Made by a program: the position numbers and the translations under genes. From a virus, in the IMG/VR virus record IMGVR_UViG_3300032893_000191, positions 1 through 35,656 of that record: a stretch of 35,656 bases of DNA, one strand, 5' to 3'. The notes under the pieces were generated by a model, which worked only from the letters and a program-made list of their open reading frames with translations, was not told where the DNA came from and made no database searches. Below, piece after piece: positions 1 to 35,656 of the stretch; positions within the stretch are counted from its first letter, which is position 1; every line of letters begins with the position of its first letter.

Positions 1-273
1 TGGGGCGGCACCAAGCAGTCGTTCCTCGATCCGATCTACATGAAATCCGTCATGGAGCGGGCATGGATGAACCTTGCGAAGACGTGGCAGGATCGTCCCT
101 ATTTCACCGAGGCGCCGGTTGATCCGAAGGCCAAGAAGTCCAAGTACGGCTATTGGAAGGGTCAGCCGATTGAATCCTATTCGGTTCGTGAGCTTATCGA
201 GATCATTCAGATGATTGGTGCGATGGCGAAACACGCCAAAAATAAAAATGCCGAAGGGCTTGAACTCTTATGA
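1..273 (+). CDS. Hypothetical protein, 5' end outside window
   Basis: The reading frame is open from the first base, so the gene begins upstream. A Met at position 40 is an internal possibility, but the preceding codons read as ordinary protein (WGGTKQSFLDPIY). The visible part is about 90 residues, rich in Lys and aromatic residues, with an amphipathic C-terminal helix (VRELIEIIQMIGAMAKHAK). I recognise no domain. It overlaps the next gene by 4 nt (ATGA), so the two are translationally coupled in the operon that leads to the terminase. Function unknown. Confidence 0.6.
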   Translation, partial: WGGTKQSFLDPIYMKSVMERAWMNLAKTWQDRPYFTEAPVDPKAKKSKYGYWKGQPIESYSVRELIEIIQMIGAMAKHAKNKNAEGLELL

Positions 274-644
274 ACGAGGAACCACGCATCACATGGGATG
301 AATTCAAGAAGACCGAGCTTGCAGAGCTTGAAGAAGCCAAGAAATTCGGGTTGTCGGTAAATCCCCTCTTGGAATTGCCTGATATGATCCCCAATCAGGA
401 AGCATTATATCGCGTTATGAACGCGGCGATGGATAATCTCGCGCATAGCAATTTCCCTCCGTTCTTGATGCAGGCAATCCCGAACCCACGGGAGATCGCC
501 GCTATGGAGAAGGTTGCCAATAGCATGATCGAGATCAGGCCGAACGTGGTTGATGGCTTCTTGGTGAGAAAAGGTGAAGTATATTGCGGGCGTAAGTATT
601 TAGGATGCTTTGAGATCGGGAAAGACGGCATAACGATACCGTAG
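270..644 (+). CDS. Hypothetical protein upstream of terminase
   Basis: This 124-residue protein starts at the ATG that overlaps the previous stop (ATGA). The N-terminal 25 residues are highly charged and helical (TELAELEEAKKFG). A middle section is rich in Pro and Met, and the C-terminus looks like a small beta unit (GEVYCGRKYLGCFEIG). I see no signal peptide, membrane segment or enzyme motif. It is the last gene before a short hairpin and the terminase operon, a position where phages often carry small packaging or regulatory proteins, but nothing in the sequence proves that role. Confidence 0.6.
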   Translation: MNEEPRITWDEFKKTELAELEEAKKFGLSVNPLLELPDMIPNQEALYRVMNAAMDNLAHSNFPPFLMQAIPNPREIAAMEKVANSMIEIRPNVVDGFLVRKGEVYCGRKYLGCFEIGKDGITIP

Positions 645-670
645 TTCCGGTCAAAAACTTTGCTCTATAT

Positions 671-695
671 ACCCTTAATAAATTCAGGGTTTTTT
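671..695 (+). terminator. Weak intrinsic terminator candidate
   Basis: ACCCT (671-675) pairs with AGGGT (686-690), partly extended by AAT/ATT inside, and is followed by a run of six T. The stem is short, so termination is likely partial. It sits between the upstream gene pair and the terminase genes. Confidence 0.35.
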
Positions 696-707
696 GAAGA
701 TAACTAC

Positions 708-1175
708 ATGGGCGCACCGCGTGGAAACAAATTCGCAGAAGGACACGATGGAAGCGGCACCGGCCGTCCGGGTTCAGGCATAGAATTTATCCGTCAGCAA
801 TTCACCGAACGATTTTTGGATGATTTGCTCAATATGGAGTTGGACCCGGAAAAGATCGTTGAGCGGATCAAGGGCGGCAAATTCTTTTTGGGCGAATATA
901 TTTTGTATCGTGCTGTCGTGTTGGGGAAGGATGAGATTTTGATGGTGTTGATGAATAAGCTCTTTGGCGACAAACGTTCTTTCAGACCTCTTATCAATCA
1001 GCCACTTTCAGACGAAGAAAAGGCCGAGCTTGCCGAAGCTATGGATCGGGCGTTCGATGAATTCCCGCTCGTCGGATATAAACCAAGAATGCGCCAATTA
1101 ACCAATGGGGATGCAAACGGAAATACAGTTAGCCCTCAAAGAAGCCGCGCTCGCAAACCGAGAAAAAAGAATTGA
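708..1175 (+). CDS. Terminase small subunit (putative)
   Basis: I chose the ATG at 708 (MGAPRGNKFAEGHDG), because the MGAPxGNKFA opening is common in small terminase and phage DNA-binding proteins. A TTG start at 660 would add 16 residues running through a hairpin. The protein is 155 residues: a polar Gly-rich N-terminus, a helical core (about 25-110), then a very basic tail (RSRARKPRKKN). Small subunits recognise the packaging site and regulate the large-subunit motor. The call rests mostly on position directly before the large terminase and on size; no clear helix-turn-helix is visible. The 3' end overlaps the next gene by 71 nt if that gene starts at 1105. Confidence 0.5.
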   Translation: MGAPRGNKFAEGHDGSGTGRPGSGIEFIRQQFTERFLDDLLNMELDPEKIVERIKGGKFFLGEYILYRAVVLGKDEILMVLMNKLFGDKRSFRPLINQPLSDEEKAELAEAMDRAFDEFPLVGYKPRMRQLTNGDANGNTVSPQRSRARKPRKKN

Positions 1176-2811
1176 GATGATGCGGAATAGTTTGGGCCTG
1201 TTCATCGCCTACTATTTCGGCGCCGGTATGACGTACAAATTCCCCGGCTATGTCGGCGAGTTTTGGCAGGATGGCGAGAATTTGACCGACGGCTATTTGC
1301 GTGAGGCCGTGTGGATCGGCTTTGCTGAATCAACGAAAACGACCAACGCGAAGATGTTGGCCGCATGGTGGATCGCCACGGCGCAAAAGCATTACATCAA
1401 TTTTGACAGTTGGGATAAGAAGATCGCCGAGCAGTCATTGTTCGATCTCACGCTTTGGTTGCAGACCAACACCAAGCTCCGCAAAGATTTCGGTGAGCTT
1501 TATATCGAAGAACGCCATGACCGCGAAAAGAAGCAATTGAAGCGGTTGGGCGAATTTATTACGACGAACGACATCAAGGTTGAGGCATTTTCAATCGGCA
1601 TCAGTCCTCGCGGCCGTATTTACAACAACTATCGTCCCGATGCCTATATCATGGACGACTTGGAGAACAATAAGACCATTCGTTCATCGGCCCGCACAAA
1701 GCAGATCATAGACCACGTTGACGAGGTAAAGCGCGGCCTTGGCCCCACGGGGTGCATATTATATTGCGGCAACTATATCAGCGATGCGGGCGTGATGCGC
1801 CATATCAGGGATCGCGTTGCGGCCGATCCGAAGGGCGTGGTGCGCGATGTTCCGGTGGTTGATCGCATTACCGGCGAGATTGCGTGGAAAGACAAATATG
1901 TTCACACCGACGAAGAAGCGGCGCGGATCAACGCGGACCCCTCGCGGCGCCATCGTCCCGTCATATCGCTTGAAGACAAGAAGCGGTTTTTGAAAGAAAA
2001 GTATGAGCCGGAAATGATGAACGATCCGGCGGCGACCGGCGAGCTTGTCTTTGATCGCCCGACGATTGATCGGCTCTTGCGGAATGTGATGGCCGAAAAA
2101 CAGGATAACGGCGGCCTCAAAGTGTGGTACGCCTTCAATCCCTCGCACCGATACGCGATTGGCGCTGATACGGCAGAGGGCGAGGGTGGCGATGCCAATG
2201 CGTCGGTGATTATAGATTTCTCAACGACGCCGAACCGCGTGGTGGCGACGTATGCGAGCAACATGATCTCGGCTGATTTGTTCGGGCATGAGTTGAAGCG
2301 TCAGGGCTATCTCTACGGCGAATGTCTTGTTTGCCCGGAGGTGAACAATACCGGCTTTGCCACGCTCGCCGCATTGAAGAATGTTTATAAGCATCAAAAT
2401 ATTTATCGGCGCGAGGAACAGGATAAGGTTCAAAAGGTTCTCACGAAGAAATTGGGATGGCGCACGACCGAGGGCAACAAGTATTCGATCATGTCGGAGT
2501 TGAAGACGGCCGTGGAGAACGGGGAATTGATCGTGTTCGATAAGCGCTTGCTCGATGAGATGCGTGAATTCACGAATAACGACATGCGCGACGTTCAGGG
2601 CTTGGTAACGCGCCACTTTGATCTTTTGAAGGCATGTGCGCTCGCGTGGGCCATGAGGTCGTTAGCCAAAGTGACAGAGCAAAATACGACAGAGTACCGA
2701 CAGCCAAAATACGAAGGGCAGTCGGCGTTTGAGGGATCGGGCTTCGGTCAAAAAGGCGATAGTGAAGATTTATTCGATATGTTTGACGAAGACCCATTCC
2801 TTAAAACATGA
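1105..2811 (+). CDS. Terminase large subunit (packaging ATPase and nuclease)
   Basis: This is the motor that cuts concatemeric DNA and pumps it through the portal. The N-terminal ATPase has a divergent P-loop (GFAESTKTTNAK, about 72-83) and a Walker B acidic pair (YIMDDLEN, about 181-188). The C-terminal RNase-H-like nuclease shows its first Asp in IGADTAEGEGG (about D355), the second acidic motif in PEVNNTG (about E412) and a late Asp in HFDLLKA (about D506). The length of 568 residues fits the family. The start at 1105 gives a helical N-terminus that overlaps the small subunit by 71 nt; ATG codons at 1177 and 1180, just after the small-subunit stop, are alternatives. No Shine-Dalgarno sequence is visible. 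Confidence 0.9.
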   Translation: MGMQTEIQLALKEAALANREKRIEMMRNSLGLFIAYYFGAGMTYKFPGYVGEFWQDGENLTDGYLREAVWIGFAESTKTTNAKMLAAWWIATAQKHYINFDSWDKKIAEQSLFDLTLWLQTNTKLRKDFGELYIEERHDREKKQLKRLGEFITTNDIKVEAFSIGISPRGRIYNNYRPDAYIMDDLENNKTIRSSARTKQIIDHVDEVKRGLGPTGCILYCGNYISDAGVMRHIRDRVAADPKGVVRDVPVVDRITGEIAWKDKYVHTDEEAARINADPSRRHRPVISLEDKKRFLKEKYEPEMMNDPAATGELVFDRPTIDRLLRNVMAEKQDNGGLKVWYAFNPSHRYAIGADTAEGEGGDANASVIIDFSTTPNRVVATYASNMISADLFGHELKRQGYLYGECLVCPEVNNTGFATLAALKNVYKHQNIYRREEQDKVQKVLTKKLGWRTTEGNKYSIMSELKTAVENGELIVFDKRLLDEMREFTNNDMRDVQGLVTRHFDLLKACALAWAMRSLAKVTEQNTTEYRQPKYEGQSAFEGSGFGQKGDSEDLFDMFDEDPFLKT

Positions 2812-3113
2812 AGGCCAATCAGACCATTACCATTGTGTGCCAAAACGAGGATTGCCAACGGACGTATTCGGTCCCTGATTCACAATGGGAGCGGGTGAAA
2901 ATGATGAACATAGAGCTTGCAGTTTGCCCGTGGTGCCATGCGCCCCGTGATCCATTTATGTTCCACCGGCTCGATGTGAGGCAATGCCCGTCATGCGGGC
3001 GTTATAAATATTTATGGGCCTTCCGTCGGCGCCTCCACGACGGGTGGAAGTCGTTTAGCAAGTGCGTGACGTGCCAATCCCACGGAACAGATAAGGCCGA
3101 TCAATTGATATGA
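2808..3113 (+). CDS. Zinc-ribbon protein between terminase and portal
   Basis: This 101-residue protein overlaps the terminase stop (ATGA). It carries four Cys pairs: CQNEDC near the N-terminus, CPWC, CPSC and CVTC followed by a His. They suggest two zinc knuckles or a double zinc ribbon. Between them is a basic helical patch (FRRRLHDGWKSF) that could contact nucleic acid. Small zinc-ribbon genes recur in this genome (27435, 29181, 29392, 35139, 35374). The location suggests a packaging or head-assembly accessory, but this is inference. Confidence 0.7.
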   Translation: MKANQTITIVCQNEDCQRTYSVPDSQWERVKMMNIELAVCPWCHAPRDPFMFHRLDVRQCPSCGRYKYLWAFRRRLHDGWKSFSKCVTCQSHGTDKADQLI

Positions 3114-3121
3114 TTTAAACA

Positions 3122-5158
3122 ATGGAAGCGACAAAACAACTCGCCAAAAAAGCATTACAAAAGGCATTGCTTCAACTCCACGATTCCACCGAATTGAAGC
3201 GTATTCGGTTCAAGAAGATCAACGAGGCGGAGATGATGTTGCTCGGAAAGGTGAAACAGAAATCGCGCACGTTATTCAACGTGCCGCTTCCCGTTTTGAA
3301 GGGCTTTTACGATAAGCTCACGGCGGACATGGATGATCCGTTGCAGGTGAAGGTTAAAAATAATCCCGGCAAGAACCTGATGGCGGTGAAGGGCATCAAT
3401 GCGATGTTCGAGATCGAACGGAAGTCGCTGTTGCCGACGGCCCGGTGGGACTATAAAGACCGGCAGGCCCGCAAATATGCGGTCGCTACGTCGCGGGGTA
3501 TCCATAAGATTTTCTCAACCGAGGGTCCGTACAAATCCATTTTGAAGACCGAGAACCCGTTTTTGTTCCATTGTCAGGGCGCCTTACCGACCGGCGCGGG
3601 CATTCTTGAAAACCATCTCTTTGCCGGTGTTGAGGGCGTGATGAAGACGAAGAAGGAATTGGTTGATGGCATCAAGAAGCTCGGCTACGACCGCGATGCG
3701 GTGAAACTTCTTGTTGAGCGCTCGAAGGACAAGGACTATATGGAAAAGGCGTCGCAGTTCAACGAGGAAATGTCGGCGCATTACAAGGCGCTCAACATTG
3801 ATCCTGAAAATAATAACTATGTGGGCGAAGTCACGTTCAATTTGTGCGAATGGGTTTTGACGATGAACGGCGAACGCTATTACCTTTTGTTCGATCCGTG
3901 GACGCAGACATGGATTCGTTTTTGCCCGCTCACCGAAATTCAGCCGAGCGGTTTGTATCCGTGGGTGTCGTACTCTACCGACGAGGACGATCAGAATTTT
4001 TGGGGAACCTCGATCTTGGCCGATATTCTCTATCCTATCGCTGATTCCATCGTGACGTTGTTCAACCAAGACCTTACGAACCGCGCCAAGCGGAATTTGA
4101 ACGGCCGGTACTACGACCGCGAGATGATTACGAATGTGGCGAAGCTCGATGAGGCGCAGTATCGCCCCGACACCTTGGTTCCGGTGAACACGTTTGGCGG
4201 TACCCGCAAGATCGCGGAGGGCGTCTATACGATCAGCACCCCGGAGATCACCGGCACCGTGGACCTTGTGAATTGGCTCACGGCATTTACGAGCGAGCAG
4301 GTTGGATCGGATCAGAATATTCCACAGCCGAAGAAGGGCGGCAGTTCGGCCACGAATAATATTATCTTCGCGCAGATTCAGCAGTTGGCGAAGCGCGTTG
4401 ATTATCGCAGTCATTCCTACACCGAAGCGTGGGGCGAACTCATGCTCCGCTACATTGACGGCCTCAAAGAGAATTTGAGCGAAGCCGAGGCGATTGATAT
4501 GCTCGGTCCCGAACTCGGTTATCGCTTCAAGGAAGAATTGAAGGAGATTGATGTTACGAAGGATGATATTCAAATCATCAGCACGAAGCAACAGAATCAG
4601 GAAGACGCGTTGCGGAAACAGCAAAAGATTTCATCGCTTCAAGAGATCGGCAAAGACCCGATCCTTTCCGCCCGGACCAATCCCGAATGGCGCTTGGAAC
4701 ATTTATTGTCCGACGTTGGCGGTTGGGAAAAGGAGGAAATCGAAGAAGCGATGGACTTGCGCGGCATGGGCGGCGAGCAGGCGCAGTTTGCTCACGCCGA
4801 TCACGCGATCAAGGAACTGTTGAAGGACAAAGAGCCGGAGCATTATTGGGCGGCCACCGTCACGTTCCAACGCCGCATTTTGGATTTCGAGCAACAGCAT
4901 CACGTTGAGCTTATGAAGAAGGGGCTTTCCATGAAATTCGTGAAATATGTGCGCGATCACTCGCAGACCGTTGCCGAGAACATGGCGCAGTTGGCGCTCC
5001 GCTTGAAAGCGGCGCAGGCACAGCAGGGTCAGGGCGGCGATCAGGGCCAAGGACAGGATCAAGGGCAGGGCGGAGGTCAGCCCGCTCGCGTCGGTCCCGG
5101 AGGTCCGCAGGCGCGGCCGCCGGTGAACGCCGCATTACCGAAAGTAAATATGCAATAA
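3122..5158 (+). CDS. Portal protein
   Basis: A 678-residue protein directly after the terminase genes, in the usual place and size range for a portal of a short-tailed phage. The portal forms the dodecameric ring at one capsid vertex through which DNA passes and on which the adaptor assembles. The middle section (about 240-330) has the wing/stem pattern seen in portals, with WVLTMNGERYYLLFDPWTQ and an aromatic-rich stretch before a helical stem (ILADILYPIADSIVTLFNQD). The long helical C-terminus ends in a Gln/Gly-rich tail (about 625-660) and Pro/Gly/Arg. It is followed by coupled small genes. No Shine-Dalgarno sequence precedes the ATG. The assignment is by context and overall architecture. 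Confidence 0.75.
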   Translation: MEATKQLAKKALQKALLQLHDSTELKRIRFKKINEAEMMLLGKVKQKSRTLFNVPLPVLKGFYDKLTADMDDPLQVKVKNNPGKNLMAVKGINAMFEIERKSLLPTARWDYKDRQARKYAVATSRGIHKIFSTEGPYKSILKTENPFLFHCQGALPTGAGILENHLFAGVEGVMKTKKELVDGIKKLGYDRDAVKLLVERSKDKDYMEKASQFNEEMSAHYKALNIDPENNNYVGEVTFNLCEWVLTMNGERYYLLFDPWTQTWIRFCPLTEIQPSGLYPWVSYSTDEDDQNFWGTSILADILYPIADSIVTLFNQDLTNRAKRNLNGRYYDREMITNVAKLDEAQYRPDTLVPVNTFGGTRKIAEGVYTISTPEITGTVDLVNWLTAFTSEQVGSDQNIPQPKKGGSSATNNIIFAQIQQLAKRVDYRSHSYTEAWGELMLRYIDGLKENLSEAEAIDMLGPELGYRFKEELKEIDVTKDDIQIISTKQQNQEDALRKQQKISSLQEIGKDPILSARTNPEWRLEHLLSDVGGWEKEEIEEAMDLRGMGGEQAQFAHADHAIKELLKDKEPEHYWAATVTFQRRILDFEQQHHVELMKKGLSMKFVKYVRDHSQTVAENMAQLALRLKAAQAQQGQGGDQGQGQDQGQGGGQPARVGPGGPQARPPVNAALPKVNMQ

Positions 5159-5159
5159 C

Positions 5160-5552
5160 ATGGCTGAACTTTTAGTGGTAAAAGAAAAATTGCGTCAGCT
5201 TCGAGAATCGGCGGACTGGGATGCTTCAATGCAGTCCACGATGGATTTTTGGGAGAAGCAGATCGCATGGGCCGAGGAAAACGAGGAATCCTTTTATCGT
5301 CTTCCGAAGATCGTTGAGATGGCCGGTATGCTTCAAGCGCGGCGCGAGGCGATCAACCGCGAACTCGGCACGAACCGCAAATTGAGCGAGAATGCCCGCC
5401 AACTGCTCTTTATCGAGCGGGACATCTTGGACGTGCAGATCAGCATTTTCGGATACAGCGATTTCTTGGAGGGCGTGGAGAAACAGATTGATTTTGAAGC
5501 CGATGTTTTCAAGGATAAACCCGGAACAGATGATGAGGACGATTTGACATAA
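5160..5552 (+). CDS. Hypothetical helical protein after portal
   Basis: The ATG lies 1 nt after the portal stop. The 130-residue product is almost wholly helical, with alternating charge and heptad-like spacing (LRQLRESADW, AINRELGTNRKLSENARQLL), and ends in an acidic tail (PGTDDEDDLT). No signal peptide, membrane segment or known motif is seen. Helical proteins in this position can be head-completion or scaffold-like factors. I cannot assign one. Confidence 0.6.
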   Translation: MAELLVVKEKLRQLRESADWDASMQSTMDFWEKQIAWAEENEESFYRLPKIVEMAGMLQARREAINRELGTNRKLSENARQLLFIERDILDVQISIFGYSDFLEGVEKQIDFEADVFKDKPGTDDEDDLT

Positions 5553-5559
5553 TAAATTC

Positions 5560-5664
5560 ATGGACAAGAAGGCACCAAAAAAGAAATCCGTGTCGTCTAA
5601 AATCCGAAAAATCACCGGCGGTAAGCGCGTACCGCGTAAATCTAAAAAGTCCAATGGCTACTAA
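5560..5664 (+). CDS. Very small basic protein (34 aa)
   Basis: The reading frame starts at ATG 5560 and ends TAA 5662-5664. Its product is extremely Lys/Arg-rich (KKAPKKKSVSSK, then GGKRVPRKSKKSNGY). Eleven bases overlap the start of the next gene. The KRVPR motif also occurs in that next protein (TKRVPRGTQSKS), suggesting related function or duplication. It fills an otherwise unexplained 100-nt gap in a tightly packed operon. Binding to nucleic acid is the simplest expectation from composition. Its small size keeps confidence moderate. Confidence 0.5.
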   Translation: MDKKAPKKKSVSSKIRKITGGKRVPRKSKKSNGY

Positions 5665-5977
5665 AAATTACTCCGAAGCAGATATGGGCGATATGTCGCA
5701 TTACGACCCGAATTTGGGCCGTAAGATCAATCAACGGGCCGGGACGAAGCGCGTTCCTCGCGGTACTCAAAGCAAGAGCGTGAAAAAGCCCGCTCCGAAA
5801 CAGCTTTTACAGCGTGGCGGCACGACCACCAAGAATGCGGCACAGCGCAAATCTCCTTCAACGGCTTCAACCGGCATGATCCCGAAGGCCGCGCAGGGCA
5901 ACGCCAATTCTACGAAGACCGGCATTTCCAACGATGCGATGATGTCCGCCGCAAAGAAATTATTGGCGAAAAAATAA
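5654..5977 (+). CDS. Basic, low-complexity protein
   Basis: The 107-residue product is rich in Lys, Ser, Thr, Ala and Gly and carries the KRVPR motif shared with the preceding 34-residue protein. The N-terminus (about 1-25) is more ordered (EADMGDMSHYDPNLGRK); the rest looks disordered, ending in a Lys-rich helix (MMSAAKKLLAKK). It belongs to a run of four basic genes between portal and scaffold. Such proteins could be DNA-associated virion components or RNA-binding proteins. No enzyme motif is present. Confidence 0.6.
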   Translation: MATKNYSEADMGDMSHYDPNLGRKINQRAGTKRVPRGTQSKSVKKPAPKQLLQRGGTTTKNAAQRKSPSTASTGMIPKAAQGNANSTKTGISNDAMMSAAKKLLAKK

Positions 5978-5978
5978 C

Positions 5979-6200
5979 ATGCCTAAATTCCTTGAAGACA
6001 AATTGGCGTCAGGCGCGAAGAAAAAAGGATTGTCCGGTAAACGGGCAAAGGCATACATTTACGGCACCATGAATAATATGGGCGCCATGAAGGGCAACAA
6101 GATCACGAAGAAGGGCAAAGCTATGGAAAAGAAACATAATTCTGATATGAAGCGGCGTATGTCGAGCGCCCGCAAAAAACGAACTCTTTTGAAACGCTAA
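5979..6200 (+). CDS. Small basic helical protein
   Basis: A 73-residue, highly basic protein whose start lies 1 nt after the previous stop. Its pattern (AKAYIYGTMNNMGAMKGNK, then KGKAMEKKH) resembles a small phage protein type I have seen annotated only as hypothetical near head genes. The C-terminus is Arg/Lys-rich (MKRRMSSARKKRTLLKR). No membrane segment is seen. It may bind nucleic acid. Confidence 0.6.
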   Translation: MPKFLEDKLASGAKKKGLSGKRAKAYIYGTMNNMGAMKGNKITKKGKAMEKKHNSDMKRRMSSARKKRTLLKR

Positions 6201-6494
6201 ATGGCTAAAAACCAAGTAGTCGTCTATCACAAGAAGTCGGTACCCGGTCATGGAATGACCCGCATCTTTACCGACGGCAATGAGCCGGTCACGGGACATG
6301 GTAAGGATTACAAAAAGGTTGCGGCCGAATACGCCACGACCCATGCGGGCAATGTGACGAAGGTAGTTGGCCTTGATGGTTCGGCCGCGAAAGCGGTTGG
6401 TGCCGCAAAGACCAAAGCTGAAAAGGCATCGGCAGGGAAACCCGCCTCAACCGAAGTAGGCCCGGCGAAGTTGAAAGACGGCGCCAAGGAATAA
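6201..6494 (+). CDS. Hypothetical basic/alanine-rich protein
   Basis: The start codon follows the previous stop without a gap. The 97-residue product has an N-terminal half that could form a small beta domain (NQVVVYHKKSVPGHGMTRIF) and an Ala/Lys-rich, probably helical and extended C-terminal half. It closes the run of small basic genes before the scaffold-like gene. I do not recognise a family. Confidence 0.55.
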   Translation: MAKNQVVVYHKKSVPGHGMTRIFTDGNEPVTGHGKDYKKVAAEYATTHAGNVTKVVGLDGSAAKAVGAAKTKAEKASAGKPASTEVGPAKLKDGAKE

Positions 6495-6639
6495 TCTTGT
6501 GATGGAGGCGCGCAAACCTCCTTATAAAAACGCGTGGCCCCGCAAGGCACGGAAAAATGTTGCGGAAGGTAGCGGTCCTTGTAAAAACGCTTCGGCCCTG
6601 TCAGGCCGGGTATAAATTAAGACAGTTTGCCCATTACCA
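6495..6639 (+). promoter_or_regulatory. Non-coding segment with two similar hairpin units before head genes
   Basis: Two imperfect direct repeats are visible. Each starts CCTTrTAAAAACGC (about 6511 and 6578) and runs into a GC-rich hairpin; the second is CGGCC/GGCCG around TGTCA-containing loop bases. A further hairpin, GGAGG/CCTCC, lies near 6504-6520. A TATAAAT sequence at 6611-6617 could be a -10 box. The segment sits immediately before the scaffold and capsid genes, so regulation or RNA processing of head-gene transcripts is plausible. No coding frame is supported here. Confidence 0.4.
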
Positions 6640-7605
6640 ATGGACGAAATTGAAAAAGAGCGGATTGAGATGGGGATGGATGATCCGCAGGACCTTATCG
6701 AAGACGAGGACGACGAACTTGAAGACGATGAGGATTCAAATGAAGGCGACGACGACGATCTCTTTGACGACGACGAGGAAGATGATTCCGAAGACGACGA
6801 TGAAGACGACGGCGACGGAGCCGATGAGGACGACGACGATGAGTCAGATCGGGGTCGTTCCCGCAGAGGTATTTCCCCAAAGAAGTTTGCACGGATTAGG
6901 GGACGTGAGGCCGCCGAAAGGCGCCGCCGTAAGGAAATCGAAGGCGAATTAGCCAGCGCACAATCCAAGCTGAAAGAATACGAGGAAGCGGCAAATGCCA
7001 AACCTGCTATCAGCGATGAGGATATTCGTGCCGAGGCCGCCGCGATGGTTGTGTTCACGGGCAAGGAAACGGAGGAACAGAAGAAGCAGATTCTTCAAAC
7101 CGCCGAAGCCCAATTGCGCCGAGTGATAAATTTGGTGCAAAAAGGACAGAAGCCGCCCAAGGAGTTGAGTGAGCTTCAAACGACCGTAGCGCAGTTGCGA
7201 GATCAACAAATCTTCAACGAAGAATGGGATAGTTTCTCGGATGATTTGCCGAGGCATTACCCCAATGCGACCCCGCGACAACTCCGAATGGCGAGAAGGG
7301 CGATGGATCGCCTCTCACACGCTCCGAAGTTTGCGGATAAGGAATTCGATTATGTCTTCTTTAAAAACAAAGACATCTTCGATCAAATCTTTCGTAAGTC
7401 GCGGACCCACACCTTTGAACAAGGTTCCCCGGTCCGAGGACGAAACGAGGGAGGCGAGAACCGCCGTGGATCGAAAACTCCGGCGCGAAATCTCACTCCA
7501 AAAGAGCTTGAAAAGCGTCATGCTCAAATGGAGAAGGAGGCGCGAGCGGAGGATCAGAGAAGCGGTTGGAACATCAACAATCCCGACGGAAGTTCCGTGG
7601 AATAA
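6640..7605 (+). CDS. Scaffolding-like protein with acidic N-terminus
   Basis: A 321-residue protein directly upstream of the capsid gene. Residues about 13-72 are almost continuous Asp/Glu. A basic patch follows (RGRSRRGISPKKF), then a long coiled-coil-like region (about 88-190) and a basic C-terminal part (KELEKRHAQMEKEARAED). Position before the major capsid protein, helical content and charge segregation are typical of internal scaffolds, which direct capsid assembly and then leave. The extreme acidic block is unusual and may mimic DNA or keep DNA out of the procapsid. There is no recognisable protease. Confidence 0.65.
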   Translation: MDEIEKERIEMGMDDPQDLIEDEDDELEDDEDSNEGDDDDLFDDDEEDDSEDDDEDDGDGADEDDDDESDRGRSRRGISPKKFARIRGREAAERRRRKEIEGELASAQSKLKEYEEAANAKPAISDEDIRAEAAAMVVFTGKETEEQKKQILQTAEAQLRRVINLVQKGQKPPKELSELQTTVAQLRDQQIFNEEWDSFSDDLPRHYPNATPRQLRMARRAMDRLSHAPKFADKEFDYVFFKNKDIFDQIFRKSRTHTFEQGSPVRGRNEGGENRRGSKTPARNLTPKELEKRHAQMEKEARAEDQRSGWNINNPDGSSVE

Positions 7606-7641
7606 TCTTTGACCTCGTAGCGTAAATAAACGTTTACTCTT

Positions 7642-8976
7642 GTGGCTAACACTTACAGTTTGATGCAGGTGTGGGACACCAAGTACGAGTACACGCGGTA
7701 TAAACAGCCGGTCTTCCGTGCGTTCGCCGACGAAAAATATTCGCCGGGAGTGCGCGAAGGCGCGACGTTCAACCGTGAGTACGCCTCCGACTTGGTAGTG
7801 AACCAGATGGGCGCCAACGGCTCCTACTCGGTTCAGAGCTTCACGAACACTCTTGATACGGGTACCGTGAACATCAAGGAGGAAACGTCCATCCAAATCG
7901 TTGAGTGGCAGAAACTCCAAGACCACTTGCCGACGCAGTTGAAATACACCACGAAAGCCGCCAATGCTTTGTGGTTGCAGGTGGACGCGAACATTTTGGG
8001 CGCAATGGCCGTCAACGCGGCCTCCGTGATTGATGATTCCGTTATCAATCCGGGCGTCGGTACGGCGGGAAACGCCTTTACCGTCGGAGTGCAGAATATC
8101 ATGTCGGTTTTCACGGCCGGTATTCAGCAATTCCAACTCTTGAACGTGGTTTATGACCCGAACAAGACGCTTCCGAAGGATGTCAAATTGGAAACAATTT
8201 CCGACATGCTTGCGGCGGCTATCTCGCCACAGCTTTACAACTATCTCTTGCAGTTCATCGGCGGCAAGACCTCGTTGCTTGGTGATGAAATCAGCCGAAA
8301 CGGTCACGTTGGAAAGTTCATGGGTTACAACCTTTTCGTGTCAAACCAATTGATGTGGGAAGGTCAGCTCGGACTTTCGGTGAACCCGTCCAATGGTGAT
8401 GTCTTCACCCTCTTGAACGGTGTGACCGTGAAGGGTACTTCACAGGCCCTTACGTTCACCTTTGTCACCGGATCGCTCGGTACCACGCCCGGAAATATCT
8501 TGGTGCAGGGTACGGCCGCTCTTACGGCGGCGGCGGTTGCGGCGGCGTTGAATGATCCTTACACGACTTCGGCAAGCTATTACGCTTTCACGCAGTCGTC
8601 CCTCACGGTGTGGCAACAGAAGTTGCTTTACAACACCACGGCGGCGGTCGTTAGCTCGACCACGGTGGACATTCAGATCAACGGCGGCGGAGTTGTGCCG
8701 GTTGCGGCTACGCTCACTTCATCTAGCAATGGATGGGTCAGCAAACAGCAGAAACAGCACAACCTCTTTGCCACCTCCAAGTCGGTCAGCTTGCTCATGC
8801 AGGCGAAGCCGCACCTGTTCTTGAACCCGGTTTCAGGTCAGGTGGCCCGCGATCTCGTAACGTGGGATTTGTACGGCGTCAAGGTTTTCTACGACCAGTC
8901 GTTCCAAATCATTGACGTTCAGGTGGATTGCAGTTCGTTCGGTGCCGGTGGTACGCCTATCAACCAATTCAACTAA
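7642..8976 (+). CDS. Major capsid protein (HK97-fold type, with inserted domain)
   Basis: The 444-residue product follows the scaffold-like gene. N-terminal and C-terminal parts look like a P22-type coat protein: an extended N-arm (about 1-70), a long helix (YTTKAANALWLQVDANILG), the GYNLFVSNQL strand (about 229-238) and a C-terminal beta segment (LYGVKVFYDQSFQIIDVQVD). Residues about 255-370 are rich in Thr, Val, Ala and Gly and look like a separate Ig-like or beta-sandwich domain inserted in the coat fold, probably exposed on the surface. The start is GTG at 7642. No Shine-Dalgarno sequence precedes it; instead a small inverted repeat GTAAA/TTTAC lies just upstream (about 7622-7637). Confidence 0.8.
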   Translation: MANTYSLMQVWDTKYEYTRYKQPVFRAFADEKYSPGVREGATFNREYASDLVVNQMGANGSYSVQSFTNTLDTGTVNIKEETSIQIVEWQKLQDHLPTQLKYTTKAANALWLQVDANILGAMAVNAASVIDDSVINPGVGTAGNAFTVGVQNIMSVFTAGIQQFQLLNVVYDPNKTLPKDVKLETISDMLAAAISPQLYNYLLQFIGGKTSLLGDEISRNGHVGKFMGYNLFVSNQLMWEGQLGLSVNPSNGDVFTLLNGVTVKGTSQALTFTFVTGSLGTTPGNILVQGTAALTAAAVAAALNDPYTTSASYYAFTQSSLTVWQQKLLYNTTAAVVSSTTVDIQINGGGVVPVAATLTSSSNGWVSKQQKQHNLFATSKSVSLLMQAKPHLFLNPVSGQVARDLVTWDLYGVKVFYDQSFQIIDVQVDCSSFGAGGTPINQFN

Positions 8977-8980
8977 TCCA

Positions 8981-9478
8981 ATGGACACAGCCAAAGTCAT
9001 TTTGATCTCGGTCATAGTGTCGGTGGTTGTGTTCCTCTTGGGGGTTGGGTTGCAAGCGGCGTTCAACCAGACCACCTTCGGAACACAAGTCCAAAACGAC
9101 CTGTTCTATTTTACGGGTGGAATCAAGGTAGGCGGGCAGGGTCAGTTCTCGATTGATACCAATGGCGTCACAACGCTTGCGAGTACGACCGTGGGCGGCT
9201 CTCTCACTTATTCGGCGAATTGCGCCACGGCGACGTGGAATCCGGCATCAATCGGTCCTTACGGATCAGCGACCTCGACGACCTCAACGATAATTACATT
9301 ACCGGGAGCCGTCTTGGGTAGCTTGTGCGAGGGATCGCTTACGTCCGCGACATCCACCGCCGCAGATTTCGCTTGCGACGTAAACGGAGCGGCATCAGCA
9401 ACGTTGAATCTCTACAATACGGGAGGTTCGGCGCTTGATCTTGCCACCGGTACGGCGCGGGTGTGCCTTGTGAAGTAG
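8981..9478 (+). CDS. Membrane-anchored structural protein, small
   Basis: The start at ATG 8981 gives a 165-residue protein with a single hydrophobic segment (VILISVIVSVVVFLLGVG, about 5-22), followed by a polar linker and a Ser/Thr/Gly-rich beta-type domain. The domain contains TGGIKVGGQGQFSIDTNGV, two Cys and a C-terminus LYNTGGSALDLATGTARVC. An upstream in-frame Met would need translation out of the capsid gene. This anchor-plus-beta arrangement recurs in Patescibacteria-associated sequences as far as I know (inference). It is the first of five genes here with an export or anchor sequence, which is odd for virion genes. Confidence 0.6.
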   Translation: MDTAKVILISVIVSVVVFLLGVGLQAAFNQTTFGTQVQNDLFYFTGGIKVGGQGQFSIDTNGVTTLASTTVGGSLTYSANCATATWNPASIGPYGSATSTTSTIITLPGAVLGSLCEGSLTSATSTAADFACDVNGAASATLNLYNTGGSALDLATGTARVCLVK

Positions 9479-9480
9479 GA

Positions 9481-9522
9481 TGCTTACTCTCGCCGTCACT
9501 AAAAGGCGGCGAGCGATAAGCA
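9481..9522 (+). promoter_or_regulatory. Strong two-part RNA hairpin
   Basis: An outer stem TGCTTA/TAAGCA (9481-9486 with 9517-9522) encloses an inner 7-bp stem CTCGCCG/CGGCGAG (9489-9495 with 9507-9513) and an 11-nt loop. There is no T run, so it is not a typical terminator. It may protect the 3' end of the capsid transcript or act as a processing site. Confidence 0.55.
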
Positions 9523-9561
9523 CCCAATGAAAGGTAGCTATATAAACCAATAATCACGAAA

Positions 9562-10263
9562 ATGAAAACAAAATATAAATTCTTAATCTTCATGTCGGTA
9601 GCGATTTCGCTCATTGCGCTTTTCTTCGGAAATGTGCCGACGAAATCCACGAAAGCAGATTCGGGATCGCCGCTCTTGTTCCCGACGGAAACCATTGGTA
9701 GCTCGACGTGCGGACAGTTCGCGGCATCGAACATTGTATTTGGTCCGTCTTCAAGCTCCGTATCGAGCGCGACCGGAACGACCGCGTGGACGATTACCAT
9801 TGGCACGACCAATGTGACGACCACGGCGGCTTCGGCCACGACCACGGCGCTTTCCCTTGCGAATACGCTCTTGCCCCTTATTCCTTCTTCGACCCTCAAA
9901 ATTTCGGTTAGCACTTCGACGAACGGAAACACCGTGCAGATCAACATGACCTCGACGGTATGGGGCGCATTCGTGAATGTAAGTGCGACGAGCCAACTTG
10001 GGATTACTCTTACCGCGAATACCGGATACCCGGCGACGCAGGTGATTGCCTTCAACGGCATCCGCAATTACTTCGACATTACGGATACGTCGGCGACCGG
10101 CACCTATGTCGGCCAACTCTCGACGCTTACCGTTGGCACGGGTCACTATATGCAGACGGCGGGCGATTTCTCGATGAACGGATCGCCGATGTTCACCGGA
10201 CCTATCGGTTGCATCGGATCGGCTTCATCGTCCAACGCGACGGTGAGCTATACCACGAATTAA
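9562..10263 (+). CDS. Secreted Ser/Thr-rich structural protein
   Basis: A 233-residue protein with a clear N-terminal signal sequence (KYKFLIFMSVAISLIALFF), then a domain rich in Thr, Ser, Val and Ala with strong beta-strand alternation (SSVSSATGTTAWTITIGTT). A later section (about 165-215) contains YFDITDTSATGTYVGQLST. Such composition suits an extended fibre or surface-display protein. A Sec-type signal on a gene inside the virion cluster is unusual. The gene follows a hairpin, and an AATAAT box ends 7 nt before the ATG. Function as a fibre or host-surface adhesin is inferred. Confidence 0.6.
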   Translation: MKTKYKFLIFMSVAISLIALFFGNVPTKSTKADSGSPLLFPTETIGSSTCGQFAASNIVFGPSSSSVSSATGTTAWTITIGTTNVTTTAASATTTALSLANTLLPLIPSSTLKISVSTSTNGNTVQINMTSTVWGAFVNVSATSQLGITLTANTGYPATQVIAFNGIRNYFDITDTSATGTYVGQLSTLTVGTGHYMQTAGDFSMNGSPMFTGPIGCIGSASSSNATVSYTTN

Positions 10264-10264
10264 A

Positions 10265-11218
10265 ATGCAACTGAACCCTCTCGAACAATTTACCATCGTC
10301 CGTCAGCTTGATTGGGCGGGCGATCCAAGCACCTATTACGTCCAAGCCGTTATTTATAACGTGCAGAATAATAGCGTTATTGCGACTGTAAATTTGGCGA
10401 ATCAGGGCAATCAGAAATTCACCGGCGTTTGGCAGGTGTTGGGTAATCCGGGCATGATGGGTTTCTATATCTCCATCGTGACGACCGTGTACACCGATTC
10501 CGCCTATACGCAGGTTTCACAGCAATACTCCACGACCGAGCGAACCTATCTTGTTCAACAGCGATACGTTCCCGCGCTCGGTCCGAATGGCGGCGGCATG
10601 GATATAGATTACAAGGCCATTCGCAAACTCATTCAGGAAGAATTGGGCTTCCTGAAAAAGAAAAAGGAACGGAGGGAGATTACCGAGGACGACATTGAAG
10701 GCATCATGTACAAAGTGATGGGCGGAATGTTCGATCAGGTAGGCAATCCACTTCGGGCGTTGCAGGACGGCTATGCCCGCAACGAAAAATTTATCTCCGA
10801 TATGTCGGCAAAGAAAGATCAGCAAGTCGCTGATCTTTTGGCCGGTTTTCGGGCGATGCTCGGCGAGTTCACCATGAATTTATCGGCTTCGACGGTGAGC
10901 CACCAAAAAATGATCTCGGAAACGGTAAGCGCCGCCGTTACGGACCTGATGAAGCTCCTCAATATCGGTGCGGAATCAAGCAAGACCGACCACACGAAGT
11001 TCCATGCCGACATGATGGCACTTATCGAAAAGCATTTCAAGTCGCTCATTGACGGCGAGAACAAGAACCGCAAGGCGGAGCTTGATAAAATCGCAACCCA
11101 TATATCGAAAGCCATCTCTACCATTCCCGCGAACGAGATCACGACGGAACAGCCGCCGAAGTCGAATATACCGGCGCATGTCAGAGATTTCTTAAAACTT
11201 CCCGTATCAAAACCATGA
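10265..11218 (+). CDS. Two-part structural protein: beta head, coiled-coil tail
   Basis: The 317-residue product has no signal peptide. Residues about 1-105 look like an Ig-like beta domain (TYYVQAVIYNVQNNSVIATV). Residues about 118-290 are helical with long charged coiled-coil stretches (KKKKERREITEDDIEGIMYKV is part of this region). The C-terminus is Pro-rich. It begins 1 nt after the previous stop and overlaps the next gene by 4 nt. The lollipop-like architecture suits a spike or fibre base that trimerises through its coiled coil. No catalytic motif is present. Function is inferred from context. Confidence 0.6.
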   Translation: MQLNPLEQFTIVRQLDWAGDPSTYYVQAVIYNVQNNSVIATVNLANQGNQKFTGVWQVLGNPGMMGFYISIVTTVYTDSAYTQVSQQYSTTERTYLVQQRYVPALGPNGGGMDIDYKAIRKLIQEELGFLKKKKERREITEDDIEGIMYKVMGGMFDQVGNPLRALQDGYARNEKFISDMSAKKDQQVADLLAGFRAMLGEFTMNLSASTVSHQKMISETVSAAVTDLMKLLNIGAESSKTDHTKFHADMMALIEKHFKSLIDGENKNRKAELDKIATHISKAISTIPANEITTEQPPKSNIPAHVRDFLKLPVSKP

Positions 11219-13395
11219 AGGGAAAATATACACCGCTTTTCATAGGGCTTTTCATCCTCGCCATCGCAGGCGGGATTATTGAAAATACCCACGCCGATAC
11301 TGTTCCATCGCTCAATCCGTGGTATTACAGCGCGACCTCGACGATCACGACGCGGGCAACGTCCACGCAGGTTGCGATTCCCGAACTCGGTGCGAATGTC
11401 CCCTGTATCGGAACCAACGGATCGTCGGTGCTTATCAATAATTCGGGAAATTGCGGTAGTGGCGGGTCTTCTTCGGGGACCGTATTCCTCATCTCTGGTG
11501 GCCATGCGATTTCACTTTCTCCCGCAACCATTACGGCATCAGGTACGATTTCGGTAAACACCTCAACCATCATACACGACCTTATTTTGGCGGGGTTTTC
11601 CACTTCTACTCCTTCTGCCTCGGCAACGGGTACCGATGGCTCCGTACAATTCAGCGATGGCAATGGACATTTCATATTTTCGCCTTCCTACTATTATAGT
11701 AGTGGTACGGGCGATTTTATGGCTCCGGGCTTCGCTACCCCTAGCGGATTTGGCAATTTCTTCATCTATGGCGACCCGAATGGTATGGATGACCCTTCCG
11801 AGTTTTTCCTTCTTGGTGGTGGTGGTTTCCAGCTTTCGGGAGGTGATAGTGGTGGCTACGCGTTTCATGGTGGAAGTATATCTTCTTTCCCGGGTGGTAC
11901 AGACCCAAACGATGGTTCTATTATTCTTGATGCCGGTGATGCAAACAGCACACAAAACGGTGTTATTTGGATTTCATCATTGGGTTCTTCGACGAACGAC
12001 GGTCAGTTTTATCAGGGTTTTGATACGAGCGCCCTTACCGCAAATCGCATCGCTCAATTTCAAGATATAAACGGAGTTTTGGTCGAGGCATCTTCAACCG
12101 ACAGTCCGGGCCTTTGCTATATTTCGACATCAACCTTTCCTTATTATTTTCTTGAAACATGCCCGGGTGGAAGTGGAGGCGGTGGTGTCGCAACGTCGTC
12201 GCCTGCTTCGGGTTTCGTATATTTCGTAAATAGCAACACGATTTCGGGAACCTCGACGGTGGTGCAATCCCTTTCAAATAATTCGGCGTCTGGTGGGATA
12301 GATTTTTCCAATGCGACAGGAACGGCAATCACCGCAGTCCTTCATTCGCTTGCCATAACGCAATTCACGGGGAATTGGGTGTCTACCTTGAATGGTGCAA
12401 CGGGAACGGTCGCCGCCGTGGGAACGGGAAACATTACGAGTACGCAAAACGGAACGACGACAAGTTTTTCATTCACGGGTATTTTACCAACGGCGAATGG
12501 GGGAACGAACACCTCGACCGCGCTAGGAACTGCGGCATTCCGGCCGCTTACCGATTTTCTCGCATCAAGCACCTCGGTCAACAATCCATCGACGACGATC
12601 CCAACCAACGACAATCAACTTTTAAATGGCGCAGGCTTTGTCGCCGCTGGCTCATCGACGGTATGGACAGCTCAACAAAAATTCGGTCAGGGAATCACGG
12701 TAAGCGGTACCGTTACCTTCGCATCCAGCACTGGCGGTGTCGCGTTTCTTTCTTCTACGGGAACCGTTATTGCGATAACAACCAGTAGTCTTGGGCTTCC
12801 CACGTCTCTCGTTGCGACAAATACCATTATTGCAGGGGGTACCGCGACGGGGCCTGCCATCACAATCGCCACCTCTGGGCCAATACAAGCAAATTGCACC
12901 GGATCAACCTGCACCATCACCGCTCCTGCCACTTCCACGCTCGGTCTTTCAACCTCTACTGGCGCAAATCCAACGGCCTCGGTCGGCACCTCCGCAACGA
13001 ACGGATCGGCAAATACATTCATGCGCTCCGATGCCGCCCCGCAAATTAACCAAGCGGCGACATTTGCATTCAGCGCTCTCGGCAATACGACGAGTACGGC
13101 GACTATATCGGCATCGCGCTTACAGGCATCCACCACGGCTAGCATTGGTACATCAACCCCTCCTACGGGCGCATTGATCGTCGCGGGAAATTCGCTGTTT
13201 CAAGGAAATCAGACATCTTCAATTATGGTGATCGGCAGTTCATCACTTCCGTTCAGCCCGGGATGCATCGGATGGGTCGTTTCTTCGACGCTCACCGTAT
13301 GGGAGTCGTATGAAGTATCGTCCTCTATCCAACTTCACCTCGCCACCTCATCGTCGTCGGGGGCGCCAAGCTGTTACTTCCAATTCCCGAACTAA
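11215..13395 (+). CDS. Large secreted fibre-like protein
   Basis: The 726-residue protein opens with a signal peptide (YTPLFIGLFILAIAGGI, cleavage plausible after THA). The remainder is very rich in Ser, Thr, Gly and Ala. Its pseudo-repeats resemble tail-fibre shafts: NGATGTVAAVGTGNITST, ILPTANGGTNTSTALGTAAF and SSTVWTAQQKFGQGITVSGT. The NGGTGT-like element followed by AAF and SSTVWTAQQ is typical of collar and shaft repeats in secreted fibre proteins of phage origin. The C-terminus (about 690-726) has Cys and a beta-strand cap. It is the largest of the exported structural proteins. Host adsorption is the most likely role. Confidence 0.65.
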   Translation: MKGKYTPLFIGLFILAIAGGIIENTHADTVPSLNPWYYSATSTITTRATSTQVAIPELGANVPCIGTNGSSVLINNSGNCGSGGSSSGTVFLISGGHAISLSPATITASGTISVNTSTIIHDLILAGFSTSTPSASATGTDGSVQFSDGNGHFIFSPSYYYSSGTGDFMAPGFATPSGFGNFFIYGDPNGMDDPSEFFLLGGGGFQLSGGDSGGYAFHGGSISSFPGGTDPNDGSIILDAGDANSTQNGVIWISSLGSSTNDGQFYQGFDTSALTANRIAQFQDINGVLVEASSTDSPGLCYISTSTFPYYFLETCPGGSGGGGVATSSPASGFVYFVNSNTISGTSTVVQSLSNNSASGGIDFSNATGTAITAVLHSLAITQFTGNWVSTLNGATGTVAAVGTGNITSTQNGTTTSFSFTGILPTANGGTNTSTALGTAAFRPLTDFLASSTSVNNPSTTIPTNDNQLLNGAGFVAAGSSTVWTAQQKFGQGITVSGTVTFASSTGGVAFLSSTGTVIAITTSSLGLPTSLVATNTIIAGGTATGPAITIATSGPIQANCTGSTCTITAPATSTLGLSTSTGANPTASVGTSATNGSANTFMRSDAAPQINQAATFAFSALGNTTSTATISASRLQASTTASIGTSTPPTGALIVAGNSLFQGNQTSSIMVIGSSSLPFSPGCIGWVVSSTLTVWESYEVSSSIQLHLATSSSSGAPSCYFQFPN

Positions 13396-14210
13396 TGAAA
13401 AAGCTCTGGTTGACACTCTTGTTTACAATAGTGCTTTTCGGGGTTTACAATATGCCGAAAGCCCATGCCGCCATTTCCTTCGTGGCAGGCACTTCGACGC
13501 AAAGCGGTGCATCTCCGGTCAGTTTCGGCAAATTATCATCCGTTTCCGCCAAAGACCTCATTGTGCTTTTTGCGATGGGCGACGGCGGTTCATTGGCGAT
13601 TCCTGCGGTATCGAACGTAACCGACACCCTTGCCAACACCTTCACCGAAGTCCCCAATTTTGAATTTGCAAATGTGGCAGGAACCCAAAATATGGGGGTG
13701 TGGTATGCCGTCGTTACAAACGCAGGTTCCAACGATGTCATTACGGTTACGTTCAACGCTTCCGCAGAAAACTTCGCGGGCGTTGTCCAGCAATTTACGG
13801 GGTTCACGGGAACGGCTACGCTCGACAAGATGTCTACCACTACCACGGCGACGGCATCAACGACGTGCGCTATGGGTACGACGGGGGTAACAACCCAAGC
13901 AAACGAAGTGGTTATTGGCGGATGTGAACATGCTAGCACCGCGTCAGCATTTTCACTCGGTACGGGATACTCCAACCTTACCCAGATTTCGGTCGCCGCT
14001 CGCCAATCCGCGATGCAAAGCAAGATAATTTCCTCGACGGGTGCTCAAACGGGCAAAATGACGATTGCCGCCGCACGCGTGAATATCGGAGGCATCGTTA
14101 CGTTCTATGATAACGCCCCACCGCCTTCGGGATTATATAGCGGCACACCCGTCGCTAGATTCGTCAATGGGATATTCCAATTTATAAACGGTATTTTTCA
14201 ATTCAAATGA
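13395..14210 (+). CDS. Secreted beta-sandwich (lectin-like) protein
   Basis: The start overlaps the previous stop by 1 nt (TAATG). The protein has 271 residues: a signal peptide (MKKLWLTLLFTIVLFGV, cleavage plausible after AHA), then one beta domain. Its pattern (VSAKDLIVLFAMGDGGS, DTLANTFTEV, VITVTFNASAENFAGVVQQ, NEVVIGGCEH) matches a widespread extracellular beta-sandwich repeat found in secreted bacterial proteins and fibres. The last 18 residues contain a doubled NGIFQF motif. Probably an adhesin or fibre tip acting outside the host cell; carbohydrate binding is possible but not shown. Confidence 0.65.
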   Translation: MKKLWLTLLFTIVLFGVYNMPKAHAAISFVAGTSTQSGASPVSFGKLSSVSAKDLIVLFAMGDGGSLAIPAVSNVTDTLANTFTEVPNFEFANVAGTQNMGVWYAVVTNAGSNDVITVTFNASAENFAGVVQQFTGFTGTATLDKMSTTTTATASTTCAMGTTGVTTQANEVVIGGCEHASTASAFSLGTGYSNLTQISVAARQSAMQSKIISSTGAQTGKMTIAAARVNIGGIVTFYDNAPPPSGLYSGTPVARFVNGIFQFINGIFQFK

Positions 14211-14247
14211 TTCTTCTTGCAGGATAGGACAGAAATCAATACCTATT

Positions 14248-14256
14248 TGCGATAAT
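14248..14256 (+). promoter_or_regulatory. Extended -10 promoter (TGCGATAAT), leaderless geometry
   Basis: TG at 14248-14249, then GATAAT at 14251-14256; exactly 6 nt later is the ATG at 14263. Transcription would start at or next to the start codon. AAAGGA in the 6-nt gap is too close to serve as a normal ribosome binding site. Confidence 0.55.
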
Positions 14257-14262
14257 AAAGGA

Positions 14263-14496
14263 ATGAACACCGCAGACGTAATGACTTCAATCGTAGTGGC
14301 GCTGATAGCCATTGTTTGCGGTTTGGTGGCGTACATATTTACCCGAAACCAAAAAATAACCGATGCCCGGCTTTCGCACTCGGATCGGTTGCTCGAACAG
14401 ATGGTGGAAAGCAACCAAAAGCTCGGCGATCTCATCAAAGACCATGATTATCAGTTGCGTATGATTCGGGATAAGCTAAAAATAAAATTGCAATGA
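14263..14496 (+). CDS. Small single-span membrane protein with coiled coil
   Basis: A 77-residue protein with one hydrophobic helix (VALIAIVCGLVAYIFT, about 12-28) and a charged, helical cytoplasmic-type tail (LSHSDRLLEQMVESNQKLGD). It has its own promoter in leaderless geometry and overlaps the peptidase gene by 4 nt. Size and topology fit a holin-like, spanin-like or membrane-tether role. Pairing with a papain-like peptidase suggests a joint function at the envelope. No sequence motif fixes the identity. Confidence 0.55.
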   Translation: MNTADVMTSIVVALIAIVCGLVAYIFTRNQKITDARLSHSDRLLEQMVESNQKLGDLIKDHDYQLRMIRDKLKIKLQ

Positions 14497-15311
14497 ACAA
14501 GATTCACGACGAACGAAAATTTAATGTGAAGATTCCGGTGTGGGGCCATTCGCGCCATCACCTTTCTTACCATAAAAGTTTTCCGACCTATGGGGCTACT
14601 GCGATTCCGGCGGAGCTTTTGTTCGTGAACGCTATCTTGAATCAGGGCAGTACCCCGGCTTGCACGGCATACTCCGCGTGTGCAACCCGTGGTTCGATGA
14701 AGAATAAAAATTATGATCCCAACTCATACTGGCAGGAGGAATGCCAATATGACGGCGCACCGATCACGCAAAACGGCACCAGTCCCGATACTTGCATGGA
14801 AGTCGGCGTTGAGATCGGCTGGGTTCCCGTGGGACAGCCGTTGCCGACGGATCGCGCTTCGGCTACGTTTTCCATCACGCCGAACAACGGCATGGACCTC
14901 TTTGATTCCGTGCGGACAGCCATCGTTCAGCAAAATAGTCCGGTTCAGGGATTCGTCATTTGGTACGGCGATTGGGATTCCACGAATCAGGGAATCATCA
15001 CGCCGACGTTCCATAGCGTCTTGGGCGGACACGCCATTAAGATTGCCGGATTCACTACGATCAATGGCATTCCTTATATCGTCATTCAAAATTCATGGGG
15101 ACCGGATATGGGCCTCAACGGACTGTTCTATTTTGACCGCGCCACCTTCAATAAGGCATTCGGTGTCGGCTACGTCCGTCTTTGGTCGGACAGCTCGAAC
15201 GCGAATGTTCAGAAATTGGGATTGCTCGCCGCTCTCATGCAAAATCTCATCAACCTTCAAGCCGCATTACGTCGGGCGGTAAGGTCCATAGCAAACATTT
15301 TCAACAAATAA
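14493..15311 (+). CDS. Papain-like (C1A) cysteine peptidase
   Basis: All catalytic elements of family C1A are visible in order: oxyanion Gln and nucleophile Cys in NQGSTPACTAYSA (Q51, C57), the His in GGHAIKIAGF (H180), and the Asn in QNSWGPDMGLNGLFYFD (N200). The 272-residue length fits a mature peptidase without a long pro-region or signal peptide. The C-terminal 45 residues form an added helical tail. The gene sits between fibre and adaptor genes and is coupled to a small membrane protein. Possible jobs are maturation of virion proteins or cleavage of host surface proteins during entry. Substrate unknown. Confidence 0.85.
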   Translation: MNKIHDERKFNVKIPVWGHSRHHLSYHKSFPTYGATAIPAELLFVNAILNQGSTPACTAYSACATRGSMKNKNYDPNSYWQEECQYDGAPITQNGTSPDTCMEVGVEIGWVPVGQPLPTDRASATFSITPNNGMDLFDSVRTAIVQQNSPVQGFVIWYGDWDSTNQGIITPTFHSVLGGHAIKIAGFTTINGIPYIVIQNSWGPDMGLNGLFYFDRATFNKAFGVGYVRLWSDSSNANVQKLGLLAALMQNLINLQAALRRAVRSIANIFNK

Positions 15312-15312
15312 A

Positions 15313-16068
15313 ATGGCAGGAATCTCCATGAACGGCGCCGCACTCTACACCGCCACAGGGCAGGCACTTTTGGGCTATCAGATGGATCAAACTTTGTTCT
15401 ATCAAATTTTGGCCGAGTGTCAGGGTGAAATGGAAGACGAGCGGGATTGGATGATCTTGCGGACCGTGGACAAGACACAAACGGTAAGCCCCTCGACGGC
15501 GCTGACCGCGAATTCGCTCTATCTCACGCCTTTCAACTTGCCGGGATTCAATGGGAACGCAAGCCCGGAGTTCCTTCACTTCTACGAGCCGCGCAGGGCG
15601 GTGAAGTTGATTGCTTCCGATGGCATCACCTTCCGTTGGCTCTATGAAATTGATATTGCCCGGCGCGAGGAATACAAAGATGATGATACGAGATTTTACA
15701 TTGATCGCTTGAACGGACAGATTTTCTTGTGCGGCACCGTGGATCAGACCTATACCATTGCGATCTATTATATCGGCGGTACGGATTCAATCACCGCGAA
15801 CACGACGTGGAAATTCCCGCCCCGCTATCATCTTTCGCTCGCGCTTTCGGTTGCCATGAAATTCCGCGATGAATACCGCTATGATGTCGTAAATGCGGCG
15901 CAGGCATTAAAGATTGAACGTCGCCTCGGCGTCATTAAAAAGAAGATGGCCGATTGGGATGCCGGTATGCAGGAATCGTCACGCGAGGGCATTGATTACT
16001 CGCAGGAAGACGGTACCCGCGATCAGTTTTATTCCCGTGTGGTGGGCGACGCAAATGATACCTTCTAA
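15313..16068 (+). CDS. Head-tail adaptor-like protein (podovirus type)
   Basis: This 251-residue protein precedes the nozzle-like gene. It has an N-terminal helical part (ALLGYQMDQTLFYQILAECQ), a central beta part (FLHFYEPRRAVKLIASDGITFRW is part of it), and a C-terminal helical hairpin (LSLALSVAMKFRDEYRY, ALKIERRLGVIKKKMADWD). This helical-bundle-plus-beta pattern is like adaptors that join portal and nozzle in short-tailed phages. The adjacent nozzle gene supports it. I see no signal peptide. Confidence 0.6.
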   Translation: MAGISMNGAALYTATGQALLGYQMDQTLFYQILAECQGEMEDERDWMILRTVDKTQTVSPSTALTANSLYLTPFNLPGFNGNASPEFLHFYEPRRAVKLIASDGITFRWLYEIDIARREEYKDDDTRFYIDRLNGQIFLCGTVDQTYTIAIYYIGGTDSITANTTWKFPPRYHLSLALSVAMKFRDEYRYDVVNAAQALKIERRLGVIKKKMADWDAGMQESSREGIDYSQEDGTRDQFYSRVVGDANDTF

Positions 16069-16073
16069 ACTTT

Positions 16074-18305
16074 ATGGCAAAAACTTCTTCAAACGGAATG
16101 TTGCCGGATGTGACGGTGGATCAGTTCTTTGGCCTGAACAACGCCGCAAAGAATTTGGATGATTTGAAGCGTGGGGAAAGCCCCGACGCCTTGAATTGGA
16201 TTACGAGCGCGGCTCCGGTGCCGGACAAGAAGGATGTATATTTCGGCGACAATATTCAGTTGCGGCGCGGATCAATCCCTATCGCCACGTCGCTCCTTTC
16301 AAGTGGGTTCGTGTCGGGATTGGGCGTAGGTGTTCAGCAAAATGGAACGCAGGTGCCGATATTCTCCATCGGGCGCCATCTTTTCTATTACAATGCGACC
16401 TCGCAATCCATCGTTGAGATCGGATCGAGCGTATTGCCCGCGACGGCCGCGAACGATGATGTGGCGATCATCCCCTATCAAAACCTCGCCGATTATGCGG
16501 TCTTTGTTTCATCGCCGCATAGTTCGTTCTATAAAATTTTGACCGCCAATCCTAGCGACATCATTGATTTGCAATCGAATCAGTATCGGGGATATTTCAC
16601 GATGAATTTGGGACGCGCCTATCTTTGGAACATCAGCCCGGTTTTGGGTCGCCCGAACAGCACCGATCTTTTCATTTCATGGGGCGATGGCGACACCGCA
16701 GGGGTTTCACCGCCGTTTTATGCAAAGACCGGCATTCAGGGAAAGGCGACCGATGGCACCTCGACGCAGTATACGGATACGCTTGTCATTGATACGAGCT
16801 TCGAGAATGTGTGGGGCGTTCAGATCGCGGCCTTTGTCGGTACGCCGATCGGAATTTCCGGGATCACGAAAGCGAACCCGGCCGTCATTACCGTCAGCGA
16901 TTCGACGGGATTCAACGTGGGCGACGTGGTGATGATCCAAGGCGTGAGCGGCATGACGCAGATCAACAATCAGATTGATATTATAAGCTCTTTGACGCCG
17001 ACGACGATCACGCTCACCTATACCGATTCAAGCGCATTCAGCAATTATTCTTCGGGCGGTTCCATCGGCCTTGTTGAACAGCTTGTGGACGATCAAAATG
17101 GCAATCTCGTTTCGACGACCACCGGGAACAATGCCGGATCGGTGAATTATGCGACCGGCGCCATCGTTGCGAATTTCCAAGTCGCTCCGGTGAACAGCTA
17201 TCACCTTTCCTATGCGTACTACGAGGATTATTCAAGCAACGAAGGACCCTTGCAGTTCACCCCGGAAACCCCGTCAAGCGCGATTCAGAGTATAAAAATG
17301 CCGCAACCGGGCGTCGGTCCGTTTATGAATGCGTTTTTTCTCTCCGGCCTTGTCTATTGCTTCCACCAAAACGGCGTGTATCAGCTTCAACTTACCAACA
17401 ACTCCACGTTTTATGACGCGACCGGAGGAACCGTGGCACCGAACCAACAGATTTTCGCGCAGAATGCGGGCATCCCCTATTGGCGGGCCGGATACGAAAC
17501 GGCTGACGGCATTTTGTATCTCGATATTTACAATTTCGCCTATCCCACGCTTCGCATCTTGGAGCTTCAATACTCATCGTCTTCGGTGAATCCGCTTGTG
17601 ATCCCGCGCACGATCTCGGACGCGCTCGATCTCTCGGCATACACGTTCAGCAAAGGTGTCGTGCAGGAATGGGGCGATTATTACCTCTTGGCCGGCATGG
17701 GATCATCGAACGGCGTACCGGACGCCGCGAATGACAATATATTCGTGATGAATAAAAAGACGGGGTATTGGGACCGGACCGATTACCGGGCTTCGTGCAT
17801 GGGAACCTATCTCGGCGCGTTGCTTGCGGGCGATTCCATCTCGCCAAATCTCCAAATCTTATTCTCCGGCTTCGATGATAACGGCTTCAACATCAACAAT
17901 TATTGGAAATCGGGACCGGATCGGCTTGGCCGCGCCGGGATTAAGACCATAGATAAGATTGTTGTCAAGGGACTGATTCAGCCCTCGCAGGTGCTTCAAA
18001 TTTACGTCGCCTACGATCTCGGAACGTTCGTTTTGCTCGATACGATCTATGGAAACGGCCCCTATGTGAATATCGGAACGCCCATCGAGGTCGGCGGCCC
18101 GACGGTCGGTTCAAACATCGTCGGGGGCGGCGGGACGGTCTATGCCTACTCTTTTGAAAAGGAAATCGAGATCGGGTCCGATCTTTTTGACCGAATTCAG
18201 GTCATGTTCGAGGGCGCTTCGGTCGGATTTTTGCAGATTGACGAGTACACTTGGAAGCAAATTCACTACCACGGAAGCACCATTCTTTCGCCTTTGGTGG
18301 AATAA
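16074..18305 (+). CDS. Tail nozzle / hub protein with inserted beta domain
   Basis: A 743-residue, mostly beta protein. The opening (FFGLNNAAKNLDDLKRGESP) with DALNW resembles the start of nozzle or hub proteins of podoviruses (T7 gp12, P22 gp10 type), which open with a GLNN...ESPDA...N pattern and form a propeller-like ring below the adaptor. Residues about 260-330 contain ISGITKANPAVITVSDSTGF and GDVVMIQGVSGMTQINN, a small phage beta domain often matched to the E1 FCCH-like profile. Its presence inside the nozzle suggests an added surface module. No membrane or signal segment. Confidence 0.7.
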   Translation: MAKTSSNGMLPDVTVDQFFGLNNAAKNLDDLKRGESPDALNWITSAAPVPDKKDVYFGDNIQLRRGSIPIATSLLSSGFVSGLGVGVQQNGTQVPIFSIGRHLFYYNATSQSIVEIGSSVLPATAANDDVAIIPYQNLADYAVFVSSPHSSFYKILTANPSDIIDLQSNQYRGYFTMNLGRAYLWNISPVLGRPNSTDLFISWGDGDTAGVSPPFYAKTGIQGKATDGTSTQYTDTLVIDTSFENVWGVQIAAFVGTPIGISGITKANPAVITVSDSTGFNVGDVVMIQGVSGMTQINNQIDIISSLTPTTITLTYTDSSAFSNYSSGGSIGLVEQLVDDQNGNLVSTTTGNNAGSVNYATGAIVANFQVAPVNSYHLSYAYYEDYSSNEGPLQFTPETPSSAIQSIKMPQPGVGPFMNAFFLSGLVYCFHQNGVYQLQLTNNSTFYDATGGTVAPNQQIFAQNAGIPYWRAGYETADGILYLDIYNFAYPTLRILELQYSSSSVNPLVIPRTISDALDLSAYTFSKGVVQEWGDYYLLAGMGSSNGVPDAANDNIFVMNKKTGYWDRTDYRASCMGTYLGALLAGDSISPNLQILFSGFDDNGFNINNYWKSGPDRLGRAGIKTIDKIVVKGLIQPSQVLQIYVAYDLGTFVLLDTIYGNGPYVNIGTPIEVGGPTVGSNIVGGGGTVYAYSFEKEIEIGSDLFDRIQVMFEGASVGFLQIDEYTWKQIHYHGSTILSPLVE

Positions 18306-18323
18306 CAGATTAAAAGGTCAATA

Positions 18324-18332
18324 TGTCATAAT
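18324..18332 (+). promoter_or_regulatory. Extended -10 promoter (TGTCATAAT), leaderless geometry
   Basis: TG at 18324-18325 and CATAAT at 18327-18332 lie exactly 6 nt before the ATG at 18339. No Shine-Dalgarno sequence fits between them. It gives the polyglycine fibre its own start inside the late operon. Confidence 0.55.
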
Positions 18333-18338
18333 AAAACT

Positions 18339-20168
18339 ATGAAAAACGTCAAAAAACTCCTTGCAGTATCGGCGATTTTCGCCTCTTTGGTCCTTCCGTT
18401 CGGGGCAAGCGCATCCATCGGTCCCATCGCCACAATCGGCGATCTCGCGGTCATTCAAAATCAACTGAATGACATCCAAGCGCAAATAAACATTCTTGAA
18501 AACCGCATTGAGGGTTTTCAATCGTTTGGTGACACCATAAATAACTCTCCGGCGCTCTTTGAAACGTCGCTCGCGGCCGCCATGCAGTCGGGCGATACGA
18601 GCATGACGCTTTTGAGCGGATCGCTTCGAGATGGCACCACGCTTTCGGGAAGCTACTGTTTCACGATAGATTCCGGGCTTACGACGACCGAGTATGTGTG
18701 CGGCACGGCCTCCGGCACGGCTGTCACCGCGCTCACTCGCGGTATCGGATCGGACGGCGTGACCTCTTATAATTCGCTCAAATTCTCGCATCGCTACGGC
18801 GCCGATGTGAAGATCACGGACTTCCCGCAACTCCAACAGCAGACGCGCCTTTTGAACGGCGTCGGGACATTCCCGAATATCTTGCAGTACGCATCTTCAA
18901 GCGTTTCATCATCATCGTTTACGCAGGGATGGCAGATCATTGATAAAGCGTATGCAGACGCTTTGGCGTTCGCAGGCGCACCGAACGGATCAACCTCGAC
19001 CAAAGGCATCTATCAGGAAGCGAATAATGCGAATATTGCGTCAGGAACGCTCGTCGGAACGACCGGCGCCGATCTCGCGCTCACCACTCGCGTTGTAGCC
19101 ACTTCTTCGCAGGCCAATTCCATTCCGGCCACTAACGCATCAGGTACGCTTGATGCGAGCTTTGCAAGCGGTACATCGCCCTCATTCAATAATGTCACCG
19201 CGAATTCCCTCACGTCGGCAAACACGACATTCACCGGAACATCAACGGTAAATGGAACCCTCCTTATCAATGGAGTGCAGATCGCTTCTACCTCGTTTTC
19301 CAAATTCGGAGGCACAGGAGCCGATGGCGCATTGAACCTCACGACGGGAACGGTGCAAACCTATAATCTGGGCGGTGCGAGCGTCGTTGTAAAAAACTTT
19401 TCTTCGCTTACGATAGCGGGAACAAGCACAATAAACTTTTCCAATGCAAATTCTAATGGAACGATAGTCATTTGGAAGGTTCAGGGGAATGCAACTTTGA
19501 CATCCGCGACTACGACGATGATAGACCTCACCACCGTTGGTTCAGCCGGTGGCACGGGAGGTTCCGCAAGCGGAGGTTCGGGAACGTGCGGATCGGGCGG
19601 AGGCGGAGGTGCATCGCTTTATTCTAACGGCAATAATGGAACCACAGGAACAACAAATTGCGGTACGGGTGGAAATTCAGGAAATACTTATGGTGCTTGG
19701 GGGTTTGGTTCGCCGACAAACGGACCGCAGGGAGGACTTACGAGCGCATCAACGCCGACCGCAGGTGTTTCTTTGAAGCTATCCACTTCTTCGGCTAAAT
19801 ACTATAAGGCACTCGTTTTGCCGGGGCAGGGAGGGGGCGGAGGCGGAGGAAATGGTAGCGGTTCGGGCGGGAACGGAGGTCAAGGAGGCGGCGCTTTGTA
19901 TATCGAAGTGAATGGTTGCCTCAATTTCACAGGAACCATCAATGCAAATGGATTGAATGGTGCAAATTCGGGAAATGCAAACAATGGCGGAGGCGGAGGC
20001 GGAGGGGCAGGCGGTTCGGTTGTTATTTTATATAACTGTCTTACCGCTAATAGCGGAACGATAAACGTAAGCGGAGGATCGGGCGGAGGGGGTGGTAGCA
20101 GTCAAAGCACCATCGCAGGCGCAGGAGCAACCGGAGGATTTATAGTAACCCAAAATACGGAATTCTAA
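18339..20168 (+). CDS. Secreted tail fibre with polyglycine tip
   Basis: 609 residues. A signal peptide (KLLAVSAIFASLVLPFGASA) is followed by a coiled coil (AVIQNQLNDIQAQINILENR). Next comes a fibre-base type module (DTSMTLLSGSLRDGTTLSGS, then YGADVKITDFPQLQQQTRLL), then Ser/Thr-rich shaft, then a C-terminal domain (about 400-600) with many glycine runs. Glycine clusters such as GGGGGGGNGSGSGGNGGQGG alternate with short hydrophobic strands. That pattern is like the polyglycine-II sandwich of the S16-type gp38 fibre-tip adhesin. It is likely a receptor-binding protein. A signal peptide on a fibre is unexpected. The gene has its own leaderless-type promoter. Confidence 0.65.
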   Translation: MKNVKKLLAVSAIFASLVLPFGASASIGPIATIGDLAVIQNQLNDIQAQINILENRIEGFQSFGDTINNSPALFETSLAAAMQSGDTSMTLLSGSLRDGTTLSGSYCFTIDSGLTTTEYVCGTASGTAVTALTRGIGSDGVTSYNSLKFSHRYGADVKITDFPQLQQQTRLLNGVGTFPNILQYASSSVSSSSFTQGWQIIDKAYADALAFAGAPNGSTSTKGIYQEANNANIASGTLVGTTGADLALTTRVVATSSQANSIPATNASGTLDASFASGTSPSFNNVTANSLTSANTTFTGTSTVNGTLLINGVQIASTSFSKFGGTGADGALNLTTGTVQTYNLGGASVVVKNFSSLTIAGTSTINFSNANSNGTIVIWKVQGNATLTSATTTMIDLTTVGSAGGTGGSASGGSGTCGSGGGGGASLYSNGNNGTTGTTNCGTGGNSGNTYGAWGFGSPTNGPQGGLTSASTPTAGVSLKLSTSSAKYYKALVLPGQGGGGGGGNGSGSGGNGGQGGGALYIEVNGCLNFTGTINANGLNGANSGNANNGGGGGGGAGGSVVILYNCLTANSGTINVSGGSGGGGGSSQSTIAGAGATGGFIVTQNTEF

Positions 20169-22111
20169 TGGCAAATCAACCCATTCCACTTTCAGGGATC
20201 GCGGGAACCGGTAATCCGACCGGCGCGATTTTGCCTATCGGCGGAACGGGAGGTACGACACCGACGCCCGCGCAGTCCGGCTATGGCAACCCGACCGGTG
20301 GCGGAAATTATGGACCGACGGTTTCAAATCCTTATGGATGGTCCACGGTGAATGGCGTCATAACTCCGAATTCCGCTCCGGCGAATTCCGGTGCATCAGG
20401 CGGCGGAGCAAATATGCAGGTGAATCCCGTAACCGGGCAATCAACCTCGGCGCCGTTCGGTTCGAGCGCATCGGGTGTTCCGTATGGCTCTCCGGGATCA
20501 AATAATCCGAATCCGGCCGGAGGCGGCCCGGTGGATCAGTACGGTAATCAGCTTTCCGAAGAAGGCGCATATCGTCAGGCATTCAATCAAGCGCAAAGCG
20601 AAATTTCTTCGATCACTTCATATTACGGAAATCTTTTACGGCAGGATCAGCAACAGAATAAGCGCGACACCGATGCGACCCGCGCCATGAACCTTGCTTC
20701 GGGCGTTGCCGGTGGCGGCGCGGCCGTGGCGAATCAGGGTGCGACCACGGATAATAACAATAAGCGCCTCGCGGCAACGCAGGCGGAAATGGCGGCCGCT
20801 TTGGAAGCGGTCTACGGTCAGATCAATCAGAATGCCATGAGCATCGCTCAACAGGCACACGCGAACGCCGAAGATGCGATCAAGCATCAGCAGGATATAG
20901 CGGCGAGCGCGACGAAAGCCGCGCAAGCCATCGGTGCGACCGGTATGAACGGAACGATGTATCAGCAGGCCGATCCACAGGGATTCCAACAGCTTTTACA
21001 GCAGACCGGCCTTTCGCCCTTCCAACTCATTTCGACGATCAATGGTTCTATCCCCGCGCAGTATCAGCCGCAGTCCTCGGTCCATTATGCGCCTGATGCA
21101 GACGGCAATACGAATGCGACCGTCATTACTACCCAATTGAATCCGATTACCGGCGCCGTGACCTTCACGCAAAGCGATCCGATGAAAATATCTATTCCGT
21201 GGACAAACTTCGATCAGGCGAACGTCTTGAAGCTCGCCAATGGCGATTATGGCTATGTTGATTCGTCCGGCCGTCTTGTTGACCTTTCGACCGGTAAGCC
21301 ATACATCCCGACCTATCAGGGACAGCCGGTGAACACATCGGGAGCGACCGGAGGCATTGATTTCTCACAGATTGATCCCGAAGTTATCAGCAAGGGCGAT
21401 ACGCCGGTTTCGCAGTTTGGCGGCCTCACCTATAACGCGCTCTTGAATAACGCGAAGCTCTACCTTGCTCAAAACGGAAAGATGCCGTCACTCGGTTTGG
21501 GATCGGCGGCTGACACCAAGGCGGCCCGGTTCGCCATTCAGAATATGGCCGGTCAGATTTCCAACAATCTCGGATTGGACATCAACCAAATCTCGGCCGC
21601 ATATGCCGCGAACAAGAAAGGTATCACCGACATCGTGGATCGCGTAGCGAAGATCGAAACGACTTCCGGCGCGTTGCAGTCGCAGTTCCCTCGCCTCGCT
21701 CAATTGGCTGACGAAGTATCGAGCGCGGGCATAAAGATCACGGAATCCGATTTGCAGGCGACGCAGGCGCAGTTAATGACGAAATTCGGAAGCGATGCGG
21801 CGGCCTCGTATGTTGAACTCATCAATACGGTCCGTGGCGACTACGCCGCAATGCAGGCGTCATTGGCCGGTGGCCGTGGCGGTCAGTTCTTCGCTGAAAC
21901 GGCGGCAGAAGCCATCCCGCTTGGTTTGACGAGCAGTCAGTACCTTGCACAGATGCAGACCATCGAACAGTCGTCCAAGAACGCCATTGCCGCAACCCAA
22001 CAGGAAGCCAATGACCTCGTAAATAATTACACGCAATCCGGCGGGAGCGAGGCAACTTCAAGCAATGCGTCTTCGTCCGACGCAACAGATGTATCGGGCT
22101 TTAATTGGTAA
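20168..22111 (+). CDS. Large internal/ejection-type virion protein
   Basis: The 647-residue product starts in a TAATG overlap. The first 130 residues are Gly/Pro/Asn/Ser-rich and probably disordered. Residues about 135-265 are a long Gln/Ala-rich helical region (NQAQSEISSITSYYGNLLRQ, MAAALEAVYGQINQNAMSIA). A beta section follows (about 290-390), then another helical part. Size, order and position next to a transglycosylase-containing protein fit the ejected core proteins of short-tailed phages. No enzymatic motif is visible. Assignment is by architecture and context. Confidence 0.5.
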   Translation: MANQPIPLSGIAGTGNPTGAILPIGGTGGTTPTPAQSGYGNPTGGGNYGPTVSNPYGWSTVNGVITPNSAPANSGASGGGANMQVNPVTGQSTSAPFGSSASGVPYGSPGSNNPNPAGGGPVDQYGNQLSEEGAYRQAFNQAQSEISSITSYYGNLLRQDQQQNKRDTDATRAMNLASGVAGGGAAVANQGATTDNNNKRLAATQAEMAAALEAVYGQINQNAMSIAQQAHANAEDAIKHQQDIAASATKAAQAIGATGMNGTMYQQADPQGFQQLLQQTGLSPFQLISTINGSIPAQYQPQSSVHYAPDADGNTNATVITTQLNPITGAVTFTQSDPMKISIPWTNFDQANVLKLANGDYGYVDSSGRLVDLSTGKPYIPTYQGQPVNTSGATGGIDFSQIDPEVISKGDTPVSQFGGLTYNALLNNAKLYLAQNGKMPSLGLGSAADTKAARFAIQNMAGQISNNLGLDINQISAAYAANKKGITDIVDRVAKIETTSGALQSQFPRLAQLADEVSSAGIKITESDLQATQAQLMTKFGSDAAASYVELINTVRGDYAAMQASLAGGRGGQFFAETAAEAIPLGLTSSQYLAQMQTIEQSSKNAIAATQQEANDLVNNYTQSGGSEATSSNASSSDATDVSGFNW

Positions 22112-24147
22112 TGGCTGACAATGCAACCACAACTCCGAATCTCGATCCGACGATAGTTAATCTCGCCAAGGCGATCCGTCAGGTTGAAAGCAATAACACT
22201 TCAACCGCCGGAAAGAGCGGCGAGCAGGGGCGCTATCAATGGATGCCCGACACTTGGAAGGCCGTTGCCGGTCAGTATTTGGGCGATCCGAACGCGCCGA
22301 TCACGCTTGAAAATGAAAACAAGGCGGCCTATTCGCGTATCAAGGCATGGAAAGATCAGGGCTATAATCCGGGGCAAATCGCTTCAATGTGGAACTCCGG
22401 GAAGCCCGATCCGAATGCAACGGGGTCCGGCGTAAACGCATCCGGGGCCGCGTATGATGTCCCGAAGTATGTGAAGGACGTATATGACGCCTATAACACC
22501 TTTAAGGGTCAGAGCGACACTCCGGCCGCTCCTTCCGCACCTCCGACTGATCCGCGTCAGGGCGGCAATGGCGGATTTATGCAAAATGTTTTCGGAAACG
22601 GGCAAGGAAATTGGTTCGAGGGATTATTGCAAAGCACCATCGGATCGAAGGGTATTGGCGGCCTTATCGCTCGTCCAATTTCGTCCGCAATGACCGCCGG
22701 TGCGGAAACGCCCGTCGCGCAGAGCAAAGATCAATTGGCGCAAACGACGGCCGCGCTTTTGAAGAAGATCAAGACGCTTGCTCCGAATGATCCGCAACGC
22801 GCCTCACTCATGCAGACCGTTCAGGAAAATCAAAAGGCGATGGGAATGTCCGACGAGGAAATGAAGAACCTCGAAGCCAATGTTGAAACCCAAGAACAAA
22901 ACCTTGGGATCGCGGCGAATACGGCGGCTACGCTCTCTACGGGAGCGGCGGCCCCGGCAACCGCAGGATTAAAAATTTTGCAGGGCGCGGGCATCGGCGC
23001 AGAATCGGGGTTCGGTAATGCGGCCGCGAATAATGCAAGCGCAAAGGATGTTGCCGAATCAACGGCATTGGGAGCGACGATAGGCGCCGCTATCCCGGCC
23101 GTCACGTCATTGCTCGGCACCATCGTAAAAAACGGTGTGGGCGCATTGAGCGGGACCGGAAGCAAAGTCATTCAGCAGGCGATTGACAATCCCGGCGAGG
23201 TATCGGACGCGATCAGCGCTTATGCGAAGAATCCCGAAGGCAAGATGGATTTGGTGAGCCGAGCGAAAGACGCAATCGGTAAATTTTTGCAGGGCCGCAA
23301 TGAGGCATACGGAAGCGCGTTGGATGGCATGACCGCGAAGGCGGGATTTCAGGGCAAGCAGGCGGTCGTTGATTCATTCGAGGAAAATATTGCGAAATTC
23401 GGCGGTAAGATTTCCCAAAAAGAGGGATCGGTTGGCGATCTCGTTTTTACCGATTCACCGCTCTCAAAGGCGGATCAGGCCAATTTACAGGAAGCATGGC
23501 AGAAAATAAATGAGTGGCAAAATACAAGCGTGAAGGGCCTTGATGGGCTTCGTCAGGCCATCGGCAACCTGATGGATGATTTCAAGTTCGCGGGCAACTC
23601 TCGCGCCAACGTTGTTTTGGGAAATGTAAAAGGCGATCTCACGTCGGCATTGAGCGATGCGACCGATGGCGCCTATAAGGATATGCTCTCGAAATACGGA
23701 CAGCAGACACAGGTTTCAAAAAATCTTCTTAAAGAATTGAGCTTGGCCGGAAGCGCAAAGCCCTCAACGCAGTTGAATCAGATTATGAAACTCTTTAATA
23801 AGGACCCGCAGGTTATGGATGCTCTTGTTCAGGTCATGGGAAAGGATGGCGCACAGGCATTTCAAAACGACATTGCGGGCGCGATATTGAGTAGTTGGAC
23901 GCCAATTGGATCATTGAGCAATCTTTTTCGGACCGTCGGCGAGGTGGGCGCGGGCGTAGAAGCGGTTGCGTCAGGAAATCCGTGGTTGGGCGCCGCCACC
24001 GTTGCGTCCCTCGGCGCGTCGTCGCCGCGTATCGCCGGTAACGTTGCGACCGCGTTTGGAGGCGCGGCGGAAAAGGGGATCACCAAAACATTAAGTCAGA
24101 CGGCGGAATCAACGGTCCCGCGCATTTTTCCGTTCGGGCAACAATGA
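22111..24147 (+). CDS. Virion-associated transglycosylase / ejection protein
   Basis: I place the start at ATG 22111 (TAATG overlap), giving 678 residues. Residues about 12-100 form a lysozyme-like domain: catalytic Glu candidate E26 in IRQVESNNTS, the GRYQWMPDTWK element, and PGQIASMWNSG. Together these are typical of soluble lytic transglycosylase or Rpf-like domains. The remaining long helical, Ala/Gly-rich part includes a hydrophobic stretch (about 265-355) and coiled-coil segments. This layout parallels T7 gp16, whose N-terminal transglycosylase opens peptidoglycan during DNA entry. The C-terminal 39 nt overlap a convergent minus-strand gene. Confidence 0.75.
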   Translation: MADNATTTPNLDPTIVNLAKAIRQVESNNTSTAGKSGEQGRYQWMPDTWKAVAGQYLGDPNAPITLENENKAAYSRIKAWKDQGYNPGQIASMWNSGKPDPNATGSGVNASGAAYDVPKYVKDVYDAYNTFKGQSDTPAAPSAPPTDPRQGGNGGFMQNVFGNGQGNWFEGLLQSTIGSKGIGGLIARPISSAMTAGAETPVAQSKDQLAQTTAALLKKIKTLAPNDPQRASLMQTVQENQKAMGMSDEEMKNLEANVETQEQNLGIAANTAATLSTGAAAPATAGLKILQGAGIGAESGFGNAAANNASAKDVAESTALGATIGAAIPAVTSLLGTIVKNGVGALSGTGSKVIQQAIDNPGEVSDAISAYAKNPEGKMDLVSRAKDAIGKFLQGRNEAYGSALDGMTAKAGFQGKQAVVDSFEENIAKFGGKISQKEGSVGDLVFTDSPLSKADQANLQEAWQKINEWQNTSVKGLDGLRQAIGNLMDDFKFAGNSRANVVLGNVKGDLTSALSDATDGAYKDMLSKYGQQTQVSKNLLKELSLAGSAKPSTQLNQIMKLFNKDPQVMDALVQVMGKDGAQAFQNDIAGAILSSWTPIGSLSNLFRTVGEVGAGVEAVASGNPWLGAATVASLGASSPRIAGNVATAFGGAAEKGITKTLSQTAESTVPRIFPFGQQ

Positions 24148-24300
24148 TCTTATAACGACAATGGCAAAAACCGCGACAAGACAAAGCAATATGATCGAGG
24201 CCGTGATGCGATCAACGAACCACAGCAATAAGAACCAAAAAGGGATCGAAATAATCCCCAAAAATTTCAGAAATGAAGCTATCCCCTTCAATGTTTCCAT
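24109..24300 (-). CDS. Antisense small membrane protein with two spans
   Basis: Start ATG at 24300, reading leftward; 63 residues. Two hydrophobic helices (FLGIISIPFWFLLLWFV and IILLCLVAVFAIVVI) are separated by a short DRITAS turn, with a basic C-terminus (RSLLPERKNARDR). It is the only convincing minus-strand gene. It overlaps the 3' end of the ejection-protein gene by 39 nt and has a well-formed promoter. Small two-span proteins expressed separately from the late operon often serve in superinfection exclusion or lysis control; that role is inference. Confidence 0.7.
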   Translation of the reverse strand: METLKGIASFLKFLGIISIPFWFLLLWFVDRITASIILLCLVAVFAIVVIRSLLPERKNARDR

Positions 24301-24306
24301 ACTTCT

Positions 24307-24335
24307 ATGATACAATGAAGTCGGTAGAATATCAA
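24307..24335 (-). promoter_or_regulatory. Sigma-70-like promoter for the minus-strand gene
   Basis: Read on the minus strand: TTGATA (24330-24335), a 17-bp spacer, TATCAT (24307-24312), then exactly 6 nt to the ATG at 24300. Both hexamers match the sigma-70 consensus at five of six positions. The geometry predicts a leaderless mRNA. Confidence 0.7.
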
Positions 24336-24387
24336 CCAATGCCCCAAAAACCCTTATAAAACCTACATTTTTAAGCTATTGACAATC

Positions 24388-25788
24388 ATGGAGATTTTTG
24401 ACCAAAACAAAACTGAAAAAAAAGAGGAAGCGATCACCAAATTTATCATTGCGACGCAGGATTGTAGCGGCTATGGGTTCGCCAAGATGCTTCAAGATCA
24501 GGTTGATGGGCGCGGCGCATCGCGGCGCGATAAGGGTTCGGTTGAAGACGTGATTATGGCGATCTTGCCGAAAGAAAAAGAGGAAGAAGAAGAAAAATTA
24601 TATCGTGTCGGCGATGATGTGGTTCAAAAAATGCCGCTCGAAAAATTGTTCAGCCGCCGCAAAGATTATAAGGACTATCTTTGGGTATTTGATATGAACT
24701 TCGGATCAGAGATGGCCGACAAGCTCCGCGAGGAAGGATTTTATGTCATTGGAGGGCATGAGCTTACTGACAAGCTCGAACACGACCGCGAGTACGGCCT
24801 GTCGCTCGTCAAAAAAGCGGGCCTCGCCGAGCCGCCCTCGAAAAAGTTTTCCGACATTGCGAGCGGTCTTGAATTCTTGGATGCGAATGAAATGATCGCG
24901 TATGTTTTTAAGCCGGATGAACCCGACGACCACGCGTGGGTTACGACCACCCCGGATAACGACAATGATATTCAGGCGAATCGAGAATTGTACCGGTTCC
25001 TCGCCGCGCAGGGCGAAGGGAAGGGCGACTACATTCTTCAAGAGCGCAAGAAGGGCGTTGAACTCAACGTGGAATTGTGGCTGTACCAAGGAAAGCCGTT
25101 TTTCGCGCATGGCAATTTTGAATGCAAACGAAAGGATAACGGCGATCACGGCCGCATGATCGGATGCGCCCAAGACATCGAGTTCGTGATCCCGGTGAAT
25201 GCGAAGATATTGAAGGCAACGCTTTGGAAGCTCATTGAACAGCCGGAATTTAAGGATTACACGGGCTTTATTGATATGAACCTCATTGTCGCTGACGATC
25301 AACCGTGGTTCCTTGAATTTTGCGGCCGCTTTGGATATAACAGCCATCCCAATTTATTCCTCACCGTAGCGATCTCGCCGATTGGGAAAATACTTTCGGA
25401 TTTTGTGATGGGGAACGTGGAAAATTTTAGACGCCATTTCCGCGCAGGATTTGGCGCTTCGATCACCTGTTGGATTGATAAGCCGGTTGAGGGATTGCCG
25501 ATCATCTTTGACGACGATCAGGATATTGAAAGCCGCTTCTTCCACTTTGATACTTATAAGGAAGATGATGAGTATTATCTTGCGGGCTATGCCAATGAGG
25601 TCGGGATCATTTGCGCTCACGATTACGATTTGAAGTCGGCCGCCGATGCCGTGTTGCAAAAGTTCGATCACATTCATTATCCCGGACGGACCGCCCGTAC
25701 CGATCTCAACCGCGAAGATTATTTGTCGAATCCGCAAGAGCGATTGATCGCGGCAAATGAAATGAAACTTTTTGAACCCGAAGAATGA
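24388..25788 (+). CDS. ATP-grasp ligase, PurD-like
   Basis: I prefer ATG 24388 (466 residues) over an upstream TTG at 24379. The layout is that of phosphoribosylamine-glycine ligase: a Rossmann-like N-terminal part with FGSEMADKLREEGFYVIGGH, then the ATP-grasp core (DREYGLSLVKKAGL; FKPDEPDD; ILQERKKGVELNVELWLYQG; RMIGCAQDIEF). The metal-binding strand is GFIDMNLIVADDQPWFLEFC with GRFGYNSHPN, matching the conserved EFNCRFGDPE of PurD. ATP-grasp enzymes join a carboxylate to an amine using ATP. Here the substrate could be phosphoribosylamine plus glycine, or a peptide or amine unrelated to purines. It lies between virion and lysis genes, which is unusual. It overlaps the next gene by 4 nt. Confidence 0.75.
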   Translation: MEIFDQNKTEKKEEAITKFIIATQDCSGYGFAKMLQDQVDGRGASRRDKGSVEDVIMAILPKEKEEEEEKLYRVGDDVVQKMPLEKLFSRRKDYKDYLWVFDMNFGSEMADKLREEGFYVIGGHELTDKLEHDREYGLSLVKKAGLAEPPSKKFSDIASGLEFLDANEMIAYVFKPDEPDDHAWVTTTPDNDNDIQANRELYRFLAAQGEGKGDYILQERKKGVELNVELWLYQGKPFFAHGNFECKRKDNGDHGRMIGCAQDIEFVIPVNAKILKATLWKLIEQPEFKDYTGFIDMNLIVADDQPWFLEFCGRFGYNSHPNLFLTVAISPIGKILSDFVMGNVENFRRHFRAGFGASITCWIDKPVEGLPIIFDDDQDIESRFFHFDTYKEDDEYYLAGYANEVGIICAHDYDLKSAADAVLQKFDHIHYPGRTARTDLNREDYLSNPQERLIAANEMKLFEPEE

Positions 25789-26192
25789 ACATCCGCATCC
25801 ATACCATCCCGCACAAAGATCAGCGCTACGACACCGTAGGCGATTGGATTGTCAAGGGAGGGTCATTGAGCGAGATTGTGGTTTCGGAAACGGGGAACGA
25901 GGACTATGATTTTATGATCGCTGTTCACGAATTCATTGAGGGGTATCTTTGTGCGAAGCGCGGCATCACTCAAAAACAGGTGGACGATTTTGACCGGGCC
26001 TATGAGGAAGCCCGGCGGACCCGGAGCGAGGCGCCGTGTGGATGTAAGCCGACAGACGCGAGCGAACCGGGCAATGATCGCCATGCGCCTTATACCAAGG
26101 AGCATCGTTTCGCCACTACCATCGAAAAACAGCTTTGCGCGAACCTCAAAATTGGATGGGATAAATACGAAAAGGTCATTGATGCAATATGA
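25785..26192 (+). CDS. Putative zinc-dependent protein with HEFIE motif
   Basis: A 135-residue protein coupled by ATGA to the ATP-grasp gene. The central helix FMIAVHEFIEGYLCAKRGI contains HEFIE, an HExxE-like arrangement that could bind metal, and a further His/Glu set lies near APYTKEHRFATTIEKQL. I associate this pattern with small phage hypothetical proteins of unknown function. Between them is a Cys pair (CGC) and a polar linker. It could be a metallopeptidase-like fold or a metal-binding accessory of the ATP-grasp enzyme; neither is proven. It ends 12 nt before the endolysin start. Confidence 0.55.
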   Translation: MNIRIHTIPHKDQRYDTVGDWIVKGGSLSEIVVSETGNEDYDFMIAVHEFIEGYLCAKRGITQKQVDDFDRAYEEARRTRSEAPCGCKPTDASEPGNDRHAPYTKEHRFATTIEKQLCANLKIGWDKYEKVIDAI

Positions 26193-26198
26193 TATACT
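26190..26198 (+). promoter_or_regulatory. Extended -10 promoter (TGATATACT) for the endolysin
   Basis: TG at 26190-26191 and TATACT at 26193-26198 lie exactly 6 nt before ATG 26205. The TG overlaps the stop codon of the upstream gene. No clear -35 is visible. Predicts leaderless lysis-gene mRNA. Confidence 0.5.
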
Positions 26199-26204
26199 AA
26201 ATGA

Positions 26205-26684
26205 ATGGATACCTACCCATTGCGCGTGATCGCCTTTGTTAAGGCGCAACAGATTTTTGAGGGGTGGTACACGCCCGGGCAGATCGTGGACGGCATTGAA
26301 TATCCGAAGGGGTCAATCACTTTTCAGAATAACAACCCGGCCGCTATTCGATTTTCGGGATGGCAAACATCCGCGATCCCTGACGGATTGGGATGCTTGG
26401 GATTGGGCGTTGGAGGGAATTACGGGAAGTATGCCACGGTGCAAGATGGCATGAACGCCGGATGCCAATTCCTTATGGACGTAATCAAGAATGAATTGAT
26501 CCCCTATCGCAATCAGGCAAAGTTGTGGAAACTTCCCGATTCCGGCTCGCTTTCCATCGCTCAATATTTTCAAATTTATGCGCCGGGGAATGTGGACAAG
26601 AACCACCCGGTCAATTATGCGAAATTCGTTGCAGATAAGGTCGGGGTCCCGGTCGAAACCCCTTTGAGAAACTTGTTATGCTAA
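26205..26684 (+). CDS. Endolysin-type peptidoglycan hydrolase
   Basis: The 159-residue protein has the pattern of lysozyme-fold phage enzymes that read F-E-G near the N-terminus and then NNNP: FVKAQQIFEGWYTPGQ (candidate catalytic E19) and FQNNNPAAIRFSG. A later G-K-Y-A-T-V-Q-D-G-M-N-A-G run matches the usual FaxFxxxexG segment. The C-terminal part (SIAQYFQIYAPGNVDKNHP) is common in the same group. There is no signal peptide, so a holin is needed for export; the next gene is holin-like. Its own leaderless promoter would let lysis timing differ from structural genes. Confidence 0.75.
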   Translation: MDTYPLRVIAFVKAQQIFEGWYTPGQIVDGIEYPKGSITFQNNNPAAIRFSGWQTSAIPDGLGCLGLGVGGNYGKYATVQDGMNAGCQFLMDVIKNELIPYRNQAKLWKLPDSGSLSIAQYFQIYAPGNVDKNHPVNYAKFVADKVGVPVETPLRNLLC

Positions 26685-26685
26685 C

Positions 26686-27000
26686 ATGTTATCCAACGCT
26701 AAAAAATTTTGGATTTGGCTTGTGGTATCGAGCGGCGATCCGTCGCAGGTGGCGTTGACGGTTAAAGGATTTTTCTCATTGACGGTCGTTCAGGCGATCT
26801 TCAATATCCTTCCCGTCTTTGGTATCCACCCGGCCTTTACGCTTGATGTCTTGGGGACCGACGCATACAGCGCCGTCTTCTCGATCCTGACCGTCCTATC
26901 ATCCCTTGTGACCGCCTACGGCGCCATCATCAAGGTTTGGAAGACGATCACGGGGACCAACCAAGCGATGTCCGCCTACAAAATGGCACACCGCGTTTAG
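26686..27000 (+). CDS. Holin-like membrane protein
   Basis: The start lies 1 nt after the endolysin stop. The 104-residue product has two or three hydrophobic segments (VALTVKGFFSLTVVQAIFNI; AVFSILTVLSSLVTAYGAII) and a short polar C-terminus (GTNQAMSAYKMAHRV). Size, topology and pairing with the endolysin fit a holin that permeabilises the membrane at lysis. A strong terminator follows directly, marking the end of the late transcription unit. Confidence 0.7.
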   Translation: MLSNAKKFWIWLVVSSGDPSQVALTVKGFFSLTVVQAIFNILPVFGIHPAFTLDVLGTDAYSAVFSILTVLSSLVTAYGAIIKVWKTITGTNQAMSAYKMAHRV

Positions 27001-27031
27001 GTGTGTTACAATATTTCCGAGGATATAGAGC

Positions 27032-27067
27032 AACAAAAAACCGAACAGAAATGCGCGGTTTTTTGTT
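27032..27067 (+). terminator. Strong, probably bidirectional intrinsic terminator
   Basis: A perfect 12-bp stem, AACAAAAAACCG (27032-27043) with CGGTTTTTTGTT (27056-27067), and a 12-nt loop. The arm contains T6 on either strand. It ends the lysis/late operon. Confidence 0.85.
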
Positions 27068-27107
27068 ATTTTAAAGATAGTAGCTTCAAATTTAAGAGAG
27101 GTGCTAT

Positions 27108-27428
27108 GTGGCGAAAACGATTTTTTGCATTTTGGTCGGCTTCTCGTTCCTTCTTGTGTCGCTACATGGACAAGAGGGAACAGCACCGGCAAGACCTGTT
27201 CTTGAAGCGAATTCGGGAATCGGGAGGATGGTAACGTGTCCCACGCCAACCTATTCCGTTCCTACAACGGAAACCCTAACTATTCCCCACGCGCTCTACG
27301 AACGCGCAAAACTCAAAGCGCGACTATCAACCCTGTTACACGACAGCTTGTACGACGACGCAAAAGGAATCGTGAACGTCGAACGAGAGCGAGAAATTAA
27401 GAAGCTCGCCAACGAGCTTCGGAAGTGA
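27108..27428 (+). CDS. Small secreted or anchored protein
   Basis: I choose GTG 27108 (106 residues): it gives a clean signal sequence (TIFCILVGFSFLLVSLHG), followed by a Pro/Thr-rich linker and a helical C-terminal domain (LYERAKLKARLSTLLHDSL, then EREREIKKLANELRK). A Shine-Dalgarno-like AGAGAGG lies 27095-27101, one of the few in this window. An ATG two bases upstream (27106) opens a different frame of 42 codons. Being the first gene after the late terminator, it probably belongs to a separate unit. Possible roles are spanin-like or envelope-associated; unknown. Confidence 0.6.
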   Translation: MAKTIFCILVGFSFLLVSLHGQEGTAPARPVLEANSGIGRMVTCPTPTYSVPTTETLTIPHALYERAKLKARLSTLLHDSLYDDAKGIVNVEREREIKKLANELRK

Positions 27429-27434
27429 GGGCGT

Positions 27435-27659
27435 ATGGAAACCGCGAAACCCCCGCAGGATTCGTTTATGATTTTTTGCAAGGGGTATTGCGGACGATTT
27501 ATCGCAATCCCCATCACGATCCTCAAAAGAGTTTTGAAGGGTCAGTCCCTTCAAGAGTTTTGTGACGGATTTGTGTGTACGTCATGCTCAACCGATTTCA
27601 CCATATTGATCGAAGGCACGTCGCAGTTGACCTTAAACGATAAAAGCGATCCGGCCTAA
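27435..27659 (+). CDS. Zinc-ribbon protein
   Basis: A 74-residue protein with two pairs of Cys: CKGYCGRF near residue 15 and CDGFVCTSCSTDF near residue 45, a layout typical of a single zinc ribbon. A basic/hydrophobic helix separates the pairs (ITILKRVLKGQSLQEF). No catalytic motif. It lies 6 nt after the previous gene and before two hairpins. DNA or RNA binding, or a protein adaptor role, is likely. Confidence 0.6.
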   Translation: METAKPPQDSFMIFCKGYCGRFIAIPITILKRVLKGQSLQEFCDGFVCTSCSTDFTILIEGTSQLTLNDKSDPA

Positions 27660-27694
27660 CCCCGCCACAATCCCTCCTTAAATCCCACCCAAGC

Positions 27695-27718
27695 CCGCCC
27701 ACCCCTCTATGTGGGCGG
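27695..27718 (+). terminator. GC-rich hairpin, probable terminator
   Basis: CCGCCCAC (27695-27702) pairs perfectly with GTGGGCGG (27711-27718) over an 8-nt loop, followed by CAATTTTATT. The T run is imperfect, so termination may be partial. Confidence 0.6.
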
Positions 27719-27728
27719 CAATTTTATT

Positions 27729-27770
27729 ACTTGAAACAAAATGCCTTTTGTGACGTTATATATTTCAAGT
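27729..27770. repeat. Nested inverted repeats in intergenic DNA
   Basis: The outer pair ACTTGAAA (27729-27736) and TTTCAAGT (27763-27770) encloses an inner pair ACAAAA/TTTTGT (27736-27741 with 27746-27751). It lies in the gap 27660-27888, which otherwise holds only terminators and a promoter. It may be an operator, an RNA fold or a replication-related site. Confidence 0.5.
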
Positions 27771-27850
27771 CCCTATCAAGGACGACGATTGCAAGGCATA
27801 TGCAGGACGGACCGGTTCCGGCTGATCCTATCCCAACAAGCATTCGCCAT

Positions 27851-27873
27851 AACAGCCCAATAGGGCTGTTTTT
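27851..27873 (+). terminator. Strong intrinsic terminator
   Basis: AACAGCCC (27851-27858) with GGGCTGTT (27863-27870), a 4-nt loop AATA, and a T run of five ending at 27873. Confidence 0.85.
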
Positions 27874-27881
27874 GGTAGAAT
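27873..27881 (+). promoter_or_regulatory. Extended -10 promoter (TGGTAGAAT)
   Basis: TG at 27873-27874 and TAGAAT at 27876-27881, 7 nt before ATG 27889. It directly follows the terminator. AAAGG lies within 3 nt of the ATG, too close for a normal ribosome binding site. Confidence 0.5.
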
Positions 27882-27888
27882 TAAAGGT

Positions 27889-28380
27889 ATGAGCAGATCA
27901 GGGGCGTTCGCGCTCCTTACGGCCGTCCTTTTGGGCTTTATAGCGTTCTTGGCGGGATGGGGTCGCATCTTGCACCATCCCCGGTCCTCCGCGATCTTCG
28001 ATCCGCCGGAGGCCGCCGCCGCCCAAATTCCCGACTTATCCACAGAAAAACCATTGACACCGATAGTTGACCTTCCCCCGATTCTTGAACGCGCTTGTTC
28101 ATGCGAATCGTGGGGCGATCCGAATAAAATTCCCCGGCAATATCTTCCTGATGGATCAATTCTTTGGGGCTATGAAACCGATCCAAATACAGGGAAAACC
28201 GTGCAAGTGAAACGGGATGTAGGCGCCTGTCAGATCAACACGGCGGTTTGGCTTGCGAGTTCAACCGAGCAGGGGTACGACATCATCAATTCAACTTCGA
28301 GTAATGAGTTGTGGGCGTTGCACCTCTACCACGATTTCGGAATGGCGCCGTGGTCGGCATCAAAATCGTGTTGGAAATAA
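27889..28380 (+). CDS. Membrane-anchored lytic transglycosylase-like protein
   Basis: 163 residues. A signal anchor (FALLTAVLLGFIAFLAGW) and Pro-rich linker precede a compact lysozyme-like domain. The candidate catalytic Glu is E73 in ACSCESWGDP; RQYLPDGSILWG and DVGACQINTAVWLASS match the conserved q(i)N core, and a C-terminal NELWALHLYHDFGMAPWSAS with KSCW closes the fold. The form of this domain is one I associate with Patescibacteria. It is separate from both the virion transglycosylase and the endolysin. A role at the cell envelope, in superinfection exclusion or late lysis, is plausible. A TTATCCACA sequence lies inside the gene. Confidence 0.75.
   Translation: MSRSGAFALLTAVLLGFIAFLAGWGRILHHPRSSAIFDPPEAAAAQIPDLSTEKPLTPIVDLPPILERACSCESWGDPNKIPRQYLPDGSILWGYETDPNTGKTVQVKRDVGACQINTAVWLASSTEQGYDIINSTSSNELWALHLYHDFGMAPWSASKSCWK
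28036..28044 (+). promoter_or_regulatory. DnaA-box-like TTATCCACA followed by TTGACA
   Basis: Perfect TTATCCACA; nine bases later is a perfect TTGACA (28054-28059). No good -10 follows at the usual distance, and the site is inside a coding region, so it may be a DnaA site without promoter activity. Confidence 0.45.
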
Positions 28381-28406
28381 GCACCTATTCACAGGAAATA
28401 CACACA

Positions 28407-28435
28407 TTGATTCAGCGCTGAATTTTTGATATGCT
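28407..28435 (+). promoter_or_regulatory. Promoter with palindromic operator in spacer
   Basis: TTGATT (28407-28412), a 17-bp spacer and TATGCT (28430-28435) with an upstream TG (extended -10). A perfect 14-bp palindrome, ATTCAGCGCTGAAT (28410-28423), overlaps the -35 and spacer, as expected for a repressor site. A box-like CTATTCACA lies upstream at 28385-28393. It would drive the RNA region that follows. Confidence 0.6.
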
Positions 28436-28462
28436 ACGATTAAGGAACTGAAATGTTACGGC

Positions 28463-28520
28463 GATGGAGCGCCGAGGCACGGTTCTTGAAAAGTCCGTCC
28501 GCTCCATCGGGCGGACTTTT
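28463..28520 (+). promoter_or_regulatory. Attenuator: terminator with competing anti-terminator
   Basis: The terminator stem is AAAAGTCCG (28489-28497) with CGGACTTTT (28512-28520), extended inside by CCG/CGG and followed by a T run. The loop and inner arm CGCTCCATC (28500-28508) is a perfect complement to GATGGAGCG (28463-28471) upstream. Only one of the two pairings can form. This is the standard layout of a transcription attenuator. The promoter at 28407 would produce this leader, and read-through would transcribe the RNA region and the gene at 28867. Confidence 0.6.
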
Positions 28521-28527
28521 TAGTCGC

Positions 28528-28697
28528 GGGTTGTTCTTTGAACCGAGGGGGCCTGTATAAAGCATGGTGCGTCGCCGCAAGGTTTGGGTTTGAATCCCGC
28601 TCCGGCCGGAGAATAAATCAAACTAAAAATTGAAGACGCATGGGCCATAGCAGATGTCATACATCCGTAGTAGTCCCCTCGGCTCAAAGAACGAACC
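28528..28697 (+). ncRNA. Complex structured RNA of unknown class
   Basis: A closing helix of 23 positions with two mismatches joins 28528-28550 with 28675-28697, including TTCTTTG/CAAAGAA and CCGAGGGG/CCCCTCGG. Inside, a second helix pairs 28562-28573 with 28635-28651 (TGCGTC/GACGCA, ATGG/CCAT, with a bulge). Within that are GTTTG/CAAAC, a GGG-TTTGAAT-CCC arm whose loop resembles a tRNA T-loop, and a CTCC/GGAG hairpin. A further hairpin GATGT/ACATC lies at 28653-28665. No anticodon arm, CCA end or tag reading frame is visible, so I do not call it tRNA or tmRNA. No reading frame of note spans it. Confidence 0.5.
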
Positions 28698-28866
28698 TAT
28701 CAAAAGTTCGGTCGAACAATAGAATTTAAAATCGGAAGGGAGATGCGTTTGCATCGTCCTAAATTAAAGCCATCAACTTCAAAATAAAGGGGAAGGGGAC
28801 GAAAATTCTTATTTTTGAGGGGATGGGGAATTCTTAAAAGCAGAAGAAAAGAAGAAGATTAAGAAT
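28698..28866 (+). other. Gene-free stretch with small hairpins
   Basis: The end of the 486-base gap between the transglycosylase and the next gene. It holds two small hairpins, GTTC/GAAC (28706-28717) and GGGA-GATGC/GCATC-TCC (about 28738-28759), then purine-rich sequence with several GGGG runs. I see no promoter or coding frame here. It may be the 3' part of the structured RNA or a leader of the next gene. Confidence 0.4.
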
Positions 28867-29154
28867 ATGGATAAAGAGTATTTAGATAAATTAAAAAAAA
28901 GAAGTGAATTATCGAAGGTTTATAATCGGGATCAATTTGTTGCGGACGAGATTTATAAATTTTTCGGCAAAAAAATCGCTTTTCCGCTCTTAATGAGATT
29001 GATTAAAACGCACGGCAATCAGTTCGTTTATGAAACTTATAATGAAATCCGTCAAGGGAATGCAAAATCGCCGGTCGCGCTTTTTATGTGGAAAATGAAG
29101 CAGAATAAAATTAAGTGGAATGATGAGTTATCCACAGAAAAGGGTTTGCGGTAG
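28867..29154 (+). CDS. Hypothetical basic helical protein, early region
   Basis: A 95-residue protein, strongly helical and basic (LDKLKKRSELSKVYNRDQF; KKIAFPLLMRLIKTHGNQF). The C-terminal helix (SPVALFMWKMKQNKIKW) resembles small proteins found in Patescibacteria-type genomes, although I cannot name the family. It is the first gene after the attenuator and structured RNA, so it may be the target of that regulation. A purine-rich AGAAGAAAAGAAGAAG precedes the ATG and could help ribosome binding. The last codons overlap the next promoter with its TTATCCACA site. Confidence 0.6.
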   Translation: MDKEYLDKLKKRSELSKVYNRDQFVADEIYKFFGKKIAFPLLMRLIKTHGNQFVYETYNEIRQGNAKSPVALFMWKMKQNKIKWNDELSTEKGLR

Positions 29155-29174
29155 ACAACCTGTCATGGTAGGAT
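29128..29174 (+). promoter_or_regulatory. Early promoter with TTATCCACA box, leaderless geometry
   Basis: Perfect TTATCCACA (29128-29136), then 9 nt, then TTGCGG (29146-29151), a 17-bp spacer and TAGGAT (29169-29174) with an upstream TG. The ATG at 29181 is exactly 6 nt further. A short inverted repeat GACA/TGTC (29154-29164) lies in the spacer. Confidence 0.6.
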
Positions 29175-29180
29175 TTATAC

Positions 29181-29399
29181 ATGTGCAAGAATGATCCGGG
29201 GGTTGAGAATCGGCGCAAGATCGGGAAGTGCCATGTGTGTAAAGGGGAAAATCTTTCAATCGGATTTTGCAACATTTGTTGCCATTGGTTTTGTAAAAAG
29301 TGCAATAAGAGAGTTTTTGCGCGAGCGATGGAAGCAGTAAAAGAAATGGTCGGGGGGGTCGTCCCCGGATGTTGCGGACCGGTATTTGTCCATGTCTAA
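29181..29399 (+). CDS. Zinc-binding protein with multiple Cys pairs
   Basis: A 72-residue protein with CHVCKGENLSIGFCNICCHW and CKKCNK, giving at least six Cys and a His in a compact block. The pattern suggests two interleaved zinc sites (RING-like or treble-clef). The remaining sequence is basic and then hydrophobic (VGGVVPGCCGPVFVHV). It is transcribed from its own leaderless-type promoter and overlaps the following gene by 8 nt. It likely acts as a small adaptor or nucleic-acid-binding factor; function unknown. Confidence 0.6.
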   Translation: MCKNDPGVENRRKIGKCHVCKGENLSIGFCNICCHWFCKKCNKRVFARAMEAVKEMVGGVVPGCCGPVFVHV

Positions 29400-30072
29400 C
29401 ACTTATTCATTACGATATATTTGCGGCAATTGTGAAGTTGAGGCCGAGCGGGAATTCCAAAAAGGGCAATTGGCGCCTACGGCCGTTGAGTGTGAAAATT
29501 GCGGCGGAGAATGTACAAAGGCCACGCGATCCAACGCGGGCCAACGAGATTTCAAGCCCATGCCGTCGCAACAGATTCAGAATAATAACGCCGACGATGA
29601 GGAAGATGAATTTGATGCTTCCTTGAAAGCGGAAGATGTGATTGACGATGGCATTTCCGCAGAGGAAAAAGCCGAGCGCGTGAAGGAATCTTTGACCGAA
29701 GTGCATGATTCGTCGTCGTTAAAACCGGAAAATACCGATCCCACGAAGCGTTTTATTTTGGTGGGGTCAAACATTCTCAATAAGCGCAAAGAGGTGGTCG
29801 GCTATGTTCCCGCATCCGAGCAGAGCTTTGAGGAAGTGAAGGCGCAGTTTCGAGGCAAAAAAGAGCTTGAAGAATTTATGAGGCGGATCAAGATTGCTCC
29901 GCAAACCCTCGTTGAGCTTTATGGCCTCGATCCTGACGAGTGCTATTTCCTCGAAATGCTTGATCGGAAATGGGAGCATAAGCGCCGCATGTTGCCGGAG
30001 CTTCCTATGCTTCCCGCCTTATCCGATGGGAATTACGAGGGCTATAAAAAATCATTGGGGATTGTTGCTTAA
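29392..30072 (+). CDS. Zinc-ribbon protein with acidic linker
   Basis: Starting at ATG 29392, 226 residues. An N-terminal zinc ribbon (YICGNCEVE ... VECENCGGEC, about 8-38) is followed by an acidic disordered linker (about 60-105). A C-terminal mixed domain (about 118-226) begins RFILVGSNILNKRKEVVGYV and ends with a helix-rich part. No catalytic motif is obvious. It sits just before the IF-1 gene with no gap; both lie in one operon, so it might take part in transcription or translation control. That is inference from position. Confidence 0.55.
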   Translation: MSNTYSLRYICGNCEVEAEREFQKGQLAPTAVECENCGGECTKATRSNAGQRDFKPMPSQQIQNNNADDEEDEFDASLKAEDVIDDGISAEEKAERVKESLTEVHDSSSLKPENTDPTKRFILVGSNILNKRKEVVGYVPASEQSFEEVKAQFRGKKELEEFMRRIKIAPQTLVELYGLDPDECYFLEMLDRKWEHKRRMLPELPMLPALSDGNYEGYKKSLGIVA

Positions 30073-30282
30073 ATGGCAAAGGATATAAAAAATATGAAGC
30101 GAGGCGTCGTGACCGAAGCATTGCCAAATGCTCAATTCAGGGTTGATGTTGATGGACGGATTGTCATTTGCTATTTGGCGGGTCGCATGATGAAAGCGAA
30201 TATCCGAGTTTCGATAGGTGACAAAGTTGATGTCATTTTGCCTCCGGGTAGTGACCGGGGAAGGATTGATTGGCGATACTAA
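30073..30282 (+). CDS. infA: Translation initiation factor IF-1 homologue
   Basis: The 69-residue protein matches bacterial IF-1 along its whole length: start MAKDIKNMKRGVVTEALPN, then FRVDVDGRIVICYLAGRMMK, NIRVSIGDKVDVILPPG and DRGRIDWRY. The OB-fold landmarks GxVxExLPNAxFRV, GxMxKxxIR, GDKVxV and GRIxxR are all present. IF-1 binds the ribosomal A site on the 30S subunit and helps start-site selection. It follows the zinc-ribbon gene with no gap and precedes the methyltransferase. A phage copy is unusual. It may bias host ribosomes toward phage mRNAs, which here appear to lack Shine-Dalgarno sequences and often leaders. Confidence 0.9.
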   Translation: MAKDIKNMKRGVVTEALPNAQFRVDVDGRIVICYLAGRMMKANIRVSIGDKVDVILPPGSDRGRIDWRY

Positions 30283-30283
30283 A

Positions 30284-31186
30284 ATGAAATGGATTCATCT
30301 CGATCTATTTTCAGGAATAGGCGGAGCTTCTTACGCGGCCGATCAGGTTTGGGGAAAAGAAAAATTTGAGCATATTTTTTGCGACAATGAACCCTTTGCA
30401 CAACAAGTCCTCAAAAAACATTGGCCCACGGCGCAAATCTACGGTGACATCAGGACTCTTACCAACTCCGAGAGCAGGGAAGCAGACGCCTCAAAGTCGG
30501 TCGGACTTCACGCCGAATCTCGCCTACGAAGTGGAAACGGCATTGCTTCCGACGCCGGAAGCGAAGAACAGCGAGGGGTATCAGGTGGCTCACGGGAAAA
30601 AATATCCGAGATTAGGCAATGTTATCTCCTCACCGGCGGATTCCCGTGTCAGCCATTTTCCCAAGCCGGACGAAGAAAAGGAACGGAAGACAACCGCTAT
30701 CTCTGGCCTGAAATGTTTAGGGTTATTCGAGAGTTCAAACCAAAATGGATCGTCGGTGAAAATGTTGCGGGACTTGTTACTTGGAGCGACGGTTTGGTAC
30801 TCCGACAAGTGTTCGCTGATTTGGAAAGCGCAGGATACGAAGTCGAAGCATTTGTTATACCGGCTGTTGCCCTCAACGCGCCGCACCGGAGGGATCGCGT
30901 TTGGATTATTGCCAACGCCGGCGGCGCGCGACGGAAAAGGAAGAGATGGCAATGGAATGGACGGGTTCAAAAGGCGCCAGGGAGGACCATCTTTACCGGA
31001 ATGGATAGCAAAAAAATATGGAAAAGAAGCCCGCCTGAACCCGCAATTTTCAGAATGGCTGATGGGTTATATCCCGGGATGGACAGAGTTAAACGGCTCA
31101 AAGCTATCGGCAACGCGTGGGTTCCGCAAGTCGCAATCGAAATCTTTAAAGCAATAAAAAAAGTAGATGAAAATATCATTAAATAA
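30284..31186 (+). CDS. C5-cytosine DNA methyltransferase
   Basis: The start at ATG 30284 gives 300 residues with all main motifs: I DLFSGIGG (7-14), IV GGFPCQPFSQAG (118-129, catalytic C122), VI ENV (159-161), VIII HRRDRVWI (201-208) and X AIGNAWVPQVA (274-284). The enzyme transfers a methyl group from S-adenosylmethionine to carbon 5 of cytosine. Between GDIRTL and motif IV is an abnormal insert of about 55 polar residues (60-115), and the target-recognition region is short. Over nearly the whole length a second recognisable protein is encoded in another frame. It probably protects phage DNA from host restriction. No partner restriction enzyme is seen. Confidence 0.9.
   Translation: MKWIHLDLFSGIGGASYAADQVWGKEKFEHIFCDNEPFAQQVLKKHWPTAQIYGDIRTLTNSESREADASKSVGLHAESRLRSGNGIASDAGSEEQRGVSGGSREKISEIRQCYLLTGGFPCQPFSQAGRRKGTEDNRYLWPEMFRVIREFKPKWIVGENVAGLVTWSDGLVLRQVFADLESAGYEVEAFVIPAVALNAPHRRDRVWIIANAGGARRKRKRWQWNGRVQKAPGRTIFTGMDSKKIWKRSPPEPAIFRMADGLYPGMDRVKRLKAIGNAWVPQVAIEIFKAIKKVDENIIK
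30387..31157 (+). CDS. Overlapping-frame protein with LLPTP repeats
   Basis: Lies wholly inside the methyltransferase gene in the +1 frame. I suggest ATG 30387 (256 residues); TTG 30366 is an alternative. It shows features of a phage-associated protein family with LPTP repeats: LLPTPRAGKQTP, LLPTPEAKNSEGY, LLPTPAARDGKG, then LNPQFSEWLMGYIPGWTEL and a KSQSKSLKQ end. The middle (SVKMLRDLLLGATVWYSDKC, LIWKAQ, LLYRLLPSTRRTGG) matches the same family as I know it. In other genomes such sequence is found as, or fused to, a methyltransferase-related protein. The long open frame with coherent motifs argues against a random shadow. Role unknown. Confidence 0.55.
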   Translation: MNPLHNKSSKNIGPRRKSTVTSGLLPTPRAGKQTPQSRSDFTPNLAYEVETALLPTPEAKNSEGYQVAHGKKYPRLGNVISSPADSRVSHFPKPDEEKERKTTAISGLKCLGLFESSNQNGSSVKMLRDLLLGATVWYSDKCSLIWKAQDTKSKHLLYRLLPSTRRTGGIAFGLLPTPAARDGKGRDGNGMDGFKRRQGGPSLPEWIAKKYGKEARLNPQFSEWLMGYIPGWTELNGSKLSATRGFRKSQSKSLKQ

Positions 31187-31269
31187 AACCGACGCGTTTG
31201 ATCTTCAAAAACTCATTGATAGCCGTCTTTTGGTTCAAGCCAATTCAGGCGGTGGAAAATTATAAAACC

Positions 31270-31737
31270 ATGCAAGAAATAAAAGCACCCCATTCTCTAT
31301 ATGGTTCTCAATTTATGACGAAGATTTTTCTTGCGGGCAGTATTGAGATGGGTGCCGCAGAAAATTGGCAAGAACGAGTAAAGCGATTATTGGCTGATCG
31401 TGAACATATCATGCTTTTCAATCCGCGCCGAGATGATTGGGATAGCTCATGGGTTCAAAGCATCGAGAATGATAAATTTGTAGAGCAGGTCACTTGGGAA
31501 CTCGAAGCGATGGAACGGGCAGATATTATTTTGATGTACTTTGATCCGCCGACAAAATCACCGATTTCTCTTTTAGAGTTGGGATTGTGGGCGAATAACC
31601 GTGGCAATCATACAAGCAAATTGCGCGTAGTATGCCCCAAAGGATTTTGGCGGAAAGGCAACGTTGATATTGTTTGCGCTCGCTATAATGTCCCTCAATT
31701 CAAAACAATAGAAGATGCCATAATTGACATATCATAA
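31270..31737 (+). CDS. Nucleoside 2-deoxyribosyltransferase-like protein
   Basis: The core starts KIFLAGSIEMGAAENWQERV, the IFLAGxI opening of the nucleoside deoxyribosyltransferase / DUF4406-type fold. It continues with LFNPRRDDWDSSW, WELEAMERADIILMYFDP and SPISLLELGLWA, in which the last Glu is the usual catalytic position. I give the start as ATG 31270 (155 residues); ATG 31315 (140 residues) would place the core right at the N-terminus. Such enzymes exchange bases on deoxynucleosides or hydrolyse nucleotides. In a phage early region it could supply or reshape the nucleotide pool, possibly linked to the neighbouring cytosine methyltransferase. Confidence 0.75.
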   Translation: MQEIKAPHSLYGSQFMTKIFLAGSIEMGAAENWQERVKRLLADREHIMLFNPRRDDWDSSWVQSIENDKFVEQVTWELEAMERADIILMYFDPPTKSPISLLELGLWANNRGNHTSKLRVVCPKGFWRKGNVDIVCARYNVPQFKTIEDAIIDIS

Positions 31738-31738
31738 A

Positions 31739-31747
31739 TGTTATAAT
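31739..31747 (+). promoter_or_regulatory. Extended -10 promoter (TGTTATAAT), leaderless geometry
   Basis: TG at 31739-31740 and a perfect TATAAT at 31742-31747, exactly 6 nt before ATG 31754. A TTGACA occurs at 31724-31729, but only 12 nt upstream, too close for a standard -35. Confidence 0.65.
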
Positions 31748-31753
31748 TATATT

Positions 31754-32365
31754 ATGCCAAAAGGAATTTTTGTTCGTAAACCTCTATCGGAAGAACACAA
31801 GCGCAATATCAGCGTGGCTTTGATGGGCCGTATTGTTTCGCCCGAAACGCGAGAGAAAATGCGCCACAATCCGCAGAATTTCAAAAAGGGGCATACCGTA
31901 TCTCTTGAAACTCGAATGAAAATGCGGAATAGCCCGACTGCTTTCAAGCCGGGACATGAGGTTACGGATGAAATGCGGGCGAAACTTCGCAAAGCAAGTT
32001 TGGGAGTGAAGCCAACGGTTGAGGCGTTGGCTAAAAGGAGTTTGGCAATGCGAGGTGAAAATAATCCGAGTTGGAAAGGGGGCGTAACTGAATTGCGTAA
32101 TGCGATAAGAAATTGCTTCAAGTACCGGCTATGGCGTTTTGATATTTTCAAGCGAGATAATTTTACTTGCGTATGGTGCGGCGCAAGGGGAGTTTATTTG
32201 GAGGCAGATCATAACCCCATTCCTTTCTATAAAATCCTTATTGAATATAAAATCAACACGATTGATGATGCTTTGGCTTGTGAGAAACTTTGGGATATTA
32301 GCAATGGTCGAACGCTTTGCAAACCTTGTCATAACACCACGAAAAATGGCCGCGCAAAAAACTAA
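31754..32365 (+). CDS. HNH homing endonuclease with NUMOD-type repeats
   Basis: The start at ATG 31754 gives 203 residues. The N-terminal half has repeated short helices of NUMOD3 type: LSEEHKRNISVALMG, VSPETREKMRHN, VSLETRMKMRNS and VTDEMRAKLRKASLG, followed by GENNPSWKGG. The C-terminal half is an HNH nuclease with zinc ligands: CVWCGARG, the ADH of LEADHNPIPF, and NGRTLCKPCHNTTK. Such genes are free-standing homing endonucleases that nick a recognition site and copy themselves into related genomes. It has its own leaderless promoter, which supports independent insertion. Composition looks a little more A/T-rich than the flanks. Confidence 0.9.
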   Translation: MPKGIFVRKPLSEEHKRNISVALMGRIVSPETREKMRHNPQNFKKGHTVSLETRMKMRNSPTAFKPGHEVTDEMRAKLRKASLGVKPTVEALAKRSLAMRGENNPSWKGGVTELRNAIRNCFKYRLWRFDIFKRDNFTCVWCGARGVYLEADHNPIPFYKILIEYKINTIDDALACEKLWDISNGRTLCKPCHNTTKNGRAKN

Positions 32366-32528
32366 CAATTTACAAGAGCATTTGGAATCTATTTCCAAAC
32401 TTGGTTGGAATGCGAAAGTGAAAAAATATGGCCTCGCCAAAGCGAAGGAAATGATGCGCGAGCAGTCCCGGAAGTATTGGGCCAATCACCGGGTTATCCA
32501 TAAGCGCGTTAAAAAGCCCGCAAAATAA
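32346..32528 (+). CDS. Small basic protein after the homing endonuclease
   Basis: A 60-residue basic helical protein starting at ATG 32346, overlapping the homing endonuclease by 20 nt (QEHLESISKLGWNAKVKKYG; MMREQSRKYWANHRVIHKRV). It ends inside the terminator stem. The pattern of short basic helices might reflect NUMOD-like DNA binding or an origin from the same mobile unit. Another possibility is that it is a remnant of a host gene interrupted by the endonuclease. Confidence 0.5.
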   Translation: MAAQKTNNLQEHLESISKLGWNAKVKKYGLAKAKEMMREQSRKYWANHRVIHKRVKKPAK

Positions 32529-32537
32529 GGGCTTTTT
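32511..32537 (+). terminator. Intrinsic terminator
   Basis: A perfect 9-bp stem AAAAAGCCC (32511-32519) with GGGCTTTTT (32529-32537); the last T run ends the transcript. It overlaps the 3' end of the small gene. Confidence 0.85.
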
Positions 32538-32550
32538 GCCTATTCCGAAG

Positions 32551-32596
32551 TTATCCACAGATGCCCCTTGCGGTAGGATACCTACCGGAGTATAAT
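32551..32596 (+). promoter_or_regulatory. Early promoter with TTATCCACA box and 17-bp palindrome
   Basis: Perfect TTATCCACA (32551-32559), 8 nt, TTGCGG (32568-32573), a 17-bp spacer, then perfect TATAAT (32591-32596) and exactly 6 nt to ATG 32603. The palindrome CGGTAGG-ATA-CCTACCG (32571-32587) overlaps the -35 and spacer, a likely repressor site. Confidence 0.75.
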
Positions 32597-32602
32597 GGAA
32601 GT

Positions 32603-32977
32603 ATGAACAACATATATCTTCCGGCCACAAGTGAAGAAAAGGCAACGTTGATCCGTTCGGTCCTCACGAATTTTTACGGCCAATCAAACGTAAAAATAGA
32701 GGTGTCACATAAAGCAATCCCCGATAGCGAAGGCGAGGATCAGTTTTGGATTTTTGTTGATATATTTCCGCCGTCAGTTGTTGGCGATCAGCGCAAATTG
32801 AACGAGATACGGCAGACCTATATGACCGAAGCGGAAAAGATCATGTATGGAGCATTGGAACGAAAGAATTGGCGCTTTGATTCGTTTAAGACGGATCAGG
32901 GGCAGGTGTACGATTGCATTCTTACCAAGGTAATTTTTCCCGAAGAAATAAAGGTCGGCAAAAATAAAACAAAATAA
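32603..32977 (+). CDS. Hypothetical early protein
   Basis: I chose ATG 32603, set by the promoter, giving 124 residues (NNIYLPATSEEKATLIRSVL). The protein looks like a mixed alpha/beta domain with a central strand pair (FWIFVDIFPPSVVGDQ) and a C-terminal basic tail (KVGKNKTK). I do not recognise the family. It heads an operon that runs on into the recombination genes through a small membrane protein and a structured RNA. Its strongly regulated promoter suggests an early function. Confidence 0.65.
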   Translation: MNNIYLPATSEEKATLIRSVLTNFYGQSNVKIEVSHKAIPDSEGEDQFWIFVDIFPPSVVGDQRKLNEIRQTYMTEAEKIMYGALERKNWRFDSFKTDQGQVYDCILTKVIFPEEIKVGKNKTK

Positions 32978-32980
32978 ATT

Positions 32981-33115
32981 ATGCGTGGGTATGTAATGAA
33001 AGATGGTCCCAACGGCGTAAGCTATCTTGCGAAAAAGCGGATGAGCGCCGGGGACAAGGTTTGTTGGACGATCTTGGCAATAGTCGTAGTCGTCTTGATC
33101 GCAGAAATGGTTTAG
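32981..33115 (+). CDS. Small single-span membrane protein (44 aa)
   Basis: ATG 32981 to TAG 33115. The N-terminal half is polar and basic (VSYLAKKRMSAGDK); the C-terminal half is a hydrophobic helix (TILAIVVVVLIAEMV). Topology with the N-terminus inside is likely. It lies 3 nt after the previous gene, in the same operon, and ends just before a folded RNA segment. Small early membrane proteins can act in superinfection exclusion or as anti-host factors; unknown here. Confidence 0.5.
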   Translation: MRGYVMKDGPNGVSYLAKKRMSAGDKVCWTILAIVVVVLIAEMV

Positions 33116-33124
33116 CACGGTGTC

Positions 33125-33217
33125 ATTCGGGAGGCGATTGCGGCTGACGAGCTTATAAAGCCAACCGGCAGAGGGGAAAACAAATCGGACACGGTGCGTT
33201 TTCCCCGCTTCCCGAAT
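33125..33217 (+). promoter_or_regulatory. Folded RNA leader before the annealing-protein gene
   Basis: A 12-bp closing stem with one G-U pair, ATTCGGGAGGCG (33125-33136) with CGCTTCCCGAAT (33206-33217), encloses GGCT/AGCC (33142-33162) and a perfect 9-bp stem GGGGAAAAC/GTTTTCCCC (33173-33181 with 33198-33206; one base shared with the closing stem). The result is a three-way junction 25 nt before the ATG at 33242. CACGGTG occurs twice (33116, 33190). Riboswitch-like or protein-binding leader; class unknown. Confidence 0.55.
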
Positions 33218-33241
33218 CAGTAAAATAGTTCTCAAATCAAT

Positions 33242-34099
33242 ATGTCAAAAAAAATCAAAAAAACTAAAAAACCGAAGAAGACAGTTAGCCGGAAGCGAAA
33301 GGTGGTTGCACCGGCTCAACCCGGAGCTATGGCGATCATTCCTTATTCGGAGATCGCAAAGCCCGAAACGTATCAGGGCAAATACACGCTCATTCCGACG
33401 CTTTTCAATGAGCGTCAGATAATGAGCATCATTGCTCCGACGCCGAAGAATATCATCAAACAGCGTCCGGGCAAGGGCGGAGGAAAATGGGATTATGTGC
33501 CGGGGTGGTGGTTTAAGAAAAAGGCGAATTTCGTCTTTGGGTTCTCTCACGACTTCGATATTTTGGGCGAGCGCGTTGATGGCGATTTTATCACCGTCAA
33601 AGGCAAGCTCACGGTTCGCAACCCGAAGACCGGAGCCGTGATTGCATCGAAATCAGATTATGGAAGTGCGGCGATCAAGTATTGCAAGGGATGTAAGCAT
33701 ACGCCGGAAAATTACCTTGATATTGGAAACGATTTCAAGGCGGCGCAGACGGATTGTTTCAAGCGGTGCATGGTTCAATTCGGATTTGCAATGGACGTTT
33801 ATGGGACCGGAGAGATGCACGACAACGATATTCCGGTTCAGGGCGATCCGAATGACGAGCCGCAGGGACCGACTGATGCTCATGGCAAGGTTGTTGAAAC
33901 CGCAGGGATTCAGCCGGAAACCGAGCAGATTATGAAGATTTGCAAGGACTTGGGAGCGACAAGCGGTCCGCAAATCTTCGCGGGAATCAAAAAAGTAACG
34001 GGCTATGACTTGAAGTCGTGGGCGCTCACCCCGACGCAAGCCAAAGACATCTTGTCGAAGATGTTGGCCTACAAACATCAAAAGCAAAATGGCAAATAA
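33242..34099 (+). CDS. Rad52-like single-strand annealing protein
   Basis: 285 residues. After a very basic N-terminus (about 1-22) comes a domain with the features of Rad52/Rad22-type annealing proteins: PGWWFKKKANFVFGFSHDF, a beta section (FITVKGKLTVRNPKTGAVIA), then DIGNDFKAAQTDCFKRCMVQ with FGFAMDVYG. The last is close to the conserved DIGNaxKAAxTDAlKrc...G...YG signature. A CKGC pair lies in the middle, which may be a zinc site. The C-terminal 80 residues are a flexible linker and a small helical tail. It anneals complementary single strands in phage recombination. The PD-(D/E)XK nuclease downstream is the natural exonuclease partner. Confidence 0.8.
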   Translation: MSKKIKKTKKPKKTVSRKRKVVAPAQPGAMAIIPYSEIAKPETYQGKYTLIPTLFNERQIMSIIAPTPKNIIKQRPGKGGGKWDYVPGWWFKKKANFVFGFSHDFDILGERVDGDFITVKGKLTVRNPKTGAVIASKSDYGSAAIKYCKGCKHTPENYLDIGNDFKAAQTDCFKRCMVQFGFAMDVYGTGEMHDNDIPVQGDPNDEPQGPTDAHGKVVETAGIQPETEQIMKICKDLGATSGPQIFAGIKKVTGYDLKSWALTPTQAKDILSKMLAYKHQKQNGK

Positions 34100-34346
34100 G
34101 ACGAAGGTAAAATCCGAGAATAAAATAGCGGGTAAGATCGAAGTGGAAGTGCAGGAGTTAGATCAGAAGGCGATGTTTATGACGCAACATTTTGGAAACG
34201 GCTCATTTGGAGATACAAAGTTTGATGCGTCGTTTACGCTTCCGGCGATGGGATTGATAGTTTCGGTGAACGGGAAGCGCTATAAGATTTCCAGTCAAAA
34301 TCTTATTGAAGAAATAATCAAACTACACGAAAAAGATGGCAAGTAA
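34089..34346 (+). CDS. Hypothetical protein between recombination genes
   Basis: An 85-residue protein overlapping both neighbours (11 nt at each end). It has a basic N-terminus, a beta-rich middle (FDASFTLPAMGLIVSVNG) and a C-terminal helix (NLIEEIIKLHEKDGK). No motif is recognised. Its location between annealing protein and nuclease suggests a role in the same recombination system. Confidence 0.55.
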   Translation: MANKTKVKSENKIAGKIEVEVQELDQKAMFMTQHFGNGSFGDTKFDASFTLPAMGLIVSVNGKRYKISSQNLIEEIIKLHEKDGK

Positions 34347-35139
34347 AAAATCGGCTGTTGTTGCCCCGAAGGAAACAGGGATCATAACGACCCATCCGTA
34401 TAAAGATGTTTCCATGACTTTCGATGTTAGCCGACATCTCTTTTCCGTCGGAGGTCCGTTCATCCAAAAGAAGTTCAAGACCCTCGATCACCGGCCAAAG
34501 TCGGTGACGGGGTTCACGAAGGCGGTTGATAAGTCGTTCGCCCTTATGTCGTGGCAAGAACGGATCACCAAGGAGCATCTTTTGATGAAGCTGAAATCAA
34601 AAGTTGTTATCACCGAAGACATTGTGATCGAAGCGACCGGCTTGCATCGCGTTAGGAAGCAGGAAGCGGCCACAGCCGGTACGATAGCGCACAAGTGGGC
34701 CGAGGATTTTGCCAAGGGGTTGAATCCGCCCATGCCAGAGGATGAGAAGGTTAAAAACGCCGTCCTCGCATTCTTGAAATGGCTTGATGAGGAAAAGTTT
34801 AAGATCAAAATTGGCGAAAAGCATTTGTACTCCAAGAAGTACGATTACGCCGGTATCGCCGATGCCGTGGCGACCCGAAAGGGCAAAACGGCGCTCATTG
34901 ACTACAAAACTTCATCGGGTATTTACGACGAAATGATGTTCCAAGTTTCGGCGTATGCCAACGCGCTCGATGAAATGGGGATCAAGGTTGATGAGCGGTG
35001 GATCGTCCGCTTTGATAAAGAAAGCGGCGACTTCTTCCCGGTCCCATGCACCAACCAAAAGGCCGATTTCGATGCCTTCCTTGGTTGCCGGGCCATCGTA
35101 TTGCGTCAGGAAGAAATCAAAAAGGAAAAAGGATTCTGA
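34336..35139 (+). CDS. PD-(D/E)XK exonuclease (RecB/Cas4-like)
   Basis: 267 residues. The nuclease core is visible in order: GTIAHKWAEDFAKG (His/Glu motif), LYSKKYDYAGIADAVA (Asp motif), TALIDYKTSSGIYDEMM (D-x-K motif), and QVSAYANALDEMG (Q-x-x-x-Y motif). These are hallmarks of RecB-family nucleases. An N-terminal 90-residue part may aid DNA binding. With a Rad52-like protein two genes upstream it forms a phage recombination pair: the nuclease resects DNA ends and the annealing protein pairs the exposed strands. The start overlaps the previous gene by 11 nt. Confidence 0.85.
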   Translation: MASKKSAVVAPKETGIITTHPYKDVSMTFDVSRHLFSVGGPFIQKKFKTLDHRPKSVTGFTKAVDKSFALMSWQERITKEHLLMKLKSKVVITEDIVIEATGLHRVRKQEAATAGTIAHKWAEDFAKGLNPPMPEDEKVKNAVLAFLKWLDEEKFKIKIGEKHLYSKKYDYAGIADAVATRKGKTALIDYKTSSGIYDEMMFQVSAYANALDEMGIKVDERWIVRFDKESGDFFPVPCTNQKADFDAFLGCRAIVLRQEEIKKEKGF

Positions 35140-35369
35140 TGATTCAGTCACCGCAAGGAACTTGGAAAAATAAAGATCACACGGTCACGTTTCAGAATGA
35201 TGCCGTTGTGGTTTATAAATGCGGATGCAAGGAAAGCAAATTAGAATCCACCGAGTATTATTTCTATCCGTGCGATCAGCATAAGGAGCATCCCGAATAT
35301 GGTAAGGATTGCCCGGAGTGCGGCGGGTATGAGCATAACCACCGATCAGGATGTGCGGCAGTTGAATAA
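35139..35369 (+). CDS. Cys/His-rich small protein
   Basis: 76 residues, start ATG 35139 overlapping the nuclease stop by one base (TGATG). It has CGCKESK near residue 30, C-D-Q-H, CPECGGYEHNH and a final GC, a likely zinc-binding module with two sites. Fold resembles a small zinc ribbon with beta N-terminus (GTWKNKDHTVTFQNDAVVVY). Function unknown; it lies in the recombination operon. Confidence 0.55.
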   Translation: MIQSPQGTWKNKDHTVTFQNDAVVVYKCGCKESKLESTEYYFYPCDQHKEHPEYGKDCPECGGYEHNHRSGCAAVE

Positions 35370-35373
35370 AATC

Positions 35374-35574
35374 ATGTCAAACATCACTTGGTACATACGA
35401 AAATTCTTTTGGCAAATTCACCGTGGCATTCGCCGCAATTGGATTTGGTTCAAATGCGATGAGTGCGGCCGCGTGAGGACCGGGGAGCGCGTGAAAGTTC
35501 ATGCGCTCTACGGGGACGTGTGGTGTGTCCCATGCTATAAAATGTATCTTGGAATTGACGAACCAAATCCATGA
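35374..35574 (+). CDS. Zinc-ribbon protein
   Basis: 66 residues from ATG 35374. An N-terminal aromatic and basic helix (ITWYIRKFFWQIHRGIRRNW) is followed by a zinc ribbon (CDECGRVRTG ... DVWCVPCYKMY). An upstream in-frame start at 35299 would overlap the previous gene by 71 nt, so I reject it. The last stop overlaps the start of the next gene (ATGA). Probably nucleic-acid or protein binding. Confidence 0.55.
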   Translation: MSNITWYIRKFFWQIHRGIRRNWIWFKCDECGRVRTGERVKVHALYGDVWCVPCYKMYLGIDEPNP

Positions 35575-35656
35575 CACCAATCTTTTACGGCATAGTTCAA
35601 AATGGAAAATTGAAGCTCGATAAGCGTGATCGCTTTGATAAGTACCTCAATACTTT
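35571..35656 (+). CDS. Hypothetical protein, 3' end outside window
   Basis: ATG 35571 overlaps the previous stop (ATGA) and the frame stays open to the end of the window (28 codons: PIFYGIVQNGKLKLDKRDRF follows MT). The opening resembles the N-termini of NinB/DUF1367-type phage recombination proteins, but too little is visible to assign it. Confidence 0.45.
   Translation, partial: MTPIFYGIVQNGKLKLDKRDRFDKYLNT

Follow-up and report, generated by a model that had tools for sequence, protein, structure and literature searches.

Initiation factors encoded by phages are known from very large genomes. Both IF1 and IF3 have been described in huge phages, where the authors proposed that they intercept host translation, redirect it or augment it (Al-Shayeb et al., 2020; PMC7162821), and the IF-1 of the Lak megaphages was published in 2019 (PMC6784885). 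Core initiation factors have so far been reported from phage genomes of hundreds of kilobases, and no mention of them was found in the papers searched on phages of Patescibacteria. Here, we describe an IF-1 gene on a contig of approximately 36 kb. The whole stretch analysed (hereafter, the window) is a single IMG/VR virus record of 35,656 bases; it contains one copy of the gene, and the same contig encodes a terminase, a capsid protein and an exonuclease, as expected of a phage genome.

The gene begins with ATG, ends with TAA and encodes a protein of 69 residues (MAKDIKNMKRGVVTEALPNAQFRVDVDGRIVICYLAGRMMKANIRVSIGDKVDVILPPGSDRGRIDWRY). The Pfam family PF01176 (IF-1/eIF-1A) covers residues 10–68, nearly the full length of the domain (E 1.2e-12; 47.7 bits, cut-off 30.2), and comparison with PDB sequences returned IF-1 chains with E values down to 1.8e-11. 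The AlphaFold model (pLDDT 89.2) predicts an OB fold, with five strands in a barrel and the short IF-1 helix between strands 3 and 4; the best PDB matches of this model were all IF-1 (9fco_I, TM 0.87; 1hr0_W, TM 0.84), with a TM range of 0.84–0.87 against 30S-bound structures. The full-length IF-1 homologue announced in the earlier note is thus borne out. On the NCBIfam infA equivalog model TIGR00008 the protein scored 49.5 bits, below the cut-off of 61.15, which marks it as a divergent IF-1; judged by its sequence it is an IF-1 homologue, without certification of equivalence by this model. Its PHROG match, phrog_30201, is annotated as “unknown function,” so annotation cut-offs and PHROGs overlook phage IF-1 genes of this kind. 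The features of the locus are listed in Table 1.

Table 1. Coordinates of the phage infA gene, its altered codons, its neighbours and the genes used for host assignment.
Feature	Position in the window	Strand	Basis
Terminase large subunit	1105..2811	+	Relatives in Patescibacteria provirus and kin phages; used for host assignment
Portal-type protein, assigned from position and kinship	3122..5158	+	Relative in G557 provirus, 24% identity, E 3e-29
Major capsid protein	7642..8976	+	phrog_267; relatives in two genomes of the Patescibacteria order
Operon gene preceding IF-1, 228 aa, without family match	29386..30072	+	Pfam/PHROG searches
Stop-start junction TAA-ATG, upstream gene to IF-1, no Shine-Dalgarno motif	30070..30075	+	Read from sequence
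Phage infA, IF-1, 69 aa	30073..30282	+	Pfam, PDB, NCBIfam and fold matches
Met40 codon; Arg in 134/134 other IF-1s (Arg41 in T. thermophilus/C. difficile, contacts A1492/A1493)	30190..30192	+	Alignment; PMC10913371
Gly59-Ser60 codons replacing conserved Tyr59-Asp60, beta4-beta5 loop	30247..30252	+	Alignment; Tyr60 (C. difficile) on S12 face, PMC10913371
Downstream operon gene, C5-cytosine DNA methyltransferase	30284..31186	+	Pfam PF00145, E 1.1e-38
Rad52-like protein and PD-(D/E)XK exonuclease, replication/recombination genes	33242..35139	+ (strand of IF-1)	Profile matches

The host was assigned through related proviruses. A provirus in the Patescibacteria genome G557 encodes relatives of the terminase (31% identity, E 6e-40), of the portal-type protein (Table 1), of the capsid protein (E 2e-11) and of the tail-region proteins at window positions 16074 (E 2e-28) and 18339 (E 2e-9). 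A terminase profile matched 38 of the 297 genomes searched in the implicated order of Patescibacteria; among the matches is the phage contig G668:C6 (35,877 bases), which has identical 139-base ends. The portal profile, built from two near rows, gave no match in 380 Patescibacteria genomes; given the portal relative in G557, either this query was too narrow or G557 lies outside the genomes drawn. The relatives of terminase, portal, capsid and tail proteins in a Patescibacteria provirus indicate that the host is very probably a Patescibacterium, an assignment at the level of phylum and order through distant related proviruses. The G557 provirus lies directly downstream of the infA-rpsM-rpsK-rpsD-rpoA-rplQ-rplM-rpsI cluster; with this placement (G557:C2, positions ~183300–204000; loci L157 and L158), capture of infA through imprecise excision is imaginable.

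The phylogeny of the protein against host candidates and other viral copies, a check proposed in the earlier note, placed it within a Patescibacteria set. The first tree comprised 96 IF-1 proteins, and the second included four phage copies of the Patescibacteria type (window, L005, L242 and L260); both rest on 72 columns with long branches, including that of the window, and their Patescibacteria rows were picked by similarity to the window copy. In the first tree, the smallest well-supported set with the window IF-1 held 38 Patescibacteria copies, L005 and the window (97/80), the IF-1s of the T4-like, Lak and Sinorhizobium phages being placed elsewhere; in the second, it held 35 Patescibacteria and the four phage copies (95/83). 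Since the window IF-1 groups with those of Patescibacteria and apart from the huge-phage and T4-like copies, it looks host-captured: as far as the tree can tell, a Patescibacteria host supplied infA, which has diverged since. Neither a single clade of the window and the other phage IF-1s (AU test, p 0.188) nor one uniting just these four phage copies of Patescibacteria type (p 0.61) was rejected, so that one capture or several are both allowed. One of these four copies (L242, 9898–10104, minus strand; G215:C2) is the second IF-1 of a Patescibacteria genome and lies away from rpsM, on a phage-like contig of 35 kb. All four scored below the infA cut-off (43.7–55.6 bits), the host copies passed it in six of six cases (64.9–79.7), and the other phage copies scanned passed as well (91.5–110.6).

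Dozens of IMG/VR contigs, many of which are large, also carry IF-1. The IF-1 of the Acinetobacter “phage” MD-2021a was rejected as a phage copy because its neighbours (leuB, truA) are those of a bacterial chromosome. Record CAKLQH020000005 (L168), filed as an Acinetobacter phage, carries infA amid chromosomal truA, leuB and leuD and looks bacterial; OR844994 (L169), filed as a Staphylococcus phage, is an unverified 153-kb record.

The 30S face of IF-1 includes K39, R41, R46, R64 and R66 in the numbering of C. difficile and T. thermophilus, which minus one gives that of the mature E. coli protein; R41 and R46 touch A1492/A1493, and H35, Y60, R64 and R66 face S12 (PMC10913371). In E. coli IF1, Arg69 is required for the interaction with 30S (PMC4611024). 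The window protein keeps basic residues at Arg38 (E. coli Lys38), Arg45 (Arg45), Arg62 (Lys63), Arg64 (Arg65) and Arg68 (Arg69), and its net charge is +5. Four of the five E. coli contacts K38, R40, R45, R65 and R69 are therefore kept (K38 as Arg), the fifth, R40, being Met. The comparison set comprised 134 IF-1s, namely 52 from other cellular sources, 58 from Patescibacteria and 24 from other phage records, in which Tyr59 was present in 52/52, 53/58 and 24/24, respectively; it is absent from all four Patescibacteria-type phage copies. The changes at Arg40 and Tyr59 suggest, from the alignment, an altered affinity or fidelity, and the loss of Arg40 could mean weak or absent binding to 30S. In the literature collection searched, no paper mentions IF1 together with R40D.

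We propose, with a probability of roughly 0.6, that infA of this phage is an accessory gene captured from Patescibacteria, whose product folds as IF-1, binds to the 30S A site of host ribosomes and supplements or displaces the host IF-1. According to this scenario, a small tailed phage infecting a Patescibacterium would have taken up the host gene, and the copy would then have diverged. The kept residues and the predicted fold suggest that the phage IF-1 may sit on the host 30S A site during infection; by supplementing or displacing the host factor it would change the amount or the stringency of initiation, a change in stringency being suggested by Arg40Met and the loss of Tyr59.

The same protein might instead act as an RNA chaperone or antiterminator, an OB-fold protein that melts RNA hairpins in the manner of CspA or E. 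coli IF1 and aids phage transcription or recombination, with ribosome binding secondary. Indeed, both RNA-chaperone and antitermination activity have been reported for E. coli IF1, which also complements a double mutant of cspB and cspC and stimulates the MS2 replicase in vitro (PMC3017892; PMC8956599); moreover, the window gene is flanked by a methylase gene and recombination genes to one side and by genes of unknown function to the other, and the protein retains its positive charge while the decoding-centre contact Arg40 is gone. However, most of the other residues of the 30S face are kept, and a pure chaperone would not need them, which makes this role rather doubtful. An inhibitory role is also conceivable, in which the altered IF-1 fills the 30S A site as a dominant negative and blocks or slows host initiation. 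The mostly kept binding residues, combined with the changed Arg40 and with a Tyr59 missing in 4/4 Patescibacteria-type phage copies, would fit such a host shut-off; nevertheless, the phage mRNAs resemble those of the host in lacking Shine-Dalgarno (SD) motifs and would be inhibited as well unless expression were brief, and we consider shut-off unlikely.

The search for infA in related phages, likewise suggested earlier, did not reveal it in any of the 45 viral records whose terminase or portal is related to that of the window, many of which are fragments, and L008, which alone is closely related (78% in the terminase, 87% in the capsid protein), stops short of the infA region; the three other Patescibacteria-type phage IF-1s were found elsewhere. 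Thus, infA is an accessory gene among related phages. Because the 45 related records without IF-1 show the same SD-less style, IF-1 is dispensable for such phages. No synteny around IF-1 was found among phages, in a comparison whose ORF set had IF-1 itself removed by an overlap filter. The GC3 of the window gene is 0.44, below that of the structural genes, and its neighbours are likewise low, which is consistent with a variable region. A captured infA that has no selected role and is heading for loss could also be accessory, low in GC3 and devoid of an invariant residue. Such a passenger is nonetheless quite improbable, given that the full-length ORF is intact, most of the 30S face is kept and several separate lineages of Patescibacteria-type phages carry IF-1.

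SD motifs were counted as GGAG, GAGG or AGGA at positions −18 to −5 of starts and compared with internal ATGs. In the window, they precede 3–8% of genes vs. 10–11% of internal ATGs (8% vs. 10% with GGAG/GAGG/AGGA), which agrees with the earlier statement that the phage genes mostly lack SD sequences. The Patescibacteria genomes of the implicated order have them in 0–8% of genes, which does not exceed the frequency at internal ATGs, and kin phages lacking IF-1 in 6.5% (n = 447), as opposed to 80% in the Ruminococcus control. Read from their sequences, the phage mRNAs are written in the SD-less style of the host. The further suggestion that several genes are leaderless did not hold: stop-start coupling (−20 to +6 nt) is seen at 22 of the window's 40 gene junctions, so most of those starts lie inside transcripts, and no leaderless start is evident.

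Another start-site feature, T at position −1 of ATG, reaches 57–75% in most host genomes of the order (loci L276–L294) vs. 24–37% internally. Kin phages are mostly host-like (54%), and values are low in the window phage (25%), in its relative L008 (11%, n = 9) and in the G215 phage (22%), the host of the latter itself having just 31%. A link between IF-1 and a weak T at −1 is not claimed, since the IF-1-less kin L204 and L212 are also low, the IF-1 carriers L005 and L260 retain the signal, and the G215 host value runs counter as well.

These counts bear on the function suggested in the earlier note, a viral IF-1 that redirects host initiation toward SD-less or leaderless phage mRNAs. The window genes do lack SD motifs, and IF1 stimulates leaderless and 70S-scanning initiation in vitro (reviewed in PMC9031893), which leaves room for a milder form of the idea. 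However, SD motifs are equally lacking in the hosts and in the kin phages without IF-1. As a host-wide property common to phages without the gene, SD absence cannot be the reason for carrying IF-1 and was rejected as its explanation; with no leaderless starts evident and many starts coupled, redirection becomes very improbable.

The supplementing or displacing factor proposed above would most likely benefit the phage through better initiation at its many stop-start junctions in a host without SD pairing. IF1 has been described as non-essential yet strongly stimulatory for 70S-scanning (coupled) initiation (PMC9031893); with an SD-less host and coupled phage operons, an extra or less stringent IF-1 could plausibly lift phage output. 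A more far-reaching and less probable version may be offered tentatively: small phages of Patescibacteria might share a distinct, phage-specialised IF-1, in which the beta4-beta5 loop is altered and, in the window phage, a decoding-centre contact as well, and which would reprogram start stringency on SD-independent ribosomes so that phage operons are preferred.

The gene starts at the first base after the stop of the 228-aa gene and ends 1 nt before the methyltransferase gene. The operon membership asserted in the earlier note therefore stands, and the label “early” is plausible from the neighbours (Rad52-like protein, exonuclease). For neither the 228-aa protein nor the exonuclease was a relative found in viral contigs. 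In the Patescibacteria loci inspected, chromosomal infA adjoins rpsM, usually with rpsK and rpsD, with one exception at a contig end; none of these three genes lies near the window copy, and the cellular IF-1s found are at most 58% identical to it. A piece of host contig wrongly joined to the phage, for which no support was found beyond IF-1 normally being a host gene, is practically excluded by the 0- and 1-nt junctions, the lack of ribosomal neighbours and the lack of a near-identical chromosomal copy, and the gene can be taken as phage-encoded, as first claimed.

Several other genes of the window deserve mention. The main frame of the methyltransferase gene matches phrog_363 (E 3e-64) and is overlapped in another frame by a 263-aa ORF (30366–31157, plus strand) matching phrog_1008 (E 4e-31), an apparent dual coding or a methyltransferase split in two frames. 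A NUMOD3 protein (31724–32365, plus strand) resembles free-standing homing endonucleases and is matched by four ORFs of the phage contig G668:C6. The tail-region genes include a papain-family cysteine protease (14493–15311, plus strand; PF00112, E 1e-10), and a 469-aa protein (24379–25788, plus strand), whose ATP-grasp match is weak and below the cut-off (22.4 bits), is encoded between structural and lysis-type genes.

Compared with the described systems, the window IF-1 shares with the huge-phage and Lak proteins its protein family and its phage encoding. It differs from them in size, with genomes above 200 kb in the huge phages and a contig of approximately 36 kb here, and in its divergent, Patescibacteria-type sequence, whereas the Lak protein passes the infA model (104 bits), retains both Arg40 and Tyr59 and has a different place in the tree. 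In the T4-like IMG/VR phages L002, L004 and L006, infA also belongs to a phage operon, beside clamp-loader genes, and in L002 it overlaps the preceding gene by one base; these copies, however, form a separate tree group (100/97), SD motifs precede 39% of genes in those phages, more than in the window, and the L002 protein scores 100.7 bits on the infA model vs. 49.5. Chromosomal infA of Patescibacteria (TIGR00008) has the common fold and most of the 30S contacts, at no more than 58% identity; the window copy departs from it in lying outside the rpsM-rpsK-rpsD-rpoA cluster, in Arg40 replaced by Met, in the missing Tyr59 and in its score below the cut-off. Further counterparts are the IF-1s of L242, L005 and L260/L261, which likewise group with Patescibacteria, lack Tyr59 and stay below the cut-off, but have a basic residue at position 40 instead of Met; apart from IF-1, L005 has no protein matching those of the window. 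The hosts implicated here, tiny bacteria of a parasitic type, have very reduced genomes and no SD use, and a phage IF-1 may tune the initiation of host ribosomes on messages during infection. If functional, the protein would be a natural variant at a position that is constant in all the other IF-1s sampled, and would allow the role of IF-1 to be probed where SD pairing marks no start sites. Thus, phage IF-1 itself is known, and what is new here is a Patescibacterium-phage contig of about 36 kb with a Patescibacteria-type IF-1, the Tyr59 loss that it shares with its counterparts, and the change of Arg40.

Follow-up and report, generated by a model that had tools for sequence, protein, structure and literature searches.

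Two overlapping reading frames of a tailed-phage cytosine methyltransferase gene are both conserved and are most likely the halves of one split enzyme

Two functional proteins seldom share a long stretch of DNA on one strand, and where they seem to, proof is usually difficult. The window analysed here, the whole 35,656 nt of a 35.7 kb virus record encoding tailed-phage terminase, head and tail families, contains a C5-cytosine methyltransferase (C5-MTase) gene whose +1 frame is open across most of its length, and this raises the question of whether the second frame encodes a protein and how that protein relates to the methyltransferase. The frame 0 product was termed alpha and the +1 product beta. 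The elements referred to below are as follows; L numbers denote homologous loci, and N-slot and C-slot denote positions within alpha's III-IV loop and between motifs VIII and IX, respectively.

30284..31186, + strand: alpha, C5-cytosine DNA methyltransferase catalytic subunit, 300 aa (PF00145, E 1.1e-38; phrog_363, E 2.7e-64)
30302..30325, + strand: alpha motif I, DLFSGIGG (from the sequence and alignment A7)
30366..31157, + strand: beta, nested +1 ORF, predicted specificity subunit with target-recognition (TRD) cassettes and a motif-IX-like segment (phrog_1008, E 3.8e-31)
30456..30542, + strand: beta N-slot cassette 1 (LLPTPRAGKQTPQSRSDFTPNLAYEVETA), lying in the III-IV loop of alpha; 78% aa identity with the L014 N-slot cassette
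30461..30622, + strand: alpha III-IV insert, absent from most homologues (alignment A2), encoded by the N-slot cassettes
30543..30640, + strand: beta N-slot cassette 2 (LLPTPEAKNSEGYQVAHGKKYPRLGNVIS...), 96%/82% identical to the L175/L177 N-slot cassettes and 74% to an L068 C-slot cassette
30644..30652, + strand: alpha motif IV, catalytic PCQ (invariant in alignment A7)
30758..30766, + strand: alpha motif VI, ENV (E and N invariant, V at least 90% in alignment A7)
30884..30898, + strand: alpha motif VIII, HRRDR (H, R and R invariant in alignment A7)
30906..31034, + strand: beta C-slot cassette (LLPTPAARDGKG...), between motifs VIII and IX, where a canonical TRD lies
31035..31091, + strand: beta motif-IX-like segment LNPQFSEWLMGYIPGWTEL (P, E, W, M and G near invariant in alignment A6)
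31109..31126, + strand: alpha motif X, GNAWVP (G, N, V and P invariant in alignment A7)

The gene lies immediately downstream of a phage-encoded homologue of translation initiation factor IF-1 (30073-30282; PF01176, E 1.2e-12), which ends 1 nt before the alpha start codon. It is followed by genes for a nucleoside 2-deoxyribosyltransferase-like protein (31198-31737), a NUMOD3/HNH-type homing endonuclease (31724-32365), a Rad52-like annealing protein (33242-34099) and a PD-(D/E)XK exonuclease (34336-35139).

Motifs I, IV (PCQ), VI (ENV), VIII and X occur in order in frame 0, which places alpha in the C5-cytosine MTase class. The first-pass annotation credited this frame with all major C5-MTase motifs; that holds for motifs I-VIII and X, whereas motif IX, which a canonical single-chain enzyme has in the same chain, is absent from frame 0 of the window's alpha, and a motif-IX-like segment is found in the +1 frame. 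The AF2 model of alpha (pTM 0.74) has a confident Rossmann core and motif X helix, and Foldseek matched it to M.HhaI and relatives (M.HhaI, E 8e-14). Residues 212-266 correspond to the TRD region read out of frame, and about this stretch (~212-266) the model is of low confidence or unstructured and disorder is predicted. Canonical C5-MTases carry their elements in the order I-VIII, TRD, IX, X, and this order is restored if beta is slotted between motifs VIII and X of alpha.

Beta spans 278 codons from stop to stop and 263 aa from the longest start candidate, TTG 30366; the likelier starts are ATG 30387 and GTG 30444, which lies one codon past the ATG of relatives, and none of the window's own candidates is preceded by a strong Shine-Dalgarno (SD) sequence. 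The open +1 frame and its three LLPTP repeats, reported earlier, were confirmed (repeats at about 30456, 30543 and 30906), as was the sharing of codons at the downstream motif, where EWLMGYIPGW of beta and RMADGLYPGM of alpha are encoded by identical bases. All 55 members of the beta alignment (55/55) matched phrog_1008, while profile searches of Pfam and NCBIfam gave no entry for beta and a PDB sequence search gave no match. AF2 modelled beta alone poorly (pLDDT 60, pTM 0.25), with no fold match by Foldseek; this might be expected of a subunit modelled without its partner, and counts as no evidence for that. By its pattern and position, LNPxxxEWLMGxxxGWT appears to be motif IX, a pattern-level call to which hhalign of the beta profile against canonical C5-MTases, without a significant match, lent no support.

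How much of beta could arise by chance was estimated by shuffling alpha's synonymous codons with the alpha protein and codon counts kept. A +1 frame open for at least 278 codons arose in 18 of 100,000 permutations. The long open frame by itself is modest evidence, and a test against a beta profile was therefore added. With a profile trained on 109 other betas, from which the window and its nearest relative (L014) were excluded, the window's +1 frame scored 206.5 bits, compared with a mean of 77.6 bits (SD 12, maximum 130) for 2000 alpha-preserving permutations. Alpha's conserved motifs (IV-VIII) therefore account for about 78 of the 206 bits; roughly one third of the similarity to beta is forced by them and the remainder is not. 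The coherent family-like motifs noted earlier in the +1 frame accordingly stand for the TRD/IX part, and over motifs IV-VIII are partly a by-product of alpha.

We then compared 253 loci, the window itself among them (L001), which were collected by scanning viral and bacterial collections with beta or with alpha alone and from annotated phage records. The best beta match overlapped alpha in the same +1 register at 253/253 loci, in viruses and in diverse bacteria. Retrieval with beta selects loci that have it; the 80 retrieved with alpha alone, 67 of them clean by strict criteria, showed the +1 register too. Frames were compared using motif IV (PCQ), the IX-like motif and motif X as anchors. Motif IX was in +1 and motif X back in frame 0 at 193 loci, and in nearly every anchored locus having both motifs the IX frame was the X frame + 1; most exceptions kept this one-frame offset between IX and X and departed only in their register against motif IV. 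Both frames were open from motif IV to IX at 190 of the 192 cleanly anchored loci, where synonymous permutation predicted 1.9. This constraint falls mostly on the 300 nt that follow motif IV, across which the beta frame stayed open in just 2.5% of permutations. In a prevalence probe of one bacterial order, only the seed itself was recovered (1/151 genomes at E<=1e-15); the distribution in that order is sporadic, as expected for phage genes.

In canonical single-chain phage controls (P2 BspRI-like, P0093, Miller, BM15 and Javan122), motif IX was in frame 0 (e.g. RLTPRECxRLQGFPD) and no motif IX was found in +1. In Royals2015, CarlMeissner, SBP4phi2, HC6 and Soft, where the records list an ordinary methylase or a hypothetical protein, we found a +1 beta that carries the IX-like motif and is not annotated, and RefSeq-annotated E. 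coli prophage genes also hide a +1 beta with the same nesting. Among culturable phages, Lily, Lc-Nu and Royals2015 share this nesting. The layout is common to hundreds of phages and bacteria, and beta is usually missing from the annotation. Loci lacking the beta annotation include L255, L257-L260 and L264-L267, from a mycobacteriophage, from enterobacterial and Stenotrophomonas phages and from E. coli prophages. Separately, gp47 of Streptococcus phage P0093 (L256:1232-1651), annotated as a nested 'DNA methyltransferase', looks like an out-of-frame by-product; it has neither TRD nor IX, and the gene in which it lies encodes a canonical single-chain enzyme. The copy in Paenibacillus macquariensis (L168:2134-3066) has motif IX in the alpha frame, a broken beta and no AG tract, and appears to be a fused or frameshifted version.

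Differences were counted per alpha codon position in 64 pairs of loci, none sharing a locus, although some pairs are mutually related. The rates at alpha positions 1/2/3 were.18/.13/.39 in the alpha-only N-terminus and.15/.09/.21 in motifs IV-VIII, an alpha-like pattern in which third positions varied about half as freely. They changed to.38/.23/.21 in the TRD overlap and.20/.04/.045 in the IX overlap, and were.21/.19/.47 past the beta stop. In the TRD/IX stretch, changes thus gather at the first position of alpha codons, the third in beta. These rates indicate that beta holds the information in TRD/IX and that alpha dominates IV-VIII. For the window and L014 alone, the differences ran 15/6/37 in IV-VIII, with alpha third positions dominating, 22/7/11 in the N-slot insert, a beta-like pattern, and 32/27/31 in the TRD, where the alignment is poor and no clear pattern was seen.

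Taken together, overlapping coding at alpha/beta is real. The first-pass annotation had proposed two genuine proteins, to be checked by collecting homologues, by comparing synonymous and non-synonymous change in both frames and by overlapping-gene tests. The frame relation kept in all 253 loci, the two frames open in 190 of 192 loci, the switch from alpha-like to beta-like rates in TRD/IX and a profile score beyond every permutation agree in bearing this out. None of the outcomes it had listed as counter-evidence (conservation of alpha alone, frequent stops in beta, or the LLPTP family proving an artefact) occurred.

That annotation had also pointed to a polar insert in alpha at the first LLPTP repeats, as if one frame had been shaped to accommodate the other. 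The coincidence is genuine; the insert, about 50 residues relative to most homologues, is explained by an extra pair of beta cassettes tolerated by alpha, the two N-slot cassettes in the III-IV loop giving rise to it. One or two PTP cassettes occupied the III-IV slot in 21/192 loci, and the second cassette slot is an unusual feature of the window phage and its relatives. The cassettes match different loci. DNA at 30422-30529 resembles L014 (79% identical over 108 nt), and DNA at 30549-30700 resembles L174/L177/L175, with cassette 2 up to 96% identical over 24 residues to L174, L175 and L177. From these DNA and aa matches, the insert appears to be a mosaic of cassettes read in beta, with alpha passing through as a loop. 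N-slot cassettes resembling the window's were also seen in Parcubacteria, Doudnabacteria, Moraniibacteriota and Omnitrophota bins (L094, L103, L110, L124 and L148), a hint that the host of the window phage is perhaps among candidate-phyla bacteria.

Across the loci, 493 LLPTP-headed units fell into 129 clusters. The same cluster recurs at different positions (the largest spans ordinal positions 0-5), the number of downstream cassettes varies from 0 to 5, and 13 of the 27 N-slot cassettes have C-slot relatives. Units at varying positions and sharing between N-slot and C-slot are the modularity that marks multispecific phage C5-MTases. By this analogy, the LLPTP units (~27-45 residues) are probably interchangeable recognition cassettes.

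Both frames are conserved and under selection, the motifs are partitioned between them, and cassettes have been exchanged between slots. The two proteins are most likely not unrelated products but halves of one enzyme, and we consider it highly probable that the locus encodes a naturally split, nested C5-cytosine MTase of a tailed phage, of the M.EcoHK31I kind, with the core in alpha and the recognition cassettes in beta. Alpha would provide cofactor binding, the catalytic PCQ and the C-terminal motif X helix. Beta, initiated inside alpha in +1, would supply the target-recognition region and the motif-IX-like segment, with one cassette in the usual VIII-IX slot and two in the extra slot within alpha's III-IV loop. 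The two chains would assemble into one working enzyme; the anatomy and the M.EcoHK31I precedent point to an alpha/beta heterodimer in which beta acts as the specificity subunit. In the TRD stretch alpha may serve as a tolerated linker while beta is informative, and over IV-VIII alpha would dominate while beta is kept open. The enzyme probably methylates the phage's own DNA as protection from host restriction, its recognition evolving as cassettes are exchanged.

Other explanations place the information in one frame or join the frames in one chain. If alpha were the sole gene, beta would be a by-product of alpha's motifs or codon usage and phrog_1008 an out-of-frame annotation artefact, as P0093 gp47 appears to be; alpha's protein alone does yield about 78 of the 206 bits. 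This is very improbable, since alpha-fixed permutations stopped at 130 bits, the IX region is nearly unchanged at alpha third positions (.045) and canonical C5-MTases have no IX-like motif in +1; for the family, the permutation and codon-position tests reject it computationally. The converse, that beta is functional over the TRD and alpha a decaying remnant in the window phage, draws on the free evolution (.38 at first positions) and predicted disorder of alpha's TRD-region reading. It is equally improbable, given that the window retains motifs I, IV, VI, VIII and X intact, that the loci as a whole conserve them and that substitution patterns are alpha-typical both before and after the overlap.

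Expression of beta by 0 to +1 ribosomal frameshifting from alpha, giving a longer fused chain with no separate start, is improbable. Alpha and beta resemble halves of a canonical enzyme that a shift after motif VIII would join, but beta need not then stay open upstream of the junction, and yet it is open from before motif IV in 190/192 loci, a state kept by so few synonymous permutations (2.5%) across the first 300 nt. Moreover, SD-preceded ATGs are enriched in the beta frame (114/190 loci versus 26/190 in a control frame), the N-slot cassettes above motif IV swap with C-slot ones and so are probably translated, and motif X in frame 0 would require a second shift. The open upstream part of beta and its SD-preceded ATGs favour an independent start; the fusion is disfavoured because that upstream part is open and conserved. 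A reading that is unlikely but carries more weight than these accepts the nested pair and both chains but assigns the LLPTP cassettes to folding, subunit contact or another role; it is compatible with the split enzyme and differs on the cassettes alone. The N-slot units lie far in sequence from the canonical TRD position, and a recognition role for the cassettes in general is predicted from sequence. Against this, units fill the VIII-IX slot, the usual place of C5-MTase TRDs; downstream they number from 0 to 5, and the same families recur at different positions, as in multispecific phage C5-MTases with exchangeable TRDs.

Simple repeats were also found in some loci. Three with near-identical flanks (L205:2511, L208:2511 and L210:1045) carry AG repeated 19, 17 and 10 times in the TRD stretch, and the register of IX and X relative to motif IV shifts as the tract length modulo 3 predicts (38, 34 and 20 nt). 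The pattern resembles phase-variable switching between the frames of the nested pair, though assembly error could also be its source. Downstream of motif IV, further AG tracts occur in L113, L126 and L169, and G9-10 tracts in L028, L036, L044, L050, L132 and L251. A wider proposal, which we put forward tentatively as somewhat less than an even prospect, is that widespread and largely unannotated split C5-MTases combine a shuffled library of overlapping-frame cassettes, the III-IV slot and an AG/G three-register switch that rejoins the frames, giving phase-variable specificity.

Little described so far, it appears, are the breadth of the family, the gaps in its annotation, the shuffling of cassettes under dual coding and, in some relatives, the apparent frame switching at AG repeats. 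With hundreds of copies, dual coding becomes testable down to codon position, and cassette exchange under dual coding offers a natural experiment on co-evolving frames. Should beta be the specificity subunit, then in phage and bacterial genomes, those of E. coli prophages and mycobacteriophages included, many genes annotated 'DNA cytosine methyltransferase' stand without their annotated specificity half, and cloning alpha alone or predicting alpha's target would mislead. The cassettes would be a ready set of parts for testing C5-MTase site choice.

The basic split arrangement is already known from one biochemical case, M.EcoHK31I; on nested C5-MTases in general, the papers covered by our literature search gave only brief mentions of that enzyme. 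The small ORF of M.EcoHK31I is reportedly nested in the large ORF in another frame, and the window likewise has a nested ORF in another frame. According to PMC3404938 (citing Lee et al. 1995), M.EcoHK31I (YGGCCR) is a two-polypeptide C5-MTase whose large polypeptide has motifs I-VIII and X and whose small one has motif IX, both being required; PMC3439449 also describes two polypeptides with motif IX in the small one. By pattern and position the window appears to show the same partition, the profile-profile match being non-significant and the likeness drawn from published descriptions. The window's beta differs in carrying LLPTP cassettes, of which two precede motif IV, and the substitution pattern places the TRD of the window family in beta, whereas the predicted TRD of M.EcoHK31I is assigned to the large subunit in PMC3404938. 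M.AquI (CYCGRG), also a two-polypeptide C5-MTase in that paper, is split end to end near the variable region, and its small subunit has the distal variable region, IX and X; in the window, alpha keeps motif X and beta lies within it in a different frame. Among multispecific phage C5-MTases, SPR has several recognition units and M.phiBssHII has TRDs at separated locations, as cited in PMC8936443 and PMC12707154, but these are single chains in a single frame, whereas the window's units lie in a frame overlapping the catalytic subunit. The out-of-frame HNH element of ShiLan (PMC11855218) is likewise a protein concealed in a phage methylase gene, but it is a mobile homing endonuclease within an insertion and no enzyme subunit. 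In Paenibacillus phage Lily, which unlike the window has no N-slot cassette and whose beta is annotated without function, LILY_62 and LILY_63 ('g62 internal gene') have the same alpha/beta nesting and are annotated as two genes.
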